This document shows, one piece after another, positions 1-64,000 of a DNA stretch of 64,000 bases. Each line of letters begins with the position of its first letter. Position 1 is the first letter of the stretch. The translations under genes were made by a program, and so were the position numbers. Location: positions 682,001-746,000 of the forward strand of contig NZ_JACESV010000002.1 in NCBI RefSeq assembly GCF_013911645.1, read 5' to 3'. This DNA comes from Allomuricauda sp. (lineage in GTDB: Bacteria > Bacteroidota > Bacteroidia > Flavobacteriales > Flavobacteriaceae). Below the pieces are notes generated by a model, which was given only the letters and a program-made list of their open reading frames with translations, did not search any database and was not told the origin of the DNA.

Positions 1-1
1 T

Positions 2-223
2 TCCGAAGCCAAAGAACAAGCGCAAGTCGAAGGCGATAAGATGATCAAGCAGGCACAAGCCACTATAGAAAGTGAAAAGAAAGCCGCCGTTGCCGATATT
101 AAGGCACAGGTAGCTAGCCTTTCCCTTGAAATTGCAGAAAAAGTGATTAAAGAAGAACTTTCCCAAAAAGGCAAACAACAAAAGTTGGTTGAGGACATGT
201 TGGGAGACATTAAACTGAACTAA
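2..223 (+). CDS. atpF: ATP synthase F0 subunit B, C-terminal part (truncated by window start)
   Basis: Open frame from window start; Lys/Glu/Ala-rich coiled coil directly upstream of atpH. Confidence 0.9.
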   Translation, partial: SEAKEQAQVEGDKMIKQAQATIESEKKAAVADIKAQVASLSLEIAEKVIKEELSQKGKQQKLVEDMLGDIKLN

Positions 224-227
224 GAGC

Positions 228-767
228 ATGAACCAGAACAGGGCAGCCATACGCTACGCAAAAGCAACCTTGGATTTCGCATTGGAAAAGAAAGCGGCAG
301 ATGCCGTTGAAAAAAACATGCGGGAGATAGCTGCGACCATTTCCGGGAGTGAGGAGCTTCAGCACCTTTTGGAAAGCCCCATCATAAAATCAGAAGTGAA
401 GAAGAACAGTTTGTTGGAAATCTTTAAAGATGCCAACGAGATTACCAAAGGCCTTCTTCAAACCTTGATAAGCAACAAGCGTATTGCCATGCTACAGGAA
501 GTTGCCTTCAAATACATCATTCTTCACGAGAAATTGAAGGGTGAAGAAGTAGCTTATGTGACCACGGCAGTTCCATTGACCGCTGAGCTGGAAAAGAAAA
601 TCTTGGCTACCATTACCAAGGCAACGGGCAATACGATTACCCTGGAAAATAAAATCGATGAGAGCATCATCGGAGGATTTGTACTAAGGGTGGGAGATAC
701 CCAATACGATGCGAGCATCGCTAACAAATTGAACGGATTAAAAAGAGAATTTACAAATAGTCTATAA
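228..767 (+). CDS. atpH: ATP synthase F1 subunit delta
   Basis: 179 aa delta-subunit-like sequence between atpF and atpA. Confidence 0.95.
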
Positions 768-769
768 AA

Positions 770-2350
770 ATGGCAGGAGTAAAAGCCGCTGAGGTATCAG
801 CAATTTTGAAAAAACAGTTATCAGGTTTCGAAGCATCCGCTTCTTTGGATGAAGTAGGCACCGTATTACAAGTAGGTGATGGTATTGCCCGTGTGTATGG
901 ACTTGCCAATGTTCAATACGGGGAATTGGTGGAGTTTGACGGCGGAATGCAGGGAATCGTTTTGAACCTAGAGGAGGACAACGTAGGTGTTGTATTGTTG
1001 GGCCCATCGAAAGAGGTCGTGGAAGGCGCCACCGTTAAGAGAACCGAGCGTATAGCCTCCATCAACGTAGGTGAAGGAATTGTTGGCCGTGTGGTGGACA
1101 CCTTGGGCAAACCTATTGATGGTAAAGGACCTATTTCTGGTGAAACCTACGAAATGCCCTTGGAACGCAAAGCTCCTGGAGTAATTTTTAGACAGCCTGT
1201 AAACGAGCCATTGCAAACAGGTATCAAGGCAATCGATGCCATGATTCCGGTTGGTCGTGGACAAAGGGAGTTGGTAATCGGTGATAAGCAAACCGGTAAA
1301 ACCACCGTTTGTATCGATACCATCCTAAACCAAAAAGAATTTTACGATGCCGGTGAACCGGTGTATTGTATCTATGTGGCCATAGGACAAAAAGCATCAA
1401 CCGTAGCCGCCATCGCCAATACTTTGGAAGAAAAAGGGGCATTGGCCTATACCACCATTGTGGCAGCCAACGCTTCCGACCCTGCTCCAATGCAGGTATA
1501 TGCTCCGTTTGCCGGTGCAGCTATCGGGGAGTATTTTAGGGATACAGGTCGTCCGGCCTTGATCATCTATGATGATTTATCAAAACAAGCCGTTGCTTAT
1601 CGTGAGGTATCCTTGCTTTTGAGAAGACCCCCGGGACGTGAAGCATATCCTGGTGACGTTTTCTTCTTGCACTCAAGATTATTGGAGCGCGCCGCCAAGG
1701 TCATTGCCGACGATGAAATCGCAAAGAACATGAACGACCTACCAGAGGTGTTGAAACCCATGGTAAAAGGAGGAGGTTCTTTGACAGCTCTACCAATTAT
1801 TGAAACACAGGCAGGTGACGTATCCGCCTATATCCCGACCAATGTAATTTCCATTACCGATGGTCAGATATTCTTGGAGCAGGACTTGTTCAACCAAGGG
1901 GTTCGTCCTGCGATCAACGTAGGTATCTCCGTATCACGTGTTGGAGGTAATGCCCAGATCAAGTCGATGAAGAAAGTAGCAGGTACTTTGAAACTGGACC
2001 AAGCCCAGTTCCGTGAATTGGAAGCTTTTGCCAAGTTCGGTTCTGATTTGGATGCCGCTACCTTGAACGTTATTGAAAAAGGACGTAGGAACGTAGAGAT
2101 CTTGAAACAGGGCCAGAACGACCCATTTACAGTTGAGGATCAGGTTGCCATCATCTTTGCAGGTTCCAAAAACCTGTTGCGCGATGTTCCTGTGAACAAG
2201 ATAAAGGAGTTTGAAAAGGATTACTTGGAATTCTTGAACGCAAAGCACAGAGATGTGTTGGATACCCTTAAAGCAGGTAAATTGACCGACGAGGTGACCG
2301 AAACATTGACGGCTGTTTGCAAGGATCTTTCAAGTAAATACAAGGCATAA
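770..2350 (+). CDS. atpA: ATP synthase F1 subunit alpha
   Basis: 526 aa with GDKQTGKT Walker A and typical alpha-subunit sequence. Confidence 0.99.
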
Positions 2351-2355
2351 CAATT

Positions 2356-2416
2356 GTCATTCCCGTGAAAACGGGAATCCATAACCAAAAAGATTCCGCA
2401 TCAAGTGCGGAATGAC
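2356..2416. repeat. Interspersed palindromic repeat between atpA and atpG
   Basis: gtcattcccgtgaaaacgggaatcc ... gattccgcatcaagtgcggaatgac; GTCATTCC and GGAATGAC form opposite ends. Confidence 0.75.
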
Positions 2417-2426
2417 AAAGAAGCAT

Positions 2427-3287
2427 ATGGCGAATCTAAAGGAAATACGGAACAGGATAACATCCATCTCTTCAACGATGCAGATTACCAGTGCCATGAA
2501 AATGGTTTCCGCTGCAAAGTTGAAAAAAGCCCAGGATGCCATCACGGCCATGCGTCCCTATTCGGACAAGCTTACCGAGCTTTTGCAAGGGCTTAGTGCC
2601 AGTTTGGAAGGAGACGGAGGAAGCGAATACGCTGACAAAAGACCCGTGAACAAAGTTTTGGTTGTTGCCATCACTTCGAATAGAGGTCTTTGTGGTGGAT
2701 TCAACTCCAACATCATCAAGCAGAGCAACAATTTGGTGTCCAACAAGTATCCGGGAAAACAAGTTGATTTCTACACCATTGGCAAAAAGGGAAACGACAT
2801 CCTTCGTAAAAGACATACCATATTGGGTGACCAAAGCAAGGTGTACGATGATTTGACCTTTGACAACGTTGCGGAAATCGCTGAATTGTTGATGCGTTTG
2901 TTCACCAAAGGTGATTACGACAAAATTGAATTGGTGTACAACAAGTTCAAGAATGCCGCTACGCAAATTGTGATGACCGAACAGTTTTTGCCCATCGTTG
3001 GCGCAGAAGGAGAGGAAGCCATTGCGGCGGATTATATTTTTGAGCCGTCCAAAGAAGAAATCGTTAAGGAATTGATTCCTAAATCCTTGAAGACACAATT
3101 GTTCAAAGCTCTTAGGGATTCTTTTGCGAGTGAGCACGGTGCGCGTATGACGGCGATGCACAAAGCAACCGATAATGCCGCCGAACTTAGGGATGAGTTG
3201 AAATTGACCTATAACAAAGCCCGTCAAGCAGCGATTACCAACGAAATCCTTGAGATTGTTGGTGGAGCGGAAGCGTTGAACAATTAA
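2427..3287 (+). CDS. atpG: ATP synthase F1 subunit gamma (the ORF opens at 2412; likely start is ATG 2427, MANLKEIRNRI)
   Basis: Canonical gamma N-terminus MANLKEIRNRI and C-terminus ARQAAITNEILEIVGGAEAL. Confidence 0.97.
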   Translation: MANLKEIRNRITSISSTMQITSAMKMVSAAKLKKAQDAITAMRPYSDKLTELLQGLSASLEGDGGSEYADKRPVNKVLVVAITSNRGLCGGFNSNIIKQSNNLVSNKYPGKQVDFYTIGKKGNDILRKRHTILGDQSKVYDDLTFDNVAEIAELLMRLFTKGDYDKIELVYNKFKNAATQIVMTEQFLPIVGAEGEEAIAADYIFEPSKEEIVKELIPKSLKTQLFKALRDSFASEHGARMTAMHKATDNAAELRDELKLTYNKARQAAITNEILEIVGGAEALNN

Positions 3288-3395
3288 ACCGAATGAAGAT
3301 GAGGTCAAATTTTCCAACAGAGACGTTGAACAATTAAGCCGAACTAAAGTGAGGCTAAATATTCAATAACGGAAGCGTTGAACAATTAGATTACA
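3267..3395 (+). repeat. Three partial tandem copies of the atpG 3' end (gcgttgaacaatta)
   Basis: agcgttgaacaatta at about 3272, agacgttgaacaatta at about 3321, aagcgttgaacaatta at about 3373; a fourth copy lies at about 6686. Confidence 0.85.
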
Positions 3396-3413
3396 ATATT
3401 TTTATATAATGAA

Positions 3414-3441
3414 AGGCTACCAAATTCGGTGGCCTTTTTTT
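3414..3441 (+). terminator. Rho-independent terminator, copy 1
   Basis: aggctacc-aaatt-cggtggcct followed by a T-run. Confidence 0.8.
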
Positions 3442-3664
3442 GTGCCTTTTTTAGCCGATTTTCAAAGTAATTGTGGAAAAACTCCAGTTTTTTTAAGGTT
3501 TTTGTCCAGCCCTAAGTCGAATAAAGTTATTAGTTTAGCCCAACGCAATCCCCATTACTTGTCGAGTGCAGCAAAAGTGTACGTCCAGAGCGGCCGTATG
3601 CGGTGTGTTGCATTAATTTTTTAAAGATTTCCCCAAATCTTTTAATATCTAAAACTTGACAAGA

Positions 3665-5470
3665 ATGAAACAACTGAAAAACCTACTGCCCGTAATGCTA
3701 TTGGCCCTCTTGGCATGGAACTGCGAAAAGGATGATGCTCCATTGAGCCCCCCTCACCATAAAAATGTTGTGAATATACAGACATTGACCCTGGAGGAGC
3801 TTAATCAAAAAGAATCCTTAAAAAAACCTTTAGGAAAGATAGACAAGTTGCTGGATGTCAACAAAACAACAAATCACACATCCAAACTCAAAACTACCGA
3901 CGGCTCTTTCACAGTTTTGACCAAGGATATTGTTGAATTGACCACGAGCAACTCAAAATCGTACAGCTTTAGAACTGAAACTCCTGTGTATCCAGAAGCG
4001 GATTTTGAAAATCTAGTAATCTATAAAAAAGACGGGGAGACGTTCAAATTTTATCTTTATAGTTACAAGTACATCTTTTTTGAAGGGGAATGGCAAAATT
4101 ATATTATTTCCATAGTTCCTATAGATGCGGAAGCATTGGGGCTGGAAAATTTAGTAGAGAATTTTACATCCAAAATGCTATTGGCCAACAATTGTTTATG
4201 GAATATAGTCGGATATGAGATAAGTCTTGTATGGTGTTTTGGATCCAATAACGGAAATTTTGGAATGGAAGGGAACGGATCCTCAAGTCCTATTTCTGGA
4301 TGTGAGGATTGGGTGTACTTTAACCCAGATGGTATTGGAAAATGTGTAAGGACAAGAGGGTGCGTTGACTCCAATGGCAATGTGTATTCCATAACTGAAT
4401 ATAATGTTCAGTGTTCTGGCAATGTTGTGCACGGAGAAAACGGAGGTGGCAACGATGGGGGAAACAATGAAAACTATGATGGGGATGTTGATGATAACTG
4501 GGGCATCGAAGATGGGCCGATCAATGATGGTCCCGTAAATGGAGGGGGAACACCCAACAATGATGTTGAAGAGGAAATAGTTCCCGTAAACCCTCCTGTA
4601 GACTATGTACAGACCGCCGAACTTTGTTTGGGCCTTTTTGGAAACAATTACAACATTCCCCAAGATACCATGGAAGACTTGGGAAAATACATCTACGAGA
4701 ACAGTTGTAATGACCCATTTGTATCTGAAGCAATTAATGCCCTACAGCACGGCGACAATGAAGTGGATTTTGAGGAGAAGATTATTTATCTTTTGGAGGA
4801 CTATCCATGTCAGGCTGACATAATTAAAGATGCCCTTGCGGCCAATTCACCAGTTACTGATTTGGTAATGGATATATTTAATAGCGATGTTAAGCCAAGT
4901 ATTACAATCCAAGCAGATGATTTAGATGACATTTTTTGGGGAGGATACACAACTGTACAGAATGGCACCCCATTTCATTATTTAATAACTATAAATACAG
5001 AACGCTTAGATGTTTCTACTGATATTGATATTGCATCTATAACCATTCACGAAAGTGTCCATGCCTTGTTGTTTTATTTTTATCAAGCAGGTTCGTTTCA
5101 ATCCGAAAATGAATCGTATGCTCAACTGGTTGAAGATTTTACAATTCACCAAGCTTCTTTTGGAGGCGACCACCATGAGTATATGCAAAACTTAGTAGGC
5201 TATATCGCTGATGCCTTATATGAATGGGCAATTAACAGCGGTTATTCTCCAAGTGATTTTCTTAGTTTCAATACAATTGATAACAATAATTATGATGGAC
5301 TTAGAGAATATTTAGACAAACTTGCTTGGAATGGGTTAACTGACACAGGTACTTTTGAGCTACTATATCCAGAAGGAACTCTGGAAAGACAAAATATAAT
5401 ACAATTAATTAATTCAGAATCTTTGCCTTATGAAAACTCGGCAAATCCCAAAGGGACTATATGTGATTAG
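3665..5470 (+). CDS. Secreted lipoprotein with putative zincin (HExxH) metallopeptidase domain
   Basis: Signal peptide with lipobox ...LLAWNC followed by EKDD; Gly/Asn/Asp-rich linker; HESVH at 5048-5062. The listed ORF starts at TTG 3656; ATG 3665 is more likely. Confidence 0.65.
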   Translation: MKQLKNLLPVMLLALLAWNCEKDDAPLSPPHHKNVVNIQTLTLEELNQKESLKKPLGKIDKLLDVNKTTNHTSKLKTTDGSFTVLTKDIVELTTSNSKSYSFRTETPVYPEADFENLVIYKKDGETFKFYLYSYKYIFFEGEWQNYIISIVPIDAEALGLENLVENFTSKMLLANNCLWNIVGYEISLVWCFGSNNGNFGMEGNGSSSPISGCEDWVYFNPDGIGKCVRTRGCVDSNGNVYSITEYNVQCSGNVVHGENGGGNDGGNNENYDGDVDDNWGIEDGPINDGPVNGGGTPNNDVEEEIVPVNPPVDYVQTAELCLGLFGNNYNIPQDTMEDLGKYIYENSCNDPFVSEAINALQHGDNEVDFEEKIIYLLEDYPCQADIIKDALAANSPVTDLVMDIFNSDVKPSITIQADDLDDIFWGGYTTVQNGTPFHYLITINTERLDVSTDIDIASITIHESVHALLFYFYQAGSFQSENESYAQLVEDFTIHQASFGGDHHEYMQNLVGYIADALYEWAINSGYSPSDFLSFNTIDNNNYDGLREYLDKLAWNGLTDTGTFELLYPEGTLERQNIIQLINSESLPYENSANPKGTICD

Positions 5471-6008
5471 TATCATTATAGTTTGTTTTAGTTGCAAGGC
5501 GATTAAGCCTAACACCTATATTGTAGGTGAGGCATATAAAGTAGCTAAAGTTTCTATAAACTATTTAATTGAAACTAAACTTGAATATTTAAAAAGGCAA
5601 GATAAAGACACCATAATTCTATATCAAAAGGTAGATACTTTCGAAATTAAAGATTTTAAAAAGCATATTGATAATTTCCAAATTCAAAAAGAGGCTAATT
5701 TAAACATACCAGAATGTGCTGATTCGATTTATAAAAATTTTGATTTTGCTAATACTCAAAAAGAGATAAAAGGAATTTTAGAATGGGATATTAGTAAATT
5801 GGAAACAAAAAAAGTAATCAAAAAAGAAACCTCAGAGATTAAAAGATTAGACCATCGTTTAAAATTGTCAGTCCCGGTTTTTAACAAAAAAATTGATAAA
5901 GCTTTGGTACTATTAAATCATATTAATACGGGGCAAATCATCTACTATTTGGAGAAGAGGCCTTATGGTTGGGAGGTAAAGTGTGAAGTCTATATTGCTT
6001 TTCATTAG
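5430..6008 (+). CDS. Small lipoprotein, copy 1 (overlaps the peptidase gene by 41 bp)
   Basis: MKTRQI...IVCFSCKAIKP signal peptide/lipobox; similar to the next ORF at N- and C-termini. Confidence 0.7.
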   Translation: MKTRQIPKGLYVISIIIVCFSCKAIKPNTYIVGEAYKVAKVSINYLIETKLEYLKRQDKDTIILYQKVDTFEIKDFKKHIDNFQIQKEANLNIPECADSIYKNFDFANTQKEIKGILEWDISKLETKKVIKKETSEIKRLDHRLKLSVPVFNKKIDKALVLLNHINTGQIIYYLEKRPYGWEVKCEVYIAFH

Positions 6009-6017
6009 CTGAATTAA

Positions 6018-6092
6018 ATTATTCAATTAATATATTCTGAATCTTCACCTTATGAAAACTAGGCAAATCCACTTGGTACTCCTTGTGATTAG
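6018..6092 (+). pseudogene. Displaced remnant of the 3' end of the upstream peptidase gene
   Basis: Frame reads IIQLIYSESSPYEN*ANPLGTPCD* versus peptidase C-terminus IIQLINSESLPYENSANPKGTICD*. Confidence 0.75.
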
Positions 6093-6627
6093 TCTATTCT
6101 TATTTATTGCTTGCAAGGCATTGCCCAAAGAAGAAATTTTGGTAAATGAAACATATGGAATCATTAACACAACTCTTAATGATTATAAAAATCCCAACAA
6201 ACCTTATGTTATAATAGAAGAAACAGTAGGACTGGCAATAGAAGACTTCAACAGTCACATGAACGGCCAAAAAGTATTGAATGATGAGGGCTACAATTCT
6301 GACCCGTGTGCAATGCGCTATATTGAAGGCAAAGTGAAATTAAACAAAACCACCTTTAGATTAAAAACGTGGGATAGATCAAAAATCACTTATAATGAAG
6401 TAAGTTATATTAGTCGTGAAAAGCTGGGTAAAAACATATCTATGAAAGAGGCCAATGAACTTATGGGCAAACAAATTTTTAGTTTCTCAAACCCGATTTA
6501 TGATAAGAGTTTGGTTAATGCAGTAATACTTATAAACATAAGCAGGGAAGGTGAAAAACACCATTTTCTAAATAAGGAAGATGGAAAGTGGATATTGAAT
6601 TGTGAATATTATATTAGCGTATATTAA
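6052..6627 (+). CDS. Small lipoprotein, copy 2 (paralogue of 5430-6008)
   Basis: MKTRQIHLVLLVISLFLFIACKALPKEE; C-terminal NCEYYISVY matches KCEVYIAFH of copy 1. Confidence 0.7.
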   Translation: MKTRQIHLVLLVISLFLFIACKALPKEEILVNETYGIINTTLNDYKNPNKPYVIIEETVGLAIEDFNSHMNGQKVLNDEGYNSDPCAMRYIEGKVKLNKTTFRLKTWDRSKITYNEVSYISREKLGKNISMKEANELMGKQIFSFSNPIYDKSLVNAVILINISREGEKHHFLNKEDGKWILNCEYYISVY

Positions 6628-6667
6628 ATATTAGTTAGTACATACAGGCTTCGTAGCTCGCCTAGTG

Positions 6668-6752
6668 CTACATATTCAATAGCTCAAGCGTTGAACAATT
6701 AGAATTACAATATTTCTATATAATTGGAGGCCACCATTTCGGTGGCCTTTTT
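6668..6752 (+). repeat. Second copy of the atpG-tail/terminator block, including terminator ggccacc-atttc-ggtggcc-ttttt
   Basis: cta(c)atattcaata..aagcgttgaacaattaga(a)ttacaatattt(c)tatataat..ggtggccttttt closely matches 3355-3441. Confidence 0.85.
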
Positions 6753-6831
6753 GTTTTTCTTGACATTACGACTAAAGGCTTTTGCGTAACTTGTAGCCAC
6801 CTAATCAAGGTTTTTAAAGAAGCAACACCTA

Positions 6832-8295
6832 TTGAACCCATTAAAAAGGCTTTTTAAACAAACATTTATCTATGGTTTGGCCACGGTATTGCCGCGGGTG
6901 CTCTCTTTTTTGTTGGTGCCCTTATATACATCGGTAATGAACCCCGAAACCTATGGTGAGATTTCAGTTATCTTCTCGTGGTTTGCCATTTTTAATGTGG
7001 TGCTTGCTTACGGTATGGAAACGGCTTTTTTCCGTTTTTTCAATAAGTATTCCAATAAGGAGAACGTGATTTCAACTTCGTTGATTTCATTGCTGATATC
7101 CTCCTTGGCCTTTTTTGCAGGATCGCTGATTTTCAAAGAAACCTTTGCTTCGCTAATAGATGTTAAAGCGTCACTGATAATTTATATCATCTTAATTCTC
7201 GTTCTAGATGCATTGGCCATTGTTCCCTTTGCTTGGCTCAGGGCAAAGGAGCGACCACTTCGATATTCAATTGTAAAAGTGAACAGTGTGGCGATGAATT
7301 TGCTGTTGAATATTTTTTTCTTGACCATATTGCCGAGATTGGCGGAAAATGGGTCGTCGTTTTGGGCGGAAATCTACAAAGAAAATTTTCAGATTGAATA
7401 TGTATTTATCGCCAACGTGATTTCCAGCGGCGTGGCCTTTTTGTGGGTGAGCGGTATTTATTTTGACACTAAATATAGCTTTGATAAACGTTTATGGAAG
7501 GAAATGCTCAAATATTCCCTCCCCATTATGGTAGCTGGGCTTGCATTTACGGTAAACGAGGTTTTTGACCGTATTCTTTTAGATCGATTATTGCCCGAAA
7601 ACGTTGCCAAGGCAGAAATCGGAAAGTATTCCGCTTGCTATAAATTGGCCGTGTTCATGACGCTGTTCGGCACCGCCTTCCGATTAGGGGTGGAGCCTTT
7701 CTTTTTTAGTCATGCGAACACTGAAAATCCAAAGAAAGCCTATGCCCAGATTACCAACTATTTTGTGATTATGGGCAGCCTTATCTTTTTGGGAGTGATG
7801 GTATTTATAGATCCCTTGAAAAAACTATTGGTGCGCGATGCCGCTTTTTGGGAAGCCTTGGACGTGGTTCCCATTATACTTTTGGCCAGTTTCTGTTTGG
7901 GCATCTACCACAACCTGTCCGTTTGGTACAAGGTAACCGACCGGACCAAGTTCGGGGCCTATATTTCATCCGTGGGGGCAATCATTACCTTGGTCATCAA
8001 TATAAGCCTTATTCCAAAAATTGGGTATATGGCATCCGCTCTGGCCACTTTGGCGGCCTATGGTAGTATGATGCTTTTGTCCTATCATTTTGGAAAAAAA
8101 TACTACCCCGTTCCCTACAACATGCGGAAGATAGTCTTCTACCTTTCCGTATCACTCATATTTTCAATACTATCATTCTATGTTTTTAATAGAAATTTAA
8201 TAGCCGGCAGCATACTGTTTTTGTTATTTTTGGGGTTAGTGTATAAGATGGAAGGAGATAAATTACGAAGCATATTATTAAGACGTGAAGATTAA
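6832..8295 (+). CDS. Polysaccharide flippase / oligosaccharide exporter (Wzx/MATE-like)
   Basis: 487 aa multi-TM protein; TTG start. Confidence 0.85.
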
Positions 8296-8719
8296 GATCA
8301 TCAACAAATCGGGCCACAAGTTGCCACATTACGAGACGCTTGCTTCGGCAGGTATGGATTTACGAGCGGATATTGAATCACCCATAACTTTAAAACCCTT
8401 GGAAAGGGCCATTGTCCCAACAGGACTTTTTATGGAGCTTCCCGTGGGTTACGAAGCACAAGTACGGCCACGTAGCGGACTCGCCGCCAAAAAAGGCGTC
8501 ACCGTTTTAAATGCTCCAGGCACTATTGATGCCGATTATCGTGGAAACGTTGGGGTAATCTTGGTGAACCTGTCCAATGAAGACTTTACCATCGAAAATG
8601 GGGAACGTATCGCCCAATTGGTTATCGCAAAGCACGAACGTGCCGAGTGGGAAGAAGTCGAAACCCTTTCGGATACCGATAGGGGCGAGGGCGGATTTGG
8701 AAGCACTGGCACCAAATAG
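8285..8719 (+). CDS. dut: dUTP diphosphatase
   Basis: [35 protein letters not shown] and C-terminal [10 protein letters not shown] motifs; GTG start. Confidence 0.98.
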
Positions 8720-8727
8720 AGAAGAAT

Positions 8728-8752
8728 GTCAGGTCGAGCGCAGTCGAGACCC
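8728..8752. repeat. Interspersed repeat gtcaggtcgagcgcagtcgagaccc
   Basis: Core TCGAGCGCAGTCGA shared, in exact or variant form, with other intergenic sites in the window. Confidence 0.7.
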
Positions 8753-8806
8753 TGTTGAATAAATTATAACCTTTAAAAGACACCTGCGTAGGCAGGTGTG
8801 TGACAT

Positions 8807-9823
8807 ATGAAAATAATCGTACCCATGGCGGGAAGAGGATCCCGATTAAGACCGCATACATTAACAGTTCCAAAACCATTGATTCCCGTTGCGGGCAAGC
8901 CGATTGTGCACCGATTGGTGAGCGATATTGCCAAGGTATTGGGAGAACCCATTGAGGAAGTCGCTTTTATTCTCGGCGACCCGGCCTTTTTTGGCGATGA
9001 TGTTGTGGAAAGCTTAATGGAACTGGCAAGTGAATTGGGGGCCAAAGGTTCCATTTACAGACAGGACAAACCGCTTGGAACGGGACACGCCATAATGAGT
9101 GCCAAAGAATCTTTGAGTGGACCTGCCGTAATTGCCTATGCCGACACCTTGATTCGAGCCGATTTTGATTTGGATAAATCGGCCGACAGTGTTATTTGGG
9201 TAAAACAAGTGGAGCAACCGGAAGCTTATGGAGTGGTAAAACTAAATGGAAGCAAGGAAATCGTCGAGTTGGTCGAGAAACCACAAGAGTTTGTTTCCGA
9301 CCTTGCTGTAATCGGTATTTATTACTTTAAGGACGTTGGTGTGCTAAAAAATGAATTACAACATGTGTTGGACAACGACATTACCCATGGTGGCGAATAC
9401 CAAATCAATGATGGCATAAAACGGATGATGGAAAAGGGCATGAAATTTGTTCCTGGTAAAGTGGATGAGTGGATGGACTGTGGCAATAAAAATGTGACCG
9501 TGGAAACCAATCAGCGTATGCTGGGCTTTCTGGAAAATGAGGGTGAAAACATGATTGCCGATTCCGTAAAACAGGAAAATGCGAATATTATAGAGCCTTG
9601 TTTTATTGGCGAGAACGTAGTGCTTAAAAACACAACGGTCGGACCTTATGTTTCGGTTGGAGCGAATACCGTTTTAGAGAATTCAACCGTAAAAAATAGT
9701 TTGATCCAGAGCAATAGTAAAATAAGCAACGCCAACTTGGACAATGCAATGATTGGCAATCACGTTGTTTATAATGGTAATTTTGAGACCATTAGTATTG
9801 GAGATTATTCCGTTTTGGAATAA
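8807..9823 (+). CDS. Sugar nucleotidyltransferase (NDP-sugar pyrophosphorylase)
   Basis: MKIIVPMAGRGSRLRPHTLTVPKPLIPVAGKP motif with C-terminal hexapeptide-like repeats. Confidence 0.92.
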   Translation: MKIIVPMAGRGSRLRPHTLTVPKPLIPVAGKPIVHRLVSDIAKVLGEPIEEVAFILGDPAFFGDDVVESLMELASELGAKGSIYRQDKPLGTGHAIMSAKESLSGPAVIAYADTLIRADFDLDKSADSVIWVKQVEQPEAYGVVKLNGSKEIVELVEKPQEFVSDLAVIGIYYFKDVGVLKNELQHVLDNDITHGGEYQINDGIKRMMEKGMKFVPGKVDEWMDCGNKNVTVETNQRMLGFLENEGENMIADSVKQENANIIEPCFIGENVVLKNTTVGPYVSVGANTVLENSTVKNSLIQSNSKISNANLDNAMIGNHVVYNGNFETISIGDYSVLE

Positions 9824-9867
9824 CTTTAGAATGGATTTTTAGTTGGATGGGGACTTAGGATATTACT

Positions 9868-10335
9868 ATGAAAAAGAAACTTCTTGTTTGGATGGTTTTG
9901 GGAGCATCAATGGTGATGTATTGTGATACCTATGCCCAAGAAAAAGTGAATCTGAACTTTCTTTTTGATGATTGGGTCATTTCCGATAAGGAATCTACTT
10001 TAAAGCAAATAATACTTAGAAAACCAGGCTTTACCAAAACATTGTCAAAAGAAGATTTGAAGACAATTTACACTTTCAAAATAGGTCTGGATTCTGTGGT
10101 CTGTACAAGTCAGATAAAAAACTATTCTGGTTGGATTTGTGGTTCAGAACCTATAAGTTCTGGGAATGATTCACCCAAAAAGGAGGTTTGGTCCTTAAAC
10201 TATGAGGGTAACCAACTTACCAGAGGATACTATTTTGGAAACAATCAAAGCCCAATATATGCCAGTATTTATAAAATAGTTAGTTTGAACCATAACTATT
10301 TAAAGCTCCAATTGTTGGATGAGGTTTTTAATTAG
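9868..10335 (+). CDS. Hypothetical secreted protein
   Basis: 155 aa with signal peptide. Confidence 0.55.
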   Translation: MKKKLLVWMVLGASMVMYCDTYAQEKVNLNFLFDDWVISDKESTLKQIILRKPGFTKTLSKEDLKTIYTFKIGLDSVVCTSQIKNYSGWICGSEPISSGNDSPKKEVWSLNYEGNQLTRGYYFGNNQSPIYASIYKIVSLNHNYLKLQLLDEVFN

Positions 10336-10346
10336 GTAGAGTTAAA

Positions 10347-11267
10347 ATGAAAAAAGAGTTTCTTTTTAGGCTGATTTTGGCTGTGTTCTTGGTTACGCAG
10401 AGCATTGCCATTGCCCAAGAAGAACAGGAAAGCGCCGAAGTCTATCTCGAAGAATATACCGATGAGTTTCAAGAGAACTTCTTTGAGGCCTTAAAGCAAA
10501 AAGGTATCCAAAACTACGATAGGGCCGTGGATTTGCTCCTAAAATGCAAACAACTGGAGCCGAACAATAGTGTAGTGGCCTATGAACTGGCCAAGGCCTA
10601 TATGCTCGACAAGAAATATGTACAAGCGCAGGATTATGCTATTGAGGCCTTGCTTTCAGAACCAACCGATTATTGGTATTTGGATAATTTGCTCACTATT
10701 TTGGACAAGCAGGGAAGCCCTATCGAAAACGTAAAACAGCAAATACCTTATGGAAACAATAAACTTAAGCAAAATATGGCCGTCTCATTCTTTAAAATGA
10801 AGAAATACGAGGAAGCCTTAAAAGTGCTTGATGATCTGGAAAGCTCTCCATTAAAATCAGACTTGAACCAAAAAATAAACGACTCCCTCCAAAAAGGAAA
10901 ACAGGAACAAATTACTTCAATTCCCCAGAAAGAAGTGGAAGTTTTGGATGACCCTGTAGCCCAGTTAAAATCACAGATGGAAAAACTGATTGCTGCAGCA
11001 GATTTTAAGGAGTTATTGAATGTTTCGAAAGAAGCTTTGGACAGGTATCCATTACAGCCCTATTTTTATTTTGCCTACGGGACAGCATTGAACAACACGG
11101 CAGATCCGAACAAAGGCATAGAGGTTTTGGAAAGTGGACTCGATTATCTATTGGATGATGAAGGGTTGAAGAATAAAATCTACAAACAGCTTTCCGAAGG
11201 GTACTCCAAAATTGGAAATCCCCAAAAGGCAAACGAATATTTGAACAAAATCAATTCAGGATTATAA
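10347..11267 (+). CDS. Tetratricopeptide repeat protein
   Basis: TPR-like helices; signal peptide. Confidence 0.75.
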   Translation: MKKEFLFRLILAVFLVTQSIAIAQEEQESAEVYLEEYTDEFQENFFEALKQKGIQNYDRAVDLLLKCKQLEPNNSVVAYELAKAYMLDKKYVQAQDYAIEALLSEPTDYWYLDNLLTILDKQGSPIENVKQQIPYGNNKLKQNMAVSFFKMKKYEEALKVLDDLESSPLKSDLNQKINDSLQKGKQEQITSIPQKEVEVLDDPVAQLKSQMEKLIAAADFKELLNVSKEALDRYPLQPYFYFAYGTALNNTADPNKGIEVLESGLDYLLDDEGLKNKIYKQLSEGYSKIGNPQKANEYLNKINSGL

Positions 11268-12046
11268 TGCACCCATATAAAAACATAACTAAAATCGCCT
11301 TGCTGATAGCTTTCCTTCTCACCCTTGGATCCTGCAAGAGTACCAAGTCAATTACAGGAGGGGAAGTGGATTCAAGAATGTCGGCGAGGAATATCATCAA
11401 TGCCCATTACTCCAATCAGCCAAAATTTAAAACATTGAGAGGCAGGGTCAAGATTGATTATGCCAATGGAGATGATTCGCAGGGCGTAAACGTCAGCCTC
11501 CGTATGGAAAAAGACAACGTCATCTGGATGAGCGCGCCCTTGGGTGTGGTCAAAGCCCATATTACCCCGAACAAGGTTTCCTTTTACAACAAATTGCAAA
11601 ACGAATACTTTGATGGGGATTTTAGTTACTTAAGTGACTTGCTGGGAACGGAACTCGATTTTGAAAAAGTACAGAACCTGCTTCTAGGAAATGCGGTCTT
11701 GGATTTAAGAAAGGAAAGATTCAATTCTGAAGTGTACAATGGCAACTACCAACTAAAGCCAAAAAAGGCCAGGGAGTTGTTCAAAATTTTATTTCAACTG
11801 GAGCCAAAAAACTTTAAAATAGCAACTCAAGAAATCTCCCAACCAGAAAAAATGAGACAATTGCAGGCAAATTATACCTATCAGAATATTTCTGGAAACG
11901 TGTTGCCCAATGAAGTGAAGATCGTAGCGGAAGAAGCTGGGGATTTAACCACGATAGATTTGAGCTTTCGCAACTTAGAAATCAATAAATCCATGAATTT
12001 CCCCTACAAAGTACCAAAGGGATATGATAAAATTACATTAAAGTAA
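11267..12046 (+). CDS. DUF4292-like lipoprotein
   Basis: Lipobox LTLGSCKS; located between TPR and EnvC-like genes. Confidence 0.7.
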   Translation: MHPYKNITKIALLIAFLLTLGSCKSTKSITGGEVDSRMSARNIINAHYSNQPKFKTLRGRVKIDYANGDDSQGVNVSLRMEKDNVIWMSAPLGVVKAHITPNKVSFYNKLQNEYFDGDFSYLSDLLGTELDFEKVQNLLLGNAVLDLRKERFNSEVYNGNYQLKPKKARELFKILFQLEPKNFKIATQEISQPEKMRQLQANYTYQNISGNVLPNEVKIVAEEAGDLTTIDLSFRNLEINKSMNFPYKVPKGYDKITLK

Positions 12047-12047
12047 T

Positions 12048-13274
12048 ATGAAAGATAGAATTTCATATTGTATTTATTGTCTGATAGTTATATTTTTCAC
12101 TTCAGTAAGTTCCCATGCCCAAACTAGCGAGCAAAAGGTGTTAGAGGCCAAACGGGAGCGATTGCAAAAGGAAATCAAGGAAATCAATAGGTTGCTCTTT
12201 GCCGAAAGGAAAGAAAAAGGCACTGTTTTGGATCAAATGGAAGCCTTGGACAATAAAATAAACGTTCGCCAAGAGCTCATTCAGGTCACCAATCAACAGT
12301 CGAATTTGCTCAACAGGCAAATCAATGTCAACATAAGGAACATCAGTAAGCTTCGGGAAGATTTAAAAATACTGAAAGAGGATTATGCCGAGCTCATTCA
12401 AAAAACCTATCAGAACAAATCGCAAAGCAATCGGTTAATGTTCCTGTTGTCTGCCGAGAATTTCTATCAGGCATTCAAACGGCTTCAGTACATGCAGCAA
12501 TATGCAAAGCATCGTAAAAAGCAAGGAGAGGGAATCGTTAAGAAAACCGAAGAACTTAAAACCCTGAATCAAGATTTGGTGCGTCAACGAAAGGAAAAAG
12601 ACCAGCTCATAGCCGAAAATCAAAAAGCAAAGGCCGAATTATCCAAAGAGATCGAGTCCCAAAGAAACCTTTTAAGGAGCATTAAACAAAACGAGGCCAA
12701 ATACACTGCCGCCATAGCCGAAAAGCAAAAGGAGGCCCGTAAAATTGATCGTGAGATAGAAAGAATGATTAAAAGTGCTATCGCAAGTTCCAATAGAAGT
12801 TCAGGGAAATCTACCAGTAGCGCAACCTTTGCCTTGACGCCCGAGGCCAAGCTGTTGGCGGATAACTTTTCATCCAATAAAGGAAGGTTGATTTGGCCTG
12901 TGGAAAAGGGAGTGAAAAGCCAGGGATATGGGGTGTATGCGGATAAATTGTATCCCGGAATCAAGCACCGAAACAACGGTGTCACCATTACTACCGATGC
13001 GGGGAGTAAGGCAAGAGCCATTTTTGAGGGTGAGGTGATAGCCATTTTAACTGTGCCCGGTGGAAAAAAAGGCGTACAGATAAAACATGGAAACTACATC
13101 AGTACATATTACAACCTATCCAATCTCTACGTTAAAAAAGGGGATAGGGTCGCCGCCAAAGAAGTGCTCGGCGAAATAAATACCAATCGGTTGGATGGCA
13201 CCACAAAATTGAAGTTTTATCTTTACAAGGACTCCAATCGCTTGAATCCCGAAGATTGGATCTATCAACTTTAA
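12048..13274 (+). CDS. Murein hydrolase activator EnvC-like (coiled coil plus M23 peptidase domain)
   Basis: Long N-terminal coiled coil and C-terminal M23/LytM-like domain. Confidence 0.88.
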   Translation: MKDRISYCIYCLIVIFFTSVSSHAQTSEQKVLEAKRERLQKEIKEINRLLFAERKEKGTVLDQMEALDNKINVRQELIQVTNQQSNLLNRQINVNIRNISKLREDLKILKEDYAELIQKTYQNKSQSNRLMFLLSAENFYQAFKRLQYMQQYAKHRKKQGEGIVKKTEELKTLNQDLVRQRKEKDQLIAENQKAKAELSKEIESQRNLLRSIKQNEAKYTAAIAEKQKEARKIDREIERMIKSAIASSNRSSGKSTSSATFALTPEAKLLADNFSSNKGRLIWPVEKGVKSQGYGVYADKLYPGIKHRNNGVTITTDAGSKARAIFEGEVIAILTVPGGKKGVQIKHGNYISTYYNLSNLYVKKGDRVAAKEVLGEINTNRLDGTTKLKFYLYKDSNRLNPEDWIYQL

Positions 13275-13278
13275 CACT

Positions 13279-14115
13279 ATGAAGCGAATAACAGATTTAC
13301 AAGGCTCCTTTGAACTGCACAATGGGGTCCAGATGCCCTATTTTGGATTGGGGGTATATCAATCCGAAGACGGAAGCGAAGTTATTAACGCGGTAAAAAC
13401 TGCATTGAACCATGGCTACAGACATATTGATACCGCCGCCATTTACTACAATGAAGAGGGCGTTGGCACAGGAATCCGAGAAAGCAATGTGGCCCGGAAG
13501 GACGTTTTTTTAACGAGCAAAGTCTGGAACACCGATCAAGGCTACGATGCCACCCTAAAAGCTTTTGATGCCAGTTTGAAACGCTTAGGCACCGATTATC
13601 TGGACCTGTACTTGGTGCATTGGCCCAAAGGGGAAATTTCTAAAGAAACTTGGAAGGCACTTGAAAAACTGTACAAAGAAAAACGGGTGAGGGCCATTGG
13701 CGTGAGCAATTTTCTGCAACATCATTTGGAAGATTTATTGAGCTCGGTGGAAATTGTACCGATGGTGAATCAAATGGAGTTCCACCCCTATTTGGTACAA
13801 CAAGATTTAGTGGATTTCTGCAGCTCCAAAGGCATCCAATACGAAGCATGGTCCCCATTGATGCAGGGCAATATATTTGACCTCGATATCATGAAGGATT
13901 TGGCCTCCAAATACAACAAGACGATTGCCCAGATTGTTTTGCGATGGGATCTTCAAAAAGGAGTGGTCACCATTCCAAAATCATCCAAAAAAGAGCGCAT
14001 CATTGCCAATTCCGACCTTTTCGATTTTGAACTTTCCGAAGAGGACGTACAATTACTTGATGGTTTGGACAAAGGCAAACGGTTTGGCCCAGACCCCGAT
14101 AATTTTGATTTTTGA
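13279..14115 (+). CDS. Aldo/keto reductase
   Basis: GYRHIDTAAIYYNEEGVG, LYLVHWP and IPKSSKKERI motifs. Confidence 0.95.
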   Translation: MKRITDLQGSFELHNGVQMPYFGLGVYQSEDGSEVINAVKTALNHGYRHIDTAAIYYNEEGVGTGIRESNVARKDVFLTSKVWNTDQGYDATLKAFDASLKRLGTDYLDLYLVHWPKGEISKETWKALEKLYKEKRVRAIGVSNFLQHHLEDLLSSVEIVPMVNQMEFHPYLVQQDLVDFCSSKGIQYEAWSPLMQGNIFDLDIMKDLASKYNKTIAQIVLRWDLQKGVVTIPKSSKKERIIANSDLFDFELSEEDVQLLDGLDKGKRFGPDPDNFDF

Positions 14116-14175
14116 TTCCTTCCAAACGGCGGCCTCTACTAATAGGATGGTTTTTAGCACGGGAATTTATTCAAA

Positions 14176-14478
14176 TTAGAATTCCAAAGGTTCTTTTCTT
14201 GCATACCTCACCCTCAAAATATAGACTGTGTTTTCCTCAATAAGATAAGAGATTCGATAACGGTGTTTTTCATTGGCCCTGACATTTCCAGTATTGTTTT
14301 GTTTTAGCGCATCTACTTTATAGATTTCGGGATCGGTTGCCAAAATATTGGTGGAAGCATGGATTTCTGTAATGACCCTAATGGTTGTTTCAATGGACTT
14401 TGACTCTTCCAGTAAAGATAAAAAGGCTTGGTTCAAGTCTGCTTCGGCCTTGTGTGTCCAGATTATTTTTCTGCCCAT
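14176..14478 (-). CDS. RelE/ParE-family toxin
   Basis: 100 aa; IWTHKAEADLNQAF and YRISYLIEENTVYILRVRYARKEP are ParE-like; overlaps upstream ORF. Confidence 0.85.
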   Translation of the reverse strand: MGRKIIWTHKAEADLNQAFLSLLEESKSIETTIRVITEIHASTNILATDPEIYKVDALKQNNTGNVRANEKHRYRISYLIEENTVYILRVRYARKEPLEF

Positions 14479-14696
14479 TTTTTGATGTGCTCTGCCACTT
14501 CCTTATGGGAGTATAGTTCCCCTTTCTCTATTTGGGCAATGGATTCGTTCAGTTCCTTGTTATATTGCTCCAGACCGATACGTTCGTCGTTATCGTCATT
14601 GTAGTTGTCGGCCATGGCCTTGACGAGCCTCAAGAACCTGTGATCGGCCTTCTTGACGTATTCCAGTACACTTTGTCTTAAATCCAAGGTTGCCAT
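14463..14696 (-). CDS. Cognate antitoxin (addiction module component)
   Basis: 77 aa ORF overlapping the toxin start. Confidence 0.75.
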   Translation of the reverse strand: MATLDLRQSVLEYVKKADHRFLRLVKAMADNYNDDNDERIGLEQYNKELNESIAQIEKGELYSHKEVAEHIKKWAEK

Positions 14697-14772
14697 ACTG
14701 TTCTGTGTTTGTTATAGTAAAGGTACAATTTTCATTCCACAGCCATCATGTTGATTGTACAAAGGCTGGTTC

Positions 14773-15285
14773 CTAAGAAGTAAACAGCGCTTTAAGTTCC
14801 GTGGCATCGGCAGCTTTCATTTTACCGGCAAGTACCAAACTCAGTTGCTTGCGGCGAAGCGCGGCAGCATAGCGTTCCTTTTCCAAATCGGTTTCAGGCT
14901 TCAATGGAGGAACTTCCGTTGGTTTTCCGGTATCATCTACCGCAACAAAGGTATAAATGGCCTCATTGGCCTTGGTACGCTCACCGGTAAAGCGATCCTC
15001 TATCCAAACATCTATAAAAATTTCCATGGAGGTATTGAATGCTCGGGAAACTGCTGCCTCCACAGTTACCACACTGCCTAGCGGAACAGCCCTGTTAAAA
15101 GCTACGTGGTTTACGGAAGCGGTCACCGTGATCCTACGGCTGTGTCTACGGGCAGCAATGCTGGCGGCTCGGTCCATACGGGCCAAGAGTTCCCCACCAA
15201 AAAGATTGTTGAGGGGGTTGGTTTCACTGGGTAACACCAAATCGGTCATTACCGTGCGGGATTCACTAGGAGTTTTAGCGCGCAT
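14773..15285 (-). CDS. Acyl-CoA thioesterase (hotdog fold)
   Basis: NPLNNLFGGELLARMDRAASIAARRHS motif. Confidence 0.93.
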   Translation of the reverse strand: MRAKTPSESRTVMTDLVLPSETNPLNNLFGGELLARMDRAASIAARRHSRRITVTASVNHVAFNRAVPLGSVVTVEAAVSRAFNTSMEIFIDVWIEDRFTGERTKANEAIYTFVAVDDTGKPTEVPPLKPETDLEKERYAAALRRKQLSLVLAGKMKAADATELKALFTS

Positions 15286-15343
15286 ACCTTTAAATTTTGC
15301 GCAAAGATATTGAAGTGTGGAATGGTTTTAAAGGAAAGCGTGA

Positions 15344-16288
15344 TTATTTCTCGGAAAGTAACCAAGCATCTCTTGAATCCTCGGCTTTTACCTTCCTCAA
15401 AAAGGCAAGTGCTTCTTTGGGCTCGTCAAAGCTATCGTAGGCCACTTGGTGCAGCCCATATTTGTTCACGCCCAAATAAAAAGCATTATATCCCTTTTCT
15501 TTGAGTTGATTTACCTTTTTCTCGGCATTTTGCTCTTCACGGAAGGCCCCGGCAATTACATGGTGCTTACCCAACTTTTTCTTGGTCACTTTTATGTTGA
15601 TGGCGGGCAGTTCCAACGGAGCACTTTCAAAAAAAGTAGCCTCTTGGATCAAGCGGGACACTTCTTGTTGGGCATCTTGACGGGCTGCCACTTTCTTTTG
15701 CTGAAGGTCACCATAGGTGCGGTACGAAGTAACCCCTAAAGAAACAGCCAATAAAAAGACGGCGGCATACTTTAACCAAGGCCTAAAAGAAGTTTGCTCC
15801 CTTTTCTCTGGAGTGATGATAAATGGAATACGTTCTTCCAATTCTTCCACCTCTTCTTTGATTACCTCACGTTGAATAGGGGTGGCTGCAAATGTGGACA
15901 GGCCAAAGGAAGATGTTAAAAAATTGATTTTTTCCTCTGGTTGAAACTGGATGCGTTGTTCGCTATTGTGCCAAAGTTTGCCGATTCCAAAAAGTTCAAT
16001 GCTATCGCCCTGAACCAACTTATTGTTCCATTCCTGTGCAATACTCTCCACTTCCCGAAGCATTTCTTCATATCCCAAATTCTTTTCTTTGGCAATATGG
16101 GACACCAACAGACCATCATTTTTGGAAAGTTGGGCGTTAAAGGAAATGGTCTTGCTCGGCGGCACCAAAGTATTGGTGGCCAAATCAATTTCAGCGGACT
16201 TGCCTTGTGTCAAAAAAGCACCAAAACCAGGCACTACGACACAGTTATAATCGAACAAGAGCTTTTCTATGTATGAATCAATCCGCAT
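15344..16288 (-). CDS. HU/CCDC81-like N-terminal domain plus SPOR domain protein
   Basis: MRIDSYIEKLLFDYNCVVVPGFGAFL N-terminus and C-terminal SPOR-like HHVIAGAFREEQNAEK. ORF extends to 16432; ATG at 16288 is more likely. Confidence 0.8.
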   Translation of the reverse strand: MRIDSYIEKLLFDYNCVVVPGFGAFLTQGKSAEIDLATNTLVPPSKTISFNAQLSKNDGLLVSHIAKEKNLGYEEMLREVESIAQEWNNKLVQGDSIELFGIGKLWHNSEQRIQFQPEEKINFLTSSFGLSTFAATPIQREVIKEEVEELEERIPFIITPEKREQTSFRPWLKYAAVFLLAVSLGVTSYRTYGDLQQKKVAARQDAQQEVSRLIQEATFFESAPLELPAINIKVTKKKLGKHHVIAGAFREEQNAEKKVNQLKEKGYNAFYLGVNKYGLHQVAYDSFDEPKEALAFLRKVKAEDSRDAWLLSEK

Positions 16289-16393
16289 AAGCACAAATAT
16301 TGCAAAAAAAGGGACAGTACAAAATATGCAGGATAACTTTTTATTAACATTTGAAAAGCTGTATTTTGTGGACAACTTTGACGCCCAAATCAA

Positions 16394-17500
16394 ATGACTG
16401 AACCTGAAATTATTGCGGCTTTGCGGCTGCAAAATATTCCCAATATAGGGGATGTTACGGCCAAAAAATTAATTGCCCATTGCGGAAGTCCAATAGCCGT
16501 TTTTGAGGACAAACTGCACCATCTTTTAAAAATTGATGGCATTGGTAAGATGACTTTGAAAGGTCTCCATGATTCCATTCATCTTGAAGAGGCCCAAAAA
16601 GAGTTTGAGTTTTTGACCAAAGAAGACATCACCATGTCCTATTTTATGGATGATGGGTACCCCACCCGTTTGAAGCATTGTGTTGATGGCCCTATTTTGT
16701 TGTTCCAACGAGGTAATATCAATTTGAATGACCAAAAAATCATCAGCGTTGTTGGAACAAGGAACGTAACCAAATATGGCACATCGTTTTGTAATCAATT
16801 TATTGAGGAGATAGCCCATCTAAACCCGATTATTGTTAGTGGTTTGGCCTATGGCGTTGATATTGCCATTCAAAAAGCAGCAATGGATCATGGATTGCAG
16901 ACCATTGCCTGTATGGCGCACGGGCTCAATCAAATTTATCCCAAAGTGCATGCCAAATACAAATCCAAAATAGAAGCAAATGGAGGTTTTATGACCGAAT
17001 TTTGGAGTACAAGCCAACACAATCGGGAGAATTTCCTAAAACGAAACCGAATTATTGCCGGAATCAGCGAAGCAACCATTGTAATAGAATCCGCTGAAAA
17101 AGGAGGCAGTTTGGTAACGGCGGATTTGGCTCACGGATATCACAGAGAGGTGTTTGCGGTTCCCGGAAGGGCCACGGATAAGTGGAGCAAAGGCTGTAAC
17201 GACCTCATCAAATACCAAAAAGCCCATTTGTTGACCTCAGCAGCCGAGCTTGTGTATCTTTTAGGATGGAAAATTGAGGAAGAAAAGCAAGAGAAGACGG
17301 TACAAAAACAGCTGTTCATCGAGTTGGATGAAACAGAACAGTCAATCTACTCTTATTTGCAAGTGAACGGAAAACAACTGCTAGACACCGTGGCTTTGGA
17401 GTGTAATCTGCCCATTTTTAAGGTTTCGTCCACTTTGCTGAATATGGAAATGAAAGGCGTGATCCGACCATTGCCCGGTAAAATGTTCGAGGCGATATGA
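16394..17500 (+). CDS. dprA: DNA processing protein DprA
   Basis: SVVGTRNVTKYG, SGLAYGVDIAIQKAA and EFWSTSQHNRENFLKRNRIIAGIS motifs. Confidence 0.97.
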   Translation: MTEPEIIAALRLQNIPNIGDVTAKKLIAHCGSPIAVFEDKLHHLLKIDGIGKMTLKGLHDSIHLEEAQKEFEFLTKEDITMSYFMDDGYPTRLKHCVDGPILLFQRGNINLNDQKIISVVGTRNVTKYGTSFCNQFIEEIAHLNPIIVSGLAYGVDIAIQKAAMDHGLQTIACMAHGLNQIYPKVHAKYKSKIEANGGFMTEFWSTSQHNRENFLKRNRIIAGISEATIVIESAEKGGSLVTADLAHGYHREVFAVPGRATDKWSKGCNDLIKYQKAHLLTSAAELVYLLGWKIEEEKQEKTVQKQLFIELDETEQSIYSYLQVNGKQLLDTVALECNLPIFKVSSTLLNMEMKGVIRPLPGKMFEAI

Positions 17501-17587
17501 TCGGTCAATATGGAAAATCTCAAAAATTAATCATTCCGATTAGATTTCTCGGTCACAAGTTCCTTTACATAAATGACAACAAATGTA

Positions 17588-18727
17588 TTACTCGGTTGGC
17601 AAAGGCGGGGGCGTATTGCCTCCCAAGAACGATTTCAATTCCTCTACCTCTTTCAATGCGGTCCAAGCAGTCATACCTTGTTTCCATACCAAACTGTCAC
17701 GGTTAATGGTTCGTGAGGCGAATAGGGAACGCATTTGCTCAAAGGTCACTGGACCGTGTTGGGTTCCATTCGTTGCATAATGGTACATGGTTTGTGCAGG
17801 CAGTGGTGGAGGAACGGCCCCAGCCGAAGGTTGCGCAGCTTGCTGTGGTGCAGTTTGGGTGTTTCCGCCCATCATGCCGCCCATTTGTTGGGCCAGTGCA
17901 AATCCCATACCCATGCCCATGCCGGCACCAGCAGTACCCCCTTCATTTTGAGCAGCGGCCTCAATGGCTTTTGCAGTCTTGAATTTGGTCAATTTATCCA
18001 AATCCAGTTTATCGATTCGGCTATATTCAAAGATTTCCTTTTTAAGATCTTCGGGCATGGAAACGTTCTCGATATAGAATTTTTCCAAGGAAATGCCCAC
18101 ACTTTCAAACTCGGGTGCCATTACTTCCCGACAGGTGTCCGAAAGTTCGGTAGTGTTGGCGGCATAGAGCTCAATGGGCAGATTGGCTTGGCCGACGGTA
18201 TTTGTAAATCGGGTGGCAATCAAACTTTTTAAGTGCTCATTGATTTCAAAATTGGTGAAATTGCTGTCCGTCCCCACAATATCCTTGATGAACTTTCCTG
18301 CATCGGAAATTTTAAAGGCGTATGTTCCAAACGCTCTTATTTCTACCAAACCAAAACGGTCATCACTTAAGGTGATAGGGCTTTTGGTGCCCCATTTTTC
18401 ATCGGTAAACAAATGGGTGTTCACAAAATACACTTCGGCCTTAAAAGGAGAGTTGAAGCCATATTTCCAACCCTTCAAGGTGGCTAAAATAGGCAGGTTT
18501 TGTGTGGTAAGGTCGTAAGTGCCCGGTCCGAATACATCGGCCAACTGCCCTTCATTGATAAAAACGGCGGTCTGCCCTTCGCGAACAATAAGTTTGGCGC
18601 CGTTTTTTATTTCATTTTGATAGCGCTCAAACCGATATGCAATGGTGTTGTCGGTGTAATCGAGCCATTCGACAATGTCGATAAACTCGTTGCTGAGTTT
18701 TTCCTTGATTTTTCCAAAAATATCCAT
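17588..18727 (-). CDS. SPFH-domain protein with C-terminal GYF_2 domain
   Basis: SPFH N-terminus, GMGMGMGFALAQQMGG linker, YHYATNGTQHGPVTFEQMRSL GYF_2-like tail; ATG 18727 preferred over 18805. Confidence 0.85.
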   Translation of the reverse strand: MDIFGKIKEKLSNEFIDIVEWLDYTDNTIAYRFERYQNEIKNGAKLIVREGQTAVFINEGQLADVFGPGTYDLTTQNLPILATLKGWKYGFNSPFKAEVYFVNTHLFTDEKWGTKSPITLSDDRFGLVEIRAFGTYAFKISDAGKFIKDIVGTDSNFTNFEINEHLKSLIATRFTNTVGQANLPIELYAANTTELSDTCREVMAPEFESVGISLEKFYIENVSMPEDLKKEIFEYSRIDKLDLDKLTKFKTAKAIEAAAQNEGGTAGAGMGMGMGFALAQQMGGMMGGNTQTAPQQAAQPSAGAVPPPLPAQTMYHYATNGTQHGPVTFEQMRSLFASRTINRDSLVWKQGMTAWTALKEVEELKSFLGGNTPPPLPTE

Positions 18728-18829
18728 GGTAGTGTTTTTAGTTTTAATGATGCTTAATTTATGAAAAAAGAAGATTACTTCCGTTGGGTTAGTATGAAAT
18801 GCCAAGGTATTGTTACAGTTGGCTCACAA

Positions 18830-19957
18830 TCAGTCCATTTTTACAGCCTCTTTCAGCATTTTCAAGACTTGTTGTTTCGGAAGGGCCTCGATTTTGTGTC
18901 CATCCCGCCCAATCATCGTCTCCCCGGCAAAAAGGGAATTCAAGATGGCTTCCTCGGTCGCTTCAATGGTAGCGAGAAACAAAGGTGTCATGGCGTTATT
19001 TCGCAAGGTTGTCACGGTTTGTGTCGGGTTTTCACTTTGATACGGTATTCGACATGCTTTTGCAGTGGAAACCGCAATCACATAATCGCCGCTTCCATTA
19101 CTGGCAATACCTCCCGTTCGTGAAAGACCCAACATGGCCCTTTTGGCCAAGCGTTCCAAGTTTCGGGAATCCAGCGGAGCATCGGTGAGCACAACCATCA
19201 TGCAGGAACCATCCGCAGAATATTTGAGAGCGTCCGAATAGCGGTCGAGTTGCTTGTCCACCTCTACTCCGGCAATCTGCAAAACACCCCCAAAATTGGT
19301 TTGGACCATTACGCCCACGGTATAACCGCCCAATTTTTTGGGCAACACTCTGGATGATGTTCCTATGCCACCCTTGAACCCAAAACAAATGGTTCCTGTT
19401 CCGGCCCCTACATTACCTTCGGCAACAGGGCCCGATTTTGCATTTTCGATAGCTTCAAGCACATGTTCTTCCGTAATATGGCGACCTCTGATATCGTTGA
19501 GGTAACCATCATTGGTCTCACCGACCACGGCATTAACGGAACGGACATCTTCGTTTTCAGGCTGATTGAGCGTGTAACCAATAACGGCATTCATCGCTGT
19601 GGAAACACTTAAGGTATTGGTCAAAATGATGGGCGTTTCCAAATTGCCCAATTCCTTCACTTGGGTATAACCAGCGATTTTGCCAAAACCATTGCCCACA
19701 TAAATAGCGGCGGGTACTTTTTCCTGAAAAATATTTCCAGAATGGGGAAGAATGGCGGTGACTCCTGTTCTAACGTTATCACCCTTAATTAGTGTGGAAT
19801 GCCCTACTTGTGCCCCGGGCACATCGGTGATGGCATTCAAGGCTCCGGGTTTTAGGACACCAATCTCGACCCCATGGTCCCGAAGACGGTTTTGGGATAG
19901 CATCAACAAGGGCAATATCAAAAATAAATAACAAAAACTGTGATTTCGCTTATTCAT
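18830..19957 (-). CDS. P1-family (S58, DmpA-like) peptidase
   Basis: NAITDVPGAQVGHSTL and GRHITEEHVLEAIENA/GNVGAGTGTICFGFKGGIGTSSR motifs. Confidence 0.92.
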   Translation of the reverse strand: MNKRNHSFCYLFLILPLLMLSQNRLRDHGVEIGVLKPGALNAITDVPGAQVGHSTLIKGDNVRTGVTAILPHSGNIFQEKVPAAIYVGNGFGKIAGYTQVKELGNLETPIILTNTLSVSTAMNAVIGYTLNQPENEDVRSVNAVVGETNDGYLNDIRGRHITEEHVLEAIENAKSGPVAEGNVGAGTGTICFGFKGGIGTSSRVLPKKLGGYTVGVMVQTNFGGVLQIAGVEVDKQLDRYSDALKYSADGSCMMVVLTDAPLDSRNLERLAKRAMLGLSRTGGIASNGSGDYVIAVSTAKACRIPYQSENPTQTVTTLRNNAMTPLFLATIEATEEAILNSLFAGETMIGRDGHKIEALPKQQVLKMLKEAVKMD

Positions 19958-19966
19958 ACTGATCCA

Positions 19967-20470
19967 TTAACCTTTCAAAACACTTACCGTAACCAACAAT
20001 TGCCCAACATGGCGCTGGCTGTGTTCGGCCGCATGGAAAAGTAATCCTATCACGGTGGTGGGAAGCTTCTTTCTTCCCACAAAGCGTTCGTTTGTAAGCG
20101 TCGTTTCCGGGATAGTTTTAAAATAGTCCAAAGCTTGGCCCACCTTTGTCTCAAAATCCACTATCAGTTGCTGGGATGTTGGAGCATTTTCTCCATTCCC
20201 TTCGTTCTTTAAGTATTGGAATTGTGCATCCGTCAAACTTTCTTCCTTGGCGTAGGTCAGTAATCGATCTAACACGCCTGTCAAATGTTTTAGGTGAAAC
20301 CCGACCGAAGCCCTTCCAAATGGCTTTTCCCAAAGCTTGTTTTCGGGGAACTCGGACAAATATTCCTTTATTTCCCGCACAGATTGCAACAAGGCATGTG
20401 CTGCAGGTTGCAAAAGTGCGGGTACCTCTGGTATAGGACCACTTAGCCAATACTCCTGGGTGGATGACAT
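19967..20470 (-). CDS. DinB-family protein
   Basis: 167 aa; GFHLKHLTGVLDRLLTYA and LLFHAAEHSQRHVGQL. Confidence 0.85.
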   Translation of the reverse strand: MSSTQEYWLSGPIPEVPALLQPAAHALLQSVREIKEYLSEFPENKLWEKPFGRASVGFHLKHLTGVLDRLLTYAKEESLTDAQFQYLKNEGNGENAPTSQQLIVDFETKVGQALDYFKTIPETTLTNERFVGRKKLPTTVIGLLFHAAEHSQRHVGQLLVTVSVLKG

Positions 20471-20484
20471 AAAAATTTTACTTT

Positions 20485-21909
20485 TTAAAAATCCCTGTAA
20501 TCACCGGCCAAATATTTGTTGGCTTTTTCTTCTTTGAATTGGGCGGTTTCTGCATCCCAATGCAAGGTTTCTCCTGGGAAGCGCCCTGCAATGGTGCCCA
20601 ATAAAATGGTTTCGGTCAATCTTGCCGCATAATCAAAAGGTGCGGTAGTGGTACCCTTGCCCAAACAAGCATCTACAAATTGGTGGTAATGTTTAGGTCC
20701 TTCAGTGGCATAATTCCGGATGGGTTCCCCCAAGTTGTGCTCTTCGGAAACCTTGGCGATTTCTTTGGAGATGTCCACGTATTTTCCCCTTCGAATTTTC
20801 TTTGGCAATTGCATAAAGTGAGGTAGCAACAAACGTCCCTTTTCACCTACGAACATAGCTCCCTGTTCCGGTAATTCGTTCTCACCTGCTACTCCTGCAT
20901 CCAAGGAAATACTGTTTTCATTATTCTTATCGGTGGACTTTTTGTTCTTTTTCATGTCCATGCCCGGCAACATAAGGTCTTCGTGCATTTCTGGAACGCC
21001 AGGCCCATCGTACCAAATCCATTTTAGGGATTTGCCCGTGTATTTGGTGCCTGGGAATTCATAGGTAACCGTATTTTTTTCTGGGAAACCAAATCCATTG
21101 GTGGGTCTGCACTGTGTCATAATGGTTCTTGGAACATCCAGTTCCAAAGCGTTGTATGGGGTATCAAAAATATGCACACCCATGTCGCCCAAGGTGCCAC
21201 AGCCATAATCCATGAGTTTTCTCCAGTTTCCGGGGTGGTACATTCCATCTTTATAGGGCCTTTCTTTGGAGGTGCCTAACCAAAGGTTCCAATCCAATTG
21301 GTCAGGAACGGGGTCTTTTCCTTCAGGTAATGGCCCATCATAGCCCCAGTTTTTGGGAGACCAGGCATGTACGGTGTGCACTTTTCCGATAATACCGGAC
21401 TGGATCAAAAGGGTGGCCAGTTTGTAATCGTAAAATGAATGTACCTGAATACCCATTTGCGTGACCAATCCTTTTTCGGCTGCCAATTTTTTCATTTCCC
21501 TAGATTCGGAAACGTAGTGCGTCAATGGTTTTTGACAGTAAACGGGCTTGTCCATGTTCATCGCCATCAACGAAGCTGGTGCATGCGTATGGTCGGGAGT
21601 GGAAACGATAACGGCATCAATTTCGTCGCCCATTTCTTCCAGCATGGCACGGTAATCAAAAAAGATACGTGCCCCCGGATGCATTTTATGGGCGGTGGAT
21701 AGGTTGATGGCATCTACATCGCAAAGAGCGATTACCTCAACTGCTTCGTGGGATGAGACGGCCTTTAGGTCCTCCATCCCCATATTACCGACTCCAATGT
21801 GGGCTGTTCTTAGTTTTTCTTTTGGGAAGCCTGCCTTTAAAATGGAAGGGGCAAACATAATTCCGAGTGCTCCCACACTACTTTTCTTGATAAATTCTCT
21901 TTTGTTCAT
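20485..21909 (-). CDS. Gfo/Idh/MocA-family oxidoreductase
   Basis: Rossmann IGVGNMG and CQKPLTHYVSESREM motif; Tat-like N-terminus. Confidence 0.93.
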   Translation of the reverse strand: MNKREFIKKSSVGALGIMFAPSILKAGFPKEKLRTAHIGVGNMGMEDLKAVSSHEAVEVIALCDVDAINLSTAHKMHPGARIFFDYRAMLEEMGDEIDAVIVSTPDHTHAPASLMAMNMDKPVYCQKPLTHYVSESREMKKLAAEKGLVTQMGIQVHSFYDYKLATLLIQSGIIGKVHTVHAWSPKNWGYDGPLPEGKDPVPDQLDWNLWLGTSKERPYKDGMYHPGNWRKLMDYGCGTLGDMGVHIFDTPYNALELDVPRTIMTQCRPTNGFGFPEKNTVTYEFPGTKYTGKSLKWIWYDGPGVPEMHEDLMLPGMDMKKNKKSTDKNNENSISLDAGVAGENELPEQGAMFVGEKGRLLLPHFMQLPKKIRRGKYVDISKEIAKVSEEHNLGEPIRNYATEGPKHYHQFVDACLGKGTTTAPFDYAARLTETILLGTIAGRFPGETLHWDAETAQFKEEKANKYLAGDYRDF

Positions 21910-21918
21910 GGTTGGAGG

Positions 21919-22710
21919 TTATAGTTTTTTAATTTTTATGTTTCTGAACCAAATAGGGCTCGCATGATCTTGAAGGGCAATGTAGCCAGTTTTGTATTTT
22001 CCGTAGTCGGGCGCATTGTCCCATTTGCCCGAATTCTTTTTGGCTTTCCAGTCATCGGACCAAGGCACAAATTCCAATAATTTTTTACCGTTGAGCCAGT
22101 GTTCCACCTTTTCGGGGGTGAACACGATTTTTGAGGAATTCCATTCTCCTACCGGATTCAGTTGTTTTTGAGATTCGTCCGCGGTATGCATGGCATAATC
22201 GGCACCTGTTTTTTGCCAATCTTGAAGAAGCTCTGGGTGTTCTGCACCAAATTGCGAGTTGTACCCTGTCAAATCGTGTATGTCCGCATAGTTTTCATCA
22301 TCGATGATCTGATATTCCGGGGCAACTACGGGAGGACCATCATATCCTTCTTTTACATGGTAAAAAATGCCGCTGTTGGCCCCTTCGGGTATTTTCCATT
22401 CCAGATAGAGTTCAAAATTATCGAACTCTTCGGCTCCGTAAATAATATCTTTTCCACCAGTATAATCCTGTTCCAGCCCCAGTTCGGTGTCAAAAGTGAG
22501 GACACTGTCTTTTATCGTCCATCCAGGTGGAAGGGAATCCATACCGTAACCGCGCCAGCCTTCCAAGCTGGTGCCATCAAAAAGATGGACCCATTCGGAT
22601 TTCTTTTCTTCCGGCTGGGAAGTTGTTGTTTCTTCTTTTTTGTTGTTGGATTGGTTTTTACAAGCAGCTATCGCCAAGATTAAAACGGCGAGCCTTAAAA
22701 ATTTGAGCAT
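21919..22710 (-). CDS. DUF1080 (3-keto-disaccharide hydrolase-like) lipoprotein
   Basis: LFDGTSLEGWRGYG and GIFYHVKEG motifs; lipobox. Confidence 0.9.
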   Translation of the reverse strand: MLKFLRLAVLILAIAACKNQSNNKKEETTTSQPEEKKSEWVHLFDGTSLEGWRGYGMDSLPPGWTIKDSVLTFDTELGLEQDYTGGKDIIYGAEEFDNFELYLEWKIPEGANSGIFYHVKEGYDGPPVVAPEYQIIDDENYADIHDLTGYNSQFGAEHPELLQDWQKTGADYAMHTADESQKQLNPVGEWNSSKIVFTPEKVEHWLNGKKLLEFVPWSDDWKAKKNSGKWDNAPDYGKYKTGYIALQDHASPIWFRNIKIKKL

Positions 22711-22818
22711 GGTTTAGTTTTTGATTTTTTATCTGCGAGGTTAAAGTACAAAATAATTGGATAATTTTTTTGTGCCTTTTTCACTACTTTTAAGGCAGAC
22801 TAACTCAACACTTTAAAA

Positions 22819-25800
22819 ATGAAGACTTGCTTTTTCAAAATTGGTATGCTTTTGCTAACCGCAACATTGTTTATTGCCCCAATGCATTCCCAGCGCAGGA
22901 ACAAAAAACAAAGCGCACCGGAATACCCCGAAAAATTATACTCAAGTTTGGAATACCGATTGATCGGTCCTTTCCGTGGAGGCCGTTCCGGAACTGTTGC
23001 CGGAGTACCGGGAGAACCTAATTTATATTATTTCGGAGCTACAGGTGGTGGTGTATGGAGAACCACCGATGGAGGCCGTACCTGGGAAAATATTTCCGAC
23101 GGTTATTTTGGAGGGAGTATCGGTGCCGTTGAGGTGGCACAAAGTGACCACAATGTGATTTACGTAGGTGGAGGAGAACAAACCGTTCGCGGCAATGTTT
23201 CATCGGGCTATGGCGTTTGGAAAACAGAGGATGCTGGAAAAACCTGGAAATCATTGGGCCTTGACAAAAGCCGTCATATTTCCCGAATGCGGGTACACCC
23301 CGATGATGCCAATATTGTGTATGCCGCTGTAATGGGCAATTTGTACAAGCCTACCGAAGAAAGGGGCGTTTACAAAAGTACCGATGGGGGAGAGTCATGG
23401 AAAAAAGTGCTTTTTGCCAATGATATGGCTGGAGCGGTCGATTTGACATTTGACCCGAACAACCCACGGATTTTGTATGCATCAACCTGGAGAATTGAAC
23501 GAACTCCCTATAGTTTGAACAGTGGCGGAGAAGGTTCTGCGTTATGGAAAAGTACCGATAGCGGAGAAACATGGACAGAGATTTCCAACAACGAAGGTTT
23601 CGCGACCGATACTTTAGGAATTATCGGTGTGGCCGTTTCGCCCCAAAACAGCAATAGGGTCTGGGCCATGGTAGAGAACAAGGAAAAAGGAGGTCTGTAC
23701 CGTTCCGATGATGCAGGTAAAACTTGGGCTCTTGTTAACAGCGACAGAAGTTTAAGACAGCGTGCTTGGTACTATACCCGAGTTTATGCCGACACCAATG
23801 ATGAAGATGTAGTTTATGTGCTTAATGTAAGCTATCATAAAAGTACGGATGGAGGAAAAACTTTTGAATCTTCCAATGCCCCGCACGGTGATCACCACGA
23901 CCTTTGGATCGCTCCGGAAGATTCCAATCGCATGATCATGGCTGATGATGGAGGCGCTCAAGTAAGTTATGATGGTGGTGAAACCTGGAGTACCTATCAT
24001 AACCAACCCACAGCACAATTTTACAGGGTTACTACAGATAATGCATTCCCTTACAGAATCTATGTGGCACAACAAGATAACTCCACCCTAAGAATCAATT
24101 ACAGGAGTGATGATGGTTCCATTGGAGAGGATGATTGGGAAGAAACTGCCGGTGGTGAATCCGCTCACATTGCCGTGGACCCAACCAATGATGATATTGT
24201 TTATGGAGGCAGCTACGGTGGATTATTGACCAGGGTGAACCATGCAAAAAATACAGCTAGGGCAGTTAACGTATGGCCGGACAACCCCATGGGCCATGGA
24301 GCCGAAGGGATGAAGTATCGTTTTCAGTGGAACTTCCCAATCATGTTCAGCAAACATGACCCGAACAAATTGTACACCTTTTCCAACCATGTGCACATGA
24401 CCACCAACGAAGGTCAGAGCTGGGAGTTGTTGAGTGGAGATTTAACTAGAAATGATCCTACAAAATTAGTGTCCAGTGGCGGACCGATCACACAGGATAA
24501 CACCAGTGTGGAATATTATTGTACCATATTCGCAGCGAACGAAAGTCCTTTAAAAGAAGGATTATTGTGGGTGGGCAGTGATGATGGATTGATTCATGTG
24601 ACCAAAGACGGTGGTCAAACTTGGGAAAATGTTACACCACCAAATATGCCCGAGTGGAACATGATCAACAGTATTGAGCCATCGGCTTTTGACGAAGGTA
24701 CCTGCTACGTGGCCGCTACGCGTTACAAATTGGGTGACTTTGCACCATATCTCTACAAAACTACCGATTACGGAAAAACTTGGACCAAAATCACCAACGG
24801 AATCGAGGATGAGCATTTTACCCGTGTGGTAAGGGAAGACCCTAAAAGAAAAGGCTTGTTGTATGCAGGCACGGAAACGGGTATGTATATCTCCTTTAAT
24901 GATGGGGCCGATTGGGAAAAGTTTCAGTTGAACTTGCCCATTGTTCCCATTACGGATTTGACCATTAAAGACGATAACTTGATCGTAGCGACCCAAGGTA
25001 GAAGTGTTTGGGTGATTGATGACTTGACAGTTTTGCACCAATTGGATGATGCCACAAAATCTGCAGATGCTATTTTGTACAAGCCAAGAGATAGTTACAG
25101 AACCAAAGGAAGGGCAGCTAGAAAACCATCAAAAACAGAAGGCGAAAACTTGGCCAACGGAGTCATTACTCATTTTTACTTGAAAGATTTTTCCGAGAAG
25201 GACAGTGTTTCATTAACCTATACCAAAATGAACGGCGATACTTTGGCAACCTATAGTACTTATGCCAAGGAGAAGGATAAAAAATTGGAGGCCAAAAAAG
25301 GTGGAAACACCTATGTTTGGGACACCCGCGGCAAAGGAGCTGAAAGATTGGACGGCATGATTTTGTGGTGGGCCAACCTAAGCGGGCCTAAAGCCGTTCC
25401 TGGAACATACAAAGTTAGTTTGAATGTCAACGGAAATGCCCAAACGGAGAACTTCACCATTCTTCCCGATCCAAGGGCAGAAGTTACGGTGGCCGATATG
25501 CAAAAACAGTACGATTTCATCACCGAGGTGAACGAAACCGTGGACAGAGCGCATCAATCCATTAAAAAAATCAGGGAGATCAATGGCAAGTTGGACGAAT
25601 TCATCAAAAAGTATAAAAATGATGAAGCGACCAAAGCTTTGGTGGAAAAAGCCAAAAAAATGAAAGAGCAATTCAGTTCCATTGAAAAAGAACTGTATCA
25701 GACCAAGAACAGAAGTAACCAAGACCCATTGAACTTTCCCATCAAACTGACCAACAAACTGGCACACTTGAACAGTTTGGTTTCCATTGATGATTTCCCG

Positions 25801-25953
25801 CCGACGGAGCAGGACATCGCCGTTAAAAATGAAATGTCAGGCAAAATAAACGAGCAATTAAGGGAATTCGATAATTTGGTCGATGAAGAGATTTCCGCTT
25901 TTAATGCAGAGTTCAATCAGCTTAAATTGAATTATTTGAGTATCGAGGAATAA
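22819..25953 (+). CDS. Secreted VPS10/sortilin-like BNR-repeat (glycosyl hydrolase-like) protein, paralogue 1
   Basis: Repeated YKSTDGGESW/TDDAGKTW motifs; [11 protein letters not shown]-type N-terminus. Confidence 0.9.
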   Translation: MKTCFFKIGMLLLTATLFIAPMHSQRRNKKQSAPEYPEKLYSSLEYRLIGPFRGGRSGTVAGVPGEPNLYYFGATGGGVWRTTDGGRTWENISDGYFGGSIGAVEVAQSDHNVIYVGGGEQTVRGNVSSGYGVWKTEDAGKTWKSLGLDKSRHISRMRVHPDDANIVYAAVMGNLYKPTEERGVYKSTDGGESWKKVLFANDMAGAVDLTFDPNNPRILYASTWRIERTPYSLNSGGEGSALWKSTDSGETWTEISNNEGFATDTLGIIGVAVSPQNSNRVWAMVENKEKGGLYRSDDAGKTWALVNSDRSLRQRAWYYTRVYADTNDEDVVYVLNVSYHKSTDGGKTFESSNAPHGDHHDLWIAPEDSNRMIMADDGGAQVSYDGGETWSTYHNQPTAQFYRVTTDNAFPYRIYVAQQDNSTLRINYRSDDGSIGEDDWEETAGGESAHIAVDPTNDDIVYGGSYGGLLTRVNHAKNTARAVNVWPDNPMGHGAEGMKYRFQWNFPIMFSKHDPNKLYTFSNHVHMTTNEGQSWELLSGDLTRNDPTKLVSSGGPITQDNTSVEYYCTIFAANESPLKEGLLWVGSDDGLIHVTKDGGQTWENVTPPNMPEWNMINSIEPSAFDEGTCYVAATRYKLGDFAPYLYKTTDYGKTWTKITNGIEDEHFTRVVREDPKRKGLLYAGTETGMYISFNDGADWEKFQLNLPIVPITDLTIKDDNLIVATQGRSVWVIDDLTVLHQLDDATKSADAILYKPRDSYRTKGRAARKPSKTEGENLANGVITHFYLKDFSEKDSVSLTYTKMNGDTLATYSTYAKEKDKKLEAKKGGNTYVWDTRGKGAERLDGMILWWANLSGPKAVPGTYKVSLNVNGNAQTENFTILPDPRAEVTVADMQKQYDFITEVNETVDRAHQSIKKIREINGKLDEFIKKYKNDEATKALVEKAKKMKEQFSSIEKELYQTKNRSNQDPLNFPIKLTNKLAHLNSLVSIDDFPPTEQDIAVKNEMSGKINEQLREFDNLVDEEISAFNAEFNQLKLNYLSIEE

Positions 25954-25994
25954 ACAGAATGAGGGTGTATAAAAAGCAACAAAAGATTGAATTT

Positions 25995-26067
25995 GTCAGG
26001 TTGAGCGCAGTCGAAACCCATTGATTATCAAATTACTTTAGGTTCTCGACTACGATCGAACTGACAG
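25995..26067. repeat. Imperfect inverted-repeat element between the VPS10-like paralogues
   Basis: gtcaggttgagcgcagtcgaaaccc ... ggttctcgactacgatcgaactgacag. Confidence 0.7.
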
Positions 26068-26139
26068 ATAACGAGCTTTTCAGACACCCTCTTTTCATTG
26101 TGAACAGCACATATTCTATTATATAAACCAACCATCACC

Positions 26140-29100
26140 ATGAAAAAAAGAGTATTTCTTCTGTTAGGCGCTTTATTTGGAACGCTGGCTTTTGCACAGA
26201 CCGCCAACGATTATTTTGAACCCATGAAATTTAGGAACATTGGCCCATTTAGGGGCGGACGTTCCGTAACTGCAAGTGGTGTTGTGGGCGACCCGATTAC
26301 CTATTATATGGGAACCACAGGCGGAGGACTTTGGAAGACCACCAATGCAGGAGGCCAATGGGAAAACATTTCCGACGGATTTTTTGAAATGGGTTCCGTT
26401 GGGGCCGTTTCTGTTTCACCATCCAACCCCAATATTGTGTATTGTGGTATGGGAGAGCATGCCCCAAGAGGCGTAATGACTTCTTATGGAGATGGTATGT
26501 ATAAATCCAACGATGCAGGGAAAACATGGGTCAAGCTAGGCTTGGAAAAAACGCAGCACATTTCACGAATCATCATCCACCCCACCAACCCCGATATTGT
26601 TTATGTGGCAGCCCAAGGAGCATTGTATGCCCCAAATCCGGAGAGAGGGGTATATCGTTCCACGGATGGAGGAAAGACGTGGGAGAACATTCTGTATGTG
26701 GATGAAGGTACAGGAGCTGCCGAGCTTTCCATGGATGCAAATAATCCTCTGGTCTTGTATGCAGCAATGTGGGAACACCAGCGCAAACCCAATAAAGTGA
26801 TCAGTGGTGGGCCTGGAAGTGGATTGTACAAAAGTACCGATGGCGGGGATACTTGGACGGAAATGACGAAGGGTCTTCCCGAGGAAAAAGGAAAAATGGC
26901 CATAGCGGTAAGTGCTGCCAATTCCGATAAAGTCTATGCCGTAATCGAAAGTGATTCCAATCAAGACAAGGGCGGTTTATTTGTTTCGAATGATGCAGGT
27001 GATAGCTGGCAGATGGTAAGTGGTGATAACCGATTGGTGCAACGTGCCTGGTATTATATTGAAGTGTTTTCCGATCCCAATGATGAAGATACCGTGTATG
27101 TGCTGAGTGCTTCCATGTTCCGTTCCGAAGATGGGGGGAAAACATGGGAAACCATCTCAGTGCCCCATGGCGATACCCACGATTTGTGGATTAACCCCAA
27201 CAACTCCAACAATATGGTTTTGGCAGATGATGGCGGGGCTACCATTACTTTTGATTACGGCGAAAACTGGACCTTACAGGACAATATGCCTACGGCACAG
27301 TTTTACCGAATCAATACCGATAATCTCTTTCCGTATAATATTTACGGAGGCCAGCAGGACAATACTTCGGTCAAGATTGCGAGTCTTTCAGTAGGTCGAT
27401 GGAGCATTGGTCGGGAGGATTGGCACTATTCCGCAGGTGGGGAGAGTGCTTTTTTGGCCTTTGATCCCGATAATCCCCGTTATGTGATGGGTGGAAGTTA
27501 TTTGGGGACTATTGAGTTGTTGGACATGGAATCCAAAATGTCCAGTAACGTCATGGCGGCTCCTATCCAATATTTGGGTCGTGATGCGCGGGATATGAAA
27601 TACCTGTACAACTGGAATGCCCCTGTGATTTGGTCCAAGCACGAACCTGGTACGTTTTATCACGGTGCGCAATTGGTGCTAAGAACTAAGAACAATGGAG
27701 TCACTTGGGAAGAAATATCCCCGGACCTTACCAGAGATCAAGATGAATTACAAGGAAAAGGAGGGGGCCCCTACACCAACGAAGCCGTTGGTGCTGAAAA
27801 CTATGGAACTTTAGCTTACATTATTGAATCACCGCACGAAAAAGGAATTTTGATTACGGGAAGTGATGATGGCTTGGTGCATATCACCAAAAACGGCGGG
27901 GAGTCATGGGAGAACATAACCCCAAAGGGGTTAAAGGAATGTTTGGTAAACGCCATTGAGGTATCGCCACATAACCCAAGTACCATCTACATTGCCACCA
28001 CCCGATATAAGTTCAACGATTATACCCCTGCCATATACAAAAGCAGCGACTACGGTAAATCGTGGACGAACATAAGCGAAGGAATTCCTTATGGAGCATT
28101 TACAAGGGTAGTACGGGAAGACGAAGAGCAAAAAGGACTATTGTATGCGGGTACCGAGAAGGGGCTTTATGTTTCTTGGAACGATGGAAAAAAATGGGAA
28201 CCCTTGCAACTGAATCTGCCCAAAACGCCGGTTACTGATTTGAAAGTGCACCAAGGAGATTTGATCGTGGCTACATCCGGAAGAAGTTTCTGGATTTTGG
28301 ACAACATCACCACACTTGCTCAGTACGAAGGAAGCAACAAAGCATTAAAAATTTACAAGCCCGAAGAAGCCGTTCACGGTAATTGGGGAAGTCAGCTAAA
28401 CAGTTCTTCTAAAAGTGTAACGGGGACCCATTCTTTTGAAGGAGTAAACCCGGCAAACGGTATGGTGATCTACTATAATCTTCCCGAAAAAATGGATTCT
28501 ACGGAGGTGACCATGGAAATTTTGAATGGCCAGGGTAAAGTAGTTCGCAACTTTACTTCCAAAAAAGATGAAAGTTATATACCGCATAATGGCGGTGGAG
28601 CTCCACCAGCTCCTGTTTTGGGAACCGACAAAGGGTTGAATCGCTTTGTTTGGGATTTAAAAACCCCAATATTGCCAGGTATCCCAGGCGTGTATATCGA
28701 AGCAGATTTTACAGGTCACAAAGTGCCACCCGGGGAGTATACCATAAAATTAAAAGCAGGAGGGGAGACAGTTTCCACCAAGGGAACCATCATTGCTACA
28801 CCCAATACCAATGTTGATCAAGAGCGTTTTGAGGAACACGATGCCATTATGACGGATTTCGAGACCAAACTCACCGAGATGCACAACAAAGTGAACAAGT
28901 TGAAAGAAGTGCAAGATCAACTGGAGAAGCTGTTGAAGGATTTGGATAATGATGAGCTGAAGAAAGAAGGTCAAGCTTTACTCGATACATTAAAAACATG
29001 GGATGGCGAAATGGTGCAGCGGAAATCCCAAGCGTATGACGATGTAGAGAACTTTCCCAACAAGTTTACCGCAGAATATCTTTTTGTGATGAACCATAGC

Positions 29101-29265
29101 AACAGTGCATTGCCACAGATCAATCAACCATCAAAAGATAGAAAGGCAGAACTGGATGCGCAATGGGTTGGACTAAAACAGCGTGCTGAGACCTTGATGA
29201 AAACAGAAATACCTAAATTTAACGCCAAACTATGGGAGCATGGCATTGGAGCCATTAGAATGTAA
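26140..29265 (+). CDS. Secreted VPS10/sortilin-like BNR-repeat protein, paralogue 2
   Basis: Colinear with 22819-25953 ([21 protein letters not shown]). Confidence 0.9.
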
Positions 29266-29282
29266 CACTTAAAACAAAATAA

Positions 29283-29828
29283 TTGCTGTACCAGTACATA
29301 AAATCGTTGCACTTAATATTCGTGGTGACCTGGTTTGCCGGTTTGTTCTATATTCCCCGGCTGTTCATCTACCATATTGAAGCCTGGCAAAAACCATCAC
29401 CGGACAAGGAAATCCTTTCCGAACAACTAAAGTTGATGACGAAACGATTGTGGTACATCATTACATGGCCATCGGCAATTTTGTGTACGTTGTTCGCGAT
29501 ATGGTTGTTGATTTTGATGCCCGCTTGGTTGCAGCAACCTTGGATGCACGTTAAACTGGCCTTTGTAGCGTTACTTTTCGTGTATCATTTTAAATGTCAT
29601 CAAATCTTTCAACAATTGCAGCGCGATGAGGTAAAATACACTTCTAAATTTATGCGTATTTGGAACGAGGTGGCGACCCTTATCCTGTTTGCCGTGGTAT
29701 TTTTGGTCATCCTTAAAAATGCCTTTAACTGGATCTATGGGGTGATAGGGATTTTTGTGCTGGCCCTATTGCTGATGCTGGGAATCAGGTTGTACAAACG
29801 TATCCGTGACAAAAACCCGAATGCTTAG
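29283..29828 (+). CDS. hemJ: HemJ/CopD-family membrane protein (putative protoporphyrinogen IX oxidase)
   Basis: YQYIKSLHLIFVVTWFAGLFYIPRLFIYH motif; TTG start. Confidence 0.85.
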   Translation: MLYQYIKSLHLIFVVTWFAGLFYIPRLFIYHIEAWQKPSPDKEILSEQLKLMTKRLWYIITWPSAILCTLFAIWLLILMPAWLQQPWMHVKLAFVALLFVYHFKCHQIFQQLQRDEVKYTSKFMRIWNEVATLILFAVVFLVILKNAFNWIYGVIGIFVLALLLMLGIRLYKRIRDKNPNA

Positions 29829-29914
29829 AACACCCATTTAGGCTTAAGTTGGGGTATAAAAGGCGGAGTGTTATGCTGCGTTGTTTTTTGATTCAAACTT
29901 GTGTATTTTAACGT

Positions 29915-30403
29915 ATGCCCAAAAAATACCCGAAAGATCGCATCAAAGTACCTCGATTTAGTGAGGATTCGGGTTTTTATACTACACCGCAACGTTCCAA
30001 GATCATGGGAAAAATAAAGGGCAAGAACACCAAGCCAGAACTTGCCTTTAGAAAAGCACTGTGGCAATCGGGCTACCGTTACCGTATTGATTACAAGAAG
30101 CTCATAGGAAAGCCGGATATCGCCCTAAAAAAGTACAAGACCGTTATATTTATTGATGGTGAGTACTGGCACGGTTATAATTGGGAGGAGCGCAAACAAA
30201 AAATCAAGAACAACCGAGAATTCTGGATTCCCAAAATTGAGCGTAACATGCAACGGGATCAAGAGGTGAATCAAGCTCTGAAAGAAAAAGGGTACACTGT
30301 ATTTCGTTTTTGGGAAACAGAGGTGAAGAAAAACTTAGATGAATGTTTAGAGGCAGTCTTAATGCACCTGGATAAAGTCAAAGCTGCTTTTTCACAATCT
30401 TGA
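29915..30403 (+). CDS. vsr: Very short patch repair endonuclease (Vsr)
   Basis: RSKIMGKIKGKNTKPELAFRKALWQSGYRYR, KPDIALKKYKTVIFIDGEYWHG and FWIPKIERNMQRD motifs. Confidence 0.92.
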   Translation: MPKKYPKDRIKVPRFSEDSGFYTTPQRSKIMGKIKGKNTKPELAFRKALWQSGYRYRIDYKKLIGKPDIALKKYKTVIFIDGEYWHGYNWEERKQKIKNNREFWIPKIERNMQRDQEVNQALKEKGYTVFRFWETEVKKNLDECLEAVLMHLDKVKAAFSQS

Positions 30404-31082
30404 AGACTTGTAACACATCATCCAAAGGCAACTCAAAGTCCTGAAATTCGGGCGATGTATTCAAATTATGGCACAAAACCGTCTTATTTTCCCTGTTATA
30501 CCCTGTAAGCTGTTTACAGATAATCCTATTCGCACAAACCAATATATATGATTGGTTCCAAAAGGTTTCGTTATTGCGCGTTAACGATTCTTTTTTAATT
30601 TCCAACCCAAGTACATAGGCCTTGTTTGGGATTGCATCTAAGCTGGAATCGTTCATGGAATCGCCGGACACCTCAAATATGCGGTGGGGCTCATCCGCTA
30701 AAAAATCAATTATAAAACCTCCTTGAAAAGGATTGCTCAGGTTGTTCTTCTGTAAACTTTGAATGTATTTTTTGTGCCATTCGACCAATACCAAAGGGGC
30801 CATTACCAAGTATTTTCCATGCTCCAACGGGTAAAACACACTGCCATGCTTGGTAAAAGGCTGTCGTTTGGTGTAGGCCTCTCCCATATCGTTGACCTCG
30901 TGCATATACAGTTCGGCAATGGTAAGCCCAAAGTACTCTGCTATTTTGGTGAGATTTTTTATGGGGATATTGGCATCCTTGCGTTCGTAAAGCTGAATGG
31001 TGCGAAGGCTAACCCCAATTTCTTTGCCCAATTGTGATTGGCTAATATTATTTTTTCGTCTTAACTGCTTAATTATATACAT
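30378..31082 (-). CDS. XRE-family repressor with S24/LexA-like C-terminal domain
   Basis: N-terminal HTH (NISQSQLGKEIGVSLRTIQLYE); FEVSGDSMND matches the S24 Ser motif. Confidence 0.85.
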   Translation of the reverse strand: MYIIKQLRRKNNISQSQLGKEIGVSLRTIQLYERKDANIPIKNLTKIAEYFGLTIAELYMHEVNDMGEAYTKRQPFTKHGSVFYPLEHGKYLVMAPLVLVEWHKKYIQSLQKNNLSNPFQGGFIIDFLADEPHRIFEVSGDSMNDSSLDAIPNKAYVLGLEIKKESLTRNNETFWNQSYILVCANRIICKQLTGYNRENKTVLCHNLNTSPEFQDFELPLDDVLQVFKIVKKQL

Positions 31083-31096
31083 TTATTTCTATATTG

Positions 31097-31111
31097 TGTA
31101 ATATTGTTACG
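31097..31111. promoter_or_regulatory. Putative repressor operator 1 (TGTAATATTGTTACG)
   Basis: GTAA-N5-TTAC palindrome, same architecture as operator 2. Confidence 0.5.
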
Positions 31112-31147
31112 CAACAAGCAATCAACGCAGCAATTCATCTAATTTTC

Positions 31148-31162
31148 TGTAATTGGGTTACA
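31148..31162. promoter_or_regulatory. Putative repressor operator 2 (TGTAATTGGGTTACA)
   Basis: Perfect TGTAA-N5-TTACA inverted repeat; centre 51 bp from operator 1. Confidence 0.5.
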
Positions 31163-31222
31163 AGCCAAATATAGAAAATAGGATTTGACCCCGACATATA
31201 ATTATTTAAACACGAATTATAA

Positions 31223-31543
31223 ATGGGTTCCATTAAAGGCCTTGGGCCAATTGTAAAAGGCGAATTGATTTTTAGGGAAGAGGATTATGGAAAGCCGATC
31301 AATGAAAAGCTGTCCGAAATACTACGAAGAAATACATCTAAAAACGATTTTGCCAACATTGCCATACAGAGCAATGTGAGTTTTTCCACGATCCGCGATG
31401 TAGTGTACCGCACCAATAGTTTGACCAAATTGAACGCAAATGCCATTTCTTTGCTGATTCATGCCGCTTACGAAAACTCTTTTGCATACAAACTACAGGC
31501 GGAGGGCGATATTCTTTATCTGGGAAATTTATTGAAGCTCTAA
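31223..31543 (+). CDS. Small putative HTH protein divergent to the repressor (Cro-like position)
   Basis: 106 aa; NIAIQSNVSFSTIRDVVYRTNSLTKLNANAISLL resembles a helix-turn-helix. Confidence 0.6.
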   Translation: MGSIKGLGPIVKGELIFREEDYGKPINEKLSEILRRNTSKNDFANIAIQSNVSFSTIRDVVYRTNSLTKLNANAISLLIHAAYENSFAYKLQAEGDILYLGNLLKL

Positions 31544-32047
31544 TCGCAACAACCAATCGGTTTGTTTATCGGTACCAATATAATAAGGGTGTTCGTTAAA
31601 CTTTGTAAAACCATGTTTTTGATAAAAACGTATGGCCTTGGGGTTGTGTTCCCATACCCCTAGCCAAATATAATCCTTACCCAACTCCTTGGCTTTTGTG
31701 ATGATCTCTTGGAGCATCCAAGCACCTATCTTTTTGCCTTGATGCTCCCCAAGCACATAAATACGTTCAATTTCCAAGGCATTGGGGTCGTGCACATCGG
31801 TCTGCGCCGTTCCAATATTCAATTTAAAATACCCTACCAATGTTTCATCGTCATACACAAAATAAAAAAGGCAGTCCTTGTGGGCAAGTTCTTTGGCTAG
31901 TTTATCAGGATGGAACGCTTCTTGGATATAGGCTTCAAAATCCTTTGGGTCATTGTCTTTTTCAAAGGCGGCTCTAAAGGTTTCTTTGGATATGTGCACC
32001 AAAGTTTTTAAGTCCGCAGTAGTACATTTTAGATAGTGCAAGGCCAT
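31529..32047 (-). CDS. GNAT-family N-acetyltransferase
   Basis: IERIYVLGEHQGKKIGAWML and WLGVWEHNPKAIRFYQKHGF motifs. Confidence 0.95.
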   Translation of the reverse strand: MALHYLKCTTADLKTLVHISKETFRAAFEKDNDPKDFEAYIQEAFHPDKLAKELAHKDCLFYFVYDDETLVGYFKLNIGTAQTDVHDPNALEIERIYVLGEHQGKKIGAWMLQEIITKAKELGKDYIWLGVWEHNPKAIRFYQKHGFTKFNEHPYYIGTDKQTDWLLRLELQ

Positions 32048-32078
32048 GGCGAAGAATTATGCCCAAAATTATCACAAA

Positions 32079-32108
32079 AAAAGAGCCTAACAAGATGTTG
32101 GCTCTATA
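32079..32108 (-). terminator. Rho-independent terminator on minus strand (agagccaacatcttgttaggctctttttt)
   Basis: Hairpin followed by a T-run, downstream of 32133-32237. Confidence 0.75.
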
Positions 32109-32132
32109 TTTTTCAGGGGGATTACAACTGAT

Positions 32133-32237
32133 CTATAGCATGAAAAGCTTTTTGATCAAAAGCATAAAACCTGTGAAAAAATCGTTTCTGTAGACTTGGA
32201 CATTTTCGTCCATCGTGGTTTTTGATTTTAGTGCCAT
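32133..32237 (-). CDS. Putative small protein, 34 aa (MALKSKTTMDENVQVYRNDFFTGFMLLIKKLFML)
   Basis: ATG-initiated with hydrophobic C-terminus; own downstream terminator. Confidence 0.4.
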   Translation of the reverse strand: MALKSKTTMDENVQVYRNDFFTGFMLLIKKLFML

Positions 32238-32368
32238 GGTTAATTTGGTTTGTGGTGTTAATTTGGGTAAAAATTTCGATATAACCAAATATATAATCGA
32301 TGAACGGTAATTTAAAACTATTGTTGTGTAATGGCTTGATTTTGTTGTAAAAATTGTATGGATATTTA

Positions 32369-33022
32369 TCAAATATTCATTTCGGGAATATCTCCTTCCA
32401 CAACAAGTTTTCCTTCGGTTGCTTCTACGATTTCCTCAACGGTAACCCCGGGTGCTCTTTCCATCAATTTGAATCCTTCGGATGTGACTTCCAATACGGC
32501 AAGGTTGGTGACAATTTTTTTTACGCACCCTACACCGGTCAAGGGCAAGGTGCATCGTTTCAACAATTTTGATTCCCCGGCCCGGTTGGTATGCATCATG
32601 GCAACGATGATGTTTTCTGCGGATGCCACCAAATCCATAGCTCCTCCCATTCCTTTTACCATTTTTCCGGGTATCTTCCAGTTGGCAATATCTCCGTTCT
32701 CCGCTACTTCCATTGCCCCTAAAATGGTTAAATCCACATGCTGGCCCCGTATCATTCCAAAACTTAGGGCAGAATCAAAAAAAGAAGCACCTGGCAAAGT
32801 GGTTATGGTCTGTTTACCAGCATTGATGATGTCGGCATCCTCTTCCCCCTCGAATGGGAAGGGGCCCATGCCCAAAACACCGTTTTCGCTTTGAAATTCC
32901 ACACTAATATCGTCCCGTACAAAATTGGCAACCAAGGTGGGTATACCAATACCGAGGTTGACGTAATATCCGTCCTTGACCTCTTTTGCTATCCGTTTTG
33001 CTATTCCGTTCTTATCTAACAT
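32369..33022 (-). CDS. scoB: 3-oxoacid CoA-transferase subunit B
   Basis: GYYVNLGIGIPTLV, SENGVLGMGPFP and GAMEVAENGDIANWKIPGKMVKGMGGAMDLV motifs. Confidence 0.96.
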   Translation of the reverse strand: MLDKNGIAKRIAKEVKDGYYVNLGIGIPTLVANFVRDDISVEFQSENGVLGMGPFPFEGEEDADIINAGKQTITTLPGASFFDSALSFGMIRGQHVDLTILGAMEVAENGDIANWKIPGKMVKGMGGAMDLVASAENIIVAMMHTNRAGESKLLKRCTLPLTGVGCVKKIVTNLAVLEVTSEGFKLMERAPGVTVEEIVEATEGKLVVEGDIPEMNI

Positions 33023-33072
33023 GTTGTTAATGTGTCAATTAAGTAATTAGACAATATGCCAATTACTTCTAG

Positions 33073-33441
33073 TTATGTATTTCTTTTTGAGGTCGAAATT
33101 ATTTTGTTCAAAATTTTGATGATGTCAAACAATTCCGCCAATAACTTTTCAGCACTTGGATAATTATTCAGTTCGTTGCACAAGAAAAGCCAAAACTCAG
33201 TTTCTTCAGCTTCCTTCATTGCAATTTTCATCTTGTGCACAAAGTCAGCCTTGCTCTCCGCATTTTGGGCTTCCTTAATATTTGCTCCTATGGATGTTCC
33301 TGACTTTAAAACTTGGTTAGCTACCACGAACTTTCGAATACTTTCAAGTTTTTCGCCATATTCAACAACGTTTTTGGCAAATTCAAATGATTTTACCAAA
33401 ATAGTGTTGTCACTATACTTTTCACTAAAAGTTATCATCAT
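33073..33441 (-). CDS. Four-helix-bundle protein (23S rRNA IVP / S23 family)
   Basis: SGTSIGANIKEAQNAESKADFVHKMKIAMKEAEETEFWL motif. Confidence 0.9.
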   Translation of the reverse strand: MMITFSEKYSDNTILVKSFEFAKNVVEYGEKLESIRKFVVANQVLKSGTSIGANIKEAQNAESKADFVHKMKIAMKEAEETEFWLFLCNELNNYPSAEKLLAELFDIIKILNKIISTSKRNT

Positions 33442-33531
33442 ACTTTTTGAATATATCGCAATCCGTTAATTGATCCAGCCTAATCGACCCATTGTCACAT
33501 TGATTCATTGGCATATTGGCACATCGGCTTA

Positions 33532-34230
33532 TTATCTCGTTCTCACCGTTCGCTGCTCTATTCTTTTCTCAAATGATTTTCCTTGGAAAATGCGCTGTAC
33601 AAATATTCCGGGAATATGGATCTGGTTGGGGTCCAGACTGCCCGCCGGAAGTAGTTCTTCGACTTCCGCTACGGTTATCGTGGCCGCTCCGCACATACAC
33701 GGATTAAAATTCCGTGCCGTACCCTTAAAAATGAGGTTGCCGGCTTCGTCCCCTTTCCATGCTTTTACAAAAGCAAAATCAGCCTTGAACGCTGGCTCCA
33801 ACACGTACATTTTTCCATCGAATTCACGGGTCTCTTTTCCTTCTGCGACCTCGGTCCCGTAACCTGCCGGGGTGTAAAAAGCGGGAAATCCTGCTTGTGC
33901 CGCCCTGCATTTCTCGGCCAAAGTTCCTTGTGGTGTGAGTTCCACTTCCAGTTCCCCGCTCAGCATTTGGCGTTCAAACTCGTCGTTCTCACCTACATAG
34001 GAGGAAATCATTTTTTTTATTTGATGCTTCTGCAAAAGGAGTCCTAGGCCAAAATCATCGACCCCGGCATTATTGGATATACAGGTAATGTCCTTGACGC
34101 CCAATCGTACCAATTCGTCTATGGCATTTTCGGGTATTCCGCATAGGCCAAATCCGCCCAACATAAAGGTCATTCCATTCTTTACACCCTCCAAAGCTTC
34201 TGTAACATTGGCAACTGTTTTATTGATCAT
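33532..34230 (-). CDS. scoA: 3-oxoacid CoA-transferase subunit A
   Basis: [22 protein letters not shown] and [46 protein letters not shown] motifs. Confidence 0.96.
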
Positions 34231-34271
34231 AGCATTCGTATTTATATTGCCTGAAATTACGATTTAAATAA

Positions 34272-34312
34272 AAAAGCCCCAAGCAAATTACGATATGCTT
34301 GGGGCTTTATTT
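34272..34312 (-). terminator. Rho-independent terminator downstream of the PBP1A gene
   Basis: aaaagccccaagc-aaattacgatat-gcttggggcttt. Confidence 0.85.
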
Positions 34313-34330
34313 TATCAATGTGGGTTTGGG

Positions 34331-36661
34331 CTAGAAATCCAAGTCGTCCAAATCGTCTCCAGTATCAATATCTTCCTCTTCTTCCTGTTGTTGTTTGGTA
34401 CAGTCTATATTGATCGACATCTCCTCTGGCACTTCAAAAGCATCTTTGGAAACGCCTATTTCTTCGTTGGCGTAGTTCTTCTTCATATAAAGGGCCCAAA
34501 TCGGCAATGCCATAGATGCTCCCTGGCCATAAGCCAATCGATTAAAGTGTATGGACCTATTGTCTCCGCCTACCCAAACGCCGGTTACTAGATTGGGAAC
34601 CATCCCCATGAACCATCCATCACTTTGATTTTGTGTGGTTCCAGTTTTTCCGGCTATCGGATTTGTCAACTCATAAGGGTATCCGGTTATAATCTCCTTA
34701 TAAACGGTGTTGTTCTTGCCATAGGTGTGCCTTAAACGTCCCCCAGAACCGTATTGGGTCACACCTTCCAAAAGATTGATCATCGCATAGGCAACATCCT
34801 TGCTCAAGACATCTTTTGTTTCGGGTTTGTATTCGAATAGTACGGTACCATTTTTATCTTCTATACGGGTGACCATCACGGGTTTTACATACACCCCTTG
34901 GTTAGCAAAGGTCCCAAAGGCACCCACCATTTCATAGACACTAACATCGGGTGTGCCCAGTGCAATGGACGGCACTTCTGCAATATCCTTTGTAACACCC
35001 ATACTTTTTGCTATGGAAGCCACGGAACCCGGGCCTACCCTATCAATCAATTGCGCTGTGATGGTGTTTACGGAATTGGCCAACGCACTTTTCAGGGACA
35101 TATCCTCTCCCGAGTACTTTCCATCCGAATTCTTTGGGCACCATGCCTCCATGTTCCCATGTTTTCCAGGTTCAATACAGTATTGGTTGTCCGGTAATGT
35201 GTAACATGGGGAATAGCGCAACTGGTCAATCGCCGCAGCATACACGAAAGGTTTAAACAATGAACCCGCTTGTCTTGATCCTTGAATTACATTGTCATAT
35301 TGAAAATGCTTGTAATCTATTCCTCCGACCCATGCTTTTACATGACCAGTCTGTGGTTCCATGGACATCATGGCAGTACGTAGGAATGTTTTGTAGTACC
35401 GTATGGAATCCATAGGTGTCATTATAGTATCTTTTTCAAAGGAATCGCTGTTCCAATCAAAAACGGTCATTTCGGTTTTCTTGTGGAAAGTTGCTTCAAT
35501 GTCCTTTTCATCCAATCCTTCACGTTTAAGATGGCGCCATCTGGCCGATCGTTTCATGGCGCGCTCCATAATGGTATCAATAGCCCCGCTTGTCACATCC
35601 AGAAATGGAGCTGTAGGGTTACGGTCGGGCGTATTTTGGTGAAAGAACTCAGCTTGAAGGTTTTTCATATGTTCTTGCACGGCCTCTTCTGCATTTTGTT
35701 GCATTCTGGAATCTATGGTGGTGTAGACTTTTAGCCCATCCAAATAAATATTATACTTTTCGCCATCAGGTTTTGGGTTTTCACGCACCCAGTTGTTCAA
35801 ATAGCGTTGCATGTACATTCTAAAATAGGTGGCCAACCCTTCTCTGTGGGATTCTGGGTTAAAGTTGATTTTCATCTCCCTGCTTTGCAACGAATCTTTC
35901 TCCTTTTCAGAGATATATCCATATTTGGCCATTTGCCCGAGAACGGTGTTTCGTCTGTTAAAAACCAACTCTTCACGGCGTATGGGATTGTAAAGGGACG
36001 AGTTTTTTAGCATACCTACCAATACGGCGGACTCTTCGGTTTTAAGTTCGGCGGGTTCTTTTCCAAAGTAAATTCTAGATGCAGAACGGATACCGTCTGC
36101 ATTGTACCCAAAATCATAAATATTGAGGTACATGGCGATAATCTCTTCCTTTGTGTAGTTGCGTTCCAAACGTGTGGCTATTACCCACTCCTTTATTTTT
36201 TGTGTAACTGCCTCTAACAAGTTTCTGGATCGTACACCAACAAAAAGTTGGCGTGCCAGCTGTTGGGAAATGGTACTTGCACCTCCTTTGGTTCCCAAAT
36301 AGGCCAAGGCTCTTGCAAAGCCCCGGGCGTCAATACCTGAGTGATCATAATACCGGGCGTCCTCGGTAGCTACCAAGGCATCTACAATGTTTTGCGGAAG
36401 GGTCTCGTAGTCTACCCAAGTTCTGTTGTCGTCCAAATAGAGTTTCCCCAAAGTTTCCCCGTCCGAAGAGATAAACTCGGTGGCCAAGTTGGTCTCTGGG
36501 TTTTCCAAACGTTCAAAGGTGGGCATTTCTCCAAGGGCTCCCCACGAAGCCAAAAGAAAGATCAGAACAACGGAGAGTACCCCTGCTCCAAATAAGATCC
36601 AAAACCACTTAATGAAAGGAAAAAAGTTTTGCTGCTGTTTTTTTTGACGCTTCTTTGCCAT
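34331..36661 (-). CDS. Penicillin-binding protein 1A (transglycosylase/transpeptidase)
   Basis: EDARYYDHSGID, GGASTISQQLARQLF, SRQAGSLFKPFVY and GKTGTTQNQSDGWF motifs. Confidence 0.96.
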   Translation of the reverse strand: MAKKRQKKQQQNFFPFIKWFWILFGAGVLSVVLIFLLASWGALGEMPTFERLENPETNLATEFISSDGETLGKLYLDDNRTWVDYETLPQNIVDALVATEDARYYDHSGIDARGFARALAYLGTKGGASTISQQLARQLFVGVRSRNLLEAVTQKIKEWVIATRLERNYTKEEIIAMYLNIYDFGYNADGIRSASRIYFGKEPAELKTEESAVLVGMLKNSSLYNPIRREELVFNRRNTVLGQMAKYGYISEKEKDSLQSREMKINFNPESHREGLATYFRMYMQRYLNNWVRENPKPDGEKYNIYLDGLKVYTTIDSRMQQNAEEAVQEHMKNLQAEFFHQNTPDRNPTAPFLDVTSGAIDTIMERAMKRSARWRHLKREGLDEKDIEATFHKKTEMTVFDWNSDSFEKDTIMTPMDSIRYYKTFLRTAMMSMEPQTGHVKAWVGGIDYKHFQYDNVIQGSRQAGSLFKPFVYAAAIDQLRYSPCYTLPDNQYCIEPGKHGNMEAWCPKNSDGKYSGEDMSLKSALANSVNTITAQLIDRVGPGSVASIAKSMGVTKDIAEVPSIALGTPDVSVYEMVGAFGTFANQGVYVKPVMVTRIEDKNGTVLFEYKPETKDVLSKDVAYAMINLLEGVTQYGSGGRLRHTYGKNNTVYKEIITGYPYELTNPIAGKTGTTQNQSDGWFMGMVPNLVTGVWVGGDNRSIHFNRLAYGQGASMALPIWALYMKKNYANEEIGVSKDAFEVPEEMSINIDCTKQQQEEEEDIDTGDDLDDLDF

Positions 36662-37152
36662 TATAATTTGGGTGCTTTTTCTATTTCCAAACCAACATCT
36701 GTTACTCCTTCTAAAATATGAAGGCCTTCCACATCGCCATTTTTGCGCATGGCGTGGGAAATATTCACTTTATATACGCCAGAATCGGGAAAACCGATGT
36801 TTTCCTTGTACCAAAGTTTGTTTTCCTTAATGCTTCCCATTCCTTTCCCCAACCATTCTCCACTGGGTTCTGCCATTTTATATTCCAATGTATCCTTAAC
36901 GGTATTGCCGCTTGGATATTCTAACTCGGTAATCAAGAATAAATTGCTAAAGGCAAAAGTATCATCATTTCTGATATTGATGAACATATTGTATGTTTCC
37001 GTGGAATCCAGTTCGGAAAATTGAAAGTCCACCCCTTGATCCATTTCCCACTTTCCTTCTTTGATGGGTCTGTAATCCGAATAGACCAACAGCTCATTAC
37101 AGGATGATAGGGCAAGGACTGCGATAAGTAGAAACAAAAATTTATTTCGCAT
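36661..37152 (-). CDS. gldH: Gliding motility lipoprotein GldH
   Basis: Lipobox LALSSCNELLVYSDY plus KEGKW; adjacent to PBP1A and YaaT-like genes; ATG 37152 preferred. Confidence 0.85.
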   Translation of the reverse strand: MRNKFLFLLIAVLALSSCNELLVYSDYRPIKEGKWEMDQGVDFQFSELDSTETYNMFINIRNDDTFAFSNLFLITELEYPSGNTVKDTLEYKMAEPSGEWLGKGMGSIKENKLWYKENIGFPDSGVYKVNISHAMRKNGDVEGLHILEGVTDVGLEIEKAPKL

Positions 37153-38299
37153 TGGATGCTTTGGATTTTGGTTTTCTACGTTTTTTCTTTCTTCGCTTTT
37201 TATTCTTGGGCCTATCAAAACGGGTAAGGCTGTCTTGGCCCACTACATTTTCGAAAGTAGTCTTTTCTTCCGCTATATTATCTGCGGCATACTCCTCAAG
37301 ACTGGCAACTTTATCACCTTTCTTGTTAAGTTCCAGGATTTCCAAAACTTGGTCTTTGGACAAGGTATGCCATGTAGCGGGTTCATCTTTGTAAGAGAAC
37401 CATAGTGTTTCCTTAAAAATATCCGCTTTTTGACAAAAAGCTATCCCTTTCTGGGTTTTGAGCTTACAATCGGAGGGGGGGAAGTTTTTGAGTGCCTCCA
37501 GATACATATCCAACTCGTAATTGAGGCAGCACTTCAATTTACCGCACTGACCTGCCAATTTTTGAGGGTTCAAGGCCAATTGTTGGTAACGGGCAGATGC
37601 TGTGCTCACCGACCTAAAATCTGTCAACCAGGTAGAGCAACAAAGTTCACGACCGCAAGAACCGATGCCTCCCAAGCGCTGTGCTTCTTGCCGGTAGCCG
37701 ATTTGGCGCATCTCAATTCGAATGCCGAAGGCTTTGGCCATGTCCTTGATCAATTGCCTAAAATCCACGCGATCTTCGGCCGTATAGTAAAATGTGGCCT
37801 TGGAACCATCTCCTTGGAATTCCACGTCGCTAAGCTTCATTTCAAGTTTTAGGGAAATGGCGATTTCTCGGGAACGCTTTTTTATTTCTTCTTCCCTATC
37901 CCTACATTTTTGCCAAATATCAATGTCCCGTTGGGTGGCTTTTCTGTAAATTTTTGGGATGGTCTTATCATCAGGTGCCACCTTTTTCTTTTTCATCTGT
38001 ATCCGCACCAATTCACCGGTAAGGGTAACAACGCCGACATCATGACCGGATTTGGCCTGGGTGGCCACTACATCGCCTATGGACAATGTGAGATTCTCCG
38101 TATTCCTAAAAAATTCCTTTCTACTATTTTTAAAACGTACCTCAACGCAATCAAAAGGTTTTTGACCGTTGGGCAACGACATATTGGAAAGCCAGTCAAA
38201 GACTGTTAGCTTGTTACAACCATCAGTGCCGCAAGTACCATTGTTCTTGCAACCACGCGGTTGTCCATCCTTGCCGGTTGAACAACTGCTACACGCCAT
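37142..38299 (-). CDS. PSP1-domain regulatory iron-sulfur protein (RicT/YaaT-like)
   Basis: RVDFRQLIKDMAKAFGIRIEMRQIGYRQEAQRLGGIGSCGRELCCSTWL motif. Confidence 0.93.
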   Translation of the reverse strand: MACSSCSTGKDGQPRGCKNNGTCGTDGCNKLTVFDWLSNMSLPNGQKPFDCVEVRFKNSRKEFFRNTENLTLSIGDVVATQAKSGHDVGVVTLTGELVRIQMKKKKVAPDDKTIPKIYRKATQRDIDIWQKCRDREEEIKKRSREIAISLKLEMKLSDVEFQGDGSKATFYYTAEDRVDFRQLIKDMAKAFGIRIEMRQIGYRQEAQRLGGIGSCGRELCCSTWLTDFRSVSTASARYQQLALNPQKLAGQCGKLKCCLNYELDMYLEALKNFPPSDCKLKTQKGIAFCQKADIFKETLWFSYKDEPATWHTLSKDQVLEILELNKKGDKVASLEEYAADNIAEEKTTFENVVGQDSLTRFDRPKNKKRRKKKRRKPKSKASNAK

Positions 38300-38505
38300 A
38301 TTTAATATCTTGATTGAGGTGCCGATAAAACGTTGTCGGTTGGATTACAGTCACAAACTCCCTCAAGCATTGAGAAATTTAAAAACTCATCACGACTGTG
38401 CTCGATGTGACATGAAATTCCTTCCTATCCGTTTAAACAACCTCAATAGGGTTCATAAAAATTACTAATTGTAAATATAGTACAATTTGTTGCAGTAGTG
38501 AAATG

Positions 38506-39537
38506 CTACTTCTTGTATTTCAGCACGGGAGAACGTCCTTTTTTGAATATTTTGTTGCTGGCCCCCTTGCCTTTGCGCAAACGTTTTTGTTCTTCGTAGG
38601 GCAACGCGTGTATTTCCATGCAATCCACAGAGCAGCAATTGTTCATTTTTTCAGCGCACTCCTCGCATTGGATAAACAGTAAATGGCAGGCTTCGTTGGC
38701 ACAGTTCACATGGGTATCGCAAGGTTTACCGCATTGATGGCAATGCGCTATCACTTCGTCCGATATACGTTCCCCCCTCCTGTGGTCAAAAACAAAGTTT
38801 TTTCCCAAGAATTTATTCTCCAATTGCTTTTCCCTTACTTGTCGGGTGTATTCGATGATGCCCCCTTCTAGCTGGTACACATTTTTGAAACCTTTGTGTT
38901 TGTAATAGGCACTGGCCTTTTCGCAGCGGATACCACCAGTGCAATACATCACCAGTTTTTTGTCTTCCTTGTGCTCGGCAAGATCTTGTTCTATAATATC
39001 AAGGGAATCGCGAAAAGTGTCCACATCGGGTGTGACGGCATTTTTAAAATGGCCTATCTCGCTTTCGTAATGGTTTCGCATATCTACCAGAACGGTATTC
39101 TCGTCTTCAATAAGTTCGTTAAACTGTTCCGCGTCTACGTGGATTCCTTTGTTGGTGACATCAAACGTGTTGTCGTTCAGCCCATCCGCCACAATTTTTT
39201 TGCGGACCTTCACTTTCAATTTCAAAAATGATTTGTTGTCCTGCTCAATGGCGATGTTCAACCGCACATTTTCCAAAAATGTAATGCTGTCCAGATGTTC
39301 CTTAAAAACGATAAAATTGTCCGCAGGAACCGAAAGTTGGGCGTTTATTCCTTCGTGGGCCACATAAATCCGACCCAGAACTTCCATATCGTTCCAAGCC
39401 AAAAAAAGATGGTTCCTTAAAATTTGGGGATTACCTATGTGTGCATATTTATAGAAAGAGATGGTAAGCCGTTCTTTTCCAGCTTCCTCAATAAGGGCCT
39501 CCCTTTCTTTTGCACTTAATGTGTTGTACAGTTGCAT
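38506..39537 (-). CDS. trhO: Oxygen-dependent tRNA uridine hydroxylase TrhO / rhodanese-related sulfurtransferase
   Basis: VAHEGINAQLSVP, VLVDMRNHYESEIGHFKNA and MYCTGGIRCEKASAYYKHKGFKNVYQLEGGI motifs. Confidence 0.95.
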   Translation of the reverse strand: MQLYNTLSAKEREALIEEAGKERLTISFYKYAHIGNPQILRNHLFLAWNDMEVLGRIYVAHEGINAQLSVPADNFIVFKEHLDSITFLENVRLNIAIEQDNKSFLKLKVKVRKKIVADGLNDNTFDVTNKGIHVDAEQFNELIEDENTVLVDMRNHYESEIGHFKNAVTPDVDTFRDSLDIIEQDLAEHKEDKKLVMYCTGGIRCEKASAYYKHKGFKNVYQLEGGIIEYTRQVREKQLENKFLGKNFVFDHRRGERISDEVIAHCHQCGKPCDTHVNCANEACHLLFIQCEECAEKMNNCCSVDCMEIHALPYEEQKRLRKGKGASNKIFKKGRSPVLKYKK

Positions 39538-39627
39538 GCTATACTTGATTAAGCCTGCCTGTCGGCAGACAGGTTAAAGAATGGTTCTTAAAATGTGGGG
39601 CAAAGATAAGAATTAAAGGGCAAGTAA

Positions 39628-39737
39628 ATCAAAAGGGCCTGTTAAGGGCCCCTTGATCTACTACTTCCTTTTCATAGCTAAATTTTCTTCCTCCTAGCAA
39701 TGCGAGCTATAATTAGCTCTATGTAGATGAGTTAGTA
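39628..39737 (-). ncRNA. Candidate small RNA or structured leader upstream of trhO
   Basis: Follows an ECF-like promoter; no ORF beyond atgaaaaggaagtag; perfect 6-bp hairpin (GAGCTA-atta-TAGCTC) and GC-rich hairpin (atcaaggggcc...ggcccttttgat). Confidence 0.35.
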
Positions 39738-39742
39738 CCCTT

Positions 39743-39771
39743 AAGATGTATTGTTATTAAAAAGGTTGCGT
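39743..39771 (-). promoter_or_regulatory. ECF-like promoter ACGCAACC-N15-CATCT (minus strand)
   Basis: Minus strand reads ACGCAACCtttttaataacaataCATCTT; same spacing as the promoter at 40885-40912. Confidence 0.55.
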
Positions 39772-39827
39772 GGCCTTTGTGGCATGTTGAAAGAAATGGT
39801 ATTTTAGCCTTCCTAACATTTTTTACC

Positions 39828-40835
39828 ATGAGCAAAGAGAAAGAAGCAAAATTAAAAGCCCTTAAACTTACATTGGACAAGCTTGACAAGACCTACGGCA
39901 AAGGTGCTGTCATGAAAATGGGGGACAGTGTTGTTGAAGATGTTGAAGTGATTCCTTCCGGCTCATTGGGATTGGATATTGCCCTCGGCGTAGGGGGTTA
40001 CCCGAGAGGACGGGTGATTGAAATATACGGTCCTGAATCCTCAGGTAAAACTACATTGACACTGCATGCGATTGCCGAAGCCCAAAAAGCTGGTGGCATT
40101 GCCGCTTTTATTGATGCAGAACATGCTTTTGACCGATTTTATGCCAAAAAGTTAGGGGTTGATATTGACAACTTGATCATCTCCCAGCCCGATCACGGAG
40201 AGCAAGCTTTGGAAATTACCGAAAACTTGATTCGTTCCGGTGCTATTGACATTGTAATCGTGGATTCCGTGGCAGCCCTTACACCAAAAAGTGAGATCGA
40301 GGGTGAAATGGGAGATTCCAAAATGGGATTGCATGCGCGTTTAATGTCTCAAGCACTGCGAAAATTGACTTCCACCATCAGCAAAACAAAATGTACCGTA
40401 ATATTTATTAACCAGTTGCGGGAAAAAATCGGGGTAATGTTCGGAAATCCAGAAACAACCACCGGGGGCAACGCCCTTAAATTTTATGCATCCGTACGAT
40501 TGGATATTAGGCGTTCCACACAGATCAAAAGCACCGATGGTGATGTACAAGGAAACAAGACCCGAGTAAAAGTGGTGAAAAACAAAGTGGCACCGCCATT
40601 TAAAACTGCGGAATTTGATATTATGTACGGTGAGGGAATTTCCAAAATAGGAGAAATACTTGATTTGGGAGTCGCCTACGAAATTGTAAAAAAGAGTGGC
40701 TCTTGGTTCAGTTATGGCGACACCAAATTGGGACAGGGAAGGGATGCCGTAAAATCACTCCTAATGGACAATCCTGAACTATCCGAAGAATTGGAAAGCA
40801 AAATCAGGGAGGCCATTGCAGCGGTAAGCGAATAA
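39828..40835 (+). CDS. recA: Recombinase RecA (ORF opens at 39777; ATG 39828 preferred)
   Basis: [20 protein letters not shown] and [36 protein letters not shown]. Confidence 0.99.
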
Positions 40836-40884
40836 CCCTTTTATCGATTTTTATGAGAGATTAACTTTTAGTTGTGAAAATCCT

Positions 40885-40912
40885 ACGCAACCCTTGTCTG
40901 TGCTGCACATCT
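40885..40912 (+). promoter_or_regulatory. ECF-like promoter ACGCAACC-N15-CATCT
   Basis: acGCAACCcttgtctgtgctgcaCATCTa about 20 bp upstream of the lipoprotein start. Confidence 0.55.
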
Positions 40913-40934
40913 AGGGAATAAAAGGATTTTTATT

Positions 40935-41375
40935 ATGAAAAAAGTATTAGTGCCCTTTATGTTGATTGTGGCATGCTCATGGTTCGTCTCTTGTGAGGTG
41001 GATGATGATTCCCCCAATTTTTACTTTACAGCCTTAAAAACAGTTGAGGCCGATGTGCCCGAATCATTTGAGTATGGGAAAACCTACGACATTGAAGTAA
41101 CCTACCAAAGACCAAACGGATGCACCTTTTTTGAAGGATTTGATGTAACAGACACTGCGGAAACGGGCCGTGATGTAGTTGTGGTCGGCTCTGTGCTAAC
41201 CGATGAAGACCGAGCTTGCACCGAAGCCGTGGAAGAAGTTGTGGCCACGTTAAAATTCAATGTAATTTACACCAAAGACTATACCTTCCGGTTTTATGCG
41301 GGTGATGACGCCGAAGGCAATGCAACTTATTTGGAATATACAATCCCAGTAGCGGAAGGGGAACAAACAAATTAA
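40935..41375 (+). CDS. Hypothetical lipoprotein
   Basis: Lipobox SWFVSCEVDDDSP; first gene of the sigma operon. Confidence 0.65.
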   Translation: MKKVLVPFMLIVACSWFVSCEVDDDSPNFYFTALKTVEADVPESFEYGKTYDIEVTYQRPNGCTFFEGFDVTDTAETGRDVVVVGSVLTDEDRACTEAVEEVVATLKFNVIYTKDYTFRFYAGDDAEGNATYLEYTIPVAEGEQTN

Positions 41376-41403
41376 ATAGCAACTATCCAAAATTGACCAA
41401 CAT

Positions 41404-41934
41404 TTGGATCTTGAAGAACTGATACATAACTGTAAAAACGGAAATCGAAAGGCCCAAGCCGAGCTATACCGGAGATACTCCGGTATTCTTTTCGGTATGT
41501 GCCTCAAATATTCCCGTAACAAAACGGAAGCGGAGGACAATCTGCACGACAGTTTTATGACCATATTCGACAAGGTCGACCAGTTTGGTTTTAAAGGATC
41601 CTTTGAAGGTTGGATTAAACGGATAACCGTAAACACGGTACTTCAGAAATACAGAAAAGACCAATACCTCAACGTCGTTTCAGAAAATATTGAAGACGAG
41701 GTAGAAGTAGAAACGGAAGACACGGACATAAGCCTTTCAACCTTATTAGGTTACATACAAGAGCTGCCACATAAGTATAGGCTAACCTTTAACCTTTACG
41801 TATTGGACGGCTACAGTCACAAAGAAATCGGTGAGATGCTGGGGACATCCACCGGAACCTCAAAATCCAATTTAGCTAGGGCCAAGGCCATTTTGAGGGA
41901 CAAAATAGAAAAAGCCAAAATAAACATTGCTTAA
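41404..41934 (+). CDS. ECF-type RNA polymerase sigma factor
   Basis: Sigma2 YSGILFGMCLKYSRNKTEAEDNLHDSFMTIF; sigma4 LPHKYRLTFNLYVLDGYSHKEIGEMLGTSTGTSKSNLARA; TTG start. Confidence 0.95.
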   Translation: MDLEELIHNCKNGNRKAQAELYRRYSGILFGMCLKYSRNKTEAEDNLHDSFMTIFDKVDQFGFKGSFEGWIKRITVNTVLQKYRKDQYLNVVSENIEDEVEVETEDTDISLSTLLGYIQELPHKYRLTFNLYVLDGYSHKEIGEMLGTSTGTSKSNLARAKAILRDKIEKAKINIA

Positions 41935-41946
41935 ATAGAACTAACG

Positions 41947-43398
41947 ATGGGGAAAAAGAATTTAGAGCAATTGTTCAAAGAAAGTTTTCAAGACTTTCAT
42001 GAAGTCCCGGACAAAAAAGTCTGGAACTCCATTGAAGCCTCTTTGGACAAAAAGAAACAAAAAAAGCGGGTAATACCTATTTGGTGGAGCTTGGGCGGCG
42101 CAGCCGCAGCCTTGGTAATACTCCTGTTGGCAATCAATCCGTTTGCGGAAGAACCAAAAGAAGAACAAATTATTACCGACCGGGAAAACATTGCTGTTCC
42201 AGACGAAACCAGTAATTCAGAAGAAAAGAAGAGTAAAGGCTTTAATAGTCCAGTGACTACTTCAGAAAAACAAGGGGATGGCTTGGCAAATACATCCGAT
42301 AGTGAAAACTCGGAGGAAGGAAACCATCCAACAACCGATAACGGCTTACACAAAAATGAGGTTTCGGCAATTGCCGAAAATGTTGCTTCCACCAATTCAA
42401 AAATAAATGACCCAGCGGGTAAAACTCAGGCCAAAAACAATGGTTTGATCGAATCTGAAGCACTTTCTTCTGAAAAAGATGGAGCAGAAAAAAACAGTGC
42501 CATTGCGATGAACGGTGATGAAGGCCAAAGGCGAACCACTGAAACAGACAGGGATAACAACCAAGTTGCACAGCATACAGAAGAAAAAGTAGAGGCTGAA
42601 AAAAAATCCATTTACGATGCGATTGAAGAGCAAAAGGAAATAGAAGAAGCGGTGGCAGAAAACAAAACGGGAAAATGGTCCGTTGGTCCTTCTTTGGCAC
42701 CTGTATATTTTGATGCTACTGGAGATGGCTCTCCTGTTGGAGCCGATTTTTCCTCCAACTCAAAATCGGGGAAGTTTAATTTAAGCTATGGTCTTACGGT
42801 AGCGTATGAAGTGGGGAAAAAATTAAAAATCCGCTCCGGAGTGCACAGGGTAAATTATGGTTACAATACCAACGATGTGGTTTTTTCCTCTACTTTACGG
42901 GCTGCATCGGCCAACAAAATAGCAAATATTGATTATAACCCAAATTCCGAATCCATAATTGTACAAAGTAGGGAAAGCGCCAAAAATGCACCTGCGATCA
43001 ACTCCAAAGAGGTTCTATTCAACGAAGCCCCCTCCCTTGATGGTAAAATGGTTCAACAATTGGGATATATTGAAGTCCCATTGGAAGTAAATTACGCCGT
43101 TTTGGACAAAAAGTTAGGCGTTGATCTTATAGGAGGTGTAAGCTCACTTTTCCTTGTGGACAATTCAGTGTTGTTGGAATCCAATGAACTGGTTACCGAA
43201 ATGGGCGAGGCGAACAACATAAACGCTTTAAACTTTAGCGCCAATGTGGGTATGGGCCTCAATTATAAATTTACACCCAAGGTCAGGTTTAATATTGAAC
43301 CTGTATTCAAGTATCAATTAAACACTTTTTCCAATGTGTCCGGCAATTTTAAACCTTATTCCATTGGAGTTTATAGCGGCATAAGTTTTAAGTTTTAA
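41947..43398 (+). CDS. Membrane-anchored protein with C-terminal outer-membrane beta-barrel-like domain
   Basis: Single TM near residue 50, low-complexity middle, C-terminal beta-barrel pattern ending in aromatic residue (SGISFKF). Confidence 0.65.
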   Translation: MGKKNLEQLFKESFQDFHEVPDKKVWNSIEASLDKKKQKKRVIPIWWSLGGAAAALVILLLAINPFAEEPKEEQIITDRENIAVPDETSNSEEKKSKGFNSPVTTSEKQGDGLANTSDSENSEEGNHPTTDNGLHKNEVSAIAENVASTNSKINDPAGKTQAKNNGLIESEALSSEKDGAEKNSAIAMNGDEGQRRTTETDRDNNQVAQHTEEKVEAEKKSIYDAIEEQKEIEEAVAENKTGKWSVGPSLAPVYFDATGDGSPVGADFSSNSKSGKFNLSYGLTVAYEVGKKLKIRSGVHRVNYGYNTNDVVFSSTLRAASANKIANIDYNPNSESIIVQSRESAKNAPAINSKEVLFNEAPSLDGKMVQQLGYIEVPLEVNYAVLDKKLGVDLIGGVSSLFLVDNSVLLESNELVTEMGEANNINALNFSANVGMGLNYKFTPKVRFNIEPVFKYQLNTFSNVSGNFKPYSIGVYSGISFKF

Positions 43399-43445
43399 TA
43401 TGTAAGAAGTTGGTTAGGAAGATTGCTCCTTTAAGCAATCAATTA

Positions 43446-43472
43446 AGCGCCCTATTAAAAAGGGTGCTTTTT
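43446..43472 (+). terminator. Rho-independent terminator
   Basis: gcgccctattaaaaagggtgctttttt. Confidence 0.75.
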
Positions 43473-43473
43473 T

Positions 43474-44706
43474 GTGCCAAAGACATTCACATATTTTTCT
43501 TACTTTCAGACTTATAAAACTAACCAACCTTTTGACAATGTGAAAAATAATCAGTTTGAAGATGTCCTCATTTACTTTTCAAAATCGCTTATGGGAAAGG
43601 AAAATGAAGATGATATTCTCTGGGACGTGGCCAAGAACTGTATTGGCCAGTTGGGGTTTGTGGATTGTGTGATCTATCTAGTAGACGACAAAAAAGAGCA
43701 CTTGATCCAAAAAGCTGCGTACGGCCCAAAAAACCCAAAAGACAAGACTATTTACAATCCAGTTAAAATTCCTATGGGCCAAGGAATATCGGGTTATGTG
43801 GCCCAAACGGCCCAAGCGGAAATTATTAACGATGCCTCTAAAGACCCAAGGTATATTGAGGACGATGAGGCAAGACTATCGGAAATTTGTGTGCCCATTA
43901 CCTGCGAGGATATTGTGTATGGCGTTATTGATTGCGAGCATCCCGAAAAGGGCTTTTTTACGGACCATCATCTTAAAATGCTCTCGGCCTTTGCCGCCAT
44001 CTGTGGCATAAAAATTAGAAGCGTTCGCACCCACGAAGCGTTGATGGAAGAACACGACCGCTTGATAAAGATCAAAGAAGAGATGGTCGAGTTGAAGCTA
44101 AAAAGCCTGAGTTCACAATTAAATCCACATTTTGTTTTCAATTCGCTCAATTCCATCCAATATTTTATTACCTCGGAGAAAAAAAGACTGGCCTTGGAGT
44201 ATTTGTCCATGTTCAGCAAGCTCATCCGGTTTTACCTGAATCAATTAGGGCAGGAAACAGTTCACTTAAAAGATGAAATAGACATGCTCCATTCGTACCT
44301 AAAACTTCAAAAGCTACGTTATGATGGTTTGTTCGATTATAACATATCTCTCCACGAAAACTCAAAAAAGATGGAAGAGGCGACTATTCCTTCCCTTGTA
44401 GTGCAAACGCTTTTTGAGAATATTATTGAAAACGCCATGTACAACCAACAAAAAGGACAACATTTTGATGTACTGCTAAAAGTTGCCGACTCCGTTGTAA
44501 CGCTCAAGGTCCTTCACCAATCGCTCCAGACGGGTAAATACAACAACAATCAATCGGGTTACCGCGAAAGCATTTTGCAATGGCAAGACCAAATCAACCT
44601 CTTAAATGCTGTAAAAGACTTTAAAATTACCACTACAATCACTCATAGTTTTGACAATGACATCCTGAAAAGGAGCATTTCCCTAAAACTCCCCAATCTG
44701 ATTTAA
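43474..44706 (+). CDS. GAF-domain LytS-type sensor histidine kinase
   Basis: N-terminal GAF domain; LSSQLNPHFVFNSLNSIQYFI His_kinase motif. Confidence 0.9.
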   Translation: MPKTFTYFSYFQTYKTNQPFDNVKNNQFEDVLIYFSKSLMGKENEDDILWDVAKNCIGQLGFVDCVIYLVDDKKEHLIQKAAYGPKNPKDKTIYNPVKIPMGQGISGYVAQTAQAEIINDASKDPRYIEDDEARLSEICVPITCEDIVYGVIDCEHPEKGFFTDHHLKMLSAFAAICGIKIRSVRTHEALMEEHDRLIKIKEEMVELKLKSLSSQLNPHFVFNSLNSIQYFITSEKKRLALEYLSMFSKLIRFYLNQLGQETVHLKDEIDMLHSYLKLQKLRYDGLFDYNISLHENSKKMEEATIPSLVVQTLFENIIENAMYNQQKGQHFDVLLKVADSVVTLKVLHQSLQTGKYNNNQSGYRESILQWQDQINLLNAVKDFKITTTITHSFDNDILKRSISLKLPNLI

Positions 44707-44709
44707 CCT

Positions 44710-45705
44710 ATGCTAAGACTTGCACGAAACCTATCCATTTTGCTTGTCTGTTGGTTATGGCACCCCTGTTTTGCCCAAGAAGCCACTTTTGAAAAAGAGG
44801 TTTCTTTTAAAATAATTAAGGCAACGGATACCAGTTTGTCCATAAAAGATATCCTAAACCAGACCGAGGAATTTAAACTTCCCCGTCAATTTGAACAAAA
44901 AACAGACCCAAAGGATATTTATTGGATTAGGTTGGATTTTGAGGACAACATTGCTTCCAAGGAATCAGATGCTACTTTTTACCTAAAACACAACACGTTT
45001 GACCATGGGGCCATTTACCACAAAAACAAAAGTGGCATTGTCAAAAAAAACATCGGACAATTTGATAAAGACCCCATTGCCAAAAGAATCAGGGGTTCCA
45101 ATTACTACTCTTACCTTGAGTTCAATATCCAAGACCTGATTAATGATCGCTATTTGATACTTAAGGTTCAGCGCATTACCTTTAAGGAAGATATTTCCAA
45201 TTGGCATTTTAATTACAGTACCCTATCGCCCGATAAGTACGGCACACCCGATGATTTTTACCAACAGATTTTTTATGGTGTTTTTGCAGGGATATGTCTT
45301 ATAATCTGGTTTTCCACAACGTCCATGTACCTGTTGCAGCAAAAACGGGAGTTCCTCTATTATTCCACATATTTGCTATTGCTCTTCATCTATTTGACTG
45401 GAAGGTATTTCGGCTTTTTTCAGTTTGTACTTAATGATTCTCCGTTACAACATTGGGCATCCCAAGGCTTTATTTTTTCTTCCAATATTGCTTATGGTTA
45501 TTTTTTGATTGCCTACCTCAACACCAAAAAAGATTATCCCATCATCCATTATGCTTGTTTGGCAGCAATTGTAGGCAACATCGCAATTATAATTCTGATG
45601 GGAGTTTTTTACTCCTTAAACTATATTGATGGACTTACATTTCTTGTGGGGCATAGCCAAAAAACCCTCAACCTTTATGGCTTGCTTGCACGTTCTTGTT
45701 TTTAA
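44710..45705 (+). CDS. 7TMR-DISM sensor kinase, N-terminal fragment (frameshifted)
   Basis: Signal peptide, DISMED2-like extracellular domain and part of a multi-TM region; ends abruptly at a T5-run. Confidence 0.75.
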   Translation: MLRLARNLSILLVCWLWHPCFAQEATFEKEVSFKIIKATDTSLSIKDILNQTEEFKLPRQFEQKTDPKDIYWIRLDFEDNIASKESDATFYLKHNTFDHGAIYHKNKSGIVKKNIGQFDKDPIAKRIRGSNYYSYLEFNIQDLINDRYLILKVQRITFKEDISNWHFNYSTLSPDKYGTPDDFYQQIFYGVFAGICLIIWFSTTSMYLLQQKREFLYYSTYLLLLFIYLTGRYFGFFQFVLNDSPLQHWASQGFIFSSNIAYGYFLIAYLNTKKDYPIIHYACLAAIVGNIAIIILMGVFYSLNYIDGLTFLVGHSQKTLNLYGLLARSCF

Positions 45706-46556
45706 TATACAGGGATACACTTATGTATATTGCCCTATCCGCAACGATGGTTCTCTGCCTCGGCGGTTTGGCTCGTTATTATTTGGCAGTCCCAAACGAC
45801 GGGCTTTATATGGACAGCCTCCCATACTTGATTTTAGGATGTTCCATTGAGGTGATTATATTTGCTTTTGGATTAAACTATAAAGCCTATCTGGAATTTA
45901 GGGAAAACTATAGATTGCGCGAGGAAGTACTCATCAACAAAATAAAGGCGCTACGGGCACAGATCAATCCACATTTTATATTTAATGCACTTGGTTCCAT
46001 TCAACATCTTATACTGGACAAGAAGAATACAAGTGCACTTAAATACCTGACCAAATTCAGCAGATTGATGCGCAACGTATTGGAGAGTTCCGTAGTGACC
46101 AACATAACTCTCGATGAAGAGATTGAAATGCTCAAAGATTATCTGGAACTGGAGTCCCTTAGATTCAACAATTCTTTTACATACAACATTCAGGTCGATG
46201 AAAATTTGGATGAAACTGAAATTGAAGTGCCCTCCATGGTTCTGCAACCCTTTGTGGAAAATGCCCTGATCCACGGTCTGTTGCCCAAAAAGGAAGGGCC
46301 AAAGGAGCTCGTTATCCAGTTTAAGGCAAAAGAACAACAACTCTGGTGTATAGTAGATGATTCGGGTGTGGGCAGACAATCGGCCAAAAACAAGACCCAC
46401 ATATATCCAAAAGAAAAAAAATCAAGAGGATTGGAGGTCACAAAACAACGGTTGGAATCCTTGGGGGTTGCCCAGAATCCTATCCAAATAATAGATAAGT
46501 TTGATGAAGATAATCGCCCTTTGGGCACCACGGTGATTATAAAAATACCGATATAG
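45696..46556 (+). CDS. 7TMR-DISM sensor histidine kinase, C-terminal fragment (-1 frame relative to 44710-45705)
   Basis: Remaining TM helices, then LRAQINPHFIFNALGSIQHLI His_kinase motif and HATPase region. Confidence 0.8.
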   Translation: MFLIYRDTLMYIALSATMVLCLGGLARYYLAVPNDGLYMDSLPYLILGCSIEVIIFAFGLNYKAYLEFRENYRLREEVLINKIKALRAQINPHFIFNALGSIQHLILDKKNTSALKYLTKFSRLMRNVLESSVVTNITLDEEIEMLKDYLELESLRFNNSFTYNIQVDENLDETEIEVPSMVLQPFVENALIHGLLPKKEGPKELVIQFKAKEQQLWCIVDDSGVGRQSAKNKTHIYPKEKKSRGLEVTKQRLESLGVAQNPIQIIDKFDEDNRPLGTTVIIKIPI

Positions 46557-46561
46557 AATTT

Positions 46562-47299
46562 TTACTGTTTGGTCAGTTCTTTTAAAATTACGTCCCTTAC
46601 CTCTTCCCTTAAAGTAGAGGTATCCGAGGCACTCAAAATTCCAGTCTCGAAAAACTCGTGCACTTTGGCCCTTAACCGTCCTGGTCCGCCACTAAAAAAG
46701 GTAAACGAAAAACGTGTTTTATTATCCAAAAAAGTCATGGGTACCACAGGAATTTTATGGGCAATCGCCATTTTAAAAGCGCCATCCTTAAACTTGTCCA
46801 GAACAATGTCCTCCTCGGGCACGCCACCTTCGGGAAAAATACAAATGCTCAGCCCTTGATCTAGTCTTCTTTGTGCGCGACGGTAAACCCCGGTTCTACT
46901 ACGAACGTTTTCTCTATCCACCATTATGCAGACCCGCTTATAGAAAAATCCAAAAATGGGGAGATTCTCCAATTCCTTTTTGCCCACAAAAACAAAAGGG
47001 TTGCTACTGATTACCAGCATCAGCATAATATCAAGCATGCTGGTGTGGTTGGCCACTAGCATATAGCTTTTTCCTTTCTTCATACGCTGCTCGCAAACAA
47101 TCTTGGGAAAACAGCCCATACCATATAAAATAGGACGGGCCCATAAGTTTCGGGCAAGCCAAAAAAATTGAGGATAGGTTTTTTCGGAAATGGTCAGTAG
47201 GAGTAAAAACGGAAAAAATATAAGAATGGGAACGGTAACCAAGATATAGAACCAAACCCTATATACTAAATGTCCCGCATTTTTGATTATTCCAAGCAT
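46562..47299 (-). CDS. 1-acyl-sn-glycerol-3-phosphate acyltransferase
   Basis: NHTSMLDIMLM (HX4D) and FPEGGVPEED motifs. Confidence 0.93.
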   Translation of the reverse strand: MLGIIKNAGHLVYRVWFYILVTVPILIFFPFLLLLTISEKTYPQFFWLARNLWARPILYGMGCFPKIVCEQRMKKGKSYMLVANHTSMLDIMLMLVISSNPFVFVGKKELENLPIFGFFYKRVCIMVDRENVRSRTGVYRRAQRRLDQGLSICIFPEGGVPEEDIVLDKFKDGAFKMAIAHKIPVVPMTFLDNKTRFSFTFFSGGPGRLRAKVHEFFETGILSASDTSTLREEVRDVILKELTKQ

Positions 47300-47356
47300 T
47301 CATCAAAAGTAAAATTTTTGAATATCTTTATAAGACTAACCATTAAAATTTAGGAC

Positions 47357-47599
47357 ATGGGTATTTTATATGCTTTATTGATCGGAGCCCTAGCCGGATG
47401 GCTTGCGGGCAAAATTATGAAAGGGGGTGGCTTTGGCCTTCTTTTAAATATTATTTTGGGAATTGTTGGTGGAATTGTGGGCAATTGGCTTTTTGGCGCA
47501 CTTGGAATCCACATAGGGTCGGGAATTATCGGTCACCTCATCACAGGGGTTATTGGCGCCGTAGTGATTCTTTTCGTTGCCGGGCTGTTCAAGAAATAA
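47357..47599 (+). CDS. GlsB/YeaQ/YmgE-family membrane protein
   Basis: 80 aa Gly-rich: IGALAGWLAGKIMKGGGFGLLLNIILGIVGGIVGNWLFGALG. Confidence 0.92.
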   Translation: MGILYALLIGALAGWLAGKIMKGGGFGLLLNIILGIVGGIVGNWLFGALGIHIGSGIIGHLITGVIGAVVILFVAGLFKK

Positions 47600-47686
47600 A
47601 CCCTGATTAAATCAATTTTGTGTGAAGAGGCACCGCCACTTTTTTTATAGGTGAGGGATGCTTACTTTTACGGGCAAAAATTTAGC

Positions 47687-48655
47687 ATGGCCCGAATTCT
47701 GACCGGAATACAAAGTACAGGCACACCGCACTTGGGTAACATTTTGGGAGCAATTGCACCTGCCATTAAAATGGCGGAAGACCCCAAAAACGATTCCTTT
47801 CTGTTTATTGCCGATATGCACTCGCTTACCCAAATTAAGGATGGTGAGCTGTTACGAAACAACACCTATGCCATAGCTGCAGCTTGGCTGGCCTTTGGTC
47901 TGGATATTGAAAAAACTGTTTTTTACAGACAGAGCGATGTTCCACAAACGGCTGAATTGGCGTGGTACCTTAGCTGTTTTTTTCCGTACCAGCGATTAAC
48001 GTTGGCACACTCCTTTAAAGACAAGGCCGATAGGTTGGAAGATGTGAACGCAGGCTTGTTTACCTACCCAATGCTCATGGCCGCCGATATTTTACTTTAT
48101 GATGCTGATATTGTTCCAGTAGGGAAAGACCAGCTCCAGCATTTGGAAATGACCCGCGATGTAGCCTCCCGCTTTCACAACCAGATGGGCGAAACCTTTG
48201 TGATGCCCGAAGCCAAAGTGCACGAGCAAACCATGTATGTGCCCGGTACGGATGGTGAAAAAATGAGCAAAAGCCGAGGCAACCTCATCAACCTGTTTCA
48301 ACCGGACAAAAAACTCCGTAAGCAGATTATGGGTATTGTTACGGACAGCACGCCAATGGAAGACCCTAAAGACCCTAGCAAGGATAATGTATTTGCTCTA
48401 TACAAATTATTGGCTTCTACGGAACAGATTGAGGAAATGAGCGCTAATTATTTGGCAGGAAATTATGGTTACGGACACGCTAAACAAGCCTTGTACGAAC
48501 TCATTTTGGAAAAATTTGAAGAGCCCCGCGAAAAGTTCGAATACTACATGCACCACAAGAACGAAGTAGACGAAGCTTTGGCTTTTGGTGCAGCAAAAGC
48601 CCGTAAAGTAGCTGATGAGGTGCTGACAAGAGTTCGTGAAAAGTTGGGGTATTAA
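47687..48655 (+). CDS. trpS: Tryptophan--tRNA ligase (ORF opens at 47651; ATG 47687 preferred)
   Basis: MARILTGIQSTGTPHLGNILGAI and GEKMSKSRGN (KMSKS) motifs. Confidence 0.97.
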   Translation: MARILTGIQSTGTPHLGNILGAIAPAIKMAEDPKNDSFLFIADMHSLTQIKDGELLRNNTYAIAAAWLAFGLDIEKTVFYRQSDVPQTAELAWYLSCFFPYQRLTLAHSFKDKADRLEDVNAGLFTYPMLMAADILLYDADIVPVGKDQLQHLEMTRDVASRFHNQMGETFVMPEAKVHEQTMYVPGTDGEKMSKSRGNLINLFQPDKKLRKQIMGIVTDSTPMEDPKDPSKDNVFALYKLLASTEQIEEMSANYLAGNYGYGHAKQALYELILEKFEEPREKFEYYMHHKNEVDEALAFGAAKARKVADEVLTRVREKLGY

Positions 48656-48886
48656 GTTGTTTTATCAAAAAGAACTACCCCGCATGTTTGCATCGGAGTT
48701 TCCATTGCAACTGTCATTTCCGTGAAAACGGGAATCCAATAATAGCATTTTGGTTTTTTGACTTTGCACAAAAAGGCAACAAAGATTAACTGGGAAATTC
48801 CTGCAAGCCCCCGGGATATTAGCTCTGAATGAACGAACACTAATTGAAAGTTGTCAACTTTTCAATTGATGATTGGCAAATTGTAA

Positions 48887-49999
48887 TTAAAACAATTTCA
48901 TCTGTCCATCTTTGTATTCTTCGTGAAGCTCCATATTCAAACGAGGAAAGGTTTTATCTTTAAAATATCGCTTTCTGGCCAAATGGGCCATTTCGTGTAT
49001 TTGCTCCGCGATTTTGCCCTCTCCTTTTGTTCTTGTGCCAAATCGGCTATCATTTAAGGTTCCTCCATGGCAATCCTGTATTTGATGTAGAACCTTTTCA
49101 GCCCTATCTGGCATCGCCTTTTTGATCCAGTCCGAAAATATTTGCCCTATGGCCCCATTGAGCCGCACCACCGTTAACCCAAAAGAGAGAGCCCCATGCT
49201 CTGTAACCGCCTTGGCCAACGGCAACAATTCATGTGAATTGATTCCGGGAATCATGGGTGCTAGCATAGCATTAACGGGTATATTGTTCTCGGATAATAC
49301 CTGAATGGTCTTTAATCGTTTTTGAATGGATGCCGTTCTGGGCTCCAGTTTTCGTCTTGTTTTTTCTGATAATGAAGTAACAGAGATATTGACCCCGACC
49401 AATTGATGTTTGTTCAACTCTTTTAAAATATCGAGGTCGCGCAACACCAATGCGTTTTTTGTGATGATACCCACTGGATGGCGGTATTTTAAAAAAACCT
49501 CAAGACATTTTCGGGTAATTTTAAACTTTTGCTCCGCGGGCTGGTAACAATCAGTGTTGCCGGACAGCACAATGGTCTGTGCCTTCCATTTTTTATGCTT
49601 TATTTTGGTTTCTAAAAGTTCTGGTGCCGATTCTTTCACCAAAATTCGACGTTCAAAATCCAAACCTGCACTATAGCCCCAATATTCGTGGGTGTTTCTG
49701 GCATAACAATAAATACAACCGTGCTCACAGCCTTGGTAAGGGTTCATGGAATATCCCATCCCTACATCGGGACTATCCACTTTGTTGACAATTGTTTTTG
49801 GAAAAATAGGAATGTACTTTGTTTTGTTGCTTTCGGCTTCCTCTCCTTCCAAACGGCAGAATTCCAAAAAATCCTCCCGCATCTCATACACATGTTGCAA
49901 AAACCGATTGCTTGTATTTTGCTGTGCTCCCCTCCCTTTTAAAAATTCTTCGGATGACATTGTTTTGGATTTATTCCAAATATATGGATTATTTCCCAC
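48887..49999 (-). CDS. PA0069-family radical SAM protein
   Basis: MNPYQGCEHGCIYCYARNTHEY CxxxCxxC motif. Confidence 0.95.
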   Translation of the reverse strand: MGNNPYIWNKSKTMSSEEFLKGRGAQQNTSNRFLQHVYEMREDFLEFCRLEGEEAESNKTKYIPIFPKTIVNKVDSPDVGMGYSMNPYQGCEHGCIYCYARNTHEYWGYSAGLDFERRILVKESAPELLETKIKHKKWKAQTIVLSGNTDCYQPAEQKFKITRKCLEVFLKYRHPVGIITKNALVLRDLDILKELNKHQLVGVNISVTSLSEKTRRKLEPRTASIQKRLKTIQVLSENNIPVNAMLAPMIPGINSHELLPLAKAVTEHGALSFGLTVVRLNGAIGQIFSDWIKKAMPDRAEKVLHQIQDCHGGTLNDSRFGTRTKGEGKIAEQIHEMAHLARKRYFKDKTFPRLNMELHEEYKDGQMKLF

Positions 50000-50020
50000 A
50001 CAATAATTTTAGACTAATAG

Positions 50021-50340
50021 TTTGACACGCCTGCCTGCCGACTTTAGGTAGGAATTGCACGGATTCCCTCGAATTTATTTTGTTTCACCACTGTTGTCAT
50101 TCCGTGCGGACGGGCAGATAACCATCAGGGGTACAATTGTTCTTGAGCTTGTCGGGAGTCGGATGTCCGAAGCACGATGCACGAAGTCAGTTGGCAGTAG
50201 GCAGTGGCAGTTTACAGCAATACAATAACTCCAAACTTAATTCGTGCAAATTTGTTTCAGGTCGTCATTCCGGATTTGTTTCGGAATCCCATAGGAGTGA
50301 GACCCTGAAACAAGTTCAGGGTGACGGGATTTCTCCCCTC
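50021..50340. repeat. Composite direct repeat, copy 1
   Basis: tttgacacgcctgcctgccg..ttccctcgaattt..ttgtttcaccactgttgt..cttgagctt..gggagtcggatg, then ggaatcccataggagtgagaccctgaaac..ttcagggtgacgggatttct. Confidence 0.85.
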
Positions 50341-50671
50341 TTTCACGCTAGAACGAGCCTCTTGGCTCGTGCCAAGTACACAAAATGCTGTAAATGATTG
50401 GAACGAGCGTGACGCCTATTTGCCGACAAAGGCAGGTTCGCACCAGCAATAGACTAAGCACTTCTCTTATTAAAAAAAGCTGACACGAATTTCACGGATG
50501 CTCACCAATGGATGAACGCACTTTATAGATTTCTCGACTGCGCTCGAAATGACACCAAACCTTGCTTGCGATTCTTCGCTCTGTTCAGAATCTCTTGTTT
50601 TTGGTATAGGGTAAAAGGTAAGGTTTGAGATAAATTGAATAAGATTCCATGTCGGGGCATGGAATAAGAAA

Positions 50672-50695
50672 AGCCGAGTTTTCGCCCGGCTTCTC
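50672..50695 (-). terminator. Terminator downstream of the collagen-like lipoprotein gene
   Basis: agccgggcgaaaactcggctttt on minus strand. Confidence 0.75.
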
Positions 50696-50733
50696 CGTTT
50701 TGGTTAGGTGCCCCAACGGGGAAATATCCTTTA

Positions 50734-51405
50734 CTATTCCAAACCAAAATATTCGGCCACAGCATTGTAATCGCTGGTATCCACTCCGGCAGCCTTTAGC
50801 TCTGCCATAAGGTTTTCGCTGTTTTTAGACGTGTTTGTAAGTTCAATAGCTACTACAACCACTTGAGTATATTCTCCTCCAGGTATTACATAAGAAGAAT
50901 CATCTGAAGTCTCATAGAACTCAATCCTAAGTACTCCCGTTTCAATTTCGGTATATACTCGTGTATAATATGTATTTCCAATCAACGAACCTGGAATGGA
51001 ATACCTGAAACCATTTTTATGATCAATATAATAGAGATAAGCATAGTTTGATGGATTATCAACAATATTGTTCAAGTCAAGATTAAGTACATCATAATTA
51101 ACAAATACATCCAAATTAAAGGTGTGTTCTTGTACATTGGCATTTCCATCTGTACCATTAGCACCTTGGCAGTCCAGCGCATCAAAGTTGCCGTCTTCGT
51201 TAATGTCTTCCTCGGCGTCGCCCGTTCCATTGCCGTTAAGGTCCCAACAACTGATTCCATCTGCACCATCGGCTCCATTTACACCATTTTCCCCAGCAGG
51301 TCCTTGTTTTCCTTGTGGTCCTTGCTCTCCATCTTCGCCTGAACAGGAGATCAAAACCATTGCCATGCCAAGCACGGCCATACTAAATAATCTAATTGAT
51401 TTCAT
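50734..51405 (-). CDS. Collagen-like (G-X-Y repeat) lipoprotein
   Basis: Lipobox VLISCSGEDG; GEQGPQGKQGPAGENGVNGADGADG repeat; Ca-loop-like DLNGNGTGDAEEDINEDGNFDALDC. Confidence 0.85.
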   Translation of the reverse strand: MKSIRLFSMAVLGMAMVLISCSGEDGEQGPQGKQGPAGENGVNGADGADGISCWDLNGNGTGDAEEDINEDGNFDALDCQGANGTDGNANVQEHTFNLDVFVNYDVLNLDLNNIVDNPSNYAYLYYIDHKNGFRYSIPGSLIGNTYYTRVYTEIETGVLRIEFYETSDDSSYVIPGGEYTQVVVVAIELTNTSKNSENLMAELKAAGVDTSDYNAVAEYFGLE

Positions 51406-51779
51406 AATAATTTTGTTTTTAATTAGGGTTATATGAAACCAAAAGTATGTTGTAAAAATGGGTGTTTTAGTGCCTAACTAACCTATGGACGGTTTGGTTT
51501 GACGGATGGCACAAATGAATTGATATAAAAATTAAATTGTAAGTTTTTTCTTTCATTATTTTTGTAATGAGAAGATTGAAACTAGTAGTTCCACGAATTT
51601 ACATTAAGTCAATCCATCATTTTCGAACGGGAACCCAATCTTGATTGGCTGGAGTGCGAGAAATTTAAAGTATTGGTATAGAATAGATTTCTCGATCGTT
51701 GTTACCCTCATCATTTCGAAATGACATCACTTCTCCTGACATTCTATGGAGGGTGAAGAATTGTTTCAACCCTGTAAAG

Positions 51780-52085
51780 TTTGACACGCCTGCCTGCCGC
51801 CTTTAGGCAGGAATTGCACAGATTCCCTCGAATTTTTTTGTTTCACCACTGTTGTTCTTCCGTGCGGACAGGCAGATAGCCATAAAGCGGACAAATGTTC
51901 TTGAGATTATCGGGAGTCGGATGCTCGAAGTACGAAGTTTAAAAGCATCCGTGATCATTTGTGAAATCCGTGTCAAATGTAGCCAACCGTTATTCCGAAC
52001 TCGTTTCGGAATCCCATAGGAGTGAGACCCTGAAACCTGCCTTTTGCCGGTAGGAAGGCCAGTTCAGGGTGACGGGATTTCTCAC
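51780..52085. repeat. Composite direct repeat, copy 2
   Basis: Same two blocks in the same order as copy 1. Confidence 0.85.
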
Positions 52086-52212
52086 CCTCCCGCTGGTCGG
52101 TTCGAAATGACAATGAAACAATTCGTGGCCATTCGAGAAATTAGTGTCAAAGCGTAATAACTGAATAACTTCGTAACTCCGAACCCTGAACTTCTAACTT
52201 GGGTCTTGGTTC

Positions 52213-53766
52213 TTATTTAAAATCAACTTTTACCAGTTGTTTTCTGCTTCCTTGCTTGGCGTAGAAGAGCATTTTGTCCTCCTCTTCGTCCTTAAGTGGT
52301 TTGGAAACCATGAGTGGTAATCTGGCTTCTTGCTGGTCGATGATTTTTTCATAATCCATAACTCCGTTTTCATCCAAAGAAATCAGGAAAACGTTTCGGT
52401 TTCTGCTAAAACCTTGCTTAAAGATCAATCGCTCGTTGTTTATGAGTTGTGGGTGCTCCGAAGAAGTACAGATAAAGAAATACGTTTTGCCATTTTTGCA
52501 GTACGAACTGTAGGAGGCATAGGCTCCATCACCTTGGGTAACTTCGGTCTTGTTGATGTTTCTGGCCCATTTCATATCACCATTAGCTCCTAATTTAACG
52601 CTAACAATGTCATTATAGTGATAACGCTCAATCTTTACACGTTGTCCAGCTCCGGTAACCTCTAAACCTGAAGTCACAAAATATTCTTCTGCATTGAACA
52701 AGATATCTTGGTCATCGGTTACCTCAACTCCTTTAAAAACCAAGTTTTTTATATCGTGATCTCCTGCACGTCCAAACTTGTCTTCCATAAACTGCTGTGA
52801 AAAAGCATTGTATTTTTGGGATTGGATATCCAATGTGCTTTGGTTTACATCAAAATAAGCAATACCGTTGTATCGGTTGTCTTTTCTATCTGCATAAAAG
52901 CCTATACAGACCAGTCTGTTTTTAACCAAGATCGGATACAATGCTTCCGGGTACTTGCCAGGATCTACAAAAGATTGTGTTTTGCTCCCGTATTGCGAGA
53001 CTTTGATCAATTCGTATTGAAACTTTCTTTCATCGACCCTAAAACGTCTCTTCTTAAAATAGGCCTTCCCAACAATATAGGCTGTTTGTAGGTCTGGCGA
53101 AAAAGCTACGTTCTCAAAAGCGTAGTTTTTTTCCTCAATCTCATCGGAAAAATCATATTCGAACTTTTTGTTGAGCGCGGTATCGAACAAATGGATCATG
53201 TGTTTGTTGCTCTTCCCTTTTTTATGATGTGTGCTTATTACGAACCCTGTCTTCTCCTCATTAAAAAGAATGGCTGTGGTAAAGCCACGGGAAAAGTCTC
53301 GGTTATAATAGTTTTTCCCAACGGGGTCTTTTACTTCTTCGGAAGCAATGGAGAGCAGTTTTTTTGGCCTGAAATTAAAATCTATTATGGGGCTGGTATG
53401 CACCCAGTATTCATATTCCTCTTTATTGGGATTATAATTTAGGAACAAGAGGTTCAACTGGCCATTTTTCAGGAATCCGTTCACAAAGTCCAACCCTTTG
53501 AGTTTATAGTTGTACTCGGAAACCAGTTCCAAATCGCTGTTGTACTGTTCTATAAGGTATCCCTTGGGCTTAAGCACCAATCCTTGGTAATAGGCGCGCA
53601 CCAAAACGTAACCTCCCGAATCATCTTCATTAATGGCCACGAGGTTGGAATAGCGGTACCTGTCTCTATATTTCTCTCCAAAATCGTAGGAAACGGGCAT
53701 TTTTTGGGCATTGACGGCCATGCCTGTCAATACAAGGCAAAATAATGGAAGTAGGTGTTTTTTCAT
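52213..53766 (-). CDS. Hypothetical secreted protein
   Basis: 517 aa with signal peptide (MKKHLLPLFCLVLTGMAVNAQ). Confidence 0.7.
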   Translation of the reverse strand: MKKHLLPLFCLVLTGMAVNAQKMPVSYDFGEKYRDRYRYSNLVAINEDDSGGYVLVRAYYQGLVLKPKGYLIEQYNSDLELVSEYNYKLKGLDFVNGFLKNGQLNLLFLNYNPNKEEYEYWVHTSPIIDFNFRPKKLLSIASEEVKDPVGKNYYNRDFSRGFTTAILFNEEKTGFVISTHHKKGKSNKHMIHLFDTALNKKFEYDFSDEIEEKNYAFENVAFSPDLQTAYIVGKAYFKKRRFRVDERKFQYELIKVSQYGSKTQSFVDPGKYPEALYPILVKNRLVCIGFYADRKDNRYNGIAYFDVNQSTLDIQSQKYNAFSQQFMEDKFGRAGDHDIKNLVFKGVEVTDDQDILFNAEEYFVTSGLEVTGAGQRVKIERYHYNDIVSVKLGANGDMKWARNINKTEVTQGDGAYASYSSYCKNGKTYFFICTSSEHPQLINNERLIFKQGFSRNRNVFLISLDENGVMDYEKIIDQQEARLPLMVSKPLKDEEEDKMLFYAKQGSRKQLVKVDFK

Positions 53767-53790
53767 GATCTGGCTTGGTTAAGCCAATGG

Positions 53791-54573
53791 TCACGATCCG
53801 GGGAAATCTGCTTTTCGTTTGTCCAAAAACGCGGAGGTTCCTTCTTTAAAGTCGTCCGTTCCAAAGCAATTGCCAAAGGCATCAATTTCCACCGAATAGC
53901 CATCAGCGTCATATTTAAAACCAGCATTTATCGCTTTTATTGCATGTTTTATGGCGACACTGGAATTATTCGATATCCTGCTCGCAATTTTCATACAAAA
54001 CGGCAACAATTCTTCAGAGGATACCACATGGTTCACCAACCCATATCCAAATGCTTTGTCGGAATCGATCATTCCTGCGGTCATGATCATTTCCATGGCC
54101 CTTCCCTTGCCTACCAACTGTGGTAAGCGCTGGGTTCCACCATAACCGGGAATTACTCCCAACGATACTTCGGGCAAGCCCATTCTAGCATTGCTACTGG
54201 CTACTCTAAAGTGGCATGCCATGGCAAGCTCCAATCCGCCGCCAAGGGCAAAGCCATTAATTGCAGCTATTACCGGTGTGGACAGGTTTTCCACAAAATC
54301 GAACAGTTGCTGCTGCCCGACTGCCGCCAACTGGCGACCTTCCTTTACCGAGAAATTGGCAAATTCGGAAATATCGGCACCCGCAACAAAGGCTTTTTCA
54401 CCACTTCCTGTTATAATGATCACTTTTATATCCCTGTCTTCGTCCAGCTCCTTAAAGGCTACGTGCAACTCTTCAATTGTTCTTTTGTTGAGGGCATTGA
54501 GCTTTTTTGGTCTGTTTATGGTTATGGTGGCCAAATTGTTCTCTTCTTCAATGTAAATGTTTTCGAAATCCAT
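53791..54573 (-). CDS. Enoyl-CoA hydratase/isomerase (ATG 54573 preferred over 54603)
   Basis: KAFVAGADISEF, AAINGFALGGGLELAMACHFRVAS and GLPEVSLGVIPGYGGTQRLPQLVG motifs. Confidence 0.96.
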   Translation of the reverse strand: MDFENIYIEEENNLATITINRPKKLNALNKRTIEELHVAFKELDEDRDIKVIIITGSGEKAFVAGADISEFANFSVKEGRQLAAVGQQQLFDFVENLSTPVIAAINGFALGGGLELAMACHFRVASSNARMGLPEVSLGVIPGYGGTQRLPQLVGKGRAMEMIMTAGMIDSDKAFGYGLVNHVVSSEELLPFCMKIASRISNNSSVAIKHAIKAINAGFKYDADGYSVEIDAFGNCFGTDDFKEGTSAFLDKRKADFPGS

Positions 54574-54615
54574 GTATACTGATGTTTGAGACGGGCTGTA
54601 CAATGTCCGCCATTA

Positions 54616-56130
54616 TTATTTATGTTCTTTTGGAAAATCAATGGTAAAAACGGTTCCTTTTCCAACTTTAGAAGTAAAGTTAATGGTTCCGCCATAGTTT
54701 TCCACAATGTTCTTTACCATACCTAGCCCCAAGCCCGTTCCGCTGGACTTGGTAGTAAACTTGGGCTCAAAAATTTGGTGTTTGTGCTCGTCCGATATTC
54801 CAAGGCCGTTGTCCGCAATCGAAATTTTAACACGATCGCCTACGGAGGCCACTGTTACCAAGATTCTCGGGGAGTCTACATCGGGCACAGCTTGAATGGC
54901 ATTCTTCACCAAATTGGTGATTACCCTTATGAGTTGTGTCCGATCCAGCTTGGCCACAATTTCTTTTTCGTCGGCTATAAAATGAATATAGTCTTCATTA
55001 AAAATCTCCATGGCCAATTTTACCACCTTAACCACATTCAAAGTTTCGTTCTGCTGAGCGGGCATATCGGCAAAACTGGAAAATGCTGTGGCTATATTGC
55101 TCATGGTATCTATTTGTTGTATCAAGGTTTTGGAAAACTCTTTTACCTTTTTCTGAATATCAGGGTCATTTGGGTCGAATTTCCGCTCAAAACTCTGCAC
55201 AGTTAGCCGTAAAGGCGTTAGAGGATTTTTAATTTCGTGGGCTACCTGTTTTGCCATTTCACGCCATGCCTGTTCTCGTTCGCTACGTGCCAATTTTACG
55301 GCACTTTCTTCTAACTCATCTATCATTCGGTTGTAGGAGTCCACCAATTTTCCGATTTCCTCTCCAGGACTTTCCAAATAAATTTTTTCGTTTTGATGGG
55401 TCAAGTTGGTTCTGTTGATTTTGTCCGATATGGTCTGGAGTGACCTTGTAATGTATTTTGAAATAAAATATGCCAAAATAATGGCAACGACCAGCATTAA
55501 AACATAAACCATCCCCAACCTGAAGAGAAATTCCCTCAATTCCATGTTATTGAAGGTGTTGTCTTCAAAATAAGGAAGGTTCATGATGCCTATGGGCTTA
55601 AATCTCAGGTCATAAATGTAGGTGTAGGTGGATTGATAATTATCTCCGGCCGTCCTTTTTTCCTCCACAAACCGGGTTTCTCCGCTTTCCCTGAGAAAAT
55701 TCAGCACTTCAGGGTCGAGACAAGTGGCGATTGAGTTGGACTCAAAAGTTGGGCGAGAGCTTTTGATCAAATTGCCCTCCAGGTCGTAAATATTGAAGTT
55801 TACATTTTGTATGTTGGCTATCTCATAAATTTCTTCGCTGAATATAAGGTGAAGATTCTCTGTGGTTATGGGGTAGGTCGTCTCCTTAAGCGTATAGTTA
55901 ATGCTTTTTATGAGCTGTTCTTCCTTTCGCTCCAACCTTTCGTTATGATAGTCGTTGCCTTGTTCCTTGTACTGATAAACCGTAACCCCGGCAATCAATA
56001 CAGAGGCGAGTACTACCAAGGTAATCATGGCAACAAATATGCGTGACCGTAAGGAAAATTTTCTTAACAAGCTCGCTTGATTTAGCCTTAAATTTAAGCA
56101 ATTATCGAGCCAAATAAAGTGCAAGAGCAA
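54616..56130 (-). CDS. Sensor histidine kinase (HAMP, HisKA, HATPase)
   Basis: QVAHEIKNPLTPLRLTVQ H-box, NLVKNAIQAVP N-box and GTGLGLGMVKNIVENYGG. Confidence 0.94.
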   Translation of the reverse strand: MLLHFIWLDNCLNLRLNQASLLRKFSLRSRIFVAMITLVVLASVLIAGVTVYQYKEQGNDYHNERLERKEEQLIKSINYTLKETTYPITTENLHLIFSEEIYEIANIQNVNFNIYDLEGNLIKSSRPTFESNSIATCLDPEVLNFLRESGETRFVEEKRTAGDNYQSTYTYIYDLRFKPIGIMNLPYFEDNTFNNMELREFLFRLGMVYVLMLVVAIILAYFISKYITRSLQTISDKINRTNLTHQNEKIYLESPGEEIGKLVDSYNRMIDELEESAVKLARSEREQAWREMAKQVAHEIKNPLTPLRLTVQSFERKFDPNDPDIQKKVKEFSKTLIQQIDTMSNIATAFSSFADMPAQQNETLNVVKVVKLAMEIFNEDYIHFIADEKEIVAKLDRTQLIRVITNLVKNAIQAVPDVDSPRILVTVASVGDRVKISIADNGLGISDEHKHQIFEPKFTTKSSGTGLGLGMVKNIVENYGGTINFTSKVGKGTVFTIDFPKEHK

Positions 56131-56410
56131 AAATGAAGCTCAAGAATTTCATTTACATTGACGCTTTACGAAAAGTATTGTAGCTGTTTCATGAAATTCC
56201 TGCCTAAAGGTGGAAGGCGAGCATATTAAAAAATTACATTTATTATTTATCATAGAATATCCTTTGCCCAACAAAGAACGAATACCCCATTGTTCGATTT
56301 TTGGATTGATCGTTATGCTAAGGGCCCAGAGCGAATAAAAGATATTTTGGTTTGTCCTACACAAGGCAAGTAATCTTGATACAAAAAATGCTGATTTTCA
56401 AGAATATATC

Positions 56411-56480
56411 ACCTCGAGCGCAGTCGAGAGGTTTCGGTTGATTTCCCCATTTAAATTAGGTTCCGACTGCGCTCGACCTA
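56411..56480. repeat. Inverted-repeat element of the TCGAGCGCAGTCGA family
   Basis: acctcgagcgcagtcgagaggtt ... ggttccgactgcgctcgacct. Confidence 0.7.
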
Positions 56481-56508
56481 ACACTACTTAGATTTCTTCC
56501 TAAAAACA

Positions 56509-56543
56509 AAAAACCCAAACTCCTATTGGAAATTTGGGTTTCG
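56509..56543 (-). terminator. Probable terminator downstream of sdhB
   Basis: aaacccaaa...tttgggttt hairpin just after the sdhB stop. Confidence 0.65.
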
Positions 56544-56565
56544 TATATTGAAATTTTATAAGATT

Positions 56566-57312
56566 TCACCCCTTTAAAGTAGCGGATAAGTACTCGCGAT
56601 TCATACGGGCAATATTGGTCAAGGAAATACCTTTTGGGCATTCAACCTCACATGCTCCCGTATTGGTACAATTGCCAAAACCTTCCAAATCCATTTGGCG
56701 AACCATATTTTGAACACGTTCCGTAGCTTCGATTCTTCCTTGCGGCAACAAGGCAAATTGGGAAACTTTGGCTGAGGTGAACAACATGGCACTTGCGTTT
56801 TTGCAAGCGGCCACACAAGCCCCACAACCAATACAGGTAGCGGCATCCATAGCTTCGTCCGCATCGTATTTGTTGATTGGAATTGAGTTGGCATCAATTG
56901 TGTTTCCGGATGTGTTCACCGAGATGTATCCACCAGCTTGCTGAATGCGATCAAATGAGCTTCGGTCCACGATCAAATCCTTGATCACAGGGAATGCCTT
57001 GGCACGGAAAGGCTCAATTACAATGGTGTCCCCATCGTTGAACTTTCGCATGTGCAATTGGCAAGTGGTTACCAATCTATCCGGTCCGTGGGGCTCTCCG
57101 TTGATTTGCAGGGAACACGTTCCGCAGATACCTTCCCTACAATCATGGTCAAACTCTACGGGTTCCTCTCCTTTGGAGACCAATTCTTCATTTAAGATGT
57201 CCAGCATCTCTAGGAAAGACATATCTCCTTCTACACCATCAAGGGTATAATCAACTATTTTCCCAGGTGAGGATGCGTCCTTTTGACGCCATATTTTTAA
57301 ATGTAGCTTCAT
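56566..57312 (-). CDS. sdhB: Succinate dehydrogenase/fumarate reductase iron-sulfur subunit
   Basis: [27 protein letters not shown] and [19 protein letters not shown] motifs. Confidence 0.98.
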
Positions 57313-57339
57313 TGCTTCGCTAATTATTAAGTTAATCGG

Positions 57340-57732
57340 TTATTGGTTTAAACTGTGTTTTAGTTTAGCATCCTTTAAATATTTGATATAACCGTTTAGT
57401 ATTTTTAATGTTCTGTTATGTAACTCTCTAAAGTTATTAAGTTTTTCCTTTGTGATATAGTTTTCATCAAACGCTATAATCATATGGTCCAAAGTTTCAT
57501 TCAAAGAGCCTCTTGCCATGGGGCAGAATTGAATGTTCTCTTGATAGTTGAACCTTCCAAACCCTTCTGCAATATTGTTCCCAACTGACCGGGAAGAACG
57601 CTTTATTTGGCTAACAAGCTCAAATTTTTCAGAATTGGGCAAAAGAGGAATGATTTCATCTTTAACATAATTTCTTAGAATTCTCGACTCTTTCCAACAG
57701 GCCAACTCTTCAAAAGATTTAAAACTTCCCAC
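57340..57732 (-). CDS. Four-helix-bundle protein (23S rRNA IVP / S23 family); GTG start
   Basis: SFEELACWKESRIL...RSSRSVGNNIAEGFGRFNYQENIQFCPMARGSLNETLDHM motif. Confidence 0.92.
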   Translation of the reverse strand: MGSFKSFEELACWKESRILRNYVKDEIIPLLPNSEKFELVSQIKRSSRSVGNNIAEGFGRFNYQENIQFCPMARGSLNETLDHMIIAFDENYITKEKLNNFRELHNRTLKILNGYIKYLKDAKLKHSLNQ

Positions 57733-57788
57733 TAATAATTCTACTGCTGTTCTTTATCCAATAACTTAAATAACAAATAACACAATAA

Positions 57789-59792
57789 TTATTTGTAGGA
57801 TCTTGTCTTCAGTTCAATGTTTTCATATACCAAATCCTCTTTGTGCAATTCGGCATCTTTGGGCTCGCCCTTATATTCCCAAGCGGCCACATATTTAAAG
57901 TTCTCGTCGTCACGTAGTGCTTCGCCTTCTTCCGTTTGGTACTCTTCACGGAAGTGTCCGCCACAGGATTCGTTTCTGTGCAATGCATCCTTCGCGAAAA
58001 GCTCGCCCAGTTCCAAGAAATCGGCAACGCGTCCAGCTTTTTCCAGCTCTTGGTTTTTAGAGTCGATGCTTCCGGGAATTTTTACGTTCTCCCAGAAATC
58101 TTTCCTTAGCGCCGAAATTTCCTTGATGGCTTCTTTCAGTTCCTTTTCGTTCCGGGCCATACCACATTTGTTCCACATGATCTTGCCCAGTTTTTTGTGA
58201 TAGTAGTCCACGGAATGGATTCCAGAGCCACCCATCAACTTTTCCATTCTATCACGGACCTGTTGTTCGGCTTCGTCGAATTCCTTGGTATCGGTTGGAA
58301 TGGCCCCTGTTCTAATATCATGTGATAGGTAGTCGCCAATTGTGTATGGCAGTACAAAATATCCATCTGCCAGACCTTGCATCAAAGCGGAAGCGCCCAA
58401 TCGGTTGGCACCGTGGTCGCTAAAGTTGGCCTCTCCGGCTGCGTAGCAACCAGGGATTGTGGTCTGCAAGTTATAATCTACCCAAAGACCTCCCATGGTG
58501 TAATGTACCGCAGGATAGATCATCATTGGGGTTTTATATGGATTTTGGTCTACGATTTTTTCGTACATCTGGAACAGGTTACCATACTTGGCCTCAACAA
58601 CCTCTTCACCTAATTTTGTGATAGTCGCTTTATCTGGATTTTTAAGTCCAGAGGTCAACGCTTTTTCTTTTCCGTAACGTTCAATGGCGGAGGCAAAATC
58701 CAAGAATACCGCTTCCCCGGTTTTGTTTACCCCAAATCCTGCATCGCAACGTTCCTTGGCAGCTCTCGAAGCCACATCACGGGGCACTAGGTTACCAAAG
58801 GCGGGATACCTTCTTTCCAAATAATAATCTCTGTCCTCTTCAGCAATTTCCGTTGGCTTCAATTTGCCTTCGCGTATGGCAATAGCATCTTCTTTTTTCG
58901 CAGGCACCCAGATTCGTCCGTCGTTACGAAGTGATTCGGACATCAATGTCAATTTGGATTGATGGTCGCCTGAAACAGGAATACAAGTTGGGTGGATCTG
59001 TGTAAAACATGGATTGGCGAAGAAAGCCCCCTTACGGTGCGCTCTCCAAGCAGCCATTACGTTACTTCCCATAGCGTTGGTGGAAAGGAAGAACACATTT
59101 CCGTACCCTCCAGTAGCCAAAACTACGGCATGTGCACTGTGTCTTTCAATTTCTCCGGTCACCAAGTTTCTGGCGATTATTCCACGAGCCTTACCGTCTA
59201 CCAATACCAAATCCATCATTTCGTGACGGTTAAAGGCCTGTATTTTACCGCGGTTTATTTGGCGGTTCATTGCGGAATATGCACCGAGCAACAATTGCTG
59301 ACCGGTCTGTCCTTTGGCATAGAAGGTTCTGGATACCAGTACCCCACCAAAAGAGCGATTGTCCAACATTCCCCCATACTCACGGGCAAAGGGAACCCCT
59401 TGCGCCACACATTGGTCGATGATGTTCCCCGACACCTCCGCCAAACGGTAAACGTTGGCTTCGCGGGAGCGGTAATCACCACCTTTTATGGTATCGTAGA
59501 AAAGACGGTAGTTACTATCGCCATCTCCTTGATAGTTTTTTGCAGCGTTTATTCCCCCTTGGGCCGCAATGGAGTGCGCCCTACGCGGTGAATCTTGATA
59601 GCAGAATGTTTTTACGTTATAACCCAACTCGGCCAAAGTGGCTGCTGCGGCACCCCCTGCAAGTCCTGTACCTACAACAATGATGTCGATGTTCCTTTTG
59701 TTGGCAGGGTTAACCAGATTGATGTCGTTTTTATGTTTGGTCCATTTATCGGCCAACGGCCCAGATGGAATTTTGGAATCCAATATGCCCAT
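57789..59792 (-). CDS. sdhA: Succinate dehydrogenase/fumarate reductase flavoprotein subunit
   Basis: [37 protein letters not shown] and [26 protein letters not shown]. Confidence 0.98.
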
Positions 59793-59794
59793 AC

Positions 59795-60463
59795 TTAATG
59801 TGTTATTGGGTTAAGGTGGTGATAAAGGGCGATAAAAGCAAAGCCCAATGGAATGACCACCGAAAATATTTTAGTGAAAGTTTTGATGGCTGGAGTATAC
59901 TTGTTGTTTACGCCCATGGATTGGAAAGATGAAGCAAACCCGTGCCATAAGTGAAGGCTCAGTAAGAAGAATGCCACCACATAAATGATGGTTCTCCAAA
60001 TGGGAGCAAACTTTTCTACGGTTTCTGCGTAGTAACGTGTTGGGTCCTCAGGGTTGGCCTCAATATATTTATAGGCCATTTCGTGTACCCAAAAATCGTA
60101 GAAGTGCAATGCCAAAAAAGCAAGGATAACCAATCCGGAATAGATCATATTGCGGGACACCCATGGAGCATTGGCGCTGCCCTTGTACTTTACATAGGCT
60201 GTGCCCCTGGCTTTTCTGTTCTGGATCTCCAAAACAAAACCCATTACAAAGTGTACAATTACGCCAGCAATCAAAATAGGTTGTAGGGCAAACTGTACCA
60301 AAGGATTGTATCCCATAAAATGGGACCAGGAATTAAAAGTTTCGGGATCTACTACCGAAGCAAAATTAATGGTAAAATGTTGTGTAAGAAAAACAACCAA
60401 AAAAAGACCCGAAAGTGCCATTATCACTTTTCGGGCAAGCGATGACTTTATCATTCCACTCAT
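59795..60463 (-). CDS. sdhC: Succinate dehydrogenase cytochrome b subunit (ATG 60463 preferred)
   Basis: Five-TM cytochrome b-like protein upstream of sdh[29 protein letters not shown]. Confidence 0.93.
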
Positions 60464-60635
60464 TAGTGCTGGTTTTTCAACAAATTTACGGCACGGATGA
60501 GTTTTTAACAAGCTTTCAACATCGTAAAACAGGTTATTTAGATTCATTTTAAGCTACTGGGATTTAATCCTTCAGGATTCTATTTTGGGAATTTTAACCG
60601 ATATTACAATTGATTTTCAAACCAATGCAAAAAAC

Positions 60636-61526
60636 ATGGACATTGCCATTTTATCCGTAAGCCTCAATGTATATTCCACAGCTAGGATTGCAGAGGAATT
60701 TGAAAAGGCAGGTCATTATGTGGAGCATATTGACCACACCAAATGTTCGGTGCAGTTGGGCGACGATAAGCCGCAGATTTTTTTTGGAACGGAGAACATT
60801 ACCGATGAATTTGATGCCATAGTCCCGAGAATCGGCACAACGGTGACCCGCCACGGCGCGGCCATTGTAAAGCAGTTTGAAATGAACCATGTCTTCAGCA
60901 CGGCGAAGTCACTTGGAATCATCAGGGCCAGAAACAAGGTTTCTACCCTACAAATGATGTCCAAGAAGGGAATACCTGTGCCAAAAACCGTGTTCTCCAT
61001 CAATCCGAACAATGTAGCCGATCAAATAGAGTTGTTGGGTGGTGCCCCTGTTATCATCAAACTGCAAGAAGGAACCCAGGGCAAGGGGGTTATTTTGGCG
61101 GAAAGCAAAAAATCGGCAAAATCAGTGATAGATACTTTGTATAATATGAACACGAGCATTTTGCTGCAACAATATATAGAGGAAGCCAACGGTGAAGATT
61201 TGAGAATAGTGGTGGTGGGGAACAAAATTGTGGCCAGCATGAAGCGGACCAGTGGACTGGACGATTTTAGATCCAACGTGCACCGAGGGGCCGAAACCCA
61301 AAAAGTACAGCTAACGCCAAGGGAAAAATTTATAGCTATAAATGCCACCAAACATTTGGGTCTTGGTGTGGCCGGAGTGGATTTGATCCGGTCCAAAAAC
61401 GGGCCTTTACTGATAGAGGTAAATGCATCGCCGGGGTTAAAGGGCATTGAGGCGGTAACGGGGGTAAATGTGGCCAAGCACATTGTTCAATATGTAGAAA
61501 AGCACAGTGGAAGGAACAGAAAATGA
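60636..61526 (+). CDS. rimK: RimK-family ATP-grasp ligase (ATG 60636 preferred)
   Basis: AIVPRIGTTVTRHGAAIVKQFE, LQEGTQGKGVILAES and LLIEVNASPGLKGIEAVTGVNVA. Confidence 0.94.
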   Translation: MDIAILSVSLNVYSTARIAEEFEKAGHYVEHIDHTKCSVQLGDDKPQIFFGTENITDEFDAIVPRIGTTVTRHGAAIVKQFEMNHVFSTAKSLGIIRARNKVSTLQMMSKKGIPVPKTVFSINPNNVADQIELLGGAPVIIKLQEGTQGKGVILAESKKSAKSVIDTLYNMNTSILLQQYIEEANGEDLRIVVVGNKIVASMKRTSGLDDFRSNVHRGAETQKVQLTPREKFIAINATKHLGLGVAGVDLIRSKNGPLLIEVNASPGLKGIEAVTGVNVAKHIVQYVEKHSGRNRK

Positions 61527-61547
61527 ACTCGTCTTGAGTGGTGAAGT

Positions 61548-61979
61548 TCAAGCCGACAAGTCAATTTTTTTTTCGTTGACCTTGGCCAAACTCCACTTTA
61601 TGGCATCTTCCAAGTTTGCAAATTGGCGTATTTTGTTTCTAAAGAACATTTTTTCCAGAACAAGACTGGCCAACCCGCTTTTGTTGTAAGCAACAACCGA
61701 ATAAAACTCCAATTGGTGTCGGTGTTTGTAAAACTTTAGCCAATCGGTGGGGACTACCGAGTAGTTATGAATGCGATTGCTGATGTAGGCAATAGGTTTG
61801 TCTTTTCCCAAGACCTCGTAGGCCACGGATATTATTTTTTCGGCAATGGACCAGTTAAAAACTTCACCTTCTTTTATTTCCGATATGACCAATCCATCAA
61901 AAAAGTAGAAAATTCCAAATTCGTATTCCCGTATTTCCCGTATGGTTTTAAAAAACTCCAAATCCTTAACTCGCTGCAT
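61548..61979 (-). CDS. Hypothetical protein, STAS/AIPR-like size, no confident family
   Basis: 143 aa ORF with typical coding composition. Confidence 0.6.
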   Translation of the reverse strand: MQRVKDLEFFKTIREIREYEFGIFYFFDGLVISEIKEGEVFNWSIAEKIISVAYEVLGKDKPIAYISNRIHNYSVVPTDWLKFYKHRHQLEFYSVVAYNKSGLASLVLEKMFFRNKIRQFANLEDAIKWSLAKVNEKKIDLSA

Positions 61980-62162
61980 ATATCCTTTCAGTAAGATGAA
62001 TCAAATTGTATTCATCAAAAGTAGAAGCAAGCAACGGTTATTTTTGAGCTGATTTTACCAATGCCCCTGTAGGATTGGTGCAACTGGCTTTTCAATTGAC
62101 AACTCATTTTTCACATTTCAACCAAAAAGAAGTATTCCTACATAAGCCAGTATAAAAACTGA

Positions 62163-62552
62163 TTATTTTTCCATGTTCTTTAATTGGATTCCCAATGCCT
62201 TTGTGGATAATTGTACCTCTAAAAGAGAGAGTACCAAGGAAACCATAAGGAACACCAAACTAATACCAAAAATAACATTGGCCCAGACACGCATTTCCAC
62301 ATAGATCAAGAACATGGTTACCGCAGCCAACAAAAAACTGATAATTGCAGTTGCCTGCATGTTTTTTATAATGCCCAAACGGGTGCGCAATTGATTGATC
62401 TGTTGTTTTAAGGGCTGGGCGGCGGTTTCTTCAAACTGTTTGTGCAATTGTCTGATCAAAGCCGCAATGGCCAAATAACGTGCGTTATAGGCCAACATGG
62501 TCAATGAAATGGCAGGAAAAAGGAGTGCGGGAATACTTAGGTTGAGCTGCAT
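62163..62552 (-). CDS. DUF2721-like membrane protein
   Basis: SIPALLFPAISLTMLAYNARYLAIAALIRQL; several TM helices. Confidence 0.85.
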   Translation of the reverse strand: MQLNLSIPALLFPAISLTMLAYNARYLAIAALIRQLHKQFEETAAQPLKQQINQLRTRLGIIKNMQATAIISFLLAAVTMFLIYVEMRVWANVIFGISLVFLMVSLVLSLLEVQLSTKALGIQLKNMEK

Positions 62553-62631
62553 GTTTTCAATTTGAAATTGAAGGTAAGGATTTGTCTTCGGTAACGCAAT
62601 TGGCTACATTTGGGCAAATCAAATTAAATTT

Positions 62632-63924
62632 ATGAAATACGCCCAAATAGACAGCAATCTTTTTGTAAAGAACCGTAAGAAATTCATGGCTCAAATGAAG
62701 CCGAAAAGCATTGCGGTTTTCAATTCCAATGATATTTATCCGATCGGTGCTGACAGCACTTTACCCTTTGAGCAGGACCGTGATATTTTTTACCTGAGCG
62801 GAGCGGACCAAGAGGAGACAATTTTATTGTTGTTCCCCGATGCCATGGATCCAAAGCATAGGGAAATCCTTTTTGTGAGGGAAACCAACGATCATATTGC
62901 GGTTTGGGAAGGAGCAAAGCTCACCAAGGAAAAAGCAACCGAAGTATCGGGCATCGAGACCGTTTATTGGCTCACGGAGTTTGATAAAATCTTTTTTGAT
63001 TTGATGACGGAGGCGGACACGATTTATTTCAATACCAACGAGCATTACCGCCAAGCAGTGGAAACCCAAACACGGGAAGCACGGTTTATCGAAAAATGCA
63101 AAAAAGAATATCCAGCGCACCAATGGGCCAAGAGCAACCCTATTTTGCAAAATATTCGTGGTGTAAAAGAACCAGAGGAAATCGAGTTGATGCAAACCGC
63201 CTGCGATATTACCGAAAAAGGGTTCAGAAGAATCTTGGAGTTTGTTAAGCCAGGGGTTTGGGAGCACGAAATTGAAGCAGAATTTTTGCACGAATTTGTT
63301 CGCAACCGTTCCAGAGGTTTTGCATATCCCCCTATTATCGCAGCGGGCAGCAACGCCAATGTACTCCACTATTTGGAAAACAACAAAGAGGTGAATGACG
63401 GGGACATGATTTTGTTGGACCTTGCTGCCGAGTACGCCAACTATTCCAGTGATATGACCCGTACCATTCCTGTAAACGGGAAATTTACCGACAGGCAGAA
63501 ACAAGTGTACAGCGCGGTGCTTCGCGTTAAGAACGAGGCGACAAAAATGTTGGTGCCCGGAACTATTTGGGCCGAGTTCCATAAAGAAGTGGGCAAGCTC
63601 ATGACCTCCGAACTTATAGGTTTGGGCTTGCTGGACAAAGCCGATGTGCAGAACGAAAACCCTGATTGGCCAGCATACAAAAAATACTTTATGCACGGAA
63701 CCAGTCATCACATAGGCCTGAACACCCACGATTATGGTGAGTTGAAAAAACCGATGAAAGCCAATATGGTATTTACGGTAGAACCCGGGATTTATATTCC
63801 AGCCGAAGGAATGGGTGTTCGTCTGGAAGATGATGTTGTAATTCAAGAAAAGGGAGAACCTTTTAACTTAATGAGAAACATTCCCATTGAGATTGAAGAG
63901 ATAGAGGAGTTGATGAATAAATAG
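62632..63924 (+). CDS. pepP: Xaa-Pro aminopeptidase (aminopeptidase P family)
   Basis: DLAAEYANYSSDMTRTIPVNGKFTDRQKQVY, HGTSHHIGLNTHD and VFTVEPGIYIP motifs. Confidence 0.96.
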   Translation: MKYAQIDSNLFVKNRKKFMAQMKPKSIAVFNSNDIYPIGADSTLPFEQDRDIFYLSGADQEETILLLFPDAMDPKHREILFVRETNDHIAVWEGAKLTKEKATEVSGIETVYWLTEFDKIFFDLMTEADTIYFNTNEHYRQAVETQTREARFIEKCKKEYPAHQWAKSNPILQNIRGVKEPEEIELMQTACDITEKGFRRILEFVKPGVWEHEIEAEFLHEFVRNRSRGFAYPPIIAAGSNANVLHYLENNKEVNDGDMILLDLAAEYANYSSDMTRTIPVNGKFTDRQKQVYSAVLRVKNEATKMLVPGTIWAEFHKEVGKLMTSELIGLGLLDKADVQNENPDWPAYKKYFMHGTSHHIGLNTHDYGELKKPMKANMVFTVEPGIYIPAEGMGVRLEDDVVIQEKGEPFNLMRNIPIEIEEIEELMNK

Positions 63925-63929
63925 ACCAG

Positions 63930-64000
63930 ATGAAGGTTTTACTGTTTTTAGTACAACAATCAAACATTGAAAAAAAGATGGAGGAAGCTCCCGACAGTGC
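63930..64000 (+). CDS. Start of a further CDS truncated by the window end
   Basis: ATG at 63930 followed by open frame MKVLLFLVQQSNIEKKMEEAPDS. Confidence 0.5.
   Translation, partial: MKVLLFLVQQSNIEKKMEEAPDS

Follow-up and report, generated by a model that had tools for sequence, protein, structure and literature searches.

What kind of genetic element places a gene of the S23/IVP (23S rRNA intervening-sequence protein) family between scoA and scoB, the genes for the two subunits of a CoA transferase? Intervening sequences (IVSs) have been studied for more than 25 years, mainly in rRNA. To our knowledge, the S23/IVP family has solved structures and hundreds of homologues and no known function. 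The initial annotation of the window, the whole 64-kb stretch of DNA analysed here, proposed that this gene and a companion between sdhA and sdhB represent an IVS-like class in Bacteroidota operons, and that interpretation is partly supported. The element amounts to little more than one S23/IVP ORF with an array of a 7- or 8-nt unit on each side; the unit is specific to the lineage, and the two arrays are inverted relative to each other. It stands in sense orientation within an operon, at a place where adjacent genes are otherwise 2–3 nt apart. Copies of a lineage mostly occupy one gap, their distribution among species is patchy, and copies from different species are closer to each other than the host genes are in the pairs examined. 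With slightly more confidence than doubt, we read it as an IVS-type mobile element that spreads horizontally and whose home is mRNA operons rather than rRNA.

Two S23 elements in the window

The ORF between scoA and scoB matches PF05635 with 78.7 bits against a curated cut-off of 33.8 (E 4.5e-22), and it shares the minus strand with both PF01144 neighbours, confirming the co-directional arrangement first described (Table 1). The AF2 model of the protein (pLDDT 95.5) has four long helices. Foldseek matches this model to the S23-family structures 2rld (TM 0.79–0.91) and 2gsc and, more weakly, to Avd (4dwl) and ribonucleoprotein structures of diversity-generating retroelements (DGRs; TM up to 0.82, E 0.3 or more). 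BT_0352 (2rld) and Xcc0516 (2gsc) have the same family and fold as the protein here, with five chains per entry, and both entries are listed as uncharacterised proteins. According to Lin 2006 (as cited in PMC4990558), Xcc0516 is a homopentamer.

Table 1. Features of the two S23 elements and their host genes; positions are those of the window.
Feature	Position	Strand	Evidence
scoA (CoA transferase subunit A), host gene upstream of the element	33532..34230	-	PF01144 E 1.2e-74
scoB (CoA transferase subunit B), host gene downstream of the element	32369..33022	-	PF01144 E 2.1e-50
S23 / 23S rRNA intervening-sequence protein ORF, 122 aa, four-helix bundle	33073..33441	-	PF05635
Upstream flank of scoA–scoB element, 90 nt	33442..33531	-	lag-8 self-match, sequence
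Downstream flank of scoA–scoB element, 50 nt, terminating at scoB start codon	33023..33072	-	lag-8, duplex
12-bp perfect inverted repeat, right half, within upstream array	33507..33518	+	sequence
12-bp perfect inverted repeat, left half, within downstream array	33052..33063	+	sequence
Second S23 ORF (locus L005), GTG start, between sdhA and sdhB	57340..57732	-	PF05635 E 1.3e-28; neighbours by Pfam
Upstream flank of sdh element, 56 nt (TTATTGTGTTATTTGTTATTTAAGTTATTGG...)	57733..57788	-	missing from related genomes' 6-nt empty sites
Downstream flank of sdh element, 27 nt past ORF	57313..57339	-	empty/occupied comparison

The perfect 12-bp inverted repeat that had been noticed around the ORF is present, and a perfect repeat of at least that length between the flanks arises in 1 of 2000 first-order Markov shuffles (mean longest shuffled repeat, 6.0). 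It exists because the flanks hold arrays of one 8-nt unit in mutually inverted orientation. Directly after the scoA stop, a degenerate array of 8-nt units (TGCCAATA TGCCAATG AATCAATG TGACAATG and further ones) fills the 64 nt of the upstream flank nearest to scoA (33468–33531), and the downstream flank is an inverted array of the same unit (AATTGGCA TATTGTCT AATTACTT AATTGACA CATTAACA). The lag-8 self-match is 0.54 against 0.26 in shuffles for those 64 nt (0/5000) and 0.45 against 0.31 for the downstream flank (p 0.04); for lags of 5–12, the right-hand (upstream) array is the most strongly periodic stretch in the window. Beyond the perfect repeat, the arms show longer imperfect pairing, with a predicted arm–arm duplex of -25.4 kcal/mol against -14.2 +/- 4.3 in shuffles (p 0.017), and when the 516-nt transcript is folded at minimum energy, the arms close the structure (z -2.2). 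No Rfam match was found within the 64-kb window.

The reported S23 ORF between sdhA and sdhB is also real. Its product shares 29% identity over only 87 aa with that of the scoA–scoB gene, and the two proteins fall either side of a deep branch in the S23 tree, in agreement with the earlier view that they belong to divergent subfamilies. In the downstream flank of this second element, the matching CCAATAACC begins within the end of the ORF.

Arrays and operon gaps across the S23 family

PF05635 occurs in 59 of the 61 genomes of the genus, in up to 15 copies, and in 90 of 121 same-family genomes sampled at one per genus. Altogether 177 S23 loci were analysed, 97 from the genus and family and 80, representing many phyla, from a named collection. 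Loci were chosen by protein similarity, independently of their flanks, and gene calls are the longest ORF; the scan of the diverse sample used a four-protein alignment, and nine diverse S23 proteins had no sufficiently conserved stretch. When a 150-nt-flank alignment score is applied locus by locus, several loci are not significant alone. Because this single-locus score is too weak, pooling and restriction to intergenic flanks were used, and because many loci share descent, tests were made at the level of sites and on the diverse sample.

Intergenic flanks show an autocorrelation peak at 7 nt that recurs at its harmonics, 14 and 21 (z 13), and a subset of them peaks at 8 nt; among the diverse loci, the best lag is 7 or 8 in 74 of 80. 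The period follows the S23 lineage, being 8 in scoAB and rlu and 7 in most others. The units are lineage-specific, for example AGTATTG at fadB–fadA, GAGTTAT at atpA–atpG and GTTGATA at metH–metF, and they are kept within lineages across genera. A unit taken from the upstream arm finds its own downstream arm in inverted orientation at a median percentile of 0.04, against 0.25 in direct orientation. Across 89 unlinked elements, the two arms of one element pair at -27.35 kcal/mol, whereas permuted partners reach -14.47 +/- 0.56 (z -23). When 28 operon genes whose gaps were similar served as a control, the two flank pairs with the highest complementarity, found blind, were those of S23 genes. The flanking inverted repeats put forward at the outset therefore far exceed chance, but their form is that of inverted 7- or 8-nt arrays and not of simple terminal repeats. 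Arm pairing starts a median of 4 nt past the host stop and ends 7 nt short of the host start. Co-variation of the arms within a lineage is clear only in fadB–fadA (P<0.0002), with P 0.06 in scoAB and non-significant values in the others.

The genomic setting of the elements is equally regular. Both neighbours are co-directional with the S23 gene at 94 of 95 scorable loci of the genus and family and at 64 of 76 diverse loci, so that 158 of 171 scorable loci overall lie between co-directional genes, against a background of 54% of genes (380/702) in 800 kb of this genome. Where the neighbours agree in direction, 158 S23 genes are sense and 3 antisense. Counted by distinct site, 29 of 30 are co-directional in the genus and family, and the exception (L014) may be a gene-calling problem. 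A preference for gaps between subunit genes of one enzyme had been suggested; what holds is a preference for operon gaps (29/30 sites against 54%), and it covers co-directional gaps generally, including those beside hemB, thyA, metF, rlu and prfA. Sites recognised by family search include scoA–scoB, sdhA–sdhB, serC–serA, metH(C)–metF, panB–rlu, nupC–thyA and phzF–hemB, while the fadB–fadA, atpA–atpG and trpG–trpD sites were identified from translated ends. The host gene pairs share no common function, and no rRNA was found around S23 at 16 other loci checked.

S23 elements also occur in Planctomycetes, Nitrospirae, Acidobacteria, Deltaproteobacteria, CPR, cyanobacterial plasmids and an archaeal MAG. 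The idea of an IVS-like class in Bacteroidota operons thus survives in its recurrence in operon gaps, and its restriction to Bacteroidota is rejected, since the range runs from Planctomycetes to the archaeal MAG. Sites include cas1–cas2 in a Nitrospirae MAG (L209) and cas6–cas4 on a Pseudanabaena plasmid (L280), both array-flanked, and a thiolase–OB-fold protein pair in a Methanophagales MAG. The cyanobacterial plasmid copies carry heptamer arrays, with inverted arms in 2 of the 3 read; the Pseudanabaena copy has long arrays, mainly in direct orientation.

Two further observations concern related arrangements. Flavobacterium columnare 94-081 and ATCC 49512 have a four helix bundle protein gene between gmk and nadD, with gaps of ~35 nt in 94-081 (PMC5524665 Table 5), an architecture like that of the S23 operon elements here; the same source lists this gene within a phage region. 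Separately, tandem lag-7/8 arrays occur without an S23 gene, and mostly without an inverted partner, at positions 50159 and 52175 of the window and elsewhere in this genome (G000:C1, e.g., 245448, 298330, 702806 and 769065).

Empty sites, relics and probable transfer between species

The scoA–scoB junction is readable in 60 of the 61 same-genus genomes searched. The gap is 3 nt or less in 26 of these 60 congeners (mostly stop-NN-ATG, with one 1-nt overlap), and 17 carry a full S23 element in a gap of 392–509 nt, the arrays and ORF together spanning ~507 nt in this genome. Three relics (L107, L136 and L142) keep the arms with much of the ORF deleted, and in the remaining congeners the gap is taken up by a different small ORF, by a short hairpin or by some other sequence. 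Since the gap measures 2–3 nt when empty and hundreds when occupied, arms and ORF behave as one unit.

At sdhA–sdhB, this genome (G000) and G004 are occupied, while the close relative G017 and six others are empty as judged by flank spacing. TAA-GAAACT-ATG is the sequence of the empty site, with GAAGCT as the hexamer in two genomes, and an occupied site has TAA-(element)-GAAGCA-ATG. The host hexamer is retained, with GAAGCA still adjacent to the sdhB ATG. This comparison points to a fresh insertion. A target-site duplication, which the initial annotation had raised for such empty/occupied pairs, is not clear at this pair, the freshest insertion. An insertion sequence or DNA transposon with target-site duplication was accordingly considered and rejected: the element holds the S23 ORF only, and no clear duplication is seen at sdhA–sdhB.

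These empty sites bear on the proposal that the arrays are pre-existing, slippage-prone hotspots where S23 genes merely landed. This genome does have 17 strong lag-7 stretches in 800 kb, S23-free lag-7 arrays exist, heptamer arrays have been published from Cyanobacteria, Xanthomonas, Beggiatoaceae and Geobacter (PMC4692102, PMC4679880, PMC2700814), and heptamer hairpins without an ORF stand at L290, L298 and L299. However, the empty scoA–scoB, sdhA–sdhB and fadA–acad sites (2–3, 6 and 24 nt) are free of arrays, the solo arrays of the genome mostly lack an inverted partner, and the period changes with the S23 lineage. The proposal is largely refuted, and we regard it as very improbable.

Other sequences also occupy such gaps. 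In seven congeners (L101, L118, L129, L139, L140, L147 and L153), the scoA–scoB gap holds a ~113-aa ORF unlike S23, with a CxxC...CxxC zinc-ribbon-like start, a hydrophobic C-terminal half and the ending ...FNKYTIRRK. It overlaps scoA and scoB through ATGA/TAATG in some congeners, accounts for seven separate changes on the scoA tree, and has as its only Pfam match a sub-threshold hit to Zn_ribbon. A ~50-nt hairpin of the GTCCCCTTGAGGGGACTTTAGGGGTGTT type fills the gap of L102, L108 and L131, and the hairpin of L138 differs. The fadA–acad gap is 24–25 nt when empty. ORF-less heptamer hairpins of 75–115 nt are found at L298 and L299 (the L003 site) and at L290 (the fadB–fadA site), where relatives carry S23; these are probably ORF-deleted or non-autonomous forms.

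The S23 tree and the scoA tree describe how the elements are distributed. On the scoA tree, 12 changes are needed to account for the presence of S23 at scoA–scoB, and well-supported branches force 8 or more of them. In the S23 tree, the copies at scoAB (17/17), atpAG (5/5), hemB (7/7) and rlu (7/7) each form one clade, whereas there were 3 or more entries into fadB–fadA. The fad operon of this genome has copies in two adjacent gaps, and both belong to one clade. Synonymous divergence of S23 is low relative to scoA, with dS of 0.01 versus 0.29 for G000–G017, 0.15 versus 1.06 for G010–G048 and 0.19 versus 0.69 for G007–G035, scoA dS being saturated for distant pairs. In three genome pairs, the element is 99.2, 95.9 and 95.5% identical, against 95.3/95.5, 86.1/90.2 and 88.9/84.0% for the two flanking host genes, with identity climbing inside the element. 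The scoB start is likewise identical in the first of these pairs, as expected if a recombination tract were centred on the element. We read the low between-species divergence as probable horizontal spread into the same gap, which alone does not prove an element-encoded mechanism; transfer by ordinary homologous recombination needs none. Low S23 dS could also partly reflect constraint at the DNA level.

The ORF is under strong purifying selection. Its median omega is 0.07 over 21 close pairs, with 0.10 for L006 versus L041 (the value given for the scoA–scoB ORF), indicating that it is selected as a protein. Such selection would also suit a resident regulatory module, in which S23 binds its arrays in the operon mRNA and tunes the neighbouring cistrons or itself, with patchiness produced by loss and ordinary homologous recombination. 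The close abutment of the arrays on host stop and start codons (medians of 4 nt and 7 nt) and the retention of units within lineages across genera are consistent with this idea. Against it, 26 of 60 congeners do with a bare scoA–scoB gap and three retain ORF-deleted relics, the host gene pairs are functionally unrelated, and the low S23 dS relative to the flanks calls for additional transfer. We judge such a module unlikely.

Proposed mechanism, known relatives and meaning

As a mobile element, this unit would probably lack its own promoter and be expressed from the host operon. Its arms could pair in the transcript, where RNase III, whose gene is encoded in this genome, could cut the element out between cistrons, as it does for the Coxiella rRNA IVS (PMC4990558). 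Because the element sits between cistrons, we propose that no religation would be needed and both host proteins would still be made. By analogy with its solved relatives, we infer that the S23 protein may form a five-subunit ring that binds the arrays; the ~40-nt gaps on each side would offer about five to six units to this putative ring. The ring might then assist in copying the element, or in recombining it, into the corresponding gap in a different genome, and flanking homology would render each lineage site-specific.

The mismatches between the arms qualify one step of this scheme. On the sense strand, A.C mismatches outnumber G.U wobbles (147 versus 90, p 0.0003; swapped-arm baseline 415:410), and they do so in both samples. 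This is the opposite of what a sense-RNA stem maintained by selection predicts and gives such a stem no support. RNase III excision from mRNA is therefore unsupported by selection patterns and may be incidental; homology to the Coxiella system is what keeps it plausible. The A.C excess fits pairing on the antisense strand, selection against a sense stem or an unrecognised mutational bias.

Because the asymmetry speaks against a sense stem, an antisense-strand route is retained as the main rival. Here, an Avd-like S23 ring would chaperone an antisense copy, either cDNA or single-stranded DNA, with its arms folded back; the strand on which pairing matters would be the antisense one, and insertion would proceed through flanking homology or an exposed gap. 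Sense A.C mismatches are antisense G.T wobbles, which are thus the enriched class, and the near-uniform sense orientation of the elements, the resemblance of the fold to Avd and DGR ribonucleoproteins, and two adjacent RVT_1 matches in this genome (frames of 451 and 706 aa at G000:C2:556927–558893) are in keeping with such a route. However, no reverse transcriptase lies beside S23 elements with identified neighbours, those of this genome may be part of another system, Foldseek gives weak E-values for Avd, and the modest asymmetry could have a mutational cause. We consider this route rather improbable. A diversity-generating retroelement as such was rejected, the S23 neighbours being scoA and scoB and the reverse transcriptases of this genome lying elsewhere. 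Avd (4dwl, 8ub7) is a four-helix bundle with a fold common to S23, a structural likeness at 14–20% identity, but unlike Avd systems, the scoA–scoB locus has no linked reverse transcriptase, template repeat or variable repeat.

The closest counterpart to an IVS-type element in operons is the IVS in helix 45 of Coxiella burnetii rRNA, a 428-nt element with an S23p ORF and a 28-bp stem formed by its complementary ends (PMC4990558). Ahead of the ORF it has three copies of GACAGAT and one GACAGAA, with copy number varying among strains; RNase III excises it in vitro, with mapped ends; and it is sporadic and horizontally acquired, with the ORF deleted in some strains (PMC4990558). The elements described here share a comparable size (~430 nt in Coxiella), the S23p ORF, complementary ends, tandem heptamers, sporadic distribution and ORF-deletion forms. 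They differ in lying between protein genes of an operon instead of in an rRNA helix, in carrying arrays on both flanks, and in having an ORF under strong purifying selection where that of Coxiella is described as expendable. Of the features that define an IVS, complementary borders able to form a stem around an S23p ORF are present, as are sporadic distribution and horizontal acquisition. The site is between scoA and scoB and not inside a 16S or 23S rRNA gene (helix 9, 25 or 45), and with the rRNA location missing, the element is named IVS-type and not IVS.

Heptamer arrays have been described in Cyanobacteria, Xanthomonas, Beggiatoaceae and Geobacter, in accounts that interpret heptamer or octamer arrays as regulator sites or SSRs (PMC2700814, PMC4679880, PMC4692102). 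Arrays of Geobacter metallireducens are described as opposite-strand pairs at variable distance, one of them between proB and proA (PMC2700814), and the TAACTGA repeats (PMC4679880) and the GGGAATC repeats of Xanthomonas and Nostoc (PMC4692102) are, like those here, tandem 7/8-nt units in largely intergenic positions. S23 goes unmentioned in the main texts of PMC4679880 and PMC4692102. Among open-licence papers, none was found linking S23 to operon gaps, mobile elements or inverted repeats in such an arrangement.

Since the same package recurs in operons across many phyla, this rRNA parasite, about which little is understood, seems to be a widespread mobile element of operons. A wider synthesis, which we offer tentatively as a possibility, is that S23/IVP genes with lineage-specific inverted 7/8-nt arrays are phylum-spanning minimal mobile elements homing to intercistronic operon gaps. 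Their ring would read one unit per subunit and their mobile form would be an antisense single strand; rRNA IVSs would be the special case found in rRNA, and ORF-less heptamer hairpins would be non-autonomous derivatives.

For annotation, the arrangement matters because genes of this kind, though within core operons, are labelled as ribosomal or phage proteins (e.g., in F. columnare, PMC5524665). The combination of an S23 gene, mutually inverted 7/8-nt arrays and an operon gap is a cross-phylum rule that gives the family a genomic context, and it ties S23 to the heptamer repeats described in separate reports on Geobacter, Xanthomonas, Cyanobacteria and Coxiella. S23 function thereby becomes testable, as array binding by the ring, excision from mRNA and movement without a transposase.
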